Source: a virus
Strand: one strand, 5' to 3'
Virus record (IMG/VR): IMGVR_UViG_3300018416_000024
Location: 1 to 49,357 of that record
DNA: 49,357 nucleotides
The notes beneath the pieces are model-generated. The model was given only the letters and a program-made list of their open reading frames with translations. It did no database searches and was not told the origin of the DNA. Of this stretch, positions 1-49,357 are shown piece by piece (the stretch's first letter is position 1; each line of letters starts with the position of its first letter). Position numbers and translations under genes: made by a program.

Positions 1-357
1 GGCGTAAACAGCTTCTTTCTGTTCTTTTCTCATTACGCCTTCTAGGTGTACTATTTCTTTCCATGCAGATGGACCATATACGGCTGATATGTAACTACGT
101 AATTCTTCACGCATCTCATCAGCTTTCTTTTTATGCATCCATACTTCCATAGCACTGGCTTGGACACCTCCACCTAGTTTTTTATACCAAGGTGGTTTAT
201 CCGCTTTCTGATGTGCGTAATCAACATCAGATATTGCTTTAGCCCATTGGCCGAGCTGACCATGCATATCTTGAATATCACGCCCAACAGATATTGCTTG
301 CTTTATTCCATTAAAAGCACTTGTTGCCAAACCGATGGCAGTTACCGGATCAATCAT
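1..357 (-). CDS. Conserved phage protein, partial (runs off left edge)
   Basis: The reverse strand is open for 119 codons from an ATG at 355-357 to the first base of the window, so the C-terminus is missing. A good ribosome-binding site (GGAGGA, reverse complement of 364-369) fixes the start. The visible protein begins MIDPVTAIGLATSAFNGIK and is rich in helices and lysines. From memory, proteins with this N-terminus occur in marine T4-like phages, without an assigned function. It diverges from the early gene at 498, with a promoter region between them. Confidence 0.75.
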   Translation of the reverse strand, partial: MIDPVTAIGLATSAFNGIKQAISVGRDIQDMHGQLGQWAKAISDVDYAHQKADKPPWYKKLGGGVQASAMEVWMHKKKADEMREELRSYISAVYGPSAWKEIVHLEGVMRKEQKEAVYA

Positions 358-444
358 TCACATTCCTCCATACTATCGATATTTATAAAAACGAACTATT
401 TTACAAGCCTTTGTTTTTAAACAATTTCGTTCGGCGCTTTTTTG

Positions 445-473
445 TGTACATTGCTTTCAACATGCTGTAGGAT
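445..473 (+). promoter_or_regulatory. Early promoter P1 (TGTACA-N17-TAGGAT)
   Basis: The -35 TGTACA lies at 445-450 and the -10 TAGGAT at 468-473, with a 17-bp spacer. It belongs to a family of eight such promoters in the window. The upstream block CGGCGCTTTTTTG is shared with the copies at 7242, 43561 and 47112. A start near 480 would give a short leader with AAAAGGAG before the ATG at 498. Confidence 0.85.
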
Positions 474-497
474 GGTATTATCAAAAGGAGATAGAAG

Positions 498-845
498 ATG
501 AAATATACAGTTTATCAGATCCGCTACACAGAAGACGAAATCGCTGGAATCAATGCTGGTACTAAAAGCATGAAGCGTGAGATTCGCGATGACATGGCTA
601 TGGATTTCCGTGGTGAGAAAATGGTTGATCTTGTTGAAAAAGCTCTATACGAAAATCTTTATACTGGTGTGGCTCAAATCGAAGCTACTTGTTTAGATGA
701 AGTCTTTCAAGTTGGTAACATTGGTCCTGAGTCTCAGATCACTCGTCTTGATCGTATGGCTTCTGTATCAGTTGGTGATCTTATCGAAGACGAAGATGGT
801 AACCGCCACGTTGTAGCAAACTTTGGATTTAAGGAGGTAGCGTAA
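498..845 (+). CDS. Early phage protein with YodL-like C-terminal motif
   Basis: This 115-aa acidic protein is driven by promoter P1, with AAAAGGAG just upstream of its ATG. Its C-terminal third (SVSVGDLIEDEDGN followed by VANFGFKEV) resembles the short SxSVGDvv...GFkei module of small phage and plasmid proteins annotated as YodL-like. The match is by eye and the function is unknown. The stop codon overlaps the next start (TAATG), so the two are translationally coupled. Confidence 0.8.
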   Translation: MKYTVYQIRYTEDEIAGINAGTKSMKREIRDDMAMDFRGEKMVDLVEKALYENLYTGVAQIEATCLDEVFQVGNIGPESQITRLDRMASVSVGDLIEDEDGNRHVVANFGFKEVA

Positions 846-1075
846 TGATTATTGTAAATGATATTCAAGATGCATTGATGATGAGAAAGAAACTGATGAG
901 CATTGTTCGTCGTTCTCATAATTTTGGCCATAGTCGTGCCACTGTTTTAATTGAACTACTCGACATTGTTGACGATCTTCAGCAGAACATTGAAAGAATG
1001 GAAGCTGATATGGAAGTTCAGCATGATCTTTGGAGGACTGAAATTCAAATGGAGGAATCTTCTAATGCAGCGTAA
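845..1075 (+). CDS. Small helical early protein, unknown function
   Basis: This 76-aa protein starts inside the TAATG overlap with the upstream gene, preceded by AAGGAGGT. It is predominantly helical with heptad-like acidic and hydrophobic residues (DDLQQNIERMEADMEV), suggesting a short coiled coil. No known family was recognised. It sits in the P1 early operon. Confidence 0.7.
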   Translation: MIIVNDIQDALMMRKKLMSIVRRSHNFGHSRATVLIELLDIVDDLQQNIERMEADMEVQHDLWRTEIQMEESSNAA

Positions 1076-1280
1076 AGGTAAATCACACAAAGCGGCCATG
1101 GGAAGTGATGGCCGCGTCGCATTAGGCGAAATCATTGATTTTATGAATGAATGTGCCGGAGTTTTAGAACTTGAAGGCGATGAAAAATCTGCTTTTTATT
1201 TCGAGCAAATCGCTGAGTTTTTAACTGAGAATCCTTATAAGGGTTTAAAAGAGCATGCAGGACGAGTTCTAGGCTTATAA
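1065..1280 (+). CDS. Small early protein, unknown function
   Basis: This 71-aa protein begins at the ATG at 1065, eight bases after GGAGGA (1051-1056) and inside the end of the previous gene. An upstream ATG in this frame (951) has no ribosome-binding site and would overlap the previous gene by 125 bp. The N-terminus is basic (MQRKGKSHKAAMG) and the rest is acidic and helical. Function unknown. Confidence 0.7.
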   Translation: MQRKGKSHKAAMGSDGRVALGEIIDFMNECAGVLELEGDEKSAFYFEQIAEFLTENPYKGLKEHAGRVLGL

Positions 1281-1287
1281 ATAAAAA

Positions 1288-1770
1288 ATGTCAAGAGTAG
1301 TCAACATAGCAAGTGGGATATTAACCATGACAGGACTCGGAGCAGTAGCCGTAACTTTGTCTATGATGCATCCTTCGATAGATACTAAACAGCATGACTG
1401 TTTGGCGATGAATATCTATCATGAGGCGAGGGGTGAAGTCATAGAAGGTCAGATCGCAGTAGCACATGTTACACTAAATCGCGTAGACCATGGAGAATGG
1501 CCAAATAATATTTGTGATGTAGTATATCAGCCTAAACAATTTAGTTGGACGTTTATGATTGCAGATCAATCTCCTACTGAATTTAAAGCTTGGGCACAAG
1601 CAAAAGTTATTGCGCGTGACGTAATGATAGGAAACGTAGATGATCCTACCGAAGGAGCTACATTTTATCATGCTACATATGTAAATCCATTTTGGGCTGA
1701 GCAAATGGAAATAAGTAAAATAATTGATAAACACGTATTTTATACTTGGGATGGAGTTTGGGACGAATAG
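1288..1770 (+). CDS. SleB-type cell wall hydrolase, candidate endolysin
   Basis: This 160-aa protein has a hydrophobic N-terminal segment (residues 6-27), which could be a signal anchor or cleavable signal. A SleB/CwlJ (Hydrolase_2) domain follows. The signature is MNIYHEARGE, with the presumed catalytic glutamate E46, then GQIAVAHVTLNRV and a Q-F-S-W motif near residue 90. The family cleaves peptidoglycan (lytic transglycosylase type) and is common in alphaproteobacteria and their phages. The N-terminal segment suggests holin-independent export or membrane tethering. It is the best endolysin candidate in the window. Confidence 0.88.
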   Translation: MSRVVNIASGILTMTGLGAVAVTLSMMHPSIDTKQHDCLAMNIYHEARGEVIEGQIAVAHVTLNRVDHGEWPNNICDVVYQPKQFSWTFMIADQSPTEFKAWAQAKVIARDVMIGNVDDPTEGATFYHATYVNPFWAEQMEISKIIDKHVFYTWDGVWDE

Positions 1771-2049
1771 ATGATTAATTATAAATTTAATGAAGGTGAA
1801 TTGATAGCAGAATTTAAAGATTATATCGATGCTACATATGATGGGCATTATGCAACTAATAAGTTCCAATCAACAGAAGTGATTATTGCAAGAGGCCATG
1901 GTACAGGCTTTTGTATGGGAAATGTTGATAAGTATTCAAATCGTTATGGTAAAAAAGGCACTCGGGCTGATGCTCGAAAGGATTTAATGAAAGTTCTCCA
2001 CTATGCCCTCATTCAACTCTACATTCACGATAGCGAAGAAGAAATATAA
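1771..2049 (+). CDS. DUF3310-like phage protein
   Basis: This 92-aa protein directly abuts the hydrolase stop codon. The region with FCMGNVDKYSNRYGKKGT followed by DARKDLMKVLHYA fits the DUF3310 pattern (G-N-hydrophobic-K-Y-x-x-R-x-G-K-K...D-L-x-K-A). That family is widespread in phages and is sometimes labelled nucleotide kinase, without a Walker motif here. Biochemical function is uncertain. Confidence 0.72.
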   Translation: MINYKFNEGELIAEFKDYIDATYDGHYATNKFQSTEVIIARGHGTGFCMGNVDKYSNRYGKKGTRADARKDLMKVLHYALIQLYIHDSEEEI

Positions 2050-2158
2050 ATGGATTGCATATGATGCGGATGGATATGTGCTAATTATATCACACTCAAA
2101 AAAGATTGTGGCACGCCATTTACAAGATTTAGGATATGATGTAATATATAATCTGTAA
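2003..2158 (+). CDS. 51-aa overlapping small protein
   Basis: A 51-aa ORF runs in the +1 frame across the end of the DUF3310-like gene. It begins MPSFNSTFTIAKKKYKWIAY and ends RHLQDLGYDVIYNL. Its stop (2156-2158) lies only two bases before the first predicted tmRNA acceptor sequence. The sequence alternates basic, aromatic and hydrophobic residues like a small folded domain. No family was recognised, and no strong ribosome-binding site is visible, so it may depend on coupling. Confidence 0.5.
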   Translation: MPSFNSTFTIAKKKYKWIAYDADGYVLIISHSKKIVARHLQDLGYDVIYNL

Positions 2159-2160
2159 GC

Positions 2161-2420
2161 GTTAATAACGAATGTATGGACCGCGGGGCAGTACCGCGCT
2201 GCTCCACCATAAACACACTGAGACGTGCAAGCGTCAGTAAGTCTAAGTAGGCTCGCAACCTTGAGCAGCAGTGTGTTTTTGATGGGGCAGAAATAGGATC
2301 GACATGTATTCTAGTTTACAAAATACAAATGCAAACGATAATTTTGCACCATCTGGTTACGCGCTAGCCGCATAATACAGGGGGTTGGCCACTTACCTAG
2401 CAACAGAAAAGTGGTTTTAT
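2161..2420 (+). ncRNA. ssrA: Circularly permuted (two-piece) tmRNA
   Basis: The acceptor piece comes first: T stem CGCGG/CCGCG (2182-2186/2194-2198), acceptor strand CTGCTCC, discriminator A and encoded CCA (2207-2209). An intervening segment follows, closed by a perfect 10-bp helix (2211-2220/2269-2278). The coding piece starts GGGGCAG at 2284, which pairs with CTGCTCC (one G-U). P2 pairs 2303-2311 with 2170-2178. The tag frame at 2331-2375 reads ANDNFAPSGYALAA then TAA. A pseudoknot (2384-2387/2401-2404 with 2388-2392/2411-2415) follows. The order and the ANDN...ALAA tag are those of alphaproteobacterial two-piece tmRNA. The 7-nt T loop GGCAGTA departs from the usual TTCRANY. The 5' and 3' ends are approximate. 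Confidence 0.9.
2211..2278 (+). other. tmRNA intervening (processed-out) segment
   Basis: Between the acceptor CCA and the coding-piece GGGG lies an approximately 70-nt segment bounded by the inverted repeat AAACACACTG/CAGTGTGTTT. Two small hairpins lie inside: GACG/CGTC at 2222-2234 and GCTC/GAGC at 2251-2266. In permuted tmRNA precursors this loop joins the tRNA-like 3' and 5' ends and is removed by tRNA-processing enzymes, leaving two RNAs. That role is inferred from known permuted genes. Confidence 0.75.
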
Positions 2421-2446
2421 TATTAACTTAACTTAGGAATAAAAAT

Positions 2447-2839
2447 ATGAAATTCGCAGCAATTGCAGCAGCCGCACTTGTAACGGCAACATCTGTCTCA
2501 GCTAATGAGATTGGTGCAACAGGCATCTCTTGGGGTGTAGAAACAGAAGCAGCGTATACACTTAACGACGCAGCTGGTAACGATGTAGAAGATTTTGGTG
2601 TAAAAGTTACTCCTGAAATCGGATACACAATGTTTGGTGTAGGTCTTACAGCCGATATGGACATTGCAATTTACAACAATGAAGAATTTAAACTGGACAA
2701 AGCATTTGATGATCCAAAGATCAACTTCGGTGCATCATACGAATTGTTCAATGGTCTTGCGTTGTTCGGTGAAACAACTTGGGATATCGACGGCGAAGAT
2801 GCTGTTGCAACAAAAGTTGGAGCTACTTTTAACTTTTAA
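2447..2839 (+). CDS. Exported beta-barrel-like outer-membrane protein
   Basis: This 130-aa protein has a clear Sec signal peptide (residues 1-19, cleavage near SVSA/NE). Alternating hydrophobic/polar strands follow, and the protein ends VGATFNF, a C-terminal phenylalanine as in the BAM-recognised signal of outer-membrane beta-barrels. It is short for a porin (about 110 mature residues, roughly eight strands). A strong terminator follows. A phage-encoded OMP could change host surface properties or block superinfection, which is inference. It lies immediately downstream of the tmRNA. Confidence 0.75.
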   Translation: MKFAAIAAAALVTATSVSANEIGATGISWGVETEAAYTLNDAAGNDVEDFGVKVTPEIGYTMFGVGLTADMDIAIYNNEEFKLDKAFDDPKINFGASYELFNGLALFGETTWDIDGEDAVATKVGATFNF

Positions 2840-2875
2840 TAAATACTTCTAAGGGTCACTACTTAATAAGTGCGC

Positions 2876-2903
2876 GGGGGGCCATGGTAAGCCCCCCTTT
2901 TTT
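2876..2903 (+). terminator. Rho-independent terminator
   Basis: Stem GGGGGGC/GCCCCCC (2876-2882/2891-2897) with an 8-nt loop, followed by six T residues. It closes the tmRNA/outer-membrane-protein unit. Confidence 0.9.
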
Positions 2904-2919
2904 ATGAAAGGACTACACT

Positions 2920-3270
2920 ATGAAAAAATTATTGTTAGCCTTAGGATTTGTTGCTGCATGTGCACCAGCACATGCTGATATGATTCAGATAAATGTACCG
3001 TGCGATCCAGCGCCTGAAGTAATGAGAATAATGGCCCAATATAAGAATGCATTATTGCTTCAAGGTACCGGTACTATTGCTTCTAAAGATGGAAAAACTT
3101 TTACATCAGCAGGTCAGATATTTTTAAATCAAGATACTGGAACACTTGCATTTGTATTATCTTTTCCAAACGATGATGGCCCTATGATGTCATGTTTAAT
3201 TATAGCAGGTTCTGAATGGGAACCATATGCTGGCTCTCAGCCTTGGGATGAAAAGAAAGAAGACTTGTAA
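2920..3270 (+). CDS. Exported protein, unknown function
   Basis: This 116-aa protein has a typical signal peptide (MKKLLLALGFVAACAPAHA, cleavage before DM). The mature part has two conserved-looking cysteines (VPCDPAPEVM and MMSCLIIAG), possibly forming a disulphide in the periplasm. AAAGGA precedes the start. Its stop overlaps the next ATG. No family recognised. Confidence 0.75.
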   Translation: MKKLLLALGFVAACAPAHADMIQINVPCDPAPEVMRIMAQYKNALLLQGTGTIASKDGKTFTSAGQIFLNQDTGTLAFVLSFPNDDGPMMSCLIIAGSEWEPYAGSQPWDEKKEDL

Positions 3271-3443
3271 TGTGGGTTTTAATATTTGTTTATCTTTATG
3301 ACGAAATCCCTTATGCAGAAAAATACGGCCAATATAGATTTATGAATGAATGTTTTCAAGCCAGAGAAAAACTTGGGCTTGAGCTATCAGGAAAAAGTGG
3401 TTACTTTCCCTTAGGGCAACAAGCAATCTGTATCAAGAAATAA
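3270..3443 (+). CDS. 57-aa small protein with hydrophobic N-terminus
   Basis: This ORF starts in a TAATG overlap with the upstream exported protein and reads MWVLIFVYLYDEIPYAEKYG at its N-terminus. It ends LGQQAICIKK. The pattern, hydrophobic start then F-x-x-R-E-K and a late cysteine, resembles small secreted phage proteins. No assigned function. It precedes a late promoter. Confidence 0.6.
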   Translation: MWVLIFVYLYDEIPYAEKYGQYRFMNECFQAREKLGLELSGKSGYFPLGQQAICIKK

Positions 3444-3448
3444 TCTTG

Positions 3449-3456
3449 TATAAATA
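3449..3456 (+). promoter_or_regulatory. T4-type late promoter (TATAAATA)
   Basis: A perfect TATAAATA box in the intergenic gap, 12 bp before the ATG at 3469. T4 late transcription uses this -10-only element with the gp55/gp33/gp45 machinery. Confidence 0.7.
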
Positions 3457-3468
3457 GATACACTGACA

Positions 3469-4071
3469 ATGAAAACGGTGTATAAGATGTACAAGAATAT
3501 TTCTGGACTTTTTTGGTTATTACTATTACTTTTTATTATGTTTAGTAGTATAGCGGTCTTTGCGCAAGATGCTTCAGATCCTATAGTTACAGAAAATTAT
3601 AATGAGAGTGTAGTTGATTCTAATTCTAAAACGAAGGTAGAATCTCCTCCTCCTTCTGCAATCTCTCCGTCAATTAACTCGTCTAATTCTGATTTATGTA
3701 CAGTTGGTATTTCAGGCGCTGTGCAAACACAGATACTTGGCATTTCGACAGGAAGTACAGTGAGAGATATGAATTGCGAAAAATTAAAGAATGCTAAGGT
3801 ACTATACGATATGGGCATGAAAGTCGCGGCCGTATCTGTTATGTGTCAAGATGAAAGAGTATTTAATGCAATGATGAATGCAGGCACGCCTTGTCCGTAT
3901 GATGGACTAATCGGCGCTGAAGCAAAAGTAGCATGGGAGGCTAATAAAGAAGAAATACCAGATGAAGATAGTGCTTCATTTAATCCATTAAAGGATATGG
4001 ACGATGATCAGAAATCTACTTTCTACGGCAGCGGTATCGTTGCTGGTCTTCTCTTCTTATTGTTACTCTGA
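3469..4071 (+). CDS. Exported protein with C-terminal membrane segment
   Basis: This 200-aa protein has an N-terminal hydrophobic signal (residues 12-32, cleavage near VFA/QD), a Ser/Pro-rich linker, a Cys-containing central domain (DLCTVGIS, MNCEKLKN, VMCQDERVF, TPCPYDG) and a final hydrophobic stretch ending GLLFLLLL. It may be periplasmic and anchored at the C-terminus. No family recognised. Its last 68 bases are shared with the next gene in another frame, where they encode that protein's signal peptide. Confidence 0.7.
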   Translation: MKTVYKMYKNISGLFWLLLLLFIMFSSIAVFAQDASDPIVTENYNESVVDSNSKTKVESPPPSAISPSINSSNSDLCTVGISGAVQTQILGISTGSTVRDMNCEKLKNAKVLYDMGMKVAAVSVMCQDERVFNAMMNAGTPCPYDGLIGAEAKVAWEANKEEIPDEDSASFNPLKDMDDDQKSTFYGSGIVAGLLFLLLL

Positions 4072-4915
4072 CACAACATACGGAGTGACACAGAACGCAG
4101 CGACAATGGGATTGTCGTGGAATATGACTGGTCTATTACCTAATGGAGCTGATGGTAGTTTACCTTATATAAAAGTCGATATACACGGTTTAACATATAG
4201 ATATACAATGGTGAAGGACCCTAATACTGGATCTACAGTTTATATAAGAAATCAAGATTTAGAAGGAAATGGCTACATATTAGAAGAACAAGATGATTGG
4301 GCAGTAGGAAATCCAGGAGGAACACTACAAAAATATATTAGATTTCCATATACGCCGGCTTCTAGATTTGGTAGTGGTTCTATAGATGTAGAAGGCGGCG
4401 GAGAGATTACTGATCCCAGCGTAACATATAATTATAGACTTGAAGTTGATGATCGGCTTATGTTATGCACCGTAACACCATTAGCAGATCCTGCTTGCCC
4501 TGGTTTTGATCAGGCTTTATTAGATTATTTAAATAAACTTGAAGTAAATCCGGACGATCCTTTTTACGATGAATGGGTACAGGCCAATTTGTCATTGAAC
4601 GATGAAGAAGGTGAACAAGAAGTTGAAGAAACAAAAATGCCAGAAGAAAAGTTATCTAACTTTGAAAAAGAATTAGGTGGTGAAAATACAATAGAAGATT
4701 TGGTTAATACAAACCAACAAAGAATTTTTGCTGCGCTAGCAGCTATACCAAAGATTGAACCATACTATATGATAGATATACCGGGCGGTGAATACGAAGA
4801 GACTCTTACATTAGAGGATACGAGTTTGCCTGACAATCCAAGAGCGATGAGAAATTTAGCATCAGATGCTAATCACAAGAAAATGGTACGCTCGCAATAT
4901 GATAGAGAACAATAA
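4004..4915 (+). CDS. Large exported protein, unknown function
   Basis: This 303-aa protein starts at ATG 4004 after AAGGA (3991-3995). A signal peptide spans residues 1-22 (cleavage near CYS/DTT). The mature N-terminal half is beta-rich (GLTYRYTMVKD, GGEITDPSVTYNYRLEV). Two cysteines follow (MLCTVTPLADPACPG), then an acidic, helical C-terminal half. It is the largest member of the exported-protein run and could be a surface-fibre or adhesin-like subunit. No family recognised. Confidence 0.7.
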   Translation: MIRNLLSTAAVSLLVFSSYCYSDTTYGVTQNAATMGLSWNMTGLLPNGADGSLPYIKVDIHGLTYRYTMVKDPNTGSTVYIRNQDLEGNGYILEEQDDWAVGNPGGTLQKYIRFPYTPASRFGSGSIDVEGGGEITDPSVTYNYRLEVDDRLMLCTVTPLADPACPGFDQALLDYLNKLEVNPDDPFYDEWVQANLSLNDEEGEQEVEETKMPEEKLSNFEKELGGENTIEDLVNTNQQRIFAALAAIPKIEPYYMIDIPGGEYEETLTLEDTSLPDNPRAMRNLASDANHKKMVRSQYDREQ

Positions 4916-4926
4916 AGGAAAATAAA

Positions 4927-5424
4927 ATGTTCAAATCTATTACGTTTATGAGTGCATTTTTAATGGCAACTTCTGCGTTTGCAATTGATTCGCCTATTAC
5001 TGGCAATGTATCTTCTAAGTGCTCTATTCATACCGATGTAGCAGGAGTTTATGGTAACCCAACGCCTGACGAATTAAGTAATCTAGCAGCTGACGGAGGG
5101 GTATTACCAATAATTCGCTATGATGTAACTATTGCAGATTATTATATTGCAAAGATCTCATGGCCAACTTCATTTACCTCATCACCCTCGCTTTCTGATT
5201 CAGTGACATGGGATGGAGAAGTAACGGTATCATCAACATCAGATGCTAATATGTCAGGCTACGAAGCCGCTAAAGTTGAATATGATAATCATACTGAATA
5301 CGATCTTACTATCGCAGGTTCTACCTGGTTTACAGTTGAATCAGAAGCAAAATATGGTGTAGGTAAGTCTCTGCCAGGTGGTGAATATAAGGCCAATGTT
5401 GTTGCGGAGTGTATCGCGGACTAA
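4927..5424 (+). CDS. Exported protein, fimbrillin/spore-coat-U-like fold possible
   Basis: This 165-aa protein has a clean signal peptide (cleavage at AFA/ID). The mature chain is beta-rich and starts NVSSKCSIHTDVAGVYGN. It ends GGEYKANVVAECIAD, so one cysteine near each end could form a disulphide. That arrangement, with a final GxYxaxVxaxC strand, recalls secreted spore-coat-U or major-fimbrial subunits. The resemblance is by eye. It is followed by a candidate partner at 5424 with a 1-bp overlap. Confidence 0.65.
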   Translation: MFKSITFMSAFLMATSAFAIDSPITGNVSSKCSIHTDVAGVYGNPTPDELSNLAADGGVLPIIRYDVTIADYYIAKISWPTSFTSSPSLSDSVTWDGEVTVSSTSDANMSGYEAAKVEYDNHTEYDLTIAGSTWFTVESEAKYGVGKSLPGGEYKANVVAECIAD

Positions 5425-5801
5425 TGAATAAATTTTATTATGGGTTAGCGATATGCCTAATTACTTCTAGTGCTATCGCTCATGAGCTTACTCCCACATA
5501 TCCAGAGTTAAAGCCATCGTATATTGATGAAGTATCAGTGACGACTATGAAAATGTGGAACAGGAGAAATGACGTACAATATTATGAGATAGGTGTTTTT
5601 GATAAAGAATGGAATCCAGTTCCGTTTGCATCGCCATTTAGATTACTAAAGATGGATTACCTTGAGCACAAATCATTTGAAATTTACATAAGAGATAAAG
5701 ACGCAACTCGTGTTGAATATATTTGTACAACATCTAAACAATTAAAATCTGTTGTACAATCAACCGGAGTAAAATCTAAGATATGCTCAAGAATGAAATG
5801 A
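5424..5801 (+). CDS. Exported small protein, possibly Ig-fold/chaperone-like
   Basis: The start is the ATG in the TAATG overlap at 5424; a more upstream GTG-type start is less likely. The 125-aa product has a signal peptide (cleavage near AIA/HE). A beta-rich domain follows: VQYYEIGVFDKEWNPVPF, then RLLKMDYLEHKSFEIYI. It ends with two cysteines (EYICTTS, SKICSRMK). The strand pattern is reminiscent of the N-terminal domain of pilus chaperones. With the gene before it, this could be a chaperone/subunit pair, but no family can be assigned firmly. Confidence 0.6.
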   Translation: MNKFYYGLAICLITSSAIAHELTPTYPELKPSYIDEVSVTTMKMWNRRNDVQYYEIGVFDKEWNPVPFASPFRLLKMDYLEHKSFEIYIRDKDATRVEYICTTSKQLKSVVQSTGVKSKICSRMK

Positions 5802-5809
5802 GATGATTT

Positions 5810-6211
5810 ATGAAACGCTTAGTATTATTGTTTATCATATTTGGATCTGCTGTTAATGCAGATTCAAGTTCATTAAATTTACAGTTGCCGAGTGTACCCG
5901 GTAATTATCAGTCTGACAAATTTAGAGCAGGTGAACTTGATTGTTCTAATGCTATTGGCTCTGCTACTAACTTAGAGTTTGGAGTTACAGGATTAATAGA
6001 TAAAGGTGATTATGATCAGTTGAACAACTATATTAATGGTGGTACTGATGTAGGCGTATATGCTAGAATAATGATACCACTTGGCAAAAGAGTAAAGTCA
6101 CGCATTGATTGCAATAGGTTATATGATTTAGAATTAAGAAAGAAACAGCTCGAAGTAATGAAACTCGAGCGAGAATTACAACAGCTAAGAGAGCTACAAT
6201 TCGAGGACTAA
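5810..6211 (+). CDS. Exported protein with C-terminal coiled coil
   Basis: This 133-aa protein has a signal peptide ending near VNA/DS. A domain with LELDCSNAIGS-like and DVGVYARIMIPLG motifs follows. The last 30 residues form a charged coiled coil (LRKKQLEVMKLERELQQLRE). Two cysteines are present. From memory, similar short exported proteins occur in marine myoviruses without a known function. Confidence 0.65.
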   Translation: MKRLVLLFIIFGSAVNADSSSLNLQLPSVPGNYQSDKFRAGELDCSNAIGSATNLEFGVTGLIDKGDYDQLNNYINGGTDVGVYARIMIPLGKRVKSRIDCNRLYDLELRKKQLEVMKLERELQQLRELQFED

Positions 6212-6212
6212 A

Positions 6213-6407
6213 ATGGAAATAGTAACCGTATCTATTTTCGCAGGGTTTTTTACGTTTTTTGGATATAATGTAGCAGAACATCTTTGGGAAGAACATAAAG
6301 CCTTTCGAGCTGAACAAGGGGATGAAAGATGGCAGAATTTGAATTTGGAGGAGCAACCTTCAAAGGTGGAAGGATGTTCGCCGTCCTTACCGCTCTTAGT
6401 ACCTTAG
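6213..6407 (+). CDS. Small single-pass membrane protein
   Basis: This 64-aa protein begins one base after the upstream stop. Residues 4-20 form a transmembrane segment, followed by a charged helix (EHLWEEHKAFRAEQGDERW). The last 79 bp overlap the next gene in another frame, and that C-terminal part (SLPLLVP) is probably under less constraint. It could be a lysis or membrane accessory protein. No family recognised. Confidence 0.55.
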   Translation: MEIVTVSIFAGFFTFFGYNVAEHLWEEHKAFRAEQGDERWQNLNLEEQPSKVEGCSPSLPLLVP

Positions 6408-6883
6408 GAGGAGGTGCTTGGGCTGGATTTGAATTTTACAAAGATTATATGGATATGAAAGAGATTATCCAGAACATTGATACTGATGCAATTGCAGCTC
6501 GCAATAATGTAATTGAAACCAAGCTCGATGAAGCCATAGATTATACAAGAGATATCAAATCTGGTTTGAGAGATGACATTCTCAAACTTGAAGCTAACAT
6601 TGATCGCATGGAAGACAAAGTAGATGGTTCTGAACGCAGAGTCAAAGATACTCAGGCTTCTATAGAATCGACACTTGCTGGTGTTCGTAATGATCTGAAC
6701 CAGCAAAGCAAAGACGTAACTTCTTCTATTCGAGAGGTTGAAGCTACAGTAAGAGCATCTGAAAAAGATGTACGTAATGTGATGAAAGAAACCGTCAGAG
6801 ATCTTGAAGAAAAAATGGATAGACTTGACAATAGTCTAAGAGAAACATTACAAGAAGCTCTCGATAATCCACTATCAGATTAA
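6329..6883 (+). CDS. Membrane-anchored long coiled-coil protein
   Basis: This 184-aa protein has a short conserved-looking head (MAEFEFGGATFKGGRM) and one hydrophobic segment at about residues 17-38. About 140 residues of nearly continuous coiled coil follow (DDILKLEANIDRMEDKV through EKMDRLDNSLRETLQ). From memory, similar proteins are common in marine T4-like phages. The layout suggests an inner-membrane protein with a long soluble rod. GGGGATGAAAG precedes the start. Confidence 0.7.
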   Translation: MAEFEFGGATFKGGRMFAVLTALSTLGGGAWAGFEFYKDYMDMKEIIQNIDTDAIAARNNVIETKLDEAIDYTRDIKSGLRDDILKLEANIDRMEDKVDGSERRVKDTQASIESTLAGVRNDLNQQSKDVTSSIREVEATVRASEKDVRNVMKETVRDLEEKMDRLDNSLRETLQEALDNPLSD

Positions 6884-6896
6884 AATATTTTTTTGT

Positions 6897-6916
6897 TAGC
6901 GCAACAGTCAGCGCTA
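6897..6916 (+). terminator. Hairpin, possible weak terminator
   Basis: Perfect 6-bp stem TAGCGC/GCGCTA with an 8-nt loop, followed by TCATTTTAT. It lies between the coiled-coil gene and the gene at 6957. The T-run is imperfect, so termination may be partial. Confidence 0.4.
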
Positions 6917-6956
6917 TCATTTTATAGATAGCATATCTCAAAAAAGGAGTTGTGCT

Positions 6957-7208
6957 ATGTGTTCACCTTTCGTTCGTAAAGAAGCTAATCGTTTAAATTG
7001 GTTAGTAAAAGGTCATCTTATTAATATTAATGAAAGCGATAAGGTGGTAGAAAGGATATACGATAGCTATATGAAAAGATTATGGGGTAACACTGAAAGA
7101 AACGAATACGGTTTAGCTGGATTCGAAGCGGCTTATAAGCAACGAGAAGCAGAAGCTTATAATAGAGAAATAACAACTGTAGCCGTATTAGGTGGACATT
7201 ACGATTAA
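6957..7208 (+). CDS. Small early protein, unknown function
   Basis: This 83-aa protein follows AAAAAAGGAG. It contains MCSPFVRKEANRLNWLVKG and a helical, tyrosine-rich C-terminus ending in VAVLGGHYD. No family recognised. Confidence 0.65.
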   Translation: MCSPFVRKEANRLNWLVKGHLININESDKVVERIYDSYMKRLWGNTERNEYGLAGFEAAYKQREAEAYNREITTVAVLGGHYD

Positions 7209-7241
7209 TTAAAAAAAATTCATTTCTTCGGCGCTTTTTTG

Positions 7242-7270
7242 TGTACATTCATTTCGCAATGATGTAGTAT
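7242..7270 (+). promoter_or_regulatory. Early promoter P2 (TGTACA-N17-TAGTAT)
   Basis: TGTACA at 7242-7247 and TAGTAT at 7265-7270, spacer 17 bp. The upstream TTCGGCGCTTTTTTG block matches P1. The spacer contains an imperfect dyad (TACATTCATT...AATGATGTA). The leader carries ATCAAAAGGAGATA before the DUF932 gene. Confidence 0.85.
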
Positions 7271-7297
7271 ATACCTATCAAAAGGAGATATTATATT

Positions 7298-8254
7298 ATG
7301 GCACATGAAGTAGAAATGATTAACGGTCAAGCTCAACTCGCATACGTTGGCGATGTACCTTGGCATGGTCTTGGCGTTGAAGTACGCAATGACATGACTC
7401 CCGAACAGATGATGCAAAAAGCTGGTCTTGATTGGGAAGTCGAAAAAGAAGAAGTACAAACAGTATCAGGTGTAAAAATTCCTGGTAAAAAAGCTTTGGT
7501 TCGTTCTTCTGACGGTTCAGTTTTAGACATGGTCGGTGACGACTGGAATCCAGTACAAAATACACAAGCTTTCGAATTCTTCTCAGATTTCGTAATGGCC
7601 GGTGATATGGAAATGAATGTAGCAGGATCTTTAAAGGATGGAAAAAATGTATTCGCTCTCGCAAAAATCAAAGAGTCTTTCACCATTCTCGGCGAAGACC
7701 AAGTTGACTCCTATCTTTTGTTTAGCAATCCTCACCAATATGGTAAAGCTGTTGATATTCGCTTTACTCCCATTCGTGTTGTATGCAATAACACGCTCAC
7801 ATTTTCTCTAAATTCAAAGTCTAAAAACTTTGTAAAAGTTGGCCATCGTTCAGTCTTCGATGCTGATATGGTTAAAGAGCAAATGGGACTTGCTTCTGAA
7901 AAGTTTGCACAGTACAAAGAGATGGCAGAATTCTTGTCAACTCGTCGTTATAACACAGAATCACTAATTCAATACTATAACGAAGTATTCCCACATCGTG
8001 AATCTCGTACTGTTTCAGCTTTCGAAGATTTGTCACGTACAGCTCAGCTAGCAGCTTCTAATATCGAAACTCAGCCTGGTGCAGAGTTTGGTCAAGGAAC
8101 TTGGTGGCAGGCATTTAACTCTGTTACATATATGACTGACCACGTTCAAGGTCGTAGTGCAGAGAGTCGTTTGAATAACCAGTGGTTCGGTTACAATCAA
8201 GGGCGTAAGATCAACGCCGCTAACAAGGCAGTAGAATTCGCTACTGCCGCTTGA
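7298..8254 (+). CDS. DUF932 (TIGR03299-type) phage/plasmid protein
   Basis: This 318-aa protein has the DUF932 hallmarks: an N-terminal VGDVPWHGLGVEV, a central VSGVKIPGKKALVRSSDGS, RVVCNNTLTFSL, and a C-terminal NSVTYMTDHVQGR segment. The family is widespread on plasmids and in phages; its function is unknown. It is expressed from its own early promoter P2 with a strong AAAAGGAG. Confidence 0.88.
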   Translation: MAHEVEMINGQAQLAYVGDVPWHGLGVEVRNDMTPEQMMQKAGLDWEVEKEEVQTVSGVKIPGKKALVRSSDGSVLDMVGDDWNPVQNTQAFEFFSDFVMAGDMEMNVAGSLKDGKNVFALAKIKESFTILGEDQVDSYLLFSNPHQYGKAVDIRFTPIRVVCNNTLTFSLNSKSKNFVKVGHRSVFDADMVKEQMGLASEKFAQYKEMAEFLSTRRYNTESLIQYYNEVFPHRESRTVSAFEDLSRTAQLAASNIETQPGAEFGQGTWWQAFNSVTYMTDHVQGRSAESRLNNQWFGYNQGRKINAANKAVEFATAA

Positions 8255-8265
8255 GGAGATATATT

Positions 8266-8559
8266 ATGAAAGACACAAATTCAGGAAGTTATATGGTTAC
8301 TGCAAAAGATGGTAACGTCCAAAAATTTAATGCTTATGTAAAAAACGATACTGGTTTATATGCTACGAGGTTTTTTACTGATAACTATCCTCCTGGTCCT
8401 AAACAGTGGAATGGTAAGGGTTGTAGTAGCTTTAAAAAACCAGAAGATGCTATAGCATTTGGATATAAAATTGGAGCTGCAGTACGTAAGGCTGGGGACT
8501 GGCCTTCAATTAAATATGCTGTCGAACTGGCGCATGAGTATAAAAAAGAATTTGCATAA
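8266..8559 (+). CDS. Early protein, unknown function
   Basis: The start chosen is the ATG at 8266, preceded by GAGGAG. An in-frame TTG at 8251 overlaps the upstream stop but lacks a ribosome-binding site. The 97-aa product has a beta-rich N-terminus (GSYMVTAKDGNVQKFNAYV) and a helical C-terminus. No family recognised. It overlaps the next gene by one base. Confidence 0.65.
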   Translation: MKDTNSGSYMVTAKDGNVQKFNAYVKNDTGLYATRFFTDNYPPGPKQWNGKGCSSFKKPEDAIAFGYKIGAAVRKAGDWPSIKYAVELAHEYKKEFA

Positions 8560-8750
8560 TGAAAATTATAAATGATGAAAAGAACCCCTCATTGTTAGGG
8601 GTTCTTGAACCCGGTGATCGTATTGATGAATATGAAAAATGGGTGAACAATCTTAATCAAGATCTAAAAGATTCTGGTTATGATCAATATGAATATAGAG
8701 TCCTACAAAAGCGAAATAGGATCTACATAGATAAGTTGGAGTACACTTAA
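8559..8750 (+). CDS. Small early protein, unknown function
   Basis: This 63-aa acidic protein (LEPGDRIDEYEKWVNNLNQD) starts in a TAATG overlap. A perfect 9-bp hairpin (AAGAACCCC/GGGGTTCTT, 8580-8606) lies just inside the coding region. The stop codon is built into the terminator that follows. No family recognised. Confidence 0.6.
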   Translation: MKIINDEKNPSLLGVLEPGDRIDEYEKWVNNLNQDLKDSGYDQYEYRVLQKRNRIYIDKLEYT

Positions 8751-8776
8751 GGGGCAAAATTGCCCCTTTATTTTTT
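8749..8776 (+). terminator. Rho-independent terminator
   Basis: Stem AAGGGGCA/TGCCCCTT (8749-8756/8761-8768), loop AAAT, then TATTTTTT. It ends the P2 unit directly upstream of a late promoter. Confidence 0.9.
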
Positions 8777-8778
8777 AG

Positions 8779-8786
8779 TATAAATA
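8779..8786 (+). promoter_or_regulatory. T4-type late promoter (TATAAATA)
   Basis: Perfect TATAAATA right after a terminator and 27 bp before the gene at 8814, ideal spacing for a late start and a leader with AGAGGA. It should drive the capsid-cargo-like block. Confidence 0.85.
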
Positions 8787-8813
8787 GATACGTATTATAT
8801 TCAAGAGGATACT

Positions 8814-10217
8814 ATGCTCAGATTTAAATCATTTATACTGGAGAAATCAATGTTTAGTGCAATGAATCGTACTGAGTGGGAAAAAGTGAAAGCTCGTACT
8901 ACTGATTTTAGAACTGATATTCTTAAAAATGCGATTAAAGCAGGTAGTCCAGTTCCAGATATTAACGGCAAAGATTTAGAAATAAAAAATACAAAAAATA
9001 ATTTAGATTCCATTACTGCGTTTGTCGATAACACAGAAAAAGATTTTAAACTTGAACTTGAAAACGGTACAATAATTTCTTCTCTTAAAATTGGTAAGTC
9101 TGCCTTATTTGGTGGTCAAGGCAAAGGTCAGGGCATGACTGGCCAAACTGCTGATGCAGAATCTTTACAATGTATCTACATAGCAGCGATGCTTGGAGAA
9201 GGATCTAGTAAACCATTCTCGCATTTTACAGTAGAAACTTTAGCCGATTATAAAGATAAAGTTGATGTTGATGTACCGTTTGAAAGATATTCTGTTTTAG
9301 ATGCATCTTGGCACGAATCTGGATATGTTACTGCTAAAGCTTTAATAGATAAGAAATATGTAAGCAAAGAGCATATTATTCATCGTGGTTCTAAAACTAT
9401 GAATGCTATATATGCAAAAAAAACAAAAGCCCGAAAGAATGAAGGTCTGCCTCCAATGCAGAATGATAAATGGAATCCAGGCGATATATGGGCTGTCAAG
9501 AGTGGAGTAGATGTCGACGAACGTATTAGCGATCAAAGCCAAGCTCTATGTAATCAAACAACCTTAGAAAACTTTTTAAGTAGAGACATCGTAGGTATTT
9601 CACTTAAGAAAATAGGTAATTTAAAACTAAAAGCAAAAGTATCAGAATATAATATAGAAAAGAAAAGTATCGATACTCATAAATTTTCTGGGGTTTCTTT
9701 AGAAACTACTGCAGGAAAGGGTATTTGGACATCTAAATATGGCTTTGCTTATTTTGATGGTAATGGTAAATTAGATATAAGAGCACCTAATTTGTTTACT
9801 CCGCTAAATATGGAAATTATTCAGAAAGGCGCAAGAGGTGGTAGAACTGGATATACGCAAATTACTTATTCGGCAAAAACACATTTGAATGTAAACTTGC
9901 CTTCTAATACTATGTTAAAAGAAAACGCCAAAAAATTAGCAAGTAAAAATCCTCCTAAACTCTTAGTAGATAATTTTTATAAAATGGTAAAAAAAGTTCA
10001 TCCAACTTATACTAAGGACGAGCATGAAATTGGAATATCAGAAAAAGCAGGCCAAGCTCATTTCATCCATGCTATTTTAGGTGTAACTCATATAGCTTAT
10101 GCTATTATGAACACTTCTCAGGTCGCCAAAAGAAATGACTTTATTTCTGAAATAGTTAATGTAGCAGGCGCAAAAACAAACGATTCATCGGCTTATGTAA
10201 AGGTAGCGGCAACTTAA
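8814..10217 (+). CDS. Late protein with capsid-targeting-like N-terminus
   Basis: This 467-aa protein starts MLRFKSFILEK, resembling the T4 internal-protein capsid-targeting peptide MKTYQEFIAE with a gp21-type cleavage site (I-L-E). The middle has a Gly-rich element (LFGGQGKGQGMTGQTADAES) and basic patches. The C-terminus is helical (QAHFIHAILGVTHIAYAIM). No catalytic family recognised. It is translationally coupled (TAATGG) to the ligase-like gene and expressed from a late promoter, so a virion protein is likely. Confidence 0.7.
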   Translation: MLRFKSFILEKSMFSAMNRTEWEKVKARTTDFRTDILKNAIKAGSPVPDINGKDLEIKNTKNNLDSITAFVDNTEKDFKLELENGTIISSLKIGKSALFGGQGKGQGMTGQTADAESLQCIYIAAMLGEGSSKPFSHFTVETLADYKDKVDVDVPFERYSVLDASWHESGYVTAKALIDKKYVSKEHIIHRGSKTMNAIYAKKTKARKNEGLPPMQNDKWNPGDIWAVKSGVDVDERISDQSQALCNQTTLENFLSRDIVGISLKKIGNLKLKAKVSEYNIEKKSIDTHKFSGVSLETTAGKGIWTSKYGFAYFDGNGKLDIRAPNLFTPLNMEIIQKGARGGRTGYTQITYSAKTHLNVNLPSNTMLKENAKKLASKNPPKLLVDNFYKMVKKVHPTYTKDEHEIGISEKAGQAHFIHAILGVTHIAYAIMNTSQVAKRNDFISEIVNVAGAKTNDSSAYVKVAAT

Positions 10218-11446
10218 TGGAAAATTTTAAGCAGCATATTACTGAAAATAAAAATACTCATATGACTCATATCGAGGATAAGGTTCTTTATGGTGGCGTA
10301 AAAGGAACAAGAGAAGCTATCATGGCTTTGCGATCTCTACGCGATATGTTAGGAGGTGTACACGATGGATCTGTTAGCGTTAAGTGGGATGGTGCCCCTG
10401 CTGTCTTTGCAGGTATCGATCCTAATGATGGAGTATTCTTCGTTGCGAAAAAAGGGATATTCAATAAGAACCCCAAAGTTTATAAGACAGCTGCAGATGT
10501 TGATGCTGACACTAGCGGTGATCTTGCTGATAAGCTTAAACTGGCTCTTAAACACTTGCCTGAACTGGGAATTAAAGGAGTTGTACAGGGTGACTTCTTG
10601 TATAGCTCAGGTGACTTGGAAAGAGCTACTATAAGTGGTCAGAAATATATTACATTTCACCCTAATACAATCGTATATGCGGTACCTGCAGATTCTGATG
10701 CTGCAAAAGAAATAACATCTTCAAAAATTGGGATAGTCTGGCACACTACATATATAGGTAAAACGTTTGAATCGATGAAAGCATCTTATGGTGTTGATGT
10801 ATCTAAATTAAAGAAATCTAAAAACGTGTGGTCACAAGATGCTATGCTTCGTGATCTTACTAAATTGACTATGACAAAAAAAGATACGGAGGAAGTTAAT
10901 GAGTATCTATCGCAAGCTGGTAAATTATTTAACCAGATATCCGGCTCAACGCTCAAGCAACTCGAAAATAATAGATCACTCGCTCAACTTATTGAAACCT
11001 ACAATAATTCCTTTGTCAGAGCGGGTACAGTCATTACAGATACAAGACGACACGTATCTGGCCTCATTAACTGGATCAAACAGCGATATCAAAAAGAAAT
11101 AGATACAAGAAAAACTGATAAAGGAAAAGCTGCTCAGCAGAAAAAACTAGATGAAATACTATCCTTTTTTAGTACATCTAATAGAACTTCACTACAAAAA
11201 ATGTTCGAATTACAAAAAGTTATCGTTTTAGCGAAATTAAAACTTATAAATAAACTAAATGACTTACAAAACACAAAGACATTTGTAAAGACTCGTAATG
11301 GATATAAAGTAACCGGAGCCGAAGGCTTTGTTGCTATTGACACACTTGGTGGTGATGCTGTTAAATTGGTTGATCGTATGGAATTTTCATACAACAATTT
11401 CAGCAAAGATATATTAAAGGGATGGGACAAACCGGGAAGAAAATAA
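10217..11446 (+). CDS. Ligase-like nucleotidyltransferase, candidate virion protein
   Basis: This 409-aa protein starts MENFKQHITEN, a capsid-targeting-like peptide. It carries motifs ordered as in the DNA/RNA ligase superfamily. Motif I is VKWDGAPAVF (KxDG, K56 the presumed nucleotidylated lysine), motif III-like is VVQGDFLY (124-129), motif IV is AEGFVAI (E369-G370) and motif V is VKLVDR (K383). A helical insert lies between about 225 and 345. The protein may act on DNA or RNA ends or transfer AMP. Motif III has D where E is usual, so activity is not certain. Confidence 0.75.
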   Translation: MENFKQHITENKNTHMTHIEDKVLYGGVKGTREAIMALRSLRDMLGGVHDGSVSVKWDGAPAVFAGIDPNDGVFFVAKKGIFNKNPKVYKTAADVDADTSGDLADKLKLALKHLPELGIKGVVQGDFLYSSGDLERATISGQKYITFHPNTIVYAVPADSDAAKEITSSKIGIVWHTTYIGKTFESMKASYGVDVSKLKKSKNVWSQDAMLRDLTKLTMTKKDTEEVNEYLSQAGKLFNQISGSTLKQLENNRSLAQLIETYNNSFVRAGTVITDTRRHVSGLINWIKQRYQKEIDTRKTDKGKAAQQKKLDEILSFFSTSNRTSLQKMFELQKVIVLAKLKLINKLNDLQNTKTFVKTRNGYKVTGAEGFVAIDTLGGDAVKLVDRMEFSYNNFSKDILKGWDKPGRK

Positions 11447-11448
11447 AA

Positions 11449-11994
11449 ATGGCAAAACCATTAGATTTTAAAGATTTTTTGGCTGTAGACTATATGCCTG
11501 GCGAAGATGGCATTATCAAAAAGGCAGCTAAGAAAAGAAAACAAGATACGCCTACAGGTAATACTGGTGAATCAGTAAAAGAAACTACGTGTAACTGCGG
11601 ACCAGATTGCGAATGTAATGGCGAATGCAATGAAAATTGCAATTGCGGCCCAGAATGTAATAACGTAGATGAAGCTCTTGATATGGTGCAACGCCGTAAA
11701 AGAGCACGTCAAATGCTGAAGTATAAATCTAAGATTAAAATAGGCAGAGAACGTGCAGCTCGTAGAATTGCTTCTTCTCCTAAGCTAAAGAAACGTGCTC
11801 GTAAAAAAGCTCGTGAAGCTATGCTTAAGAAAATTACCAGAGATATTCCAAAAGGCGAATTAACTTACGCGCGTAGACAGGAAATCGAAAAACGTTTGGA
11901 TCAACCTGCAGCTAAAGCTAAGATTGAACGGCTTGCGAAAAAATTATTCCCGCAGGTTCGTAAAGACGAAATGGCTAAGAAGCGTGCAAGATAA
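11449..11994 (+). CDS. Cys-rich, highly basic late protein
   Basis: The start at ATG 11449 follows GGGAAGA; nine in-frame upstream codons are unlikely. The 181-aa product begins MAKPLDFKDFLAVDYMPGED, related to the neighbours' N-terminal motif. A segment at about residues 53-75 holds eight cysteines in 23 residues in C-x-C and C-x3-C spacing, typical of metal-thiolate or zinc clusters. The rest is very basic (RRKRARQMLKYKSKIK...), suggesting nucleic-acid binding inside the capsid. No family recognised. Confidence 0.7.
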   Translation: MAKPLDFKDFLAVDYMPGEDGIIKKAAKKRKQDTPTGNTGESVKETTCNCGPDCECNGECNENCNCGPECNNVDEALDMVQRRKRARQMLKYKSKIKIGRERAARRIASSPKLKKRARKKAREAMLKKITRDIPKGELTYARRQEIEKRLDQPAAKAKIERLAKKLFPQVRKDEMAKKRAR

Positions 11995-13337
11995 TGATCA
12001 ACTCATTTAGTCAGTTTTTAGTTGAAGAAGAACGTGAGATTTATTTTGCATTTGGCAGAATGAATCCACCAACCGTTGGTCATGGTAAACTGTTAGATGC
12101 GCTTTCTGCAAAATCTGGTAAAAATCCGTATAAAGTATTTTTATCTCAGTCACAAGATAAAAACAAAAATCCATTATCATATACAGATAAAATTAAACAT
12201 ACTCGCAAAATGTTTCCAAAACATGCGAGAAGCATTATGGTGAATAAAAAAGTAAAAACACCGATGGATGCTCTTGTTGCGTTATATAACGAAGGCTATG
12301 TAAATGTAACAATGATAGCCGGATCTGATAGACTCAGAGAATTTGATGTCTTATTAAACAAATACAATGGTCAGAAAGGTCGACACGGGTTTTATAATTT
12401 TAAATCAATTAAGATTGTAAGTGCCGGTGCAAGAGATCCTGATGCCGAAGGTGTTGAAGGTATGTCAGCATCTAAGCAACGTGAAAACGTAAAGAAAAAC
12501 GATTATGCTGCTTTTTCTAAAGGCCTTCCTAATAATATGCCTCATAGAGATGCAAAGGCTCTGTTTAATTCTGTACGTAAAGGAATGGGGTTAAAAGAGC
12601 AAAATGAATTTAAAAGACATATTCAACTTAAAGCCGTATCAGAAACTAGAGAAGCATTTATTAAAGGCAGCTTGTTCGAAACAGGTGAAGAAGTTATCAT
12701 TAAAGAAACAAATCAAATTGGTACAATAACTGTTTTAGGATCTAATTATCTTATTATAGAAACAAAAGACGGAAAAACACGTCAGTGGTTAGATGCGGTT
12801 GAAAAGATTGAAGAAGCTTATCAACACGATGAGGGAACACCGGCTGCTACGAAAAAAGCAAAAGCCATGACTCCTGGCCAGAACGAAAGAAAATTGACTG
12901 ATAAAGAATTAAAAGATCGAGAAAAATACGCACAAGATTTACCAGATAATGAGTTTAAGAAACGTTACGGTAAAGATTGGAAATCAGTAAAAATTGCTAC
13001 TGCTACTAAAATGGCTAAAGCTAAAAATGAAGATGCATGCTGGGATTCGCATAAACAAGTTGGTATGAAAAAGAAAGGGAACAGAATGGTTCCTAATTGT
13101 GTACCAAAAGAACAGCAAGATCCTGAAATTGCAAATCGCCCAGGTTCTCAGCCTAAAAAATATCACGTTGGTTTAAGTAAGGCACAAAAAATCAGAAGAG
13201 ATCGTCAGTTTAAAAAACAGGCCAAAATGTCTGATAGTGATCCAAAGGCATATAAGCCTGCACCCGGTGATGCAAAAGCAAAAACAAAATTATCTAAACA
13301 TACCTTAAAATATAGAAAAATGTACGGGGACGATTAA
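11994..13337 (+). CDS. HIGH-type nucleotidyltransferase with basic C-terminal region
   Basis: This 447-aa protein starts MINSFSQFLVEEE, a capsid-targeting-like peptide. Residues 15-200 form a cytidylyltransferase/NMN-adenylyltransferase-like fold: FAFGRMNPPTVGHGKLL with the TxGH nucleotide-binding motif at 27-30, MIAGSDRLREF, and MSASKQREN as the second substrate motif. An SH3-like segment (GEEVIIKETNQIGTITVLG) and a Lys-rich tail with VGMKKKGNRMVPNCVP follow. It overlaps its neighbours by 1 bp. A packaged nucleotide-transferring enzyme is plausible; substrate unknown. Confidence 0.75.
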   Translation: MINSFSQFLVEEEREIYFAFGRMNPPTVGHGKLLDALSAKSGKNPYKVFLSQSQDKNKNPLSYTDKIKHTRKMFPKHARSIMVNKKVKTPMDALVALYNEGYVNVTMIAGSDRLREFDVLLNKYNGQKGRHGFYNFKSIKIVSAGARDPDAEGVEGMSASKQRENVKKNDYAAFSKGLPNNMPHRDAKALFNSVRKGMGLKEQNEFKRHIQLKAVSETREAFIKGSLFETGEEVIIKETNQIGTITVLGSNYLIIETKDGKTRQWLDAVEKIEEAYQHDEGTPAATKKAKAMTPGQNERKLTDKELKDREKYAQDLPDNEFKKRYGKDWKSVKIATATKMAKAKNEDACWDSHKQVGMKKKGNRMVPNCVPKEQQDPEIANRPGSQPKKYHVGLSKAQKIRRDRQFKKQAKMSDSDPKAYKPAPGDAKAKTKLSKHTLKYRKMYGDD

Positions 13338-13591
13338 TGATTAGTTTTAAATCTTATATAGAAGAAGATGCAACGGCTTCTTTAAAAAAGAAAGCAGAAA
13401 AAACTGGCATGCCATTAGGTGTTCTTCGTCAGGTTTATAATAGAGGTGTAGCCGCATGGAAAACAGGTCATAGACCTGGTACTACTCCATCACAATGGGG
13501 TCATGCAAGAGTAAATTCATTTGTTACCAAATCATCTGGTACATGGGGAAAAGCAGACAAAGATCTAGCAGCGAAAGTAAGAGGCAAATAA
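13337..13591 (+). CDS. Small DUF5824-like protein with capsid-targeting-like N-terminus
   Basis: This 84-aa protein starts MISFKSYIEEDATASLKKK. A module GMPLGVLRQVYNRGVAAWKT, then HRPGTTPSQWGHARVNSF and TWGKADKDLA, recurs in many phage proteins and, from memory, corresponds to DUF5824. It starts in a TAATGA overlap. Function unknown; probably a virion or DNA-associated protein. Confidence 0.75.
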   Translation: MISFKSYIEEDATASLKKKAEKTGMPLGVLRQVYNRGVAAWKTGHRPGTTPSQWGHARVNSFVTKSSGTWGKADKDLAAKVRGK

Positions 13592-14758
13592 ATGACCGTA
13601 AAATCAGCAGATAAAAAACCTGAAAAATATATAGGAGCTGACGGAAAAACAAAAATCCGTATGGTACCTGTCGACAGAGAGGTTGTAAAGAGCGAAGCTT
13701 ATAATGAGCCACAAGGCCAAGCAAAACGTATAGCATCTCCATTACAAAAAGCTCGGATGGATAAAGAAAAAGCTGATCGCGATCGTGATGGTAAACTAAA
13801 ATCAGAAGGTAAAACTTTCAAAGACTTTAGAGAAGCTAATACTCCTGTCGGACAGCGTGACAAAATGAAAATCATCGATCGTAAGCCTCACCCCGATGGT
13901 GGTCATATTGTAACTATGCAAACAAAAACTGGTAAAACCATTAAGCGCCATTTAAAGAATGGTAAAGTCAAAGATATGAAAGAATCAGTTAAAAAGGGAA
14001 CTCATATTTCCGATGATCCAAAGGCCCAAGAAAGAATTGAAAAATTCTTTAAAGGTTTGAAGCATCAGCCTAAGGGCAAAGATATGAAAGATATGTTCGG
14101 GTTCATGATGAAACAAATGGGCTATAACCCTAAAACCGGCCTTAAAGAAGCTACAGATGATGATTACCATAAAACTCTTGGCCCAACAAAGAACTCTGAT
14201 GAAGGTATCGCGGCTTTAAAAAAGAAACACGGCATGTCTCATACAAAGGCAGTTGCTACAATGAAAAGACTTATGGGTGAAGCAATCGATATGTCTAAGG
14301 TTGGTACTAAAGCTACTATCATGCATCCTGTTACTCGTGTTTCGAAAAAGGTTGATAAGAAAGATGTGAAAAAACATGTTGATGCAGGTTGGATGCACAT
14401 GGGTCCAAAACGTAATCGTGTAACAAAGGGACCATTTAAAACAAAAGAAGGCTATGCATCTGATGCACAGCGTAAAGCAGTATGGGCTTCTAAGAACGAA
14501 AAAGCCAAAAAAGAATCTGTTGATGAAATCCTTGATACTCCAAAAGCGATGCAAAGCTACGATACCAAAAACAGAGCAAGTTATGATAAAGCAGCAAGTT
14601 CAGCGGCAGCCAAGATTCTTCGAGGAAAAGATAAAGATGGCAATAGAGCAGATCATCGTCCTGAACTTAAAACTATGGATAAAAGAAAAAAAGGTATGGC
14701 AGCAGCAGATATGGTAGCAGTCAAAAGAACCTTTGATGCTCTTAGAGGTAAGAAATGA
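13592..14758 (+). CDS. Lys-rich modular late protein
   Basis: This 388-aa, strongly basic protein directly abuts the previous stop. It lacks the N-terminal motif but carries GKTFKDFREANT near residue 75 and two other short E-A/E-S boundary peptides (LKEATDDDY, MGEAIDMS), which could be prohead-protease sites. The C-terminal part (KNRASYDKAASSAAAKILRG) is helical. No enzyme motif seen. Probably an internal capsid protein. Confidence 0.65.
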   Translation: MTVKSADKKPEKYIGADGKTKIRMVPVDREVVKSEAYNEPQGQAKRIASPLQKARMDKEKADRDRDGKLKSEGKTFKDFREANTPVGQRDKMKIIDRKPHPDGGHIVTMQTKTGKTIKRHLKNGKVKDMKESVKKGTHISDDPKAQERIEKFFKGLKHQPKGKDMKDMFGFMMKQMGYNPKTGLKEATDDDYHKTLGPTKNSDEGIAALKKKHGMSHTKAVATMKRLMGEAIDMSKVGTKATIMHPVTRVSKKVDKKDVKKHVDAGWMHMGPKRNRVTKGPFKTKEGYASDAQRKAVWASKNEKAKKESVDEILDTPKAMQSYDTKNRASYDKAASSAAAKILRGKDKDGNRADHRPELKTMDKRKKGMAAADMVAVKRTFDALRGKK

Positions 14759-14982
14759 AAACTTTTAAACAGTTAAGAGAAGCTAAAGATCCTGGCGAAT
14801 ATGATCAAGAAGGTGATATGGCTAAGACGCAGCTAAAAACTATGATGGATGCAGCTCAAGAACTTGATGCCATGTTAGGTGATAACGATAATCTACCTGA
14901 ATGGGTTCAAAATAAAATTACTAAAGCTACTGACTACATAGATTCAGTAAGAGATTATTTGAAAGCTGAAAATAATGATTAG
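14755..14982 (+). CDS. Small late protein with capsid-targeting-like N-terminus
   Basis: This 75-aa protein begins MKTFKQLREAKDPGEYDQEG; the first ten residues align with T4 MKTYQEFIAE and put a cleavable E|A at position 9/10. The remainder is acidic and helical (LPEWVQNKITKATDYIDSV). From memory, the same small protein occurs in many marine T4-like phages. It overlaps both neighbours by 4 and 8 bp. Confidence 0.75.
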   Translation: MKTFKQLREAKDPGEYDQEGDMAKTQLKTMMDAAQELDAMLGDNDNLPEWVQNKITKATDYIDSVRDYLKAENND

Positions 14983-15283
14983 TTTTAAAAACTTCTACGA
15001 AGAAAAAGATCCGAGGATTAAAGCTGCTGGTGTTAAGGGTTATAATAAACCAAAAGGAACACCTAGCCATCCAACGAAATCTCATATCGTAGTAGCTAAA
15101 GATGGTGATAAAGTTAAGACGATTCGCTTTGGTCAACAAGGTGCTTCGACTGCCGGTGATCCTAAAAAAGGTGAGTCAGCAAAAATGAAGGCAAAACGTA
15201 AATCTTTTAAAGCTCGTCATGGTCGTAATATTGCAAAAGGTAAAATGAGTGCTGCCTATTGGGCAGATAAGGTTAAATGGTAA
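14975..15283 (+). CDS. Small basic late protein with capsid-targeting-like N-terminus
   Basis: This 102-aa basic protein starts MISFKNFYEEKDPRIKAAGV. The body contains GYNKPKGTPSHPTKSHIVVA and a C-terminal ARHGRNIAKGKMSAAYWADK block. That block recurs in phage proteins and may match DUF6321; the label is from memory. Its size and charge fit a packaged DNA-associated protein. Confidence 0.72.
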   Translation: MISFKNFYEEKDPRIKAAGVKGYNKPKGTPSHPTKSHIVVAKDGDKVKTIRFGQQGASTAGDPKKGESAKMKAKRKSFKARHGRNIAKGKMSAAYWADKVKW

Positions 15284-15287
15284 CTTA

Positions 15288-15295
15288 TATAAATA
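15288..15295 (+). promoter_or_regulatory. T4-type late promoter (TATAAATA)
   Basis: Perfect TATAAATA in the gap between the genes at 14975 and 15318, 22 bp before the ATG, with AAAGGAA in the leader. Confidence 0.75.
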
Positions 15296-15317
15296 ATGCA
15301 AATAAAGGAATACAGGA

Positions 15318-15599
15318 ATGGCCGATGAAACTACAAAGGCCCGTTTAGAACGTATAGAGGACAAAATGGATAAGATGGCGGAAGCAATGATATCCTTAGC
15401 TCGATTCGAAGAAAAAATGGAAGCCTATAATAAATATCGCGAAGATTCCTGGACTAGGATGAATAAGTTTAGTGAGAAACTAGATATTATAGAAAAGAAA
15501 TGTGACGAAAACGCTAACACCGTTGGAGTTATTAATAAATTGTTCTGGATTTTTACCGCAGTTGCGGCCAGTGCAGTTGCAGCCCAAATTTGGATGTAA
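15318..15599 (+). CDS. Coiled-coil protein with C-terminal membrane anchor
   Basis: This 93-aa protein has about 55 residues of coiled coil (LERIEDKMDKMAEAMISL) and one transmembrane segment near the end (NKLFWIFTAVAASAVAAQIW). This tail-anchored layout resembles phage DUF-type membrane proteins and possible lysis accessories. Late promoter immediately upstream. Confidence 0.65.
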   Translation: MADETTKARLERIEDKMDKMAEAMISLARFEEKMEAYNKYREDSWTRMNKFSEKLDIIEKKCDENANTVGVINKLFWIFTAVAASAVAAQIWM

Positions 15600-15609
15600 G
15601 GAAACTAAA

Positions 15610-17193
15610 ATGAAAACGCAAGACATTAAAAATATTGCTCGGGCCATGCAACAGGTGGCCGAAAAACTAGCAGGTGGTCAGCATAAGCTGGACAAAGATA
15701 AAGATGGCGACATCGATGGAAAAGATTTTGCGATGATGCGCAAAAAGAAAAACGAAAAAGTAACTACTGCTGCTGGTCAGGAAGTTGATAAGCCAATCAA
15801 ACATGACTGTGCAACTCATGTAGAGCATGCGGAATGGGGTAAAGGCCAACCTATTTCTGGTATGCATACTATCGTTGAGACTACTGAAGGTGAAGGCTAT
15901 GTTACACATTACGATGTGATGTTTAAGCACGGTATCGAAAAAGATGTGTCTGTAGATAATCTTAGAATTCTTGTTTCAGAAGCACATGGCCATTCTATTA
16001 ATGCTTCAAAGAAAAAGAAAATGGCCGAAGATGAAGTAGAAATTAATCCTACTATGAAAACTAAAAAAGAGAAAAAAGGTAGTGAAGTAAGTACACAGGT
16101 TGACGAAGCTATGCAAGAAAGCGCAAAAGCAGCGGCTACAGGTTTTGCTAAATTACACAAAAATCTAAAAGTAAGTTCTTTTGGTAATAATCATTTCGTT
16201 CATCATAAAGATGACGAAGATGGTGCAGAAGCCGTTAAGTTCTCTCATAAAGGTGGTCAAATTCATGTGAGTCATGATGCTGGAGCTACTGGTGGTGGTA
16301 CGAAAAAGGCTAAATCTGTTGCTGATGCTATTTCACATGCGAAAAAGATGACTGGCATAAAGGAAGAAGTTGAACAGGTTAATGAGCTTGATAAAAAAAC
16401 TTTAGGTTCTTATATTAAGAAAGCTGGTCCTGATGCTGTAAAGCAAACAGCACAAGCTAAGCGACATGCAGATGCTGGTGATATGGCTGATAAAGATAGA
16501 GATATGTACAAGCATTATGCTAAGTCTCAGCGCGCTACGGATAAAGCTAAAAATCGTCAAAAATATATTGGTAAAGCCGTAGATAAACTTACTGCTAGTT
16601 ATAAAACTGAAAGTAAGAATGCCGCGCTTATGAAAAAACTTGCTAAAGCTTCTGCGCCTTCTGAAAAAGGTAAGAAAGCTGTGTCTCTTCCGAAGGCACC
16701 TTTTGAAATTCCTAAAAAAGATCTTAATCTGGAATCAAGCGCTTATTATACACAGACAGTTGCTAAACATTTGGCTAAAAAAGACGGTCATGATTATAGT
16801 AAGCTTCCTGTATATCATGTTGGGAAGCCGCATCAACAGGGTTATACTAAGAAAGCAAAAGATGCTTTAGCGCGGGGCGAATATAAACGTGGTCTTCATG
16901 ACTCAACTAAAAAAGAAGGTGTAGAGTGGGCAGTATATAATAAGATTAAAGAAAACAGAGCTGCGCATTATAAGAGTGCTACTGCTCCTGAAGAAATGGA
17001 TTCAAAAGCTTCTGGAAACGAAAAAGATTTCAAAGCAAAACATAAAGTTAATATGATGCCTGCAGAACTAGAAAAGAAGGGTCATGATGATGCTTCAGCT
17101 GCAGGTCGTGTAACAAAGAAAGCTCCTGCAAGAAACGGCGATAATGCTGCAGGTGATAAAATTCAAATGGCAGTGGATACCACGAAAGGATAA
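15610..17193 (+). CDS. Large Lys-rich modular late protein with EF-hand-like motif
   Basis: The ATG at 15610 follows AAGGAAAC; an in-frame ATG at 15502 lies inside the previous gene and is rejected. The 527-aa product has an EF-hand/dockerin-like loop at residues 28-40 (DKDKDGDIDGKDF). A small beta domain follows (VEHAEWGKGQPISGMH). Repeated Lys/Ala-rich modules come next, including NELDKKTLGSYIKKAG and DMYKHYAKSQRATDKAKNRQ. No catalytic motif seen. Composition and context suggest an internal virion protein. Confidence 0.65.
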   Translation: MKTQDIKNIARAMQQVAEKLAGGQHKLDKDKDGDIDGKDFAMMRKKKNEKVTTAAGQEVDKPIKHDCATHVEHAEWGKGQPISGMHTIVETTEGEGYVTHYDVMFKHGIEKDVSVDNLRILVSEAHGHSINASKKKKMAEDEVEINPTMKTKKEKKGSEVSTQVDEAMQESAKAAATGFAKLHKNLKVSSFGNNHFVHHKDDEDGAEAVKFSHKGGQIHVSHDAGATGGGTKKAKSVADAISHAKKMTGIKEEVEQVNELDKKTLGSYIKKAGPDAVKQTAQAKRHADAGDMADKDRDMYKHYAKSQRATDKAKNRQKYIGKAVDKLTASYKTESKNAALMKKLAKASAPSEKGKKAVSLPKAPFEIPKKDLNLESSAYYTQTVAKHLAKKDGHDYSKLPVYHVGKPHQQGYTKKAKDALARGEYKRGLHDSTKKEGVEWAVYNKIKENRAAHYKSATAPEEMDSKASGNEKDFKAKHKVNMMPAELEKKGHDDASAAGRVTKKAPARNGDNAAGDKIQMAVDTTKG

Positions 17194-17196
17194 ATT

Positions 17197-17529
17197 ATGA
17201 AAATGAGAGGACCCAAAGGAGCACATCCTACTGTAAGAGGATGGGTACATTCACGAACCGGTGAGCTTCTTAAAAGTCAAAAGATTACTCAAGTTCAAAT
17301 CGATGAATGGCATGGAATTGCACCACATCCAAAAACTGATACAGTAGAAGAAGCTATACAAGATGCTTTTACTGAGGGCAAAATCCAAGCAGCAATGAGC
17401 GATCATTATGCCGCAATGACAAAGAATGAGCTCGAAGAACATGGGCGCGAACATGGTATTGAATTAGATAAAAGATTAAAAAAAGATACTATGATCGCAA
17501 ATCTTGTAGCGCATTTAAGTGAACATTGA
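17197..17529 (+). CDS. Basic late protein with SAP-like C-terminus
   Basis: This 110-aa protein has an N-terminal HPTVRGWVHSRTGELLKSQK module seen in related phage proteins. Its C-terminal helix-loop-helix (MTKNELEEHGREHGIELDKR, then TMIANLVAHL) resembles a SAP or rho-N type DNA-binding motif by eye. It ends 11 bp inside the next gene. No assigned function. Confidence 0.6.
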   Translation: MKMRGPKGAHPTVRGWVHSRTGELLKSQKITQVQIDEWHGIAPHPKTDTVEEAIQDAFTEGKIQAAMSDHYAAMTKNELEEHGREHGIELDKRLKKDTMIANLVAHLSEH

Positions 17530-17881
17530 ATTAACTGAAAACAATCTTTTTATATACGCAGCAAAGCATTATTATAATCCTAAGTTTATCGATGAAGAAT
17601 CGTTTGAAGAAGATCTTAAGCGATTTAAATATGTAAAGAGATTATGCAATAGATACTTAGAAACTGGTAAATTATCAGAACGATTGCTATTAAATCATTT
17701 GATAATAGTATTTAACGTATTTGGAATAGAACCGGCTAAAAATATATTAGGATTAAAGTTAGATAAGGAGCATTGGACTATAATCAAACCATTTTTGATT
17801 TATTTAAATTATATTACAAATAACGAATATATTGAAATTGATATGGATCAAACTGTTATAGATGCTCTGAGGAAGATTTAA
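17519..17881 (+). CDS. Conserved marine T4-like phage protein, unknown function
   Basis: This 120-aa protein appears to start at GTG 17519 (no in-frame ATG nearby). The sequence (LFIYAAKHYYNPKFID, FKYVKRLCNRYLETG, LLLNHLIIVFNVFGIEPA) matches, from memory, a protein conserved across marine T4-like phages, followed there by the same downstream neighbour. Helical and probably structural or replication-associated; the role is not known. Confidence 0.7.
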   Translation: MNIELTENNLFIYAAKHYYNPKFIDEESFEEDLKRFKYVKRLCNRYLETGKLSERLLLNHLIIVFNVFGIEPAKNILGLKLDKEHWTIIKPFLIYLNYITNNEYIEIDMDQTVIDALRKI

Positions 17882-18480
17882 TGGGTATAATAAAAAGAGC
17901 CGGCGATTTAGTTTATACATTCAGATTTTTAAGACTTCTTACTACAAGTTTTAAAGATACCGAAGCGTTTAAAGTCGGCATTATAGACGATAAAGGAAAA
18001 CGATTGAAATCATTTGATATGAATGATATAGAAAATCGTGACAAATATCGTGAATATTATACACCATTCCATAGACTAGTTTTTAATATAAAAAAGATTA
18101 TGGCAAAAGCACCGGGTGGTGATTCTAAGTTTGCTAGTTATGCGGCCGCTTTGTTTTTATTAAAAGAAGAATTTGGCGTAACAGAAAAGAAAATTAAATC
18201 TGCTATGCTAAATGCAAATATAGATATAACTGACATTATGACAGAAGGCTCTCAATGGTTTTTACTTGATGATGGCAGATTATCGCCAGGCAGATATAAA
18301 GTAAAACATGAGAAAGTTATATCAGATACTTTAGATGAGTACGTAAGACCGAAGGATTGGGTCGTAGTTGGACCAGAAGCTTATCCTGTCGGAAATATAT
18401 TTGGATTAAATATATACGAAGCTACTCATAAAGGTACAAATAAAAAAGTACATATAACCGTAGACGAGTTAATGACATGA
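17881..18480 (+). CDS. Conserved T4-like phage protein, unknown function
   Basis: This 199-aa protein starts MGIIKRAGDLVYTFRFLRLL, a signature I associate with a conserved marine T4-like family next to the gene at 17519. The middle is KAPGGDSKFASYAAALFLLK, and the C-terminus is beta-rich. No enzymatic motif. It overlaps its neighbours by 1 and 4 bp, so all three are coupled. Confidence 0.7.
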   Translation: MGIIKRAGDLVYTFRFLRLLTTSFKDTEAFKVGIIDDKGKRLKSFDMNDIENRDKYREYYTPFHRLVFNIKKIMAKAPGGDSKFASYAAALFLLKEEFGVTEKKIKSAMLNANIDITDIMTEGSQWFLLDDGRLSPGRYKVKHEKVISDTLDEYVRPKDWVVVGPEAYPVGNIFGLNIYEATHKGTNKKVHITVDELMT

Positions 18481-18848
18481 CACCAAGATGGAAAAGAGCC
18501 GGACCAAACGGTGAGATACAAGCTACTATTGGTGGTAAGAAGTATCAAATCGAAAAATCATTAGATCATAACGAACGTCACAGAGGTGAATGGAAAGTTA
18601 TGGTTTGGGATAAGCGTAGAAGTAGTTGGGAATGGGAAACTACAGAATATGGAAAAGCAAATGCAAAGGCTTGGATTATGGATAGACTAAAAGAAGAATC
18701 ACCTGCAACATCAATAGGAAATGCTTCTGTTTCTCTTCCTCCAGATGCTATGTTTAAACCTAAAATCGCTGTAGACCGTCGTCGCAGAAAAGATAAAACT
18801 CCGGTACTTCTGAAAAGATTTAGAAGGCATATGGAAGATAATGGCTAA
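18477..18848 (+). CDS. Basic protein, unknown function
   Basis: This 123-aa protein has a beta-rich N-terminus with several tryptophans (WKVMVWDKRRSSWEWETT). The basic tail ends KTPVLLKRFRRHMEDNG. From memory, related tails (xLKRFRxH) occur in phage proteins. Start in an ATGA overlap. No function assigned. Confidence 0.6.
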   Translation: MTPRWKRAGPNGEIQATIGGKKYQIEKSLDHNERHRGEWKVMVWDKRRSSWEWETTEYGKANAKAWIMDRLKEESPATSIGNASVSLPPDAMFKPKIAVDRRRRKDKTPVLLKRFRRHMEDNG

Positions 18849-19293
18849 GTTATATTTAATCATAATCGTAATGGGACTTTTAAGTGGAGTTGGATACGGC
18901 GGATATAATTATTATCTGTGGTCAGAAGCTACTATAGGTACATTACGCGAAAATAACGTAAAACTAAAAACAGCTGCAGAAACATTACAGGCTACTGTAG
19001 AAAAAATGGCAGCTGATCAAAAAAAGAATGAACAACTAAATAAAGATTTAACCAAAAGATTGCAACAATCTCAGGAACATCTAGATAAATTGAGAGGTGT
19101 TTTTGCTAAAATCGATTTGACTATGGAGGCATTAACAAATGCACAAGGACTTGAAGACAGAGTTAACAACGCCGTTAACAAACTTATTGGACGGATCGAA
19201 GATGAAACTACTCCTCCTTCTGATAAGCCCGATGCTACTAGCGGGGTGTCTGGGGAGCAGAGCTCCGGAACCGGAAGTAGTAGTAACGACTGA
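18841..19293 (+). CDS. Candidate inner-membrane spanin (Rz-like)
   Basis: This 150-aa protein has one N-terminal transmembrane segment (residues 5-26). About 100 residues of coiled coil facing the periplasm follow (LKTAAETLQATVEKMAADQK), then a Ser/Gly/Pro-rich tail. A lipoprotein gene begins in another frame inside its 3' end. This is the architecture of an Rz/Rz1 pair, in which an inner-membrane coiled-coil protein and an outer-membrane lipoprotein together fuse the membranes at lysis. No closer family was recognised. Confidence 0.7.
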   Translation: MAKLYLIIIVMGLLSGVGYGGYNYYLWSEATIGTLRENNVKLKTAAETLQATVEKMAADQKKNEQLNKDLTKRLQQSQEHLDKLRGVFAKIDLTMEALTNAQGLEDRVNNAVNKLIGRIEDETTPPSDKPDATSGVSGEQSSGTGSSSND

Positions 19294-19588
19294 ATATCAA
19301 GAACAAAATATTCCAATCCAAGAAAGACCAAAGAAAGTTGAATTTCCTCCGGTCGATTGGTTTGTGATTACTGAAGAGAATCTAGATGAAAAGCTAGCAG
19401 AGATTAATACTAAGACTGGCAATGTGGTTCTATTTACAATTACTCCAAAGGGTTATGAAAATCTAGCAATTGGTATTGCTGAGCTTCGACGTTATGTAAA
19501 AGATCAACAGGCTATCATTGCTTATTATGAAGAAGCTTTGACGGACGATCCGGTAGATGACCTACTACCGCCTACTCAAAAGCCCTAA
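19202..19588 (+). CDS. Candidate outer-membrane spanin lipoprotein (Rz1-like), embedded start
   Basis: The start at ATG 19202 gives MKLLLLLISPMLLAGCLGS, a perfect lipobox (LLAGC) for signal peptidase II. An in-frame ATG at 19139 would bury it. The start lies out of frame, 92 bp inside the i-spanin-like gene. The mature chain has a Pro/Glu-rich linker (APEPEVVVTTEYQEQ) and a helical C-terminal domain (LAIGIAELRRYVKDQQAIIA). At 128 aa it is longer than most Rz1 proteins, so a different lipoprotein role is possible. Confidence 0.7.
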   Translation: MKLLLLLISPMLLAGCLGSRAPEPEVVVTTEYQEQNIPIQERPKKVEFPPVDWFVITEENLDEKLAEINTKTGNVVLFTITPKGYENLAIGIAELRRYVKDQQAIIAYYEEALTDDPVDDLLPPTQKP

Positions 19589-19620
19589 TTTATTATACAC
19601 ACTTTCCCGGAAATGTACAT

Positions 19621-20154
19621 ATGCTAAATGAACTTTCTGACTATTTTTTTAGTCAAAAGATTTACAATACTTTTGTATGTGATTTAAATGGTTCTATAGA
19701 AGAAGATAACCTAACTGATTTTAACAAACCAATCACTCATTCACCATATTTACACTCATATAATCTAGTGAGACTAAATGACCCATTTATCTATGATTGG
19801 GTACAACATATAAAGAATATGACTAATTGTAGCAGTTGTCAACTACAAATATACTATCCGCCTTCTGGCTTTTTGGGATGGCATACCAATGATGACGCTA
19901 AAGGTTATAATGTATTACTTACGTATAGTAAATCAGATAAAAGTTATCTAGAAACACATAATAATAAAATTTATGATAAGATAGGTTGGTCTGCCAAAAC
20001 AAACCATTTTCATGGTACTTCAAATTGGCACCGAGTCATCGCGGCTGATCATAGAATTAGCTTCGCCTTCCTTTATGACACCAAAGAAAAAAGTGAAAAA
20101 GCTTTAAAAAAACTTCAAATTAAGGGTGTTATAAATTGGGATAATGATATATAA
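19621..20154 (+). CDS. 2OG-Fe(II) oxygenase-like protein
   Basis: This 177-aa protein has the double-stranded beta-helix signature of phage 2-oxoglutarate oxygenases: LQIYYPPSGFLGWHTNDD (metal-binding H in W-H-x-N), a central beta region, and SNWHRVIAADHRISFAFLYD (distal H and an R for 2OG). The usual HxD is read as HTN-D here, so iron ligation is atypical but consistent with related marine phage proteins I recall. Likely small-molecule or protein hydroxylase; substrate unknown. Confidence 0.65.
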   Translation: MLNELSDYFFSQKIYNTFVCDLNGSIEEDNLTDFNKPITHSPYLHSYNLVRLNDPFIYDWVQHIKNMTNCSSCQLQIYYPPSGFLGWHTNDDAKGYNVLLTYSKSDKSYLETHNNKIYDKIGWSAKTNHFHGTSNWHRVIAADHRISFAFLYDTKEKSEKALKKLQIKGVINWDNDI

Positions 20155-20193
20155 TAGAACCAACTAAACAATCACACAAACTAAAAAACGAGT

Positions 20194-20215
20194 CTCTAAA
20201 TAATTCGATTTAGAG
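20194..20215 (+). terminator. Hairpin between oxygenase-like gene and nrdB
   Basis: Perfect 8-bp stem CTCTAAAT/ATTTAGAG with loop AATTCG. A T-run (TTTTT) begins nine bases later, so it could be a weak terminator or an RNA-processing hairpin before nrdB. Confidence 0.45.
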
Positions 20216-20247
20216 CTAACTCTTTTTGTATGCATACGGAGTAATAC

Positions 20248-21219
20248 ATGCTATTCGAAGAACAAATCTCACGTAAACCCGATTTATATCCATGGACTAA
20301 ACAGTTCGTCGATGCTATTTGGCAAGGCTTCTGGACACCTGATGAATTTAATTTTAGATCAGATTATTCACAATTTAAAACAGATTTAACAGAAGAGGAA
20401 CAAGAAGTAGTTGTCCGTGCACTGTCGGCCATTGGACAAATCGAGGTTGCAGTGAAAACGTTCTGGGCAAATATAGGCGATAAGATGCCACACCCATCTA
20501 TTCGTGATCTTGGATATGCTATGGCCAACTCAGAAGTCATTCATAACTTAGCATACGAAAAATTATTGGATGTACTTCATTTGAGTGATGTATTCGAAAA
20601 GAATCTTGAAGAAAAGGTAATTAAAGGCCGAGTAGATTATCTACGTAAATATCTTCAAAGAGAATATAAAGATGAGAAAAAACAATACATCTATTCGATT
20701 ATTCTTTTTACGCTTTTTGTAGAGAACGTAAGTCTATTTAGTCAGTTCTATATTATTATGCATTTTAACCGCAATAAGGCCGTACTCAAAGATTGCGCCC
20801 AACAAGTGCAGTATACTCGTAATGAAGAAATGTTGCATGCACAAGTAGGCATTAAACTTATTAACACAATGCGTGAAGAATATCCAGAATTCTTTGATGA
20901 AGAAATGGAAGCTAGAATTCGCGAAGAATGTGTAGACTCATTAAAAGCTGAAAGTGCTGTGATTGATTGGATTATGGGTGAATATTCTGTTGAAGGATTA
21001 GATGCTAATATTCTTAAATCATTTATTGCTAAACGTATGAGAGATTCACTTGATCAAATTGGATTTGACTCAACTGAAATCTATTATAACCAGCACCACA
21101 TTGATCAGACTTATTGGTTTGACGAAGAATTACTTGGTGCTAATATGACAGACTTCTTCCAAAAGCGTCCAGTTGAATACGCAAAAGGAAAAGGTATTAC
21201 TGCAGACGATTTGTTTTAA
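20248..21219 (+). CDS. nrdB: Ribonucleotide reductase class I beta subunit
   Basis: This 323-aa protein is the radical-generating subunit that, with NrdA, makes deoxyribonucleotides. Metal ligands are visible: E66 (GQIEVAV), E96 and H99 with the radical-type tyrosine Y103 (SEVIHNLAY), a later E in LFVENVSLF and the second ExxH in EEMLHAQ. The order nrdB-nrdA is reversed relative to T4. ACGGAG precedes the start. Supports dNTP supply during infection. Confidence 0.93.
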   Translation: MLFEEQISRKPDLYPWTKQFVDAIWQGFWTPDEFNFRSDYSQFKTDLTEEEQEVVVRALSAIGQIEVAVKTFWANIGDKMPHPSIRDLGYAMANSEVIHNLAYEKLLDVLHLSDVFEKNLEEKVIKGRVDYLRKYLQREYKDEKKQYIYSIILFTLFVENVSLFSQFYIIMHFNRNKAVLKDCAQQVQYTRNEEMLHAQVGIKLINTMREEYPEFFDEEMEARIREECVDSLKAESAVIDWIMGEYSVEGLDANILKSFIAKRMRDSLDQIGFDSTEIYYNQHHIDQTYWFDEELLGANMTDFFQKRPVEYAKGKGITADDLF

Positions 21220-21230
21220 GGAGAGATAGC

Positions 21231-22889
21231 ATGATTGATACAACAGAAAATTGGTGGTGGGCAAATGAAGATTCACGTTTATTTTTAAGCCGTGGTTATA
21301 TTGACGGTAATATGACTCTCGAAGAAAGAGTACGTGAAATAGCAAAGTCTGCAGAAACAATTCTTGATATCGAAGGATTTTCAGATAAGTTCTATCATTA
21401 TATGAGTCGTGGATATTACTCGCTATCATCTCCGGTGTGGTCAAACTTTGGTACGAAAAAAGGTTTGCCCATTTCTTGTAATGGCGTCTTCATCGAAGAT
21501 TCTATTGATTCTATTCTCACTAAGGTTGGTGAAGTAGGAATGCAAACTAAAATGGGAGCGGGCACCTCCGCGTACCTGGGTGACCTGCGCCCGCGGGGAT
21601 CAGAAATTAAATCTGGTGGTTCAGCTGATGGTCCTGTCCATTATGCTAATATGTTTGAAACCACTGTTGATATTATTTCACAAGGCAATGTACGTCGTGG
21701 ATCAATGGCAGTTTATCTTGATATTGAATCAGAAGATATTATGGAATTCTTAGAATGCCGAGAAGAAGGATCTTCTATTCATAATCTATCTCTTGGTGTT
21801 TGTGTATCAGATAAGTTTATGACAGAAATGATCGAAGGAGATACAGCCAAAAGAGAAGTATGGGCCCGCGTTTTGCGCAAGCGGCGCGAGTCTGGATATC
21901 CATACATATTTTTCTCGGATACTGTAAACAACAACGCTCCACGCGCTCTACGTGAAACGGGACGGCGCATCTGGGCATCAAATCTGTGTTCAGAAATAGC
22001 TCTGCCTTCGTCTATTGATGAGTCATTTGTATGTAATTTAGCATCGATGAATGCTCTTACTTTTGAAGAATGGCAACATACAGATGCCGTAGAAACTATG
22101 ATTTATTTCTTAGATGCAGTGATGGAAGAGTACATCGATAAAACTGCTAATATTAAATTTATGGAATCATCTCATAACTTTGCTAAAACATGGAGAGCTC
22201 TTGGTCTCGGTGTTCTTGGCTGGCATTCGTATCTGCAATCAAAAATGATTCCGTTCGAAGGTTTAATGGCTCAGATGGAATGTATTAAGATTTCTAAATT
22301 TATCGATGATAAATCATTAGTAGCTACAAAAGAACTTGCAGAAGAATATGGCGAACCAGTAGGAATGCTAGGATTTGGTGAACGTAATCTGACACGTTGT
22401 GCTATTGCTCCGACTACATCGTCATCGTTTATTCTTGGTCAAGTATCGCCGTCTATTGAACCACTTGCTTCAAACTATTTTACAAAGGATTTAGCAAAAG
22501 GCAAATTCACATATAAGAACCCATTCTTAAAGCAATTATTAGCAGATAAAAATAAAGATGACTTTGAAACTTGGGAGACTATTCTTATTCGTGGTGGTTC
22601 TGTACAACATTTAGACTTTTTGTCTGATGAAGAAAAATCAGTATTCAAAACGTTTAGTGAAATCACACCATTGTCTATTGTCCAACAAGCAGCTACAAGA
22701 CAGAAATATATAGATCAAGCTCAATCTCTTAATCTTATGATTCATCCTGAAGTTTCTACAAAGGACGTGAATGCATTACTCATCGAAGGTTGGCGTTTGG
22801 GTGTCAAGACATTTTATTATCAGCGATCAGCAAATCCAGCACAAGAACTGGTTAGAGATATTATGTCGTGCGCTTCGTGTGAAGCGTGA
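21231..22889 (+). CDS. nrdA: Ribonucleotide reductase class I alpha subunit
   Basis: This 552-aa catalytic subunit shows the active-site features: the first redox cysteine (PISCNGVF), NLCSEIALP carrying the thiyl cysteine and glutamate, and APTTSSSFILG. The radical-transfer tyrosine pair is in TFYYQRSAN, and the C-terminal redox pair in SCASCEA. It is short because it lacks the N-terminal ATP-cone, so dATP feedback inhibition is probably absent. TAAGGAGAG precedes the start; the gene follows nrdB after 11 bp. Confidence 0.93.
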   Translation: MIDTTENWWWANEDSRLFLSRGYIDGNMTLEERVREIAKSAETILDIEGFSDKFYHYMSRGYYSLSSPVWSNFGTKKGLPISCNGVFIEDSIDSILTKVGEVGMQTKMGAGTSAYLGDLRPRGSEIKSGGSADGPVHYANMFETTVDIISQGNVRRGSMAVYLDIESEDIMEFLECREEGSSIHNLSLGVCVSDKFMTEMIEGDTAKREVWARVLRKRRESGYPYIFFSDTVNNNAPRALRETGRRIWASNLCSEIALPSSIDESFVCNLASMNALTFEEWQHTDAVETMIYFLDAVMEEYIDKTANIKFMESSHNFAKTWRALGLGVLGWHSYLQSKMIPFEGLMAQMECIKISKFIDDKSLVATKELAEEYGEPVGMLGFGERNLTRCAIAPTTSSSFILGQVSPSIEPLASNYFTKDLAKGKFTYKNPFLKQLLADKNKDDFETWETILIRGGSVQHLDFLSDEEKSVFKTFSEITPLSIVQQAATRQKYIDQAQSLNLMIHPEVSTKDVNALLIEGWRLGVKTFYYQRSANPAQELVRDIMSCASCEA

Positions 22890-22919
22890 TATATAGACTA
22901 TATTGAGGAGTAATATTAT

Positions 22920-23147
22920 ATGGCAAAAGTAGTCGATCCAGTAACAGAAATCCACGATTATGAATTTAGTTATTATGCAGAATGTGATAACTGTGGTACT
23001 ATACAACTATTAATAATTGACGACCCTGATCATAGAGGTCATGCACCCGATTATTGTTCAGGCTGTGGTGAACATGCTCATTGGGAACATACTTTGCATT
23101 TTGAAGAAGCTTTAGATGAATTCTTGTGGCTAAGAGATGAAAAATAA
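22920..23147 (+). CDS. Small zinc-ribbon protein
   Basis: This 75-aa protein has two CxxC knuckles (AECDNCGTIQ and DYCSGCGEHAHW), which together could bind one zinc. GAGGAG precedes the start. It lies between nrdA and the GIY-YIG-like gene. Substrate or partner unknown. Confidence 0.7.
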   Translation: MAKVVDPVTEIHDYEFSYYAECDNCGTIQLLIIDDPDHRGHAPDYCSGCGEHAHWEHTLHFEEALDEFLWLRDEK

Positions 23148-23579
23148 ATGTGGTATTACAAAAATCAGGAGTTCGATGAGACTCCTGAAGAATACCAAGG
23201 TTTTGTTTATGTAATTACTGAAAAAGATACAGGTATGAAATATATCGGTAAAAAGTTTTTCTGGAAACCAAAAATACTACCAAAAAATTCAAAAAGAAAA
23301 CGTCGAGTCAGAACACGAACAGAGTCTGACTGGCGTACATATTTTGGTTCAAGTAAAGAGGTTAAACTTTTAGTCGAAGAAAAGGGCCAAGATAATTATC
23401 ACCGCGAAATATTAAAATTGTGTAAGACTAAAGGTCAATGCTCTTATTACGAAATGAAATATCAATTTATGTATGATGTACTACTAAAACCAAAAGAATA
23501 TTATAATGCTTTTATTGGAGGAAAAATTCATAGAAAGCACATTTTAAGTGTACATTCAGATGATGATGTGTTAGAATAG
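23148..23579 (+). CDS. GIY-YIG-like nuclease-domain protein
   Basis: This 143-aa protein carries a GIY-YIG-type fold: FVYVITEKDTGMKYIGKKFF (the two strands), a basic segment, then a helix with YYEMKYQF (catalytic-type glutamate) and a final YYNAFIGG. It resembles T4-like phage proteins of this class that lie among replication genes. Strict catalytic residues are not all certain, so it may be a structure-binding protein or nuclease. Confidence 0.68.
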   Translation: MWYYKNQEFDETPEEYQGFVYVITEKDTGMKYIGKKFFWKPKILPKNSKRKRRVRTRTESDWRTYFGSSKEVKLLVEEKGQDNYHREILKLCKTKGQCSYYEMKYQFMYDVLLKPKEYYNAFIGGKIHRKHILSVHSDDDVLE

Positions 23580-23601
23580 CTTTATACATCAGGAGATTAT
23601 T

Positions 23602-24444
23602 ATGATTCTTATTGACTACAGTGCTATTGCAATCAGCAATATCGTAACTCAAAAACTAGATATACAGGAGGATATGGTTCGCCATATGATTCTTAATTCT
23701 ATTCGCATGTATCGTTCTAAGTTTAAAGAAAAATACGGCGAAGTCGTTATCGCTGGTGATGCTGGTAACAACTGGCGCTATGGCGCATTTCCACAGTATA
23801 AAGCTGCACGTAAAAAGAATCGTAAAGATTCGAAACTGGATTGGCAAGAAATCTTTCGAATTATTAATCTAGTATGGGAAGAACTCGGTGAAAACTTTCC
23901 GTATAAGACTATCAAAGTTGATGGTTGTGAAGCCGATGATATTATCGGTGTTCTTGCACAGAATACACAAGAATTTGGTAAGCACGAAGAAGTAATGATT
24001 ATTTCTGCAGATAAAGATTTTGCTCAACTGCAGAAATATAAAAACATTGCACAGTTTTCTCCTATGACAAAGAAGTTCATTAAAGAAGAACATCCTCGTA
24101 AACAGCTATTAGAACTTATACTAAAAGGCGATACATCTGACGGTGTACCTAACGTATTAAGTGGTGACAATGTTTTTGTAGATGGTTCTCGACAGACACC
24201 ACTACGCAAGCCTATTATCGAAGCACTGATGCAAGATCCGACTTCTCAAGGTCAAGAAGTACTACGTAATATACAACGTAATAGAAAACTTATCGATCTT
24301 GAGTCAACTCCTGAAGTGCTAAAAGAAAATATTATACATAGTTATGATAAACAAGATAGATGGTCAAACAGAGGTAAAGTGTTTCCATTTTTAGTTGAAA
24401 AACGTTGCCGTCGCTTGATCGATGATATAAAGGATTTTATATAA
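23602..24444 (+). CDS. rnh: T4-type RNase H (5'-3' exonuclease, FEN family)
   Basis: This 280-aa protein is a FEN-type nuclease that removes RNA primers from lagging-strand fragments in T4-like replication. Acidic metal-binding motifs: LIDYSAI near the start, VIAGDAGNNWRYG, DGCEADDIIG, VMIISADKDFAQLQ, and the diagnostic LKGDTSDGVPN. A helix-hairpin-helix region follows. CAGGAGAT precedes the start. Its length matches T4 RNase H. Confidence 0.9.
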   Translation: MILIDYSAIAISNIVTQKLDIQEDMVRHMILNSIRMYRSKFKEKYGEVVIAGDAGNNWRYGAFPQYKAARKKNRKDSKLDWQEIFRIINLVWEELGENFPYKTIKVDGCEADDIIGVLAQNTQEFGKHEEVMIISADKDFAQLQKYKNIAQFSPMTKKFIKEEHPRKQLLELILKGDTSDGVPNVLSGDNVFVDGSRQTPLRKPIIEALMQDPTSQGQEVLRNIQRNRKLIDLESTPEVLKENIIHSYDKQDRWSNRGKVFPFLVEKRCRRLIDDIKDFI

Positions 24445-24875
24445 TGGTGAACAAAGTATCATTAAATATATTTGAAATAATTAATAAAGTAAAAAGCGCT
24501 AAATCTAAAAAAGATAAGATTGCAGCTTTAAGGGAAAATGATTGTCCGGCATTGGGCGATGTACTAAGATGCTTTTTTGACGATATTGTAAATTTTTCTC
24601 TTCCTCCTGGTCTACCTCCGTATGAACCAGCTAAAGAAGAAAGCGTACCTTCTAATTTGCACAAACAAATCCAAAAACTTAAGTTTTTTGTAAAGGGGCT
24701 TGAGGGTGATAAGCTCCCTAGCATTCGTCGCGAGCGAATGTTTATTGATATGCTCGAAGCGATTCACCCAGCTGACGCCGAACTTGTACTAAAAATGAAA
24801 GATAAAGAAACCCTTGGTGGCGGTATTACTAAAAAATTAGTTCAGGAGGCGTTTCCTAAGTTAATTGTTAAGTAA
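24444..24875 (+). CDS. Conserved T4-like phage protein next to rnh, unknown function
   Basis: This 143-aa protein has a helical N-terminal half and a central LPPGLPPYEPAKEES segment. A conserved-looking C-terminus follows (RRERMFIDMLEAIHPADAEL, LGGGITKKLVQEAFP). From memory, similar proteins (possibly DUF6433) sit near replication genes in marine T4-like phages. Start overlaps the rnh stop. A replication-associated role is inference. Confidence 0.65.
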   Translation: MVNKVSLNIFEIINKVKSAKSKKDKIAALRENDCPALGDVLRCFFDDIVNFSLPPGLPPYEPAKEESVPSNLHKQIQKLKFFVKGLEGDKLPSIRRERMFIDMLEAIHPADAELVLKMKDKETLGGGITKKLVQEAFPKLIVK

Positions 24876-24887
24876 AGGAAGAATTGC

Positions 24888-25055
24888 ATGACTGCTCAGT
24901 TTGAGAGACTAAGACAAGATGTGAGTGAACTAGAAATCTATATTGAAAAATTAAGATCGAAGGAAAAACAAGATAATAGCTTAATAGGCAAACTTATGAA
25001 GAAAAAACAATTTTTAATCAAACATATAACTGAGAAACAAGTTTTAATGCAATAG
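24888..25055 (+). CDS. 55-aa coiled-coil protein
   Basis: A small ORF with GGAAG upstream, reading MTAQFERLRQDVSELEIYIE at the start and QFLIKHITEKQVLMQ at the end. Almost entirely coiled coil. No family recognised. Confidence 0.55.
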   Translation: MTAQFERLRQDVSELEIYIEKLRSKEKQDNSLIGKLMKKKQFLIKHITEKQVLMQ

Positions 25056-25063
25056 GAGGTTTT

Positions 25064-25088
25064 GGCCAGTCCTTTTTTAGGGCTGGTC
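25064..25088 (+). promoter_or_regulatory. Hairpin upstream of FmdB-like gene
   Basis: Nine-pair stem GGCCAGTCC/GGGCTGGTC (two G-U) with loop TTTTTTA. It follows AGGAGGT (25054-25060) and sits in the leader of the gene at 25102, which has no obvious ribosome-binding site of its own. It could regulate that gene's translation or bring an upstream AGGAGGT near its start. Confidence 0.45.
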
Positions 25089-25101
25089 ATCACACAAATT
25101 T

Positions 25102-25335
25102 ATGCCAACATATACTTTAAAAGATACGATTACGAATCACCAGTGGGATACCATATGCACCTGGGATGAATTGCAAATGACTTTAGATGAAATGCCCGAA
25201 TTAGTACAAGTCATGTCTGCTCCTAAAATTGTAGGAGGTGTAGGTAATTTACATAGTAAAGTGCCAGACGGATTTAAAGATGTTTTAAGTAGAGTCAAAA
25301 CAAGTTCAGCGAAAAATAATACTATAAACAGCTAA
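25102..25335 (+). CDS. FmdB-like small phage protein lacking zinc ligands
   Basis: This 77-aa protein (MPTYTLKDTITNHQWDTICT ... ELVQVMSAPKIVGGVG ... KVPDGFKDVLSRVK) resembles the FmdB-type regulatory proteins found in phages, but the CxxC zinc ligands are missing. From memory, the pattern is common in T4-like phages near phoH. Role unknown. Confidence 0.65.
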   Translation: MPTYTLKDTITNHQWDTICTWDELQMTLDEMPELVQVMSAPKIVGGVGNLHSKVPDGFKDVLSRVKTSSAKNNTINS

Positions 25336-26021
25336 TGAAAAAAAATAATTCTATGACGGTTAGAATTGATGATTTGCTTGAGTATAATCCTATTACTGCA
25401 AATCAACAATTGGCTTTTGATGCGTGGGACGAAGAAAATAATCTCGTTCTTACGGGTTCGGCAGGTACAGGTAAAACTTTTATAGCTCTGTTTATGGCAC
25501 TAGAAGAAATGCTCGAGCCAGACTCTGATTACAGAAGGATTATAATAATAAGATCTGCAGTACCAACTCGTGATATCGGTTTTTTGCCAGGTTCTGCAGA
25601 AGAAAAAAAAGAAATGTACATGATTCCTTATAAGAATATATGTTCAGAACTTTTTAACGATAAAGGATCTTGGGGAAAACTTATATCTTCTCAACAAGTA
25701 ATGTTCGAGTCAACTTCTTATATACGAGGTTCAACCTTTGACGATTCCATTATTATTGTTGATGAAATGCAAAACCTTAATTTTCATGAGCTCGACTCTG
25801 TTATAACAAGAGTAGGCCGGAATTCTAAAATAATATTTTGTGGCGATTATAGACAAACTGATTTTAGGTTTAATGATGAAAAAGAAGGAATATTTAAGTT
25901 TATGCGAATAATAGAACAACTTAAAAACTTTTCTATTATTCAATTTGGATGGGATGACATTGTAAGATCAGGACTCGTAAGAGATTACATCATGACAAAA
26001 GAGATGCTGGAGGTAGACTAA
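25335..26021 (+). CDS. phoH: PhoH-like ATPase
   Basis: This 228-aa P-loop protein has Walker A at residues 41-48 (GSAGTGKT), Walker B in IIIVDEMQN, and SKIIFCGDYRQTDFR as sensor-like motif. It is the short phage form with the ATPase core only. PhoH is common in marine phages and is used as a phage marker; its cellular role (RNA helicase or phosphate-response ATPase) is unsettled. It overlaps its neighbours by 1 bp. Confidence 0.9.
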   Translation: MKKNNSMTVRIDDLLEYNPITANQQLAFDAWDEENNLVLTGSAGTGKTFIALFMALEEMLEPDSDYRRIIIIRSAVPTRDIGFLPGSAEEKKEMYMIPYKNICSELFNDKGSWGKLISSQQVMFESTSYIRGSTFDDSIIIVDEMQNLNFHELDSVITRVGRNSKIIFCGDYRQTDFRFNDEKEGIFKFMRIIEQLKNFSIIQFGWDDIVRSGLVRDYIMTKEMLEVD

Positions 26022-26281
26022 TGATAGAAATTTACGGAACTGCTAATTGTGTATACTGTGAACGAGCTAAAGTATTATGTGATGATAATAATTTAGAATA
26101 CGTATATAAGGCTCTTGATGATAAAGAAAATGGATTAACTTTCATGGAAGAATTTACACAGAAAGTACCAGGCGCTAAAACCGTACCACAAATATTTTGG
26201 CATGGCAAGCACATTGGTGGTCATAATGATTTTGCAATTGAAATTGAAAACACTAGAGAATTCGGCCAAGGAGGTTTTTAA
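26021..26281 (+). CDS. Glutaredoxin
   Basis: This 86-aa protein has the CVYC dithiol active site at residues 10-13, the TVPQIFWHGKHIGG cis-proline and glutathione-binding segment, and the full thioredoxin-fold length. It likely reduces the phage ribonucleotide reductase, as T4 NrdC does. Coupled to phoH by a 1-bp overlap. Confidence 0.92.
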   Translation: MIEIYGTANCVYCERAKVLCDDNNLEYVYKALDDKENGLTFMEEFTQKVPGAKTVPQIFWHGKHIGGHNDFAIEIENTREFGQGGF

Positions 26282-26484
26282 TGGCTAAGTATAGTCGCTT
26301 TGATTCTAGAAATAAGAAAATAGGCAGGCATAAATCTCATTCACTTGAGAAAGATTTTAAAATAAAACGCGCAGAAACTGAAAATAAACGTGTACATTCC
26401 TTTTCAGATGTAGTAGAATATGACTATAATGAAGGAGAATATTATGATAGACAACTTAAACAAGGTAATCCTCACAGATTGTGA
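26281..26484 (+). CDS. Small basic protein containing early promoter P3
   Basis: This 67-aa basic protein starts MAKYSRFDSRNKKIGRHKSH, after GGAGGT. Its C-terminal third lies over early promoter P3 and the start of the HAD-type gene. The region ENKRVHSFSDVVEYDYN is thus both codon and promoter sequence. From memory, similar proteins accompany glutaredoxin genes in marine T4-like phages. Confidence 0.65.
   Translation: MAKYSRFDSRNKKIGRHKSHSLEKDFKIKRAETENKRVHSFSDVVEYDYNEGEYYDRQLKQGNPHRL
26391..26419 (+). promoter_or_regulatory. Early promoter P3, inside a coding sequence
   Basis: TGTACA at 26391-26396 and TAGAAT at 26414-26419 with a 17-bp spacer, preceded by AAAATAAACG. It lies inside the small basic gene and should drive the HAD-type gene at 26444, which has GAAGGAG. 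Nearly identical to P4 at 37074. Confidence 0.8.
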
Positions 26485-27028
26485 CGGAGTCCTAATGAAT
26501 TGGGAATATGCATTCAACACATGGATGCAAGCTCATGGTTATGAAATGACTGCGAGCGGTCCAGGTCATTATGACATGGGCGATCGTTACGGATTAACTA
26601 ATGATAAAAAGAAAGAGTTAGTTAAGTTTTTTAACGAATCAGCCGCTATTGGATTTCTTCCTCCTTTGCGTGATGCTATGTATTATGTTGACTTATTACA
26701 TCGCAAGCATGGATATGTCTTTCATATGATTACTTCTCTATCGCTTGATCACAATGCTCAAGCTCTTCGTATTCAAAATACTAAAAAGCTATTTGGCGAA
26801 ACAGTCTTTGAAAAGTTTGTCTTCTGTGATACTGGTGCCGATAAAGATGATGTACTAGAACCTTACAGAGACTCTGGTCTTCTGTGGCTAGAAGACAAAG
26901 TTGAAAATGCTGAACTCGGCGATAGGCTCGGTTTAGAAAGTGTTTTGATTGAACACGGTCATAATATGACTAATGATAAGTTTCCACTCATGAAAACATG
27001 GAAAGATCTATATGAGTACATTACATAA
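26444..27028 (+). CDS. HAD-superfamily phosphatase (5'-nucleotidase-like)
   Basis: The ATG at 26444 after GAAGGAG is preferred over one at 26420. The 194-aa product has HAD motif I LTDCDGVLMNWE (nucleophile D12, acid D14), motif II in MITSLS, and a late LWLEDKVENAELG acidic motif. The size and the bulky-residue cap recall phage 5'(3')-deoxyribonucleotidases; a nucleotide-pool role fits the nrd/grx neighbourhood. Substrate not proven. Confidence 0.75.
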   Translation: MIDNLNKVILTDCDGVLMNWEYAFNTWMQAHGYEMTASGPGHYDMGDRYGLTNDKKKELVKFFNESAAIGFLPPLRDAMYYVDLLHRKHGYVFHMITSLSLDHNAQALRIQNTKKLFGETVFEKFVFCDTGADKDDVLEPYRDSGLLWLEDKVENAELGDRLGLESVLIEHGHNMTNDKFPLMKTWKDLYEYIT

Positions 27029-27569
27029 ATCAACACCCATTAAAGTAGAATTTCAAGTCTTAGAGGGAACTTTAGGGCTTGATGACTCGTATCTAAGAAG
27101 ATGTGAAACCTTTATAAGACAAGAAGGTGATAAAGTTAATCGTACTAGCAATTTAAAATGTAATATGACTGATTGGCAGTTTATCATGGAACACTTCTGG
27201 TTTAAACATTTTTTAGATAAATTAGATATCGTTGTCAAAAAAACGTTCAATCTTCCGCTTGTTTTAGATTCTGCATGGGGCGCAACATATGCTGAAAATG
27301 AATATGCTGCTATTCATGATCATGCAAGATGTATTTGGTCTTTTGTTTATTTTGTAAAAGCAGAAAAAGGTTCACCTCCACTTAGTTTCTTTAAAACAAT
27401 AACTAAATTTACGAATCAAATTAATAATGTTGATCAGCAAGAACCAATATTAAATATACCTGCAGAAAAAGATAAACTTATATTATTTCCAGGAGCAGTA
27501 CCTCACGGGGTTTATCCAAATAAAAGCGGAGCAAAAAGAGTGGTAATAGCAGGAAACTACGGATTATGA
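27012..27569 (+). CDS. Putative 2OG-Fe(II) oxygenase
   Basis: This 185-aa protein shows AAIHDHARCIWSFVYFV (metal histidine with D/H), KLILFPGAVPHGVYPN (distal histidine) and KRVVIAGNYGL (2OG arginine and final strand). The layout matches the TIGR02466-type oxygenases of marine phages. Substrate unknown. It overlaps the upstream gene by 17 bp. Confidence 0.7.
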   Translation: MSTLHKSTPIKVEFQVLEGTLGLDDSYLRRCETFIRQEGDKVNRTSNLKCNMTDWQFIMEHFWFKHFLDKLDIVVKKTFNLPLVLDSAWGATYAENEYAAIHDHARCIWSFVYFVKAEKGSPPLSFFKTITKFTNQINNVDQQEPILNIPAEKDKLILFPGAVPHGVYPNKSGAKRVVIAGNYGL

Positions 27570-27808
27570 ATATATTTGACTACTTAAACTTAAGAACTGG
27601 TTATGAAAGTATAGTACAAGCCGGAAAGAAGTTTGATCTTCCATCTCTAAACGGCGATATAGATAATCTATATTATTATATTAATGAAGGCTATGTTAGA
27701 AATCGCTTTAGAAGAAATTCTAAAAAAGCTTTGACTATTGCCGAATCTATTGTAGAGAGTTATGAAAATGAAAAAGTTAATTTATCAAGTGTACACCGGC
27801 AAGCGTAA
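27566..27808 (+). CDS. Small protein at the head of the glycan cassette
   Basis: This 80-aa protein (MNIFDYLNLRTGYESIVQAG) is helical and basic in its second half. Start in an ATGA overlap; its end overlaps the first glycosyltransferase-like gene. No family recognised. Confidence 0.55.
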   Translation: MNIFDYLNLRTGYESIVQAGKKFDLPSLNGDIDNLYYYINEGYVRNRFRRNSKKALTIAESIVESYENEKVNLSSVHRQA

Positions 27809-28559
27809 AAAACTTTACGACTTCTGTACCGCCTCCGTAAAAAAATATGCAGATAGAATTGGAGCTGATTATATTGTTCAGCGACAGCCTATTCTCATGA
27901 TTAAGCCAGACATTTTTCAGACTAATAGATCAAAAGAATCATATATGAAATATGGTGGGTTCCTTCCTATTTACGAAAAGGAAAATGCATTTGCTTATTT
28001 TAGATCGTATGATAAGATTGCATTGATTGATGGTGATATTTTTATCAGAGATACGGCACCTGATATCTTTGATGAAATCAATAACGATTATGATTTCGCT
28101 GGCGTTGTTGAAAGAGAAATGCCTCTGAACAATAAGTATGTTCAAAAAATCACTAATTATTCTCGTATGCAATATGGTAACATTAAAAACGTAGATTGGA
28201 AGTGGAATAATAAAGGCGCTGAATTCTACAATATGGGCATGATGCTCATGAATAAATCTATGGGCAAATATTTAAACGGAGAGACGCCGGCTCAGTTTTT
28301 AAAACGACCACGATTTAAACCATTCATCGATGGAATGGGTGCATGGAAATGGTCAACAGATCAGACTCTTCTTAATACGTGGATTAAAGAAGAAAAAATG
28401 CGTACCAAGAATTTAGATTGGAAGTGGAACGGATTGTATAATGCCGTACCTAACGATAAGCTTCACGAAGCACATTTTATCCACTTCTTTCATAAAACTG
28501 TTCTACCTATGGAAGGCGAGAATATCGAAGAGTTAGCAAAGTTAGTAGGTATATCATGA
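27762..28559 (+). CDS. Glycosyltransferase, GT8-like
   Basis: This 265-aa protein starts KLIYQVYTGKRKKLYDF and has a GT-A nucleotide-sugar-binding centre with IALIDGDIFIRDTAP (DxD). The second half has GAEFYNMGMMLMN and TDQTLLNTW, then HFIHFFHKT near the C-terminus (metal or sugar histidine). This is the usual order in GT8-type enzymes. First enzyme of the cassette. An alternative ATG lies at 27768. Confidence 0.75.
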   Translation: MKMKKLIYQVYTGKRKKLYDFCTASVKKYADRIGADYIVQRQPILMIKPDIFQTNRSKESYMKYGGFLPIYEKENAFAYFRSYDKIALIDGDIFIRDTAPDIFDEINNDYDFAGVVEREMPLNNKYVQKITNYSRMQYGNIKNVDWKWNNKGAEFYNMGMMLMNKSMGKYLNGETPAQFLKRPRFKPFIDGMGAWKWSTDQTLLNTWIKEEKMRTKNLDWKWNGLYNAVPNDKLHEAHFIHFFHKTVLPMEGENIEELAKLVGIS

Positions 28560-29161
28560 GATTTCTAGAAATAGCAGCTAGCCGTAAACGTGATTTAAAT
28601 TGGGATGCGGTTAGAGACGTTGCAGATCCTGCTAATGGTGTAGAAAAATATGATTTAACAGATTTGCCTATGAAAGGTATTTCAGATAATACTTATAATG
28701 GCGTTTATAGTGAACACTTCATTGAACATCTTACAAAAGAAGAAGGCATAAACTATTTTAAAGAAATGTTTCGTATAATGAAACCAGGCGGAATTGTCCG
28801 GTCTATCTGGCCACCCATGGAATTTGTAGAATGGCTAAGACAAGAAAAAGATTTAGAAAATCATTCTTGGGTTCAACACTATTATAACTTCTATGTTGTC
28901 AAACACAACTTTGCTCCTAAAGATACATGGCGTATGCGTATACAAGATCAGTGTGCAGAAGGTATTATGTGGCAAAATGGTGAGCATAAACATATTTGGC
29001 GTAAGACCGAACTTATTGAATCTTTAAAGGAACTGGGCTATACTAATGTCAAGGAATGCCAATATCAAAAAAGTGGATTAGCACCATTCAATAATATCGA
29101 TACGCCAGGCACAATCAGAGCATTTCATTCTGCAGTAATAGAAGCACAGAAACCATGGTAA
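28556..29161 (+). CDS. SAM-dependent methyltransferase (class I)
   Basis: This 201-aa protein lacks an obvious glycine loop but has the conserved second half of a class I fold. The segment YNGVYSEHFIEHL (E-H-x-x-E-H) is followed by YFKEMFRIMKPGGIVRSIWP, the motif of Methyltransf_11/23 enzymes that modify sugars or lipids. ATGA coupled to the upstream transferase. Likely O-methylation of a sugar. Confidence 0.75.
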   Translation: MRFLEIAASRKRDLNWDAVRDVADPANGVEKYDLTDLPMKGISDNTYNGVYSEHFIEHLTKEEGINYFKEMFRIMKPGGIVRSIWPPMEFVEWLRQEKDLENHSWVQHYYNFYVVKHNFAPKDTWRMRIQDQCAEGIMWQNGEHKHIWRKTELIESLKELGYTNVKECQYQKSGLAPFNNIDTPGTIRAFHSAVIEAQKPW

Positions 29162-29826
29162 ATATTATTTTACAGCATTTTGATGGTGAGTTAAGAGAGC
29201 TCGATAAACTGTCTATGGCTAATATTCAGGAATATGCTAAGCTAGTAAATGCAGATTATAAATTAATTACTGGTAAACCTTTTCGAAAGCATCTTACATC
29301 GCCTTGTCAAAAGCTTCATATGTTACACGAAGAATTTGATAATTATGATGATGTATTGATGCTTGACATTGATATGTTTGCACCGAAAGGTATGACTACT
29401 AATATATTTGAAGAATTTGGTATTGGTTTATATGAAGATGTGCAACATAGATTACATCATAGACTAGCTTCTACATATCCTATGCAAGCCAGTTTGTTGT
29501 ATCCATATTGGGGTGGAGCTATTTACAAACTTTCAAAGGATATGAGAATTAAGCTTAGATCTGAATTAGGTGGTAATGAAGCTTGGATGAATCCATATAA
29601 TAAACTTTATAATTATGAAGATGAGGGTATTATGCATACTTTAGCCGTTAAATCTGGTTTTACTCCAAAGAAACCTTATCTTCATAGAAAATGGTGTCAA
29701 TGCAGTTTTCTTCCGAATCCTAAAGATGCAGGCTTTATTCACGTAAGAACTAAGATTACTCCTCAAGGCCCAAAGAGAACAAAGATTGAAAATCATCAAG
29801 CACTAGTTGATAGAGGTATACTATGA
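29155..29826 (+). CDS. Glycosyltransferase, GT-A type
   Basis: This 223-aa protein has LMLDIDMFAPKG as DxD and two further conserved-looking segments: LYPYWGGAIYKLSKDM and NYEDEGIMHTLAVKSG. The C-terminal AGFIHVRTK fits a metal-binding histidine. Similar in layout to the enzyme at 30986. Donor and acceptor unknown. Confidence 0.72.
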   Translation: MVNIILQHFDGELRELDKLSMANIQEYAKLVNADYKLITGKPFRKHLTSPCQKLHMLHEEFDNYDDVLMLDIDMFAPKGMTTNIFEEFGIGLYEDVQHRLHHRLASTYPMQASLLYPYWGGAIYKLSKDMRIKLRSELGGNEAWMNPYNKLYNYEDEGIMHTLAVKSGFTPKKPYLHRKWCQCSFLPNPKDAGFIHVRTKITPQGPKRTKIENHQALVDRGIL

Positions 29827-30989
29827 TATATACAAAAAACCCGTATGATCTATTGACGCATAAAAGATTTGATGTTCCTATTAAATATATGTATGCATCA
29901 AATTTATCTAGCGAGTATTATCAAAACGCATATAAAGAGCATCTGAGAGTTTGGAATGATTTTTATGAAGGAGAACCAAGAAAAAGTGGATTTAAAGATT
30001 TTGATGATGCATTTAAATCAATAATTAATAATGTTGTTGATGAACCAATTATTGTAAATAGCGAAGGACATATTACAAACGGTGCTCATAGATTAGCATC
30101 AGCGTTATATCATCGAACAGATATTAAGTCTAGAGATGCAAAGCCAGAAGAAGATTATCATATAGAATGCGATTCTGAATTTTTTGTTAAAAAAGGTTTA
30201 TCACAATCTATCATAAAAAGAACAGCAGTAGAATATGCAAAACTTAAATCTAATACGCATATAATTTGCTTATTTCCTATTGCTCTTACTCGTCTTAATG
30301 AAGTTCTTGATATAATTACTGAACATTCTAATATATTTTACCATTCATCTGAAAAACTAAATTCTGAAGGACAGCTTGGGCTAATGAAAGAAATATATCT
30401 TTCTGATGGTTGGGCAAATGAAGAAGGCATTAGAAAAAAGGGAAATCAGTGTTTCCGAGGAAAACAGAAGGTCAGATTTATATTAATAGATGCAAAAAAT
30501 CTTGAAACAGTAAAAGAAATGAAGAATAAGATTAGAGCATTATTCGATGTAGGTAATCATTCTGTTCATATCAACGATACGCATGAAGAAACTGTTAGGA
30601 TAGCAAAAACAGTATTCAATGATAATAGCATACATTTTATTAATAACAGAAAGAATGTTTCATTTCCGAACTATAAAAAACTTATGGCTGATATGAAACC
30701 AGACAATAATAAAGTAATTACTGGTTCAAGTGTATTATCATTATATGGTTTAAGAGATTGTAAGGATATAGATCTAATTTACTACGTTAATCCACCGACC
30801 GATTCTCATAATCAATATTTAGAAACCCATTATAAATTAACTCTCGATAATATTGTCAATAATCCTAAATATTATTTTTATTATAATGGTTTTAAATATG
30901 TAACTTTAGATGTAATAAAGAATATGAAAAAACTAAGAAACGAACCAAAAGACCGTATAGATGTAAAACTAATTGAGAGCTTGAAATGA
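29823..30989 (+). CDS. Two-domain protein: ParB/sulfiredoxin-like plus nucleotidyltransferase-like
   Basis: This 388-aa protein has an N-terminal EPIIVNSEGHITNGAHRLAS motif. That is a ParB/Srx-fold NTP-binding signature (NGxHR). The C-terminal segment ITGSSVLSLYGLRDCKDIDL resembles an MNT-type nucleotidyltransferase start (GSxxLxxxGLRxxxDxD). A conserved YNGFKYVTLDVIKNMKK follows. The assignments are by eye. In glycan loci such proteins may act as kinases or adenylyltransferases on a sugar. ATGA coupled on both sides. Confidence 0.6.
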   Translation: MIYTKNPYDLLTHKRFDVPIKYMYASNLSSEYYQNAYKEHLRVWNDFYEGEPRKSGFKDFDDAFKSIINNVVDEPIIVNSEGHITNGAHRLASALYHRTDIKSRDAKPEEDYHIECDSEFFVKKGLSQSIIKRTAVEYAKLKSNTHIICLFPIALTRLNEVLDIITEHSNIFYHSSEKLNSEGQLGLMKEIYLSDGWANEEGIRKKGNQCFRGKQKVRFILIDAKNLETVKEMKNKIRALFDVGNHSVHINDTHEETVRIAKTVFNDNSIHFINNRKNVSFPNYKKLMADMKPDNNKVITGSSVLSLYGLRDCKDIDLIYYVNPPTDSHNQYLETHYKLTLDNIVNNPKYYFYYNGFKYVTLDVIKNMKKLRNEPKDRIDVKLIESLK

Positions 30990-31807
30990 AGAATTTAATA
31001 TTTCAAGTGTGGTCAGGTAATCTTAGACCAGGATGTGAATACAGTAAAGAATTATTTGAAAATTATGCAGATCAAATCGGAGCAGAATACAGACTTGATA
31101 TAGATCCTAATATTGCTAGCCAAGTATGTGAATATAACATGTATTACGAATGGCTTAATTTTATGTTAGATGATAGTTTTTTAGAGTATGATAACGTGAT
31201 GTTAGTAGATATGGATGTATTTCCTATCGAAGGAATAAAAGAAAATATATTTGAAGAGTTTGCATCTTATGAAAAAGATATAGGAATTTGCACCGAACCA
31301 TTTCAGGGCAAGTATCGTGCTTCTACTACAATAGGCGGTGGAATCAATAATCAAAACGATGAGCTATGGACAAGAGCCGTACGGAAATCTTATAATAAAG
31401 TTATGCCAAGAGATAAAGATAGCTATGTTAAGATTTATAATGCCGGAATGGTAATGATATCAAAAAAAGGAATGATTAAAGCCAGAGAGAAGTTTGATTC
31501 GTTTCAAGGTTATATTGATAAGATGAAATCATATGGCCTTCCTAGATTTTATCAAAGCGATCAAATGTACATTCATGCGATGACGGTTGCACATACTGAT
31601 TATGTAGAAATGCATAATGGTTGGAATGGTTACGTTCATTATACGCGAGGACCATTAGGAGAAAAAGAACCTATACATGATGGTCGAACATCTGAACCTA
31701 AAATGGTTCATATTCAACTTAGAGGAGCGGATTTCTTCAATAAAGATCAGCTATGGAAAATAACTAATAAACCTTTAATGGAATGGCAAAATGACCTTAT
31801 GGGATAA
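30986..31807 (+). CDS. Glycosyltransferase, GT-A type
   Basis: This 273-aa protein has VMLVDMDVFPIEG (DxD) and VKIYNAGMVMISKKGM, then FYQSDQMYIHAM. The C-terminal PKMVHIQLRGAD gives a terminal histidine. Same gene class as 27762 and 29155, with divergence that suggests distinct sugars. ATGA coupled. Confidence 0.75.
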   Translation: MKNLIFQVWSGNLRPGCEYSKELFENYADQIGAEYRLDIDPNIASQVCEYNMYYEWLNFMLDDSFLEYDNVMLVDMDVFPIEGIKENIFEEFASYEKDIGICTEPFQGKYRASTTIGGGINNQNDELWTRAVRKSYNKVMPRDKDSYVKIYNAGMVMISKKGMIKAREKFDSFQGYIDKMKSYGLPRFYQSDQMYIHAMTVAHTDYVEMHNGWNGYVHYTRGPLGEKEPIHDGRTSEPKMVHIQLRGADFFNKDQLWKITNKPLMEWQNDLMG

Positions 31808-32498
31808 TCTTAGAAAACAGATTGAAGAAGAATATAAAAATAATTCTGCTGGATTTTTAAGGCAACCAACTATTCGAAAATGTCTTCATCCGGTGCAAAA
31901 ACAAATGGTGGATTACTTAAAAGAGACCAAAGAGTATTGTCGATACTTTACTGACCCAATTTATGGTAATCCTACAATACTTGTTGAAGGTAAATCTTCT
32001 GTTACTATTCAACACATTTACTATGCTTGGTTAATTAAAAAAACCTGGAAAAAAATATCATTTAATAATATAGTAGATGTAGGAGCAGGATACGGAAATT
32101 CTTGTAGATTATGGAAACACTTAGGCCATATTGGTAATTACACAATAGCTGATTTTCCAGAATTTCATAATATGCAAAAGACTTATCTTGAACAAACTTC
32201 TAACATAGAAAATGTAAAATTTAAAACTATTGAAGATTGTTGGGATAATGAAGGCGGACTTCTTCAAGCTACATTTAGTCTTAATGAAATGCCGTTAAGC
32301 GATAGAATACATATAGAAAATAATATGACTAAATATGACTATATTTTTATAACTCATAACGCAGAGTTTGATGGTATAGATAATATAAATTATTTTACTG
32401 AATTAGGTGAAAATCTAAAATCACACGGATATGAATTAGTACATTACAATTGTGAAATATATACTAAATGTTGGTTTTTTATGGCTAGGAGACAGTAA
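31791..32498 (+). CDS. Putative sugar O-methyltransferase
   Basis: This 235-aa protein carries a SAM-binding loop NIVDVGAGYGNSCRLW, then IADFPEFHNMQKTYL and YDYIFITHNAEFDG. The layout matches the putative sugar O-methyltransferase families of capsule loci. It overlaps the upstream transferase by 17 bp. Confidence 0.72.
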   Translation: MTLWDNLRKQIEEEYKNNSAGFLRQPTIRKCLHPVQKQMVDYLKETKEYCRYFTDPIYGNPTILVEGKSSVTIQHIYYAWLIKKTWKKISFNNIVDVGAGYGNSCRLWKHLGHIGNYTIADFPEFHNMQKTYLEQTSNIENVKFKTIEDCWDNEGGLLQATFSLNEMPLSDRIHIENNMTKYDYIFITHNAEFDGIDNINYFTELGENLKSHGYELVHYNCEIYTKCWFFMARRQ

Positions 32499-32499
32499 A

Positions 32500-33069
32500 T
32501 TGAAAATTTATAAGTATAAAGATTATGATGAATATATTGAATGGCAAATACGCACTAACAAATCAAAAGCTGGTTGGGTATATGTAAAAGAAAGCACTAT
32601 ACGCCAAATAGTTGAAGTCGCTCCTTTTGCTAGTAATATAATTTGTCATGGAACTAGAGCCGGAGCAGAACAGAAATATTTTAAAAAGTTCTTACGTAAC
32701 GCGAATATTTTAGGAACTGAAATAAGTGATAATGCTACTGATTATCCTATGACTATCCAACACGATTTTAATATGCAAAAACCAGAATGGATCGGTAAAT
32801 TCGATATCGTATATTCAAATTGCATTGATCATAGTATTGATCCTAAAGCTACACTTAAAACTTGGAGCGAACAGCTTGTTGAAACAGGAATTATGTGCGT
32901 TGAATATAGCCAACGTCAAAGTATTCCTGGTGGCAATGTAAACGATCCTTTAGATGCTACACTCAATGAAATTGTAAATTTAGTTGAAGAAATAGGTATG
33001 GTTATTAGTAATAGAATAACGCATAACGTGTCAGCCGGTGGTACAGTTTTAGTATGTAAAAGAGGTTAA
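32500..33069 (+). CDS. Methyltransferase-fold protein with TTG start
   Basis: A TTG at 32500 follows AGGAGACAG at the end of the previous gene and is preferred to an upstream ATG at 32452 that has no ribosome-binding site. The 189-aa product has NIICHGTRAGAEQKYF (SAM-loop-like), ILGTEISDNATDY, FDIVYSNCIDHSIDP and GTVLVCKRG, as in small class I methyltransferases. The glycine loop is atypical, so it may be degenerate. Confidence 0.6.
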   Translation: MKIYKYKDYDEYIEWQIRTNKSKAGWVYVKESTIRQIVEVAPFASNIICHGTRAGAEQKYFKKFLRNANILGTEISDNATDYPMTIQHDFNMQKPEWIGKFDIVYSNCIDHSIDPKATLKTWSEQLVETGIMCVEYSQRQSIPGGNVNDPLDATLNEIVNLVEEIGMVISNRITHNVSAGGTVLVCKRG

Positions 33070-33073
33070 TATT

Positions 33074-33931
33074 ATGAAATTATTTGTGACAGGCGCCACA
33101 GGTTATATTGGCGCTCATTTTGTAAAAACAGCTGCAGAAGCTGGACATACAATTACGGCTGCAGATTTTAATACTAAACAGAACGATATTTTTAAGTACT
33201 GCCATAAATTTTATCCTTGGGATATTCGAAATAAACTGCTGAATAATAGTGATACATATGATAAAGTAATTCATATTGCTGCGCAAACAAAAGTTCCCAA
33301 TTCAGTAAAAGATCCTTATAACTATTATATGACTAATGTCATCGGAACTAAGAATGTAATTGATGGCGCGCCGTGTGATCATTTTGTGTATTGTTCAACT
33401 GGTAGTGCTTTCGAACCACAGAGTAATCCATATGCAGGATCAAAACATGCAGGTGAATTAGTAGCAAAACAGTTTAAACGCAAATGCAGTATCGTACGAT
33501 TTTATAATGTAAGTGGTAATGATGGTATGGCAAAATACGATGATGAATATAGCCATCTTATTAGAAGAGCGGCTGCTGTAGTCAATGGTAAATTTGATAA
33601 GCTATATATTCATGGGACTGACTTTGAAACGAGAGACGGCACGTGTGTTAGAAACTATACACACGTCAAAGATATAGTCGATTCTTTGATGAGAATAACC
33701 GAGAACGAACCTACAAATGAAATAGATTGTTTAGGTTCTCCTGAAGGACATTCAGTAAGAGAAGTTGTAAATGCCATGGCCAACGTTTCAAGAATTAATT
33801 TTGAAGTAGTTGAAGGACCTCGCAGAGCCGGTGATATTGCCATATCAACTGTTCCTACAAAATCTAAATATTTTAAACAAAATAAATCACTAGAAGATAT
33901 GTGTATTGACGCTATAAAATACGAGGTATAA
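33074..33931 (+). CDS. NAD-dependent nucleotide-sugar epimerase/dehydratase
   Basis: This 285-aa short-chain reductase has the Rossmann motif TGATGYIGAH (residues 6-15), IHIAAQTKVPNSVKDP, a YAGSKHAGE catalytic YxxxK, RFYNVSGNDG, and NYTHVKDIVDSL. This is the extended-SDR pattern of UDP-glucose 4-epimerase and relatives. It is about 50 residues shorter than GalE at the C-terminus, so the substrate is uncertain. AGAGGT precedes the start. Confidence 0.85.
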   Translation: MKLFVTGATGYIGAHFVKTAAEAGHTITAADFNTKQNDIFKYCHKFYPWDIRNKLLNNSDTYDKVIHIAAQTKVPNSVKDPYNYYMTNVIGTKNVIDGAPCDHFVYCSTGSAFEPQSNPYAGSKHAGELVAKQFKRKCSIVRFYNVSGNDGMAKYDDEYSHLIRRAAAVVNGKFDKLYIHGTDFETRDGTCVRNYTHVKDIVDSLMRITENEPTNEIDCLGSPEGHSVREVVNAMANVSRINFEVVEGPRRAGDIAISTVPTKSKYFKQNKSLEDMCIDAIKYEV

Positions 33932-33932
33932 A

Positions 33933-34514
33933 ATGATAAATTCTGAATTAGGGCATGTAAAAACTTTAAAACAATTTCATACAGAAATTGTAAGACAACA
34001 GACAGAAGCACATGGTAAACATTATTGTGATCACCATGAGGTTATCAAAGAAAGAATGAAAGATTGCGATTCTTATATGGAGCTCGGTACTCATCAAGGC
34101 GGTACTGCTTCTGCGGCTCTACTTACAAAGCCTAAGAAAATTGTATTAGTCGATAATGACATGTCAAGATATAGAAAATTCTTACAGCCTATTGCAGAAG
34201 AGTTTTGCCTAAAACATAAAATTATTTTAAAAGAAATTGAGCAAGATTCTACACACTTAAAATCTTCTGCTGGCCCAGTAGATTTCCTTTTAATCGATAG
34301 CTATCATCACCCTCAACACATGTCAAGAGAACTTATGACACATCAAGTCAATATTAAAAAATATATTTTGGCACACGACACTAGTATTATTAATGGTCGC
34401 CAGAATAGTTCTTTGTATGAAACTCTAGTTAAATTTTGTAATCAATATCCATTTAAAGTTATTGAACGCAATGAAGTCGCAGAAGGATATACTTTACTAG
34501 AAAGAGTGTCATGA
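33933..34514 (+). CDS. SAM-dependent methyltransferase (class I, Methyltransf_24-like)
   Basis: This 193-aa protein has SYMELGTHQGGTASAALL (SAM loop), KIVLVDNDMS and VDFLLIDSYHHPQHM, then YILAHDTSII. The layout is close to cephalosporin-hydroxylase/rhamnosyl O-methyltransferase relatives and Methyltransf_24. Probably modifies a sugar. GAGGT precedes the start. Confidence 0.75.
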   Translation: MINSELGHVKTLKQFHTEIVRQQTEAHGKHYCDHHEVIKERMKDCDSYMELGTHQGGTASAALLTKPKKIVLVDNDMSRYRKFLQPIAEEFCLKHKIILKEIEQDSTHLKSSAGPVDFLLIDSYHHPQHMSRELMTHQVNIKKYILAHDTSIINGRQNSSLYETLVKFCNQYPFKVIERNEVAEGYTLLERVS

Positions 34515-35200
34515 AAGCCTATGCCATAGTAATAAAAGATCATGAAACTTCAGAAATCGGTTATAATAATTTATGCCAAAGTTCTGAAATAGTTAAAAAT
34601 AACTTTAAGATAACAAAGTTTAATGCTATCGTTCCTGAAAGAAATAAAGCTTTAATGGAGCGATATAATATTAAATGGAATTACCCATGGTCTGGTATTG
34701 TTTCTGATTTTTCTACTGGTCTAACTAAATCGGCATATAAGACAGCGAATCCTGAAGCCAGAATAGCATGTGCTCTTAGTCATTGGACTCTGTGGAGTAA
34801 AGCCGCAGCTGACAATGATACAATACTAATATTAGAACATGATGCATGTTTCACTGCAAAGCTAGATATTACTATATCAAAAAAATTTAATATACTTGGA
34901 ATTAATAATCCTCTTGGGTGTACAAGATTATCAAAAGTATATTACGATAAAATCTTAGAAAATGGTCAAGACCAACAACTAGTTCCATGGATTGACTCGC
35001 AGCATATACCTCAAGGATTAGCCGGAAATAGTGCATATATAATCACACCAGATGGAGCAAAGCAAATGCTTAAACTGGTAAAAGATTTCGGACTATGGCC
35101 TAATGATGCACTGATGTGTAGACAATTAGTAAAAGGCTTGGGTGTTTCTCGGAAATTCTATACTACTACTCAAAAATTAAGAAGTACTACTACACAATGA
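34511..35200 (+). CDS. Glycosyltransferase family 25-like
   Basis: This 229-aa protein has the GT25 pattern: an early conserved stretch (EARIACALSHWTLWSKAA), then TILILEHDACF (catalytic-type acidic motif), IPQGLAGNSAYIITPDGAKQ and LWPNDALM. GT25 enzymes add galactose or glucose to lipo-oligosaccharide or protein. A tandem second copy follows at 35197. ATGA coupled. Confidence 0.75.
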   Translation: MKAYAIVIKDHETSEIGYNNLCQSSEIVKNNFKITKFNAIVPERNKALMERYNIKWNYPWSGIVSDFSTGLTKSAYKTANPEARIACALSHWTLWSKAAADNDTILILEHDACFTAKLDITISKKFNILGINNPLGCTRLSKVYYDKILENGQDQQLVPWIDSQHIPQGLAGNSAYIITPDGAKQMLKLVKDFGLWPNDALMCRQLVKGLGVSRKFYTTTQKLRSTTTQ

Positions 35201-35841
35201 AAAATTATGTGATTACAATAATGAGCAATCCTGAATCTGTAAAGGTAGCTAAAAGATGCATTAAATCAGGTGCAAATTATGAAATGGATATAGAGCATTT
35301 CGAAGCCATCACGCCTGATAATACAGACTTAAATAAGATGATGAAAGATGAAGGAATTAGTTTTGACGGATTCAAAGAAAAATATTCTAGGCTGGATAAT
35401 TGTGTGGCTGCTTTTCTCTCTCATTATAGCTTGTGGAAACTGGCTGCCGAAAATTCTAAACCAACAACCATATTTGAGCACGATGCTGTACTAGTTGATA
35501 AAATACCTGATGTACATTTTCAGCAGTGTATCAGTTTTGGTAAACCTTCATACGGAAGATTTAATGTGCCATTATATATAGGTGTTGGGCCATTAATTTC
35601 TAAGACTTATTTCCCAGGCGCCCATGCGTATCGTGTATCTCCGAAGGGTGCTGAACAACTTATCTATCAGGCAAAACGGGCTGCTAAACCTACAGACGTA
35701 TTTTTAAATATACATACATTTCCTGGCTTGCAAGAATATTATCCATGGCCAGTCGAAGCACGTGATACATTTACGACTATTCAAAAAACAGAAGGATGCT
35801 TAGCTAAGCATGGTTATAATGGCAGTTACAAAATCATCTAA
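35197..35841 (+). CDS. Glycosyltransferase family 25-like, tandem paralogue
   Basis: This 214-aa protein matches its upstream neighbour in layout: LDNCVAAFLSHYSLWKLA, PTTIFEHDAVLV, and PGAHAYRVSPKGAEQL. It is shorter, and the pair likely arose by duplication or joint acquisition. Donor unknown. Confidence 0.75.
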   Translation: MKNYVITIMSNPESVKVAKRCIKSGANYEMDIEHFEAITPDNTDLNKMMKDEGISFDGFKEKYSRLDNCVAAFLSHYSLWKLAAENSKPTTIFEHDAVLVDKIPDVHFQQCISFGKPSYGRFNVPLYIGVGPLISKTYFPGAHAYRVSPKGAEQLIYQAKRAAKPTDVFLNIHTFPGLQEYYPWPVEARDTFTTIQKTEGCLAKHGYNGSYKII

Positions 35842-36457
35842 TCTTTTTATTACTGGCTGCGATGTTAGCAGAGAATGGCAACTACCTTGGTTTGTAGATA
35901 ATTTTAAAAAGCACAACCCAAATGCAGAATTACTTGTATTTGATTTTGGTATGAAAGATAATCCCTTTCCAGCTATAAGCAAAAAACATTTTAGCCCAGA
36001 TAAAGGTTGGTTTAAAAAACCGTCTGCTATGATGAAAGCAGCTTTAGTAGCTAATAAAGTATGTTGGCTAGATACAGATTGTGAAGTGAGATCAAATATA
36101 GAAGACATATTCGATCAAACAGAAAAAAATAAAATATGTATGGCAGAAGATATACCGTGGTCAAAACGAAGAGGAGGAAAATGGTATAATTCAGGTGTCG
36201 TAGTATATGAAGGAACTCCAACTATTCTAGGCCGGTGGGCTACAGAGGTAGCCTATAGACCAGAATATGGAGATCAAGAAGTATTACATTCCATGTTAGA
36301 TGATATGCAGAAATTTATACATATTAAAGATCTTCCAAGAAAATATAATACACTACGTATTGATCTTATAGACGGATCGCAGCCTAAACAAATTAGCGTT
36401 ATGCATTGGACTGGTCAAAAAGGTAATGAAGAAATAAGGAAGCAAATGAATGTCTAA
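35810..36457 (+). CDS. Glycosyltransferase, GT8-like
   Basis: This 215-aa protein has KVCWLDTDCEVRSN (DxD) and GGKWYNSGVVVYEG, then GDQEVLHSML and ISVMHWTGQKG. The second half is typical of GT8/GT-A sugar transferases. Start at 35810 or 35819; the former keeps the closest ribosome-binding site. Confidence 0.72.
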   Translation: MVIMAVTKSSNLFITGCDVSREWQLPWFVDNFKKHNPNAELLVFDFGMKDNPFPAISKKHFSPDKGWFKKPSAMMKAALVANKVCWLDTDCEVRSNIEDIFDQTEKNKICMAEDIPWSKRRGGKWYNSGVVVYEGTPTILGRWATEVAYRPEYGDQEVLHSMLDDMQKFIHIKDLPRKYNTLRIDLIDGSQPKQISVMHWTGQKGNEEIRKQMNV

Positions 36458-37070
36458 GGTGGCACATATAATTGGAAACGGTGATAAAGTCTCTCTTTAT
36501 GAACCAAGTAAAGGAATAAAAATTGCTTGTAATATTCCGCCATTTCCAGTAAATAATTTATATGCTACTGTTATAGTAGATTTTAAAATGTGTAGAGCTT
36601 TGCACGAAGGCGAAGTAACTATAAATGGATCATGGCTTTGTGGATTTAGACCTAAAAAATACTCGGAAATGCATCCTAGTTGGTATATGAAATTTGCTCC
36701 ACAAATTAAAGAATTTTATACGACGATTCCAAAATATACAAATATAAAGGGCAACGATAATCTTGGACAAATGTACACTAATTTCAATTGCGGCCATTTA
36801 GCAACTCATTGGGCAGCAAATAAATTAAAAGCAGATGAGATTCATTTATATGGATTTGATTCACTTTTTGATTGGAATATGAGAAGCTATACAGATCTTG
36901 TTATAGATTCAGATCGAGGTAATTCGAATAACCATAGATTGATTGATAACTGGAGACCAGTTTGGAGTGGCATATTGAAAGAGTTTTCGAATACACAGTT
37001 TGTATTTTACCATAATCACGATAAATTAAAAATTCCTAAACCGGAAAATGTTGAGATAAGAGTAAAATAA
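36450..37070 (+). CDS. Last glycan-cassette gene, DUF115/sialyltransferase-like possible
   Basis: This 206-aa protein starts VAHIIGNGDKVSLYEPSKGI and later reads LKADEIHLYGFDSLFDWNM. These G-N-G-x-S and hLhGhD elements recall DUF115 or sialyltransferase-like nucleotide-sugar proteins; the match is weak. Its stop codon sits inside a repeat shared with promoter P3. No family assigned firmly. Confidence 0.6.
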   Translation: MSKVAHIIGNGDKVSLYEPSKGIKIACNIPPFPVNNLYATVIVDFKMCRALHEGEVTINGSWLCGFRPKKYSEMHPSWYMKFAPQIKEFYTTIPKYTNIKGNDNLGQMYTNFNCGHLATHWAANKLKADEIHLYGFDSLFDWNMRSYTDLVIDSDRGNSNNHRLIDNWRPVWSGILKEFSNTQFVFYHNHDKLKIPKPENVEIRVK

Positions 37071-37073
37071 ACG

Positions 37074-37102
37074 TGTACATTCCTTCTCAGATGTTGTAAG
37101 AT
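37074..37102 (+). promoter_or_regulatory. Early promoter P4 (TGTACA-N17-TAAGAT)
   Basis: TGTACA at 37074-37079 and TAAGAT at 37097-37102, 17-bp spacer. With its AAAATAAACG upstream block it matches P3 at 35 of 39 positions. A start seven bases after the -10 falls on the ATG at 37109, implying a leaderless mRNA for the metalloprotease gene. Confidence 0.8.
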
Positions 37103-37108
37103 CTGATA

Positions 37109-37480
37109 ATGATGTTAATAGAATTTCAAAATATACGTTCTACCAAGTTTCAAGATTTGCTCTGCGACGTAGTAGAATTTGGTCGTAAAAATTTATTTCC
37201 TCGGCATAAAAACGTTTATATAAATATTATTGCAACGCGCAATAGAGGAGTATATGGCGACTGCATGTATGAAGACGATCGTGACTTCACGATTCGCTTT
37301 GACACAACCCTTCCCCAGAAAGAAATCGTAACTACAATTTTGCATGAGCTTGTTCATGTCAAACAATATTTGTATAAAGAAGAAATGAATTACGATCTTC
37401 CGTATGATGAAAGGCCACACGAAATCGAAGCGCTTGCAAAAGAGAAACTACTAACGGAGGCTTACTATGGCCGTACGTAA
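37109..37480 (+). CDS. Zinc metalloprotease-like protein (HExxH)
   Basis: This 123-aa protein has ILHELVHVKQYLYK with HExxH at residues 79-83 and a later acidic patch (RPHEIEALAKE) that could supply the third zinc ligand, as in compact SprT-like/gluzincin peptidases. No signal peptide. Two ATGs (37109, 37112) lie at the predicted transcription start, with no ribosome-binding site. Might cleave host proteins early in infection. Confidence 0.75.
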   Translation: MMLIEFQNIRSTKFQDLLCDVVEFGRKNLFPRHKNVYINIIATRNRGVYGDCMYEDDRDFTIRFDTTLPQKEIVTTILHELVHVKQYLYKEEMNYDLPYDERPHEIEALAKEKLLTEAYYGRT

Positions 37481-37772
37481 AAAGAATGAAATATTTGATA
37501 AAGAATGCGGAGATGTTATTGACGATAATTTAAATATGACGGTGCCTTGGTATCTTATGGCGGCGTATGCATATTATGAAGAAGATCGTCCTATATTGTC
37601 AGATAGCTATTTTGATAGACTAGCAAAGAAGATGTTAGAATATTGGGATATGATCGACCATTTTCATAAGGATAGTATAAGTAAAGAAATGTTAGAAGCG
37701 GGTACATTTTTAGGTGAGTATCCAAGCAGAGTAAAATATGGGCTTCAAGCTTTAAGAGGTAAAAATGGCTGA
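37467..37772 (+). CDS. Small protein resembling DNA-ligase domain Ia
   Basis: This 101-aa protein contains ILSDSYFDRLAKKMLEYWDM, similar to the ISDxxYDxLxxEL helix of NAD-dependent DNA ligase domain Ia, but has no adenylation domain. From memory, such stand-alone proteins occur in phages. GGAGG precedes the start, 14 bp inside the previous gene. Confidence 0.6.
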   Translation: MAVRKKNEIFDKECGDVIDDNLNMTVPWYLMAAYAYYEEDRPILSDSYFDRLAKKMLEYWDMIDHFHKDSISKEMLEAGTFLGEYPSRVKYGLQALRGKNG

Positions 37773-37854
37773 TAGCGATGATCCTTGTGATGACGTAATT
37801 GGTAAGAATTTAACAGGATGGTTAAAAACGAATAAAAAAGAAAAAAAGAAATAA
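37765..37854 (+). CDS. 29-aa acidic/basic microprotein
   Basis: A short ORF starts 8 bp inside the previous gene after AAGAGGT. It reads MADSDDPCDDVIGKNLTGWL and ends in a Lys-rich tail (KKEKKK). The charge switch and strong ribosome-binding site make it plausible, but it is short. Confidence 0.45.
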   Translation: MADSDDPCDDVIGKNLTGWLKTNKKEKKK

Positions 37855-37902
37855 GCCGTTGTTTACAAACAAAACAAAAACGCATAAAAATGAAAATAAA
37901 CG

Positions 37903-37931
37903 TGTACATTGCTTTCTACATGCTGTATAAA
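37903..37931 (+). promoter_or_regulatory. Early promoter P5 (TGTACA-N17-TATAAA)
   Basis: TGTACA at 37903-37908, 17-bp spacer (TTGCTTTCTACATGCTG), TATAAA at 37926-37931. The GAAAATAAACG block precedes it. The leader has ATCAAAAGGAG before the gene at 37955. Confidence 0.85.
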
Positions 37932-37954
37932 GGTTATATCAAAAGGAGAAAACA

Positions 37955-38212
37955 ATGTCAAACTTCGGAATCAACTTTGTAAATGCTTGTTCAGGTGGTC
38001 TTAACTTTCGTATTCAAACTGCTGAAGGTGAAATCGAACGCCGCGCAGATGATACAGCTGATGGTGTATATTGGGTAGAGCGTTATGGTATTGCTTCTGA
38101 TTGTTATCTTTCTTCAGATATGGATTTTGCATCTGATGAAGGTTTCGCTGATGACGATGGAGCTAAAAAGCTTTTTAACCGTATCATGAACAACGTATGT
38201 GAGGCGGCTTAA
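37955..38212 (+). CDS. Early protein, unknown function
   Basis: This 85-aa acidic protein (MSNFGINFVNACSGGLNFRI) directly follows P5 with AAAAGGAG. Beta-rich N-terminus and acidic C-terminus. No family recognised. Confidence 0.65.
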   Translation: MSNFGINFVNACSGGLNFRIQTAEGEIERRADDTADGVYWVERYGIASDCYLSSDMDFASDEGFADDDGAKKLFNRIMNNVCEAA

Positions 38213-38286
38213 TGTTTAGCCTCAATACTCTTCTTAATGGCATGACAATTGCCGGTCTTTTCTTTGCAATAGGAGCTATCTTATAA
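38212..38286 (+). CDS. 24-aa hydrophobic membrane microprotein
   Basis: Coupled by TAATG at both ends, it reads MFSLNTLLNGMTIAGLFFAI followed by GAIL. Nearly the whole chain is a transmembrane helix. Phage microproteins of this kind can modulate membrane targets; role unknown. Confidence 0.5.
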   Translation: MFSLNTLLNGMTIAGLFFAIGAIL

Positions 38287-38486
38287 TGTTTGATTCTGAA
38301 TTCGTAACAGCTTTTGAAAAAGCATGTAATAACTATGTTAACCAAACTCCTGATGGAACGGTTATATGGGACTATGTTGAGTCTGATTTGGCACTTGACG
38401 GTTGGATAGAAAAGTTAGGTGAAAACTTTAATTCGTTCTTTGACGATATGGCAGATCAATTTCTTGCAAATAAGGAGTCAGTGTAA
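38286..38486 (+). CDS. Small acidic early protein
   Basis: This 66-aa protein starts MFDSEFVTAFEKACNNYVNQ. Acidic, helical, no family recognised. Coupled to both neighbours. Confidence 0.6.
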   Translation: MFDSEFVTAFEKACNNYVNQTPDGTVIWDYVESDLALDGWIEKLGENFNSFFDDMADQFLANKESV

Positions 38487-38725
38487 TGGAACCTTGGATT
38501 CAATCAACTCGTAATGGCTTTGAAATAGCCGAAGAAGAAATCAATCGTCTTGAAGCTTCACCTGCTCAAGGTGAACAATCTTGTATGGTTCAGTCCGATA
38601 TGAAAACATGGGCTGTTAAAAAAGGTATTTGGCTATCCGAACACTATAAAAATATTATTGTTCTTCATGCTATTGACCGGGGATGGCTTCAAGAGTATTC
38701 CACTGGAATGGAGATTGTCGAATGA
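38486..38725 (+). CDS. Small early protein, unknown function
   Basis: This 79-aa protein has a NGFEIAEEEINRLEAS helix and a C-terminal GIWLSEHYKNIIVLHAIDRG. AAGGAGTCA precedes the start, with a 1-bp overlap. No family recognised. Confidence 0.6.
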   Translation: MEPWIQSTRNGFEIAEEEINRLEASPAQGEQSCMVQSDMKTWAVKKGIWLSEHYKNIIVLHAIDRGWLQEYSTGMEIVE

Positions 38726-38937
38726 AAATGAATGATTATTCAAATATGGCAATGGATATTCTGTTCCATAAATGGCACTTGCCTTTAAAGAATGGTAAGG
38801 CTAATCGTGAAAATATCGAAGAACAGATAGTTATTGGCATATATAATAAAGATCTTGAACCAATATTACAAGAAGAAGTCGACCTTGTTATAGATTTGGT
38901 TGACGAATTGGTCGCCGATTATGGAGAAAAAACATGA
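38722..38937 (+). CDS. Small acidic helical protein
   Basis: The start is the ATG at 38722 (ATGA overlap with the previous stop), not one at 38683. The 71-aa protein has EEVDLVIDLVDELVADYGE near the end. No family recognised. Confidence 0.6.
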   Translation: MKMNDYSNMAMDILFHKWHLPLKNGKANRENIEEQIVIGIYNKDLEPILQEEVDLVIDLVDELVADYGEKT

Positions 38938-39374
38938 AGCTATTATTAGCTACTACGGCATTATTTGCCGCCACTTCTGTTTCTGCAGAAGTATCTAATA
39001 TTAAGATCTTTGATCATAATAAAACTGTGACTCAATCTGTTCCGGTATCAGAACGGCGATGTCAAGATGTACAAGTTCCTATTTACCAACAAGGCGGTCA
39101 AGCCTCAGGTGGAGATGTATTACTTGGCGCAATCTTAGGTGGTCTTATTGGTGGTACTGCTTCTGGTAAAGACGAAGGCGCTGCTATCGGAGCTCTAGGT
39201 GGTGCAATCATAGCTAATGAGTCTGCAAAGGGGCCTCAAGTTACTGGATATGAAATTCAGCGTCAATGTAGTGATGTTGTAGTATATCAAAATTCAAATG
39301 TAGAAGTATATAGTCATTCTACTATTCGCTTCTATCTTGACGGAAAAAGGTATGTGGTTCCTTTCCAAAAATAA
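38934..39374 (+). CDS. Exported glycine-zipper protein
   Basis: This 146-aa protein has a signal peptide (cleavage near VSA/EV), and a central two-helix glycine zipper (LLGAILGGLIGGTASGKDE, then GAAIGALGGAIIAN). Such zippers insert in or associate with membranes (SlyB/Rick_17kDa-like). A beta-rich C-terminus with two cysteines follows. ATGA coupled. Confidence 0.7.
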   Translation: MKLLLATTALFAATSVSAEVSNIKIFDHNKTVTQSVPVSERRCQDVQVPIYQQGGQASGGDVLLGAILGGLIGGTASGKDEGAAIGALGGAIIANESAKGPQVTGYEIQRQCSDVVVYQNSNVEVYSHSTIRFYLDGKRYVVPFQK

Positions 39375-39555
39375 ATGTACTAATAGGCATATTCTATTCA
39401 CGGATATGGGCCATTCATTCAAGGCTATTGATACATGGTGTGGTCATAAGGCCGAAGGACAAGTCTGGTACTGTAGTAAAGAATGTATGAATGTTGGAAG
39501 AGAAGGTGCGCCTTTAGAATATAAACCTGTCGATGAACCCATATCAAATGATTAG
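39352..39555 (+). CDS. Small Cys/His (zinc-binding) protein
   Basis: Start ATG 39352 after AAAAAGG; an ATG at 39337 is less likely. The 67-aa protein has a DTWCGHKAEGQVWYCSKEC cluster (C-x-H...C-x3-C) consistent with a treble-clef or TRASH-type zinc site. Overlaps the previous gene by 23 bp. Confidence 0.6.
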   Translation: MWFLSKNKCTNRHILFTDMGHSFKAIDTWCGHKAEGQVWYCSKECMNVGREGAPLEYKPVDEPISND

Positions 39556-39563
39556 GAGAACTT

Positions 39564-39761
39564 ATGAGAGAAAAACTATTAAGAGCCTTTAAATCACATG
39601 CTAAAGGCCATATTGATAAGCATGTAGCTAATGTCGAAGTGTATCTTCATAATCCTGCAGGTATTGGCGAGCACTCCGATATTATGGAAGCAATCGAAAT
39701 TGAAATAGAAGAAGTTGCTAAATATCATGATATGCTAGAAATGGTTGATAGATATTTTTAA
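39564..39761 (+). CDS. Conserved small T4-like phage protein
   Basis: This 65-aa helical protein (MREKLLRAFKSHAKGHIDKH ... PAGIGEHSDIMEAIEIEIEE) matches, from memory, a small protein found in many marine T4-like phages. Function unknown. TAGGAG precedes the start. Confidence 0.7.
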   Translation: MREKLLRAFKSHAKGHIDKHVANVEVYLHNPAGIGEHSDIMEAIEIEIEEVAKYHDMLEMVDRYF

Positions 39762-40042
39762 TGATTACAGTAACAGAATCCGCTAAAGAATATTTAAATC
39801 GTATAGGAGATCCTAATGTGTCTCTTACGGTTAAAGGTGGAGGATGTGCAGGATTTCAATATGAGTGGGGTACTACAGATAAAGAACCCACTATAGAGAA
39901 TTTATGGTTAGATCCATTAGCAGAAATGTTTGTATTTGGATGTACTGTAGATTATGTAGAAGAGTTGGGTGGCTCTTTTTTAAAAGTAGTCAACCCTAAT
40001 GCCAAAGCCAGTTGTGGTTGTGGCGAAAGTTTTGGAGTTTAA
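39761..40042 (+). CDS. A-type iron-sulphur carrier (IscA/ErpA/HesB-like)
   Basis: This 93-aa protein has the three expected cysteines: GGGCAGFQYEW and the C-terminal SCGCGESFGV. The fold signature (VTESAKEYLNRIG ... LWLDPLAEMFVFG ... DYVEELGGSF) is that of A-type carriers, which deliver [2Fe-2S]/[4Fe-4S] clusters. It starts in a TAATG overlap. A phage-encoded carrier could supply clusters to host or phage enzymes. Confidence 0.85.
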   Translation: MITVTESAKEYLNRIGDPNVSLTVKGGGCAGFQYEWGTTDKEPTIENLWLDPLAEMFVFGCTVDYVEELGGSFLKVVNPNAKASCGCGESFGV

Positions 40043-40043
40043 T

Positions 40044-40235
40044 ATGATAGTAATAATTTTGGCACTATTTGCTCATGATAATCAAGAGTTTTTTGCTCTT
40101 TCTCATGCGCAACAGCAAGAAGGTTATCAGTGGGAAATGATTGACGAAGGTTGTCGTCCTCCTGGTGAAGGAACACTAGCTCTTATAGATGGAGATGGTA
40201 ATGTTTGTTGGCAACTTGAAAAGCCAACTGAATAA
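40044..40235 (+). CDS. Small protein with hydrophobic N-terminus
   Basis: Start at ATG 40044 after GGAG; an upstream ATG (39999) would overlap the Fe-S gene. The 63-aa product reads MIVIILALFAHDNQEFFALS, then a beta-rich acidic tail with two cysteines. Possibly a signal sequence or a small anchored protein. No family recognised. Confidence 0.55.
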   Translation: MIVIILALFAHDNQEFFALSHAQQQEGYQWEMIDEGCRPPGEGTLALIDGDGNVCWQLEKPTE

Positions 40236-40241
40236 TATAAT

Positions 40242-40319
40242 GGACACGTAGCTCAGCTGGATTAGAGCAAGTGCCTTCTAAGCACTAGGTCGAGGGTTCG
40301 AGTCCTTCCGTGTTCGCCA
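40242..40319 (+). tRNA. tRNA-Arg (anticodon UCU)
   Basis: A complete 78-nt cloverleaf: acceptor GGACACG/CGTGTTC, D stem GCTC/GAGC, anticodon stem AGTGC/GCACT with loop CTTCTAA (UCU reads AGA), T arm GAGGG-TTCGAGT-CCTTC, encoded CCA. No intron and no stem break except G-U pairs. AGA is a favoured arginine codon in AT-rich phage genes, so the tRNA probably supports translation of phage mRNAs in the host. Confidence 0.96.
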
Positions 40320-40333
40320 AGAAAGGAAATCAA

Positions 40334-40567
40334 ATGGAAGTTGCAATAATTTGGTTTTTGTCTATGTACGGCATGGGTGAATATATCAAGAAAGTGGATA
40401 ACCACAACAAAACTCTTGGTGCATATATCGCCCGTGTCGATGAAGAAATGAATAAAATAGACGAGAAGTTTATAGGACTAGCAGCATCTCATTCTGCAGT
40501 CGCTGCTCGTCAAAAGGTTCAACATGATAGACTCGAACAGAGGATTGAAGTGTTGGAAGGCGAATGA
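40334..40567 (+). CDS. Small coiled-coil protein
   Basis: Start ATG 40334 after AAAGGAAA, 14 bp past the tRNA. An ATG at 40310 lies inside the tRNA and is rejected. The 77-aa protein has a hydrophobic N-terminus and a coiled coil (VDEEMNKIDEKFIGL, RLEQRIEVLEGE). No family recognised. Confidence 0.6.
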   Translation: MEVAIIWFLSMYGMGEYIKKVDNHNKTLGAYIARVDEEMNKIDEKFIGLAASHSAVAARQKVQHDRLEQRIEVLEGE

Positions 40568-40734
40568 GGAAAGCCTGCAATATCGCAAACGTACTCAAGC
40601 AAACCCTATATGTGGTTAGAGGCGCGTCGGACATATAGGTCGGTAGAAAGCACTGGTACCGTAAAAAAACCCAGTCGGTTGTTGCATACGTAAAATGCAA
40701 ATAGGAAGGGGAGCTCTGCAGAAGCTCCCCTTTT
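40568..40734 (+). ncRNA. Candidate structured noncoding RNA ending in a terminator
   Basis: About 165 nt without a gene between 40567 and 40777 holds several perfect helices: a 9-bp stem CCTATATGT/ACATATAGG (40605-40613/40631-40639), ACTGG/CCAGT (40652-40656/40671-40675), TTGCAT/ATGCAA (40682-40687/40695-40700) and a strong terminator. The chain of hairpins, GC content above its surroundings and the terminal T-run suggest a stable small RNA or a structured 3' end. Its own promoter is not evident. Function unknown. Confidence 0.55.
40706..40734 (+). terminator. Rho-independent terminator
   Basis: Ten-bp perfect stem AAGGGGAGCT/AGCTCCCCTT (40706-40715/40723-40732) with loop CTGCAGA, followed by the T-run at 40731-40734. 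Confidence 0.88.
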
Positions 40735-40776
40735 GATAAATATAGTTTAATCATAATAATAAAGATAGGTTAAACT

Positions 40777-41265
40777 ATGCAACAAAATAAGTACGATGTA
40801 ACTGTAATAAAAGTAGTTGATGGTGATACCGTTGATGTGGATATCGATTTAGGATTTGGTATTTGTCTAAAGGACGAACGCGTAAGAATTATGGGAATAG
40901 ATACGCCCGAATCTCGTACGTCTGATAGAGTTGAAGACTTGTTTGGTGAAGCTGCTAAAGCTCGTTTAAAAGAACTTATGAAGCATGGCGGGAAACTTAT
41001 CACGACAGAAGATAAGCATGGCGAAGATATGAAGGGTAAGTTCGGCCGAGTTCTAGGTGATTTCGAAGTAGACTATCACGGTGAAATGAAACGTGTTACC
41101 GAAATCATGGAACTAGAAGGCCATTGCGTACCTTATTTTGGTGGAAGTAAAGAAGAAACACAAGCAGCTCATATGGTCAATAGAGCTCGTCTTATAGCTG
41201 AAGGTATCGTATCACAAGAAGATGTTGATGCAGCTCAAGCTAAAATGGATAAGAAAAAGAAATGA
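40777..41265 (+). CDS. Staphylococcal-nuclease-like (thermonuclease) protein
   Basis: This 162-aa protein has the SNase fold signature: VDGDTVDVDIDLGFG (calcium aspartate region), RVRIMGIDTPESRT (catalytic arginine R and IDTPE), then KFGRVLGDFEVD (second arginine). The C-terminal half is helical with a Lys tail. No signal peptide, so it acts in the cytoplasm, perhaps on host nucleic acid. From memory, SNase-like genes occur in several T4-like phages. Confidence 0.8.
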   Translation: MQQNKYDVTVIKVVDGDTVDVDIDLGFGICLKDERVRIMGIDTPESRTSDRVEDLFGEAAKARLKELMKHGGKLITTEDKHGEDMKGKFGRVLGDFEVDYHGEMKRVTEIMELEGHCVPYFGGSKEETQAAHMVNRARLIAEGIVSQEDVDAAQAKMDKKKK

Positions 41266-41378
41266 ATCGAGAAGAGTTAGAACGTTATATTGCCAAGTAT
41301 AAAGAACACGAAGCAAATAGAACTTCTACTTTTGACCGTAATGAATATTATTGGAAAAAGCTGATGGAGAAAAAATAG
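41262..41378 (+). CDS. 38-aa basic/acidic small protein
   Basis: Starts in an ATGA overlap with the nuclease gene, reading MNREELERYIAKYKEHEANR and ending YYWKKLMEKK. Helical. Its stop TAG overlaps a GTG start (TAGTG) of the next gene. No family recognised. Confidence 0.5.
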   Translation: MNREELERYIAKYKEHEANRTSTFDRNEYYWKKLMEKK

Positions 41379-41641
41379 TGTCAGAAGATTTATTTGATTT
41401 TGGTTTTACAGCCGTAGATGAAGATGAGCTGGAAGCAGTTCGAAAAGCAACTACTGCGGCCGTTAAAATAGAGGCTGCAGCCTCCACTACGCAAGACAAA
41501 CTTGACAATTTGTACAATGCAGTGATTCCTCTGATTAATAATTTAAAGAAGAATCCTGAAAAAGAGTATATACTTTGGCCAAATAGACTGGCCAAAGTAG
41601 AGGCCTTTGAAAGCAGGTTACAAGAAATATATTCTGGTTAA
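41378..41641 (+). CDS. Conserved T4-like phage protein with GTG start
   Basis: Translation from GTG 41378 (TAGTG overlap) gives (M)SEDLFDFGFTAVDEDELEAV, the N-terminus I remember for a conserved marine T4-like protein; an ATG at 41351 would add nine unlikely residues. The 87-aa product is helical and ends ILWPNRLAKVEAFESRLQEI. Function unknown. It converges with the minus-strand genes, overlapping by 4 bp. Confidence 0.72.
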   Translation: MSEDLFDFGFTAVDEDELEAVRKATTAAVKIEAAASTTQDKLDNLYNAVIPLINNLKKNPEKEYILWPNRLAKVEAFESRLQEIYSG

Positions 41642-42048
41642 GATTTGTCTTTTCCTTTGGAATAAGCCTGAGCCCCAAAGAAAGCGGCTACTAAACCGGC
41701 TATAGCTACAAAGTATGTAGGAGCAATATCTCCGATTACTTTAGCTGCACTATCTACACCAAATATGGTTGTAAGTAAAATAAGTACAGGATACAAAAGC
41801 ATACCCCATAGAGCGAACCATGCCATAGATCTAATTTGATCTTCTTTGGCATCTTCGTTCTCTTGCATTTTCTTTTTATGTTCCCATTCTGCTATTTCTT
41901 TAGCACGAGCCATTTCTTCGTCAGTGATAACTCCATCGCCATCTGCATCTAGATGAGCATATATGGAATCAGCCTGCATCATTTTGGCTTCTTGTTTTTT
42001 AGATTCTTTAGTTGCCATTTCTACTCCAAATGCGTTTTTCTCAGCCAT
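41638..42048 (-). CDS. Membrane protein with EF-hand-like loop
   Basis: This 136-aa minus-strand protein has an EF-hand loop DADGDGVITDEEM (calcium-ligand D/E positions intact), a charged linker, and two C-terminal hydrophobic segments (SMAWFALWGMLLYPVLILLT and TYFVAIAGLVAAFFGAQ). From memory, this layout occurs in marine T4-like phages. Third gene of a minus-strand trio; possibly part of a lysis or membrane module. Confidence 0.7.
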   Translation of the reverse strand: MAEKNAFGVEMATKESKKQEAKMMQADSIYAHLDADGDGVITDEEMARAKEIAEWEHKKKMQENEDAKEDQIRSMAWFALWGMLLYPVLILLTTIFGVDSAAKVIGDIAPTYFVAIAGLVAAFFGAQAYSKGKDKS

Positions 42049-42304
42049 CTTCTTCGTATAGCTCTTCTACATAAACATCATCATCGCCAGCCGATGTGCC
42101 CATTATAGCATTACCAAATTCTGCGGCTGCCCATGTCATTACTAAGATTGCTAATAAACCAATAAAGACCCATTTCATTTTCATGTCGTCGACGATCATT
42201 TTAATTCCGATCATCTCGTTACCAAGAACACGAAATTGTAATTCCATCTTGCCTTCAGGTGTCAAATCATCAGGATTCATATTTGTCAATTTATCATCAG
42301 CCAT
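42041..42304 (-). CDS. Small membrane protein
   Basis: Start at ATG 42304 (minus), with GGAAAGCGGAA upstream. The 87-aa product has a charged N-terminal half and one transmembrane segment (WVFIGLLAILVMTWAAAEF), then an acidic tail. Overlaps both neighbours in the trio by 8 bp. Confidence 0.65.
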   Translation of the reverse strand: MADDKLTNMNPDDLTPEGKMELQFRVLGNEMIGIKMIVDDMKMKWVFIGLLAILVMTWAAAEFGNAIMGTSAGDDDVYVEELYEEDG

Positions 42305-42476
42305 TATGTTCCGCTTTCCATAGTGTCCATGCACCGTATGCTACACCTGCCCAAGCGGCGATGTGAGTCATTGGTCCACCAAGCGCTACGAGTAAACCTA
42401 ACGCGGCGATAAGAGCTCCGTCTAAAGATGTTCTTTCTTTTACACGAGCCATGACCCAGTTTTTAATCATATCCAT
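42297..42476 (-). CDS. 59-aa two-segment membrane protein, holin-like
   Basis: The first gene of the minus-strand trio starts at ATG 42476 with AAAGGAGGG upstream. It reads MDMIKNWVMARVKERTSLDG, then two hydrophobic stretches (ALIAALGLLVALGGPMTHIA and AWAGVAYGAWTLW). Size and topology fit a small holin, and the neighbours are membrane proteins. No direct holin signature. Confidence 0.62.
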   Translation of the reverse strand: MDMIKNWVMARVKERTSLDGALIAALGLLVALGGPMTHIAAWAGVAYGAWTLWKAEHNG

Positions 42477-42510
42477 AATACCCTCCTTTAAATTGTGGTA
42501 TGGATTTATT

Positions 42511-42518
42511 TATAAATA
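42511..42518 (+). promoter_or_regulatory. T4-type late promoter (TATAAATA)
   Basis: Perfect TATAAATA directly after the divergent minus-strand trio, 23 bp before the ATG at 42542, with GGGAGA in the leader. It shares the intergenic gap with the start region of the minus-strand genes. Confidence 0.7.
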
Positions 42519-42541
42519 ATTATTCCGGGAGATCAAATAAA

Positions 42542-42703
42542 ATGCAAGAGCGTTATCATAATTATATTTTAAGAATGTTAAGAGAGGAACGTGAAAATGA
42601 ATTGGCTAGAGATAGACAAGATAATATGGAACATGATATCAGCATGGAATGGATCAGACACTTCGAAAAAAGATCTTCTAAAAGCAATAGCCAAGAAATT
42701 TAA
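42542..42703 (+). CDS. 53-aa charged helical protein
   Basis: Start at ATG 42542 (GGGAGA upstream, late promoter before it); the ATG at 42500 lies upstream of the promoter and is rejected. It reads MQERYHNYILRMLREERENE and ends KRSSKSNSQEI. It shares 113 bp with the next ORF in another frame; both could be real. Confidence 0.55.
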   Translation: MQERYHNYILRMLREERENELARDRQDNMEHDISMEWIRHFEKRSSKSNSQEI

Positions 42704-42773
42704 TTGGACAGAAAAGCAAACAATAATTGCTTGTCAACGCCATTTTAATATGTACAATAAAAAGAATATGTGA
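42591..42773 (+). CDS. 60-aa overlapping helical protein
   Basis: This ORF overlaps most of the 42542 gene in another frame and reads MKMNWLEIDKIIWNMISAWN. The non-overlapping part, KKFNWTEKQTIIACQRHFN, looks like a folded amphipathic helix, supporting expression. GAGAGGAACGTG (42581-42592) provides a ribosome-binding site. Confidence 0.5.
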   Translation: MKMNWLEIDKIIWNMISAWNGSDTSKKDLLKAIAKKFNWTEKQTIIACQRHFNMYNKKNM

Positions 42774-42800
42774 TAGAATAACCCTAGTGAAGGAGTTATC

Positions 42801-43364
42801 ATGAATATATTTGTATTACATAAAAACCCAGTTTTTGCGGCTCAACTACAGTGTGATAAACATGTAGTAAAAATGATTGTAGAGTCTGCTCAAATGTTAT
42901 CCACAGCGCATCGTATGCTCGATGGCTATATGGAAATGCGACCATCTAAATCTGGTAAGCGCATGGTCAAATATTGGGTTCATAAAAATAATAATCTTGA
43001 AAACGTATTATATCGTGCTGTTCATCATGGGCATCCTTGCACTGTGTGGACAATGGAAACAAATGCTAATTACGAATGGCATTACAAGCACTTCGTAGCT
43101 TTGTGCGATGAATATCAGCATCGCTATAATAAAGTACATTCGACAGATACGCTTTTGCGGGAGGTATTACGTCGAGCGCCATCAAATACTAATTGGTCAA
43201 ATCAATATACACCATTTGCTCTTGCTATGCAACACGAACCCCAATGCATTCACGAAGATGATCCGGTTCGTTCATATCAAGAGTATTACCAAACCAAACA
43301 AGATAGATTTAAAATGGTTTGGACAAATCGCAACGTACCTGAATGGTTCAAGGAGGCAGCATAA
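42801..43364 (+). CDS. Conserved phage protein, unknown function
   Basis: This 187-aa protein has a strongly patterned sequence: FAAQLQCDKHVVKMIVESAQ, HGHPCTVWTMETNANYEWHY, and NWSNQYTPFALAMQHEP. From memory, a family with this CDKHVVKM...HPCxxW signature occurs in many phages, without an assigned function. The conserved C, H and W residues suggest an enzyme or nucleotide-binding protein. AAGGAG precedes the start. Confidence 0.7.
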   Translation: MNIFVLHKNPVFAAQLQCDKHVVKMIVESAQMLSTAHRMLDGYMEMRPSKSGKRMVKYWVHKNNNLENVLYRAVHHGHPCTVWTMETNANYEWHYKHFVALCDEYQHRYNKVHSTDTLLREVLRRAPSNTNWSNQYTPFALAMQHEPQCIHEDDPVRSYQEYYQTKQDRFKMVWTNRNVPEWFKEAA

Positions 43365-43519
43365 TGTTAGAAAAAGATAAGTCAAAAGCAAACCGTATGC
43401 TCAGATCATCTGCAGCAAGAACTCGTCGTAAAACACGAAAAGCTATGATGGAAGCTCGAACCTTATCTTTATTTGCACGCCTTAAACGATTACGACGAAA
43501 AAAATCATTAAGTCATTGA
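43364..43519 (+). CDS. 51-aa arginine/lysine-rich protein
   Basis: Starts in a TAATG overlap after AAGGAGG. It reads MLEKDKSKANRMLRSSAART, then further RRKTRK and LKRLRRKKS blocks. Strongly basic, likely nucleic-acid-binding. It ends just before promoter P6. Confidence 0.6.
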   Translation: MLEKDKSKANRMLRSSAARTRRKTRKAMMEARTLSLFARLKRLRRKKSLSH

Positions 43520-43560
43520 TTACAAACAAAAAGAAAATTACATAGTTCGGCGCTTTTTTG

Positions 43561-43589
43561 TGTACATTCACTTCGTAACAGTGTAGGAT
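43561..43589 (+). promoter_or_regulatory. Early promoter P6 (TGTACA-N17-TAGGAT)
   Basis: TGTACA at 43561-43566, 17-bp spacer, TAGGAT at 43584-43589, with the TTCGGCGCTTTTTTG block. The leader has AAAAGGAG before the gene at 43614. Confidence 0.85.
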
Positions 43590-43613
43590 GTATATATGAA
43601 AAGGAGAAATACT

Positions 43614-44021
43614 ATGGAATTTACTTACTCAGATGATCTTTGGTCAGACCTTCACAAAGATGTTCATGGCTTCCGCCCTTCTGCGGTTTTCATGAAAAAT
43701 CTTTTAGCCTTCGACAATGAAACGAAGCAAAATCTTTGGGATGCTCTGTGTGAGCAACTCGAAGAAAACACTAAAGCCGAGCAATCGGCTGAAGTAGTCG
43801 CCATCGAGAAGTTCGAAGCTCGTATCAAAGACATCATCGAGCTTGGTGCTGGTAATCGTACTAACGCTCTTTTGTGGATGACTTCCACTGAAACCTTTTA
43901 TCACATTCAAGATGTCGAACACTTTGTCTGGGAGCAAGGTATTTTGTTTACTGACTATGGTAAACAGCTAGTTAAAGATTTAGCTGCCATTGTCGATTAT
44001 AAGGAGTATGACTATGCATAA
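43614..44021 (+). CDS. Early protein, unknown function
   Basis: Start ATG 43614 after AAAAGGAG; an ATG at 43596 sits in the leader. The 135-aa acidic helical protein has DDLWSDLHKDVHGFRPSAVF, a signature I remember from other phages. Function unknown. Overlaps the next start by 8 bp. Confidence 0.7.
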   Translation: MEFTYSDDLWSDLHKDVHGFRPSAVFMKNLLAFDNETKQNLWDALCEQLEENTKAEQSAEVVAIEKFEARIKDIIELGAGNRTNALLWMTSTETFYHIQDVEHFVWEQGILFTDYGKQLVKDLAAIVDYKEYDYA

Positions 44022-44220
44022 GATGTTGTATTGGAAAGTTGAAGCTTTTATTTTTAAGAATGGCTGTTATGAATTGCAAGAGCATGCCTCAGGATTTAAA
44101 TATGATCAAGCTCGTAGTTACTACTTGGATTTGTATGATTCTAACAAATTTGCAATGGTTAGAATGTCTCGCCTTGATGGCAGCGAAGCCTGGTCAATTG
44201 AAAGCAAGGAGGCAGCATAA
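44014..44220 (+). CDS. Small early protein
   Basis: Start ATG 44014 after AAGGAGT. The 68-aa product (MHKMLYWKVEAFIFKNGCYE) is beta-rich. Coupled to the next gene via TAATG. No family recognised. Confidence 0.6.
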   Translation: MHKMLYWKVEAFIFKNGCYELQEHASGFKYDQARSYYLDLYDSNKFAMVRMSRLDGSEAWSIESKEAA

Positions 44221-44447
44221 TGTATGATCTAGATGTAATCGTAAAAGGTAATGAACTTCCTCGTCATGGTTCTCCTCAGGATCGTGGCAGTGCAGATGCT
44301 TATTATGGTCGTCCATATGATCCTCATTATTATGTTGGTTCTACATATCAGTCTGAACGCGTTGGGAAAGATAATATGACTATCGGTGAGCTCGAAGCTT
44401 ACGAGTATGGTTATGATAACGAAGAAGATCGAAAGGATTGGGGATAA
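44220..44447 (+). CDS. Conserved small phage protein
   Basis: This 75-aa protein has ELPRHGSPQDRGSADAYYGR and PYDPHYYVGSTYQ, a pattern I remember in many phages (often adjacent to the following small genes). AAGGAGG precedes the start. Function unknown. Confidence 0.68.
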   Translation: MYDLDVIVKGNELPRHGSPQDRGSADAYYGRPYDPHYYVGSTYQSERVGKDNMTIGELEAYEYGYDNEEDRKDWG

Positions 44448-44578
44448 TGGAAAAACTAATATATGGTGTTGTAATAACCATAGTTGTTATTCTGTGTACA
44501 CTTTATACGTGGCACATCTGGTCAGATTGCATGGATGAAAATTCTTGGTTTACTTGTGTCAGAATGTTGAGTAGATGA
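44447..44578 (+). CDS. 43-aa single-pass membrane protein
   Basis: Starts in a TAATGG overlap, reading MEKLIYGVVITIVVILCTLY, then a short periplasmic-type tail with two cysteines (SDCMDENSWFTCVRML). A disulphide in the periplasm is plausible. No family recognised. Confidence 0.5.
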   Translation: MEKLIYGVVITIVVILCTLYTWHIWSDCMDENSWFTCVRMLSR

Positions 44579-44682
44579 TCAGTGTAAATGGCAAGATTTT
44601 TAATTGCCTCTATAATGCAATAGAGTATCGAGATTATCTTGATGCTCATTATATAAAAGTGATATGGAATGTATACAGTTGA
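44575..44682 (+). CDS. 35-aa small protein
   Basis: ATGA overlap with the previous gene. It reads MISVNGKIFNCLYNAIEYRD, then YLDAHYIKVIWNVYS. Its end overlaps the next start by 14 bp. No family recognised and it may not be expressed. Confidence 0.4.
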   Translation: MISVNGKIFNCLYNAIEYRDYLDAHYIKVIWNVYS

Positions 44683-44902
44683 ATTTGATGAGGACGAAAC
44701 TCTCATTACGATTTTAGACGATAAGGGAAAATACGACGACGTTTCGGTTTTTCTTTATGATGACGTGGTTTATATTCGTCAATGGAATGAAAAGGATGAT
44801 AGATTTCAGGTTATAGCCTTGACTGATATGATGTATCTTAAATTGATGTCGGCATGGACTTCACCTGAAGGTGCGTTTATTTTGGAAAAAAATTATAAGT
44901 GA
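44669..44902 (+). CDS. Small acidic beta-rich protein
   Basis: This 77-aa protein has YTVEFDEDETLITILDDKGK and FLYDDVVYIRQWNEK. From memory, homologues are common in T4-like phages. Function unknown. Confidence 0.65.
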   Translation: MYTVEFDEDETLITILDDKGKYDDVSVFLYDDVVYIRQWNEKDDRFQVIALTDMMYLKLMSAWTSPEGAFILEKNYK

Positions 44903-44925
44903 TTGATTTTAAACGAAACAAAAAC

Positions 44926-44954
44926 GTGTACATTGCTTTCAACATGCTGTAGGA
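44926..44954 (+). promoter_or_regulatory. Early promoter P7 (TGTACA-N17-TAGGAT)
   Basis: TGTACA at 44926-44931, spacer TTGCTTTCAACATGCTG identical to P1, TAGGAT at 44949-44954. The upstream AAACAAAAACG block matches the P3-P5 subfamily. It drives 44982 and the structured RNA downstream. Confidence 0.85.
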
Positions 44955-44981
44955 TGGTTATATCAAATGAAGGAGAATACT

Positions 44982-45239
44982 ATGAAATTTGCAACTACTC
45001 AATCTGACCGTCTTGCTCTCATCAAAGAAATCGCTGAGCGTAAGAAAAAAATGTCTAAGATTCGTAAACAGTCTGCATCAGTTATCTCTCGTGCCAAGCC
45101 TGTTTCTCGTAAGAAAAAAGATCTTGACATTCCTAAAGAGTCTAATATGTATCACTGGACTGATGCATCTAAATACGCCAAAGAATACTATGGCGAAACA
45201 ATGTTCGAAACTACGAGGTATGATAATGATTGGGATTAA
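44982..45239 (+). CDS. Small basic early protein
   Basis: Start ATG 44982 after AAGGAG; an ATG at 44967 lies in the leader. The 85-aa product is basic in the middle (ERKKKMSKIRKQSASVISRA) and ends NMYHWTDASKYAKEYYG-like. No family recognised. Confidence 0.6.
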   Translation: MKFATTQSDRLALIKEIAERKKKMSKIRKQSASVISRAKPVSRKKKDLDIPKESNMYHWTDASKYAKEYYGETMFETTRYDNDWD

Positions 45240-45318
45240 TGAAATATTTTGGGGCATGATGTTAGGCATGCTCTTAATTGGTATTGACAAATACTTAATA
45301 CCAGGCGGAGTCTATTAA
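45220..45318 (+). CDS. 32-aa hydrophobic microprotein
   Basis: Starts 20 bp inside the previous gene and reads MIMIGINEIFWGMMLGMLLI, then GIDKYLIPGGVY. It is essentially one transmembrane segment. Its stop (45316-45318) coincides with the first base of the structured RNA at 45318. Confidence 0.5.
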   Translation: MIMIGINEIFWGMMLGMLLIGIDKYLIPGGVY

Positions 45319-45515
45319 GACTCTTTTCCTCATACGTCTGTGTAGAGGCGTTGATCAGCTAAAAGCACTATCCCTACGGGAATATATTCGCCTGTGAAAT
45401 ATCAGTGTCGTGAAAGCGTAGGGGTGTTAGTTTCAATCAAACTAGAGCGGCAATGTCAATAAGGCCGTGCGGGGAGATTGGAGATACTAGCTCGGGCGTA
45501 TGAGGAAAGGAGTTT
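45318..45515 (+). ncRNA. Structured leader RNA that buries the next gene's ribosome-binding site
   Basis: A 19-bp helix (45318-45336 with 45497-45515, two G-U, no mismatch) closes a roughly 160-nt interior. The 3' arm contains AGGAAAGGAG, the ribosome-binding site for the ATG at 45519. Internal helices include ATCCCTACG/CGTAGGGGT (45370-45378/45417-45425), TAGTTT/AAACTA (45428-45444) and CGGC/GCCG (45448-45467). Such a layout fits a riboswitch, thermosensor or other structured regulator, or a stable RNA excised from the transcript. No known class was recognised. Confidence 0.7.
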
Positions 45516-45518
45516 ATT

Positions 45519-45725
45519 ATGAGAACTGTACACTATGTAGGGATGGATCACGACACTTATACTCGAGCTCGTAGAGTATTCGGTGGTCCTGCTTACTATC
45601 ACAAACATATGGACGCTAGAGTCTATAGTGAAGTTGGTGATAGTGATGTCGTTATAGTAGGTGATCCTAGAATGCACAAGTATGTATGGGATGCATCTGC
45701 AGTTGATAGGAGGTACACAGATTGA
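45519..45725 (+). CDS. Small protein behind the structured leader
   Basis: This 68-aa protein starts MRTVHYVGMDHDTYTRARRV and has VVIVGDPRMHKYVWDA near the end. Its ribosome-binding site (AGGAAAGGAG) is wholly inside the 19-bp helix of the preceding RNA, so translation should be conditional. No family recognised. Confidence 0.6.
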   Translation: MRTVHYVGMDHDTYTRARRVFGGPAYYHKHMDARVYSEVGDSDVVIVGDPRMHKYVWDASAVDRRYTD

Positions 45726-45928
45726 TTTTTAGTACTAGTCTCATCGATACTCAGGACCATTGGATGGTCGGTACTGAATGGCAATATGCTAAAGGTACTG
45801 TCACCATGCATCCTGAGGGTTTTAGTTGTTCTTGTAAAAAAGCACCACGTAAACCGTGTAACCACATTCGTAATGTTAAGTTACGTATCTATGGCACATT
45901 CGATCAACATTATAAGGAGGCAGCTTAA
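45722..45928 (+). CDS. SWIM-type zinc-finger protein with TTG start
   Basis: A TTG at 45722 overlaps the previous stop (TTGA) after AGGAGGT. The 68-aa protein contains MHPEGFSCSCKKAPRKPCNH (CxC...CxH), the SWIM zinc-finger pattern, which can bind DNA or protein. It ends YGTFDQHYKEAA. Confidence 0.65.
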   Translation: MIFSTSLIDTQDHWMVGTEWQYAKGTVTMHPEGFSCSCKKAPRKPCNHIRNVKLRIYGTFDQHYKEAA

Positions 45929-46269
45929 TGTCTATGCATATGATTAGAGGAGTTCAAGTTCATGGTGTAGGGAAACGCCGTAAGGCGAAACGAAAATCGA
46001 ATAAATTATTAAAGGCGGAAGCCGAACATCAAAAGTTTCTAGATAAACTTGTTTCAGGTAAGTCAAGTTATAGGCCTGACTTACCTGACTATAATTGTGG
46101 TCCTCGTATGACGAGTGATCGTATAGCAGGCAATGGTCTTGCAAAAGAACGTAGTCGCTATACAGGTGATGAAATCGCTGGTATTGTAGTTACACATAAA
46201 TCAAATCTAATGCCAGTTCGTAAAGATAATAAACAAGCAGCTATTGATGCTGCCTCAATGAGGAGATAA
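45928..46269 (+). CDS. Conserved phage protein, unknown function
   Basis: This 113-aa protein has a basic N-terminus (KRRKAKRKSNKLLKAEAEHQ) and a C-terminal segment DEIAGIVVTHKSNLMPVRKD followed by IDAASMRR. From memory, the YTGxxxxGIxxxHKSNxxPV...MRR pattern is a widespread phage family. AAGGAGG precedes the start. Confidence 0.7.
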   Translation: MSMHMIRGVQVHGVGKRRKAKRKSNKLLKAEAEHQKFLDKLVSGKSSYRPDLPDYNCGPRMTSDRIAGNGLAKERSRYTGDEIAGIVVTHKSNLMPVRKDNKQAAIDAASMRR

Positions 46270-46271
46270 TA

Positions 46272-46412
46272 ATGTGGGTAATTAAAGTCGACATGTATGG
46301 TCGACCAACAAACGCCGTAATGCGGCGAATGGAAAATTGCAAGCTTGATCTTGATTCTCATGAATCTCGTTCTAAGTTTGGCTATTGCTATTTGGATTAT
46401 TTAGTCAAATGA
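46272..46412 (+). CDS. 46-aa small protein
   Basis: Starts after GAGGAGA and reads MWVIKVDMYGRPTNAVMRRM, then a C-terminal SKFGYCYLDYLVK. ATGA coupled to the next gene. No family recognised. Confidence 0.55.
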   Translation: MWVIKVDMYGRPTNAVMRRMENCKLDLDSHESRSKFGYCYLDYLVK

Positions 46413-46603
46413 GTGATTATAAAGTTTCGCTTCTTGATCGTCGAGTTCAATATCTCGAAGGCAAGATACAAGATTGGGAGAAAGTCATTGATATACTAAT
46501 GGCCGATCCTACCTTTATGCATACTTTGGGTGTAAAGGAATTGAAAAAGAATCAAAATAAAAACATTGATTCGTCTTATAAAGTAAAGGATCCGTATAAA
46601 TGA
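46409..46603 (+). CDS. Small coiled-coil protein
   Basis: Start in an ATGA overlap (46409), not an ATG at 46385. The 64-aa product has LDRRVQYLEGKIQDWEKVID as a coiled coil. No family recognised. Confidence 0.58.
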   Translation: MSDYKVSLLDRRVQYLEGKIQDWEKVIDILMADPTFMHTLGVKELKKNQNKNIDSSYKVKDPYK

Positions 46604-46860
46604 TTGACTCAAGTTCTCGTGACTATATGGTCACTGAATTAAAGAAACGTGAATGTCGTGTGATATTCAAAAAAGTAAATGGCGAAGAACGAGATATGGT
46701 CTGCACTTTGCAAGAAGGTGTTATTCCATCTACTGATACTAAAGATCCATTCTCGCTTAAAAAAATCAGAGATATCAGCGAAGAAGTAATTCCAGTTTGG
46801 GATACGAAGGCCGAAGGATGGCGCTCATTTCGTGTTGATAGTGTGCTATCTTTTACCTAG
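46600..46860 (+). CDS. WYL_2 (Sm-like SH3) family protein
   Basis: This 86-aa protein has CRVIFKKVNGEERDMVCTLQ and PVWDTKAEGWRSFRVDSVLS, the repeated-strand pattern of the phage DUF2693/WYL_2 Sm-like fold. Such proteins are found next to T4-like replication genes and may bind nucleic acid; the function is not established. ATGA coupled. Confidence 0.7.
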   Translation: MIDSSSRDYMVTELKKRECRVIFKKVNGEERDMVCTLQEGVIPSTDTKDPFSLKKIRDISEEVIPVWDTKAEGWRSFRVDSVLSFT

Positions 46861-46868
46861 TATAAATA
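46861..46868 (+). promoter_or_regulatory. T4-type late promoter (TATAAATA)
   Basis: Perfect TATAAATA immediately after the WYL_2-like gene and 18 bp before the ATG at 46887, with AAGGAG in the leader. Confidence 0.75.
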
Positions 46869-46886
46869 AGCATTTAAGGAGTTCTT

Positions 46887-47087
46887 ATGAATATTGAATA
46901 TGTCGAATATTTAATTTTAGCGGCAGGTGCGTTCTGTGCATTTAAGGTTGGCTATTGGTATAATAAACACAATAGCGAAGAAATTATAGAAGCTACTATC
47001 AGAGCGTTAGTCGATAAGAACTTAGTTCGCTGGAAGATGGATTCGGATGGCGAAATTGAACTTTTACCAATAGATCATAAAGATTAA
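46887..47087 (+). CDS. Small membrane-anchored protein
   Basis: This 66-aa protein has one N-terminal hydrophobic segment (YLILAAGAFCAFKVGYWY) and a charged C-terminus. Late promoter before it. No family recognised. Confidence 0.6.
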   Translation: MNIEYVEYLILAAGAFCAFKVGYWYNKHNSEEIIEATIRALVDKNLVRWKMDSDGEIELLPIDHKD

Positions 47088-47111
47088 TTTAAATTTGTCG
47101 GCGCTTTTTAG

Positions 47112-47140
47112 TGTACATTCCTTTTGGAATGTGGTAGAAT
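47112..47140 (+). promoter_or_regulatory. Early promoter P8 (TGTACA-N17-TAGAAT)
   Basis: TGTACA at 47112-47117, TAGAAT at 47135-47140, spacer 17 bp. The spacer and -35 contain a perfect inverted repeat ACATTCC/GGAATGT. The GTCGGCGCTTTTTAG block matches P1/P2/P6. It should drive the gp33/gp32 region. Confidence 0.85.
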
Positions 47141-47171
47141 AGTATTATATGATGAAACAAGTGAGGATATC

Positions 47172-47723
47172 ATGGCTAGACAAACTGCACGTATGAAGAT
47201 TCGTCAAGAACTTGCAAAAGAATCGAAAGTAAAACCGATTAAACCACGTAAGAAGAGAGCTCCACTCTCGGCTGAACAAAAAGCAGTATTGGTAGAACGT
47301 ATGGCCAAAGCTCGTGAAGCTCGTGGTCCTGCAAAGAATTTGTCTATTGACGAATCAATTCGTGATTTGTCTGCAGATAATCCATTAAGCCCTTCAAAAA
47401 TTAAAGACTATATCAAAAGTCAAAAAGAATTAATGCAGGGCTTAAAATCTTCGAAGGCTAAAGATAGCAAAGATGCTGGTCTAAGAGGCCAGTATTGGGA
47501 CACAGATACATATCTGTTTAACCTTCAAAGATATCTTAATGACGGTGTTTATAGAGACCATCGCTATGGTGCTGAAAAGCAGAATAAAATTAAAATGCGT
47601 AATGTAGCAATGGCTTATTATCCTGATGGCACACCTAAACGTACTGTAGGTGTGTTTTATGGTGATATTGGTGAAGTATACACAAATGAAATGTACTTGG
47701 AGGATAATCAAAATCGAAACTGA
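47172..47723 (+). CDS. Basic protein upstream of gp33, unknown function
   Basis: Start ATG 47172 after GTGAGGAT; an ATG-like start at 47124 lies in the promoter region. The 183-aa product is basic at its N-terminus (KPIKPRKKRAPLSAEQKAVL) and has a C-terminal RDHRYGAEKQNKIKMRNVAM. From memory, a homologue precedes gp33/gp32 in other marine T4-like phages. Function unknown. Confidence 0.7.
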   Translation: MARQTARMKIRQELAKESKVKPIKPRKKRAPLSAEQKAVLVERMAKAREARGPAKNLSIDESIRDLSADNPLSPSKIKDYIKSQKELMQGLKSSKAKDSKDAGLRGQYWDTDTYLFNLQRYLNDGVYRDHRYGAEKQNKIKMRNVAMAYYPDGTPKRTVGVFYGDIGEVYTNEMYLEDNQNRN

Positions 47724-47946
47724 AAAGAAATTTCTAACTAAGAGTGAGTTCACTGAGTTAGTAATAAATACCGTTAAATCGCACAAGTCTTCTTACATGG
47801 ATGCCATCATACATCTGTGTGAGGAGAACAATATTGAAATCGAAGATATAAGAAAATATATATCTCCGGTGATTAAAAACAAGATTGAGGCAGAAGCTAC
47901 TAATTTAAATTTTTTGCCTCAACAAAACTGTTTACCTATAGTATAA
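47686..47946 (+). CDS. 33: gp33-like late-promoter co-activator
   Basis: This small acidic/helical protein reads EKKFLTKSEFTELVINTVKS, SYMDAIIHLCEENNIEIED, and IKNKIEAEATNLNFLPQQN. The latter matches the beta-flap-binding late co-activator gp33 of T4-like cyanophages. gp33 links the sliding clamp to RNA polymerase at TATAAATA promoters. The start is unsettled. An ATG at 47686 has a weak ribosome-binding site, while a strong GGAGG (47699-47703) points to a non-AUG start near 47713. Confidence 0.75.
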   Translation: MKCTWRIIKIETEKKFLTKSEFTELVINTVKSHKSSYMDAIIHLCEENNIEIEDIRKYISPVIKNKIEAEATNLNFLPQQNCLPIV

Positions 47947-47959
47947 AATATAGTATAAT
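47931..47959 (+). promoter_or_regulatory. Sigma70-like promoter upstream of gene 32
   Basis: -35 TTTACC at 47931-47936, 17-bp spacer, perfect -10 TATAAT at 47954-47959. It overlaps the end of gene 33 and gives a leader of about 30 nt with ATAAGGAA before gene 32. It is unlike the TGTACA early class and could give gene 32 extra expression. Confidence 0.7.
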
Positions 47960-47995
47960 ATTTCAGCAATAATACAGCAATATAAGGAAAAATAT

Positions 47996-48913
47996 ATGTC
48001 TTTTGCAAATCTAAAACGTAACCGTACCGACTTCTCTAAGCTATTAAATGCAGCTCAATCTGCAGGTGGTGGTGAGAAGAAATCATATGGCGATGACCGT
48101 ATGTGGAAACCAGTAGTTGATAAGGCAGGTAATGGTTATGCCATTCTTCGTTTCTTACCGGCAACTGAAGGCCAAGAAATTCCGTGGGTTCAATATTGGG
48201 ATCATGGATTTAAAGGACCAACTGGCCAATGGTATATTGAAAAGTCTTTGACATCTATTGGTCAGCCTGACCCTGTAGGTGAATTGAATTCTCGTTTGTG
48301 GAATTCAGGTATCGAAGATGATAAAGAAACTGCACGTAAACAAAAACGTCGTTTACACTATGTAACAAACGTTTTGGTGGTATCAGACCCATCTGCACCT
48401 GAGAATGAAGGCAAAGTCTTTATGTATCAGTTCGGCAAAAAGATCTTTGATAAAGTTATGGATCTAATGCAACCTCAATTTCCTGATGAAAAGCCAATTA
48501 ATCCTTTTGACTTTTGGAATGGTGCTGATTTTGTATTAAAAATTCGTAACGTCGAAGGTTATAGGAACTATGACAAGTCGGAGTTTCGTAGCCCATCGGC
48601 GCTCTATGATGGCGATGAAGCACGTTTGGAAGAGGTTTATAATAAACTATATCCAATCACCGAGTTCACAGATCCTACAAGCTATAAAACTTATGATGAG
48701 CTTAAAACTAAATTGCACCAAGTATTAGGTGAACAAGCTCCTCGTACAGTTAAGCAAGAAGTAGCAATTGATGATGAGATTCCTTATGATCGATTCGATA
48801 AGGCTTCTGCGCCAGCAGAACCTACAGCTACACCAGTATCACAGACTGCAGAATCGGCAGTCGATGAAGATGATACGATGTCTTATTTTGCTAAGCTAGC
48901 AGCTGAAGACTAA
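47996..48913 (+). CDS. 32: Single-stranded DNA-binding protein gp32
   Basis: This 305-aa protein has the gp32 plan. It has an N-terminal cooperative motif (SFANLKRNRTDF) and the conserved core AGNGYAILRFLPATEG, RRLHYVTNVLVVSDP and GKVFMYQFGKKIFDK. The acidic flexible tail ends VDEDDTMSYFAKLAAED and recruits partners. No cysteine is present, so the zinc ribbon of T4 gp32 is missing, as in marine relatives. It coats single-stranded DNA during replication, repair and recombination. Confidence 0.93.
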   Translation: MSFANLKRNRTDFSKLLNAAQSAGGGEKKSYGDDRMWKPVVDKAGNGYAILRFLPATEGQEIPWVQYWDHGFKGPTGQWYIEKSLTSIGQPDPVGELNSRLWNSGIEDDKETARKQKRRLHYVTNVLVVSDPSAPENEGKVFMYQFGKKIFDKVMDLMQPQFPDEKPINPFDFWNGADFVLKIRNVEGYRNYDKSEFRSPSALYDGDEARLEEVYNKLYPITEFTDPTSYKTYDELKTKLHQVLGEQAPRTVKQEVAIDDEIPYDRFDKASAPAEPTATPVSQTAESAVDEDDTMSYFAKLAAED

Positions 48914-49357
48914 TTATTAGGATTACCATGTAAATCAATAAAATGTGTTGACCTAATTTGTTCAACCATTGTAGTAGGCGCATTAATCGTTGTAATGGTT
49001 CGTGCGTCTGCATTATATTGTAACCCTAAGCCAGGGCTATTATTTCCAGTTTTAGTAATTTCGTCACGTAAATCACCTAACGAAATGGCCATGTCTTCGG
49101 CCTGTAAAGCTTTTATTGCATTATCAAATCTTACAGCATTCGTTGACTTTCCCAATTCTTGTTTACTGATAAGTTTATCAGGACCAGCTATATCGCTAAG
49201 AATTTTTAATGCCCTAACTCCTTTAGGTGATAATACTGGTTTAGGAGGAGCTACCTGTTCTTCTTCCTCAGGAAACAGATATTTCATTAATCTGGTATTA
49301 CCGAATCTATCTTTCAAAAATGCTTTGATTTTATCAAGGGTCGGTAACCACTCGCCA
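48910..49357 (-). CDS. Phage protein, partial (runs off right edge)
   Basis: On the minus strand the frame stays open from the right edge to a TAG at 48910-48912, giving 148 visible residues and a missing N-terminus. A TTG at 49317 is unlikely to be the real start because the reading frame continues (GEWLPTLDKIKAF precedes it). The chain has VLSPKGVRALKILSDIAGPD and ends STHFIDLHGNPNN. It converges with gene 32, overlapping by 4 bp. No family recognised. Confidence 0.7.
   Translation of the reverse strand, partial: GEWLPTLDKIKAFLKDRFGNTRLMKYLFPEEEEQVAPPKPVLSPKGVRALKILSDIAGPDKLISKQELGKSTNAVRFDNAIKALQAEDMAISLGDLRDEITKTGNNSPGLGLQYNADARTITTINAPTTMVEQIRSTHFIDLHGNPNN

Follow-up and report, generated by a model that had tools for sequence, protein, structure and literature searches.

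The locus at positions 2161-2417 of the window (the window being the whole stretch of 49,357 nt analyzed here, IMG/VR virus record IMGVR_UViG_3300018416_000024) raises two questions: whether a gene with the piece order of a permuted tmRNA could work as such in a phage, and what is to be made of the intervening segment (IVS) between its two pieces. In established tmRNA biology, tRNA-processing enzymes excise this segment, so that an insertion in it need not impair the mature RNA. The reading preferred here, to which a probability of about 0.8 is given, is that the locus is a working phage permuted tmRNA that uses the SmpB of the host, and that its IVS is an exchangeable cargo slot.

A permuted two-piece tmRNA gene in the window

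A permuted (two-piece) alpha-type tmRNA gene was found at window positions 2161-2417, with the acceptor piece first, the IVS in between and the coding piece starting at 2284 (Table 1). The initial annotation had proposed a permuted tmRNA with an alpha-type tag in a phage, and every element that it named was present where it had been placed, including the CTGCTCC/GGGGCAG pairing of the acceptor stem and the perfect 10-bp helix of the intervening loop. The covariance-model search that it had recommended was run, and two Rfam models matched above their cut-offs: alpha_tmRNA with 77.1 bits (cut-off 50, E = 2.7e-19; window 2116-2417) and tmRNA_permuted with 74.5 bits (cut-off 47; window 2158-2375). 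The acceptor stem contains the G3-U70 alanine identity pair. The 3' pseudoknot was read directly from the sequence, in the stretch covered by the 3' end of the alpha_tmRNA match. The initial annotation had noted the loop between the two pieces, with its 10-bp helix, but not as the unusual part of the gene.

Table 1. Features of the tmRNA gene and of the adjoining downstream gene (window coordinates)
Feature	Position	Strand	Remarks
P2 helix, 3' strand (acceptor piece)	2170-2178	+	GAAUGUAUG; pairs with 2303-2311, 9 pairs, 2 of them G-U
T arm	2182-2198	+	Stem CGCGG/CCGCG, loop GGCAGUA; from Rfam alignments
Acceptor 3' strand	2199-2205	+	CUGCUCC; 7/7 pairs with 2284-2290, G3-U70 wobble included
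Discriminator A	2206	+	
Encoded CCA	2207-2209	+	
IVS	2210-2283	+	74-nt structured RNA, putative cargo; predicted to be absent from the mature tmRNA
IVS closing helix, 5' strand	2211-2220	+	AAACACACUG; perfect 10 bp with 2269-2278
Hairpin within the IVS	2222-2235	+	GACG/CGUC
IVS closing helix, 3' strand	2269-2278	+	Partner of 2211-2220
RNase P site (expected)	just before 2284	+	Taken from established tmRNA biology
Acceptor 5' strand	2284-2290	+	GGGGCAG; opens the coding piece; from Rfam alignments
D-arm	to 2302	+	AAAUAGGAUCGA; follows the acceptor 5' strand; from Rfam alignments
P2 helix, 5' strand	2303-2311	+	Pairs with 2170-2178
Linker from P2 to the resume codon	2312-2330	+	Short, without PK1
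Tag reading frame	2331-2372	+	ANDNFAPSGYALAA; stop 2373-2375
3' H-type pseudoknot	2384-2414	+	GUUG/CAAC, 2384-2387/2401-2404; CCACUU/AAGUGG, 2389-2394/2409-2414
Gene for a 130-aa protein	2447-2839	+	Signal-peptide-like start; barrel-like by eye
Predicted intrinsic terminator	2876-2897	+	Closes the tmRNA-protein unit; 7 G-C pairs, then six T

Replacement and sharing of the intervening segment

Relatives were collected by scanning IMG/VR with a short coding-piece pattern and with an acceptor pattern (at least 120 matches each). After removal of duplicates, 202 permuted tmRNA genes were parsed, a few of which came from isolates and one from a MAG. The length of the IVS in these 202 genes ranged from 5 to 514 nt, and the IVSs of at least 40 nt fell into 72 sequence classes. 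Two relatives, L075 and L126, have acceptor pieces 98% identical and coding pieces 99% identical to those of the window, and each carries an IVS unrelated to that of the window: a 25-nt hairpin in L075 and a 229-nt segment with a gene for a 66-aa protein in L126. The IVS RNA of the window was itself found in other tmRNA genes with 84-92% identity, on backbones that are mostly divergent. It was 84-89% identical in L197, L198, L221, L242, L255 and L258-L261, where the coding pieces share 45-54% identity with the window, and 89% identical in L262, with a coding piece at 79%. When the core motif of this IVS was used for scanning, 11 contigs were obtained, and in 11/11 the core was located inside a tmRNA IVS. 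The borders of the segment, CTCCACCA and a GATGGGG start, were conserved. The high conservation of the IVS RNA could reflect strong constraint combined with descent of the whole gene, rather than exchange of the IVS only; the near-identical backbones with different IVSs argue against whole-gene descent alone.

Changes on both sides of a pair were observed in 5 of the 10 pairs of the closing helix (13 sequences) and in two pairs of the hairpin at 2222-2235, both of the latter from one sequence (L159). For helix and hairpin combined, 7/14 pairs had changed on both sides, and 0/500 shuffles reached any of the measures. Moreover, about 40 columns of the window-type IVS (flanks included), many of them unpaired, were invariant across divergent genes. 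Further internal pairs in the core, beyond the closing helix and the one hairpin, showed no covariation and were dropped. In the search of positions 2100-2460, no Rfam family other than tmRNA matched the core at E values up to 5, and no nested ORF was found in the window's own IVS; the cargo there is the 74-nt RNA.

The IVSs of classes 1 and 2 (e.g., L013, L045 and L151) are also structured RNAs, with a hairpin loop complementary to a downstream stretch, suggesting that they form H-type pseudoknots. One bacterial gene, L280 on a Bosea chromid, likewise has a closing helix of this kind, in an IVS of 95 nt; therefore, structured IVSs are not specific to phages, although exchange and nested genes might be.

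Genes nested in the intervening segment of relatives

An ORF was scored as nested when it had a Shine-Dalgarno-like site, started with ATG and covered at least 60% of the IVS. Such ORFs were present in 13 of the 35 classes of at least 100 nt, compared with 0.4 classes expected from dinucleotide shuffles and 0 on the antisense strand. Two or more members were available for eleven ORF families. Where these differed enough, substitutions fell mostly at third positions in nearly all families, and dN/dS (pN/pS where saturated) was mostly 0.05-0.35, with one pair at 0.49; the MEIIWH pair differed at one base, and several short ORF families had few substitutions. Most of the nested ORF families tested thus appear to be under purifying selection.

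The 66-aa protein was found nested in L126, L131, L174 and L271-L273, and its free-standing homologs in L274-L276 showed 71-74% identity. The tmRNA of L074/L264-L266 harbors in its IVS the gene for a 152-aa HNH endonuclease (PF01844, 25.9 bits, cut-off 21.4), and a different tmRNA, that of L267/L268, harbors a relative with 69% identity; by sequence, the family matches phage homing endonucleases. In the cultured phage Melnitz, all four records have the tmRNA in common, with an IVS consisting of GGAG, a spacer and a 54-codon ORF (its sequence begins MFKWLSKTRLVVITRDYF) that ends in the coding piece. In the record of Melnitz EXVC044M (MZ577097.1), this ORF lies at L285:784-948, where no CDS is annotated, and around the motif PKYL it resembles the ORFs in the IVSs of L012, L224 and L229. 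An unannotated permuted tmRNA was also found in Sinorhizobium phage Phosso (L284, PV764938.1); its 410-nt IVS showed no clear ORF, one example of several long IVSs in which none was evident, and no other Rfam match. Because many of the nested ORFs end in the coding piece, many are probably translated from the uncut precursor.

The HNH gene bears on a different account of the slot, in which endonucleases cut tmRNA genes that lack an insert and spread by homing, and all other inserts are remnants or hitchhikers. A gene of a phage homing-endonuclease family in the IVSs of two divergent tmRNAs, and swapping at fixed borders, are what such an account would lead one to expect. However, a single endonuclease family was found, on 5 contigs, and most cargos are without a nuclease gene. 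In some lineages, the presence of the HNH gene points to homing; as the origin of the slot in general, homing is held to be rather unlikely.

The variation of the IVS might instead be neutral filling, with any sequence that has a closing helix tolerated and the structured RNAs idle. The 25-nt hairpin IVSs in genes 98-99% identical to that of the window fit this explanation, and they suggest that maturation does not depend on the 74-nt RNA, since the genes are otherwise nearly the same. Yet the nested ORFs are confined to one strand and appear to be under purifying selection, and the window-type IVS keeps its invariant columns across divergent genes, which makes neutral filling unlikely. An exchangeable cargo slot within a working tmRNA is still the reading preferred.

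Constraint on the tmRNA pieces and the short form without PK1

Acceptor pair 3 was G-U in 167/167 of the short- and long-form genes counted, with a parser that favored U70 without requiring it. Compensatory changes were found at acceptor pairs 5 and 6 and at T-stem pairs 1 to 4 (60 short-form relatives for the T stem); because the parser accepted only fully paired stems, the evidence lies in the variety of the pairs and not in the pairing. In the 60 short-form genes, 69% of P2 cells were paired, compared with 57% when partners were shuffled. Tags ended in AA in 160 of the 165 cases in the family. Synonymous variation was observed at tag codons 4, 7, 11, 13 and 14, and the last Ala codons were GCA, GCT, GCG and GCC across 48 closely related tags. 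Judging from these codon changes, the tag is constrained as a protein. With compensatory changes in the acceptor and T stems, a constant G-U at position 3 and synonymous changes in the tag codons, the tmRNA gene of the window is not a chance resemblance.

Some members of the family depart from the common form. In the four contigs L029, L103, L109 and L119, the tag is unusually long (31 aa, ANDNVAQPKFMKKRNTFARKVGFTKGMALAA) and is conserved among them. L218 encodes a long tag of 20 aa (ANDNFKPELSFDFDGVLEAA) and also has a nested IVS ORF. On one contig (L245), there are apparently two permuted tmRNA genes, which differ in their acceptor stems and IVSs.

A pseudoknot (PK1) between P2 and the resume codon is usual in tmRNAs, although it does not define the base-paired core of the Rfam models. 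In the short forms, a median of 27 nt separates the D-arm from the resume codon (n = 56), and an H-type pseudoknot in this interval was possible in 0/56. The window gene, which has no PK1, was treated as a variant of the permuted alpha-type tmRNA; the missing PK1 could weaken or change trans-translation. In this respect, the short form is a natural experiment on the extent of messenger domain that a tmRNA requires. ARAGORN detected 77/107 long-form genes but 4/60 short-form genes, missing 56/60 of the latter. It also missed the tmRNA of the window, because this is a short form and not because the gene is absent. A scan of 84,980 bacterial and archaeal genomes gave a single occurrence of the exact short-form pattern, on a small MAG contig. 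This contig (L149, from an Opitutia MAG) was rejected as a bacterial short form: the standard tmRNA of the MAG sits on another contig, and the genes of L149 look phage-like by eye.

An RNA without PK1 might serve as a decoy that binds SmpB or occupies stalled ribosomes and thereby inhibits the trans-translation of the host, and a tag-less phage tmRNA of this kind, the inhibitory fragment of the DS6A type, is described in PMC11915505 and PMC4131195. A decoy needs no tag, yet the LAA-ending tag frame is conserved with synonymous changes. Decoy action is accordingly held to be highly improbable, and a tmRNA working with host factors is preferred.

Phage context and host factors

Upstream of the tmRNA gene lie an endolysin-like gene and a DUF3310 gene. 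The 130-aa protein encoded downstream had no Pfam or PHROG match. In a search with this protein alone, a permuted tmRNA was found directly upstream in 24/24 of the loci fetched. The number of terminator-like sites, among which the one predicted to close this unit is counted, equaled the shuffle mean. The sole tRNA in the window is a tRNA-Arg(UCU) at 40242-40319.

Among the genes of the phage are those for a gp32-type ssDNA-binding protein, PhoH and ribonucleotide reductase (nrdA/B). These genes are consistent with the T4-like phage proposed by the initial annotation, but the record from which this assignment is made is a fragment of 49 kb. Neither the window nor any of 14 related contigs (38-183 kb) yielded an SmpB gene; therefore, the tmRNA must use the SmpB of the host. 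The earlier idea that the gene protects the phage when host SmpB is limiting fits poorly with this result, and its other suggestion, the rescue of ribosomes by the phage tmRNA, is plausible from the sequence. That the gene is a passenger or an integration-site relic without function in the phage, as might be supposed since ssrA is often the att site of prophages and islands (discussed in PMC9004378), can be dismissed almost outright, given a complete gene with compensatory changes, a conserved tag and 24/24 linkage to one neighboring gene.

Proposed explanation

The architecture of the gene, the conservation of the tag, the replacement and sharing of the IVS and the coding nature of the ORFs nested in relatives were established by comparing sequences; the processing, charging and tagging, the mechanism of swapping and the expression of the cargo are what we infer. 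Host tRNA-processing enzymes would cut one precursor into an acceptor RNA with its CCA end at 2209 and a coding RNA starting at 2284, and the acceptor and P2 helices would hold the two RNAs together. The AlaRS of the host would charge the tmRNA by way of G3-U70, and the charged tmRNA would enter stalled ribosomes with host SmpB and EF-Tu, so that nascent chains would receive ANDNFAPSGYALAA, an LAA tag of the ClpXP type.

Because it is discarded at maturation, the IVS would be a tolerated site of insertion. In these phages it has probably become an exchange slot, with the closing helix and the conserved ends CTCCACCA and GATGGGG as its limits, in which cargos (structured RNAs, small-protein genes and an HNH homing endonuclease) would be swapped by recombination or homing; the conserved borders and the sequence of the closing helix could supply short homology for recombination. 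The chances are about even that the IVS of phage permuted tmRNA genes acts as a mobile slot for cargo, in the manner of an intron but without splicing, which genes and functional RNAs can enter and leave with no harm to the tmRNA, and that the 74-nt RNA of the window is one such mobile cargo with its own role in infection.

The findings suggest that other genes can be accommodated within a core RNA gene with no need for splicing. For phages, the slot would be a place where accessory cargo is co-transcribed, and standard tools are likely to have overlooked dozens of small phage proteins and structured RNAs that still lack annotation. Since phage Melnitz, which carries such a tmRNA, is in culture, the cargo slot is open to direct testing.

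Comparison with known systems

The initial annotation regarded carriage by a T4-like phage as uncommon, which did not hold: at least 120 viral contigs fit one pattern, and PMC9004378 (2022), with a count based on ARAGORN, lists the tmRNA of Melnitz and, in phage genomes, 53 two-piece tmRNAs, of which 50 are marine or aquatic. The tmRNA database of 2025 (PMC11915505) gives 79 phage tmRNAs and 11,946 permuted tmRNAs.

With the alphaproteobacterial two-piece tmRNA (RF01849; merged permuted model RF04321), the window gene shares the order of the pieces, the T-loop GGCRGUA, G3-U70, the ANDN start and LAA end of the tag, and the 3' pseudoknot. Unlike that tmRNA, it has no room for PK1 in the linker between P2 and the tag, and the phage IVS is exchanged between genes and carries genes in relatives. 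The Melnitz/pelagimyophage tmRNA (PMC9004378) is likewise an alpha-type two-piece tmRNA of a T4-like marine phage, and its IVS also has an ORF, seen in the present analysis and not in the annotation of the record. However, it is a long form with a glutamine riboswitch downstream, whereas the window gave no riboswitch hit and has an RNA cargo in its IVS.

Insertions in the IVS are already known, because PMC11915505 notes, among permuted tmRNAs, one IVS with a tRNA-Ala and one with a repetitive element; in contrast to the phage IVSs described here, neither protein genes in the IVS nor exchange between genes is reported in its passages on the subject. A search of mainly open-access literature turned up no account of protein-coding genes within the IVS of a tmRNA. 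The HNH protein of L074/L264-L268 belongs to the same family as homing endonucleases of T4-like phages, but its gene occupies the part of a permuted tmRNA that is discarded, rather than an intron, an intein or an intergenic site. The two-piece tmRNA of phages is thus ordinary as a class, and the exchangeable, gene-bearing IVS looks new.
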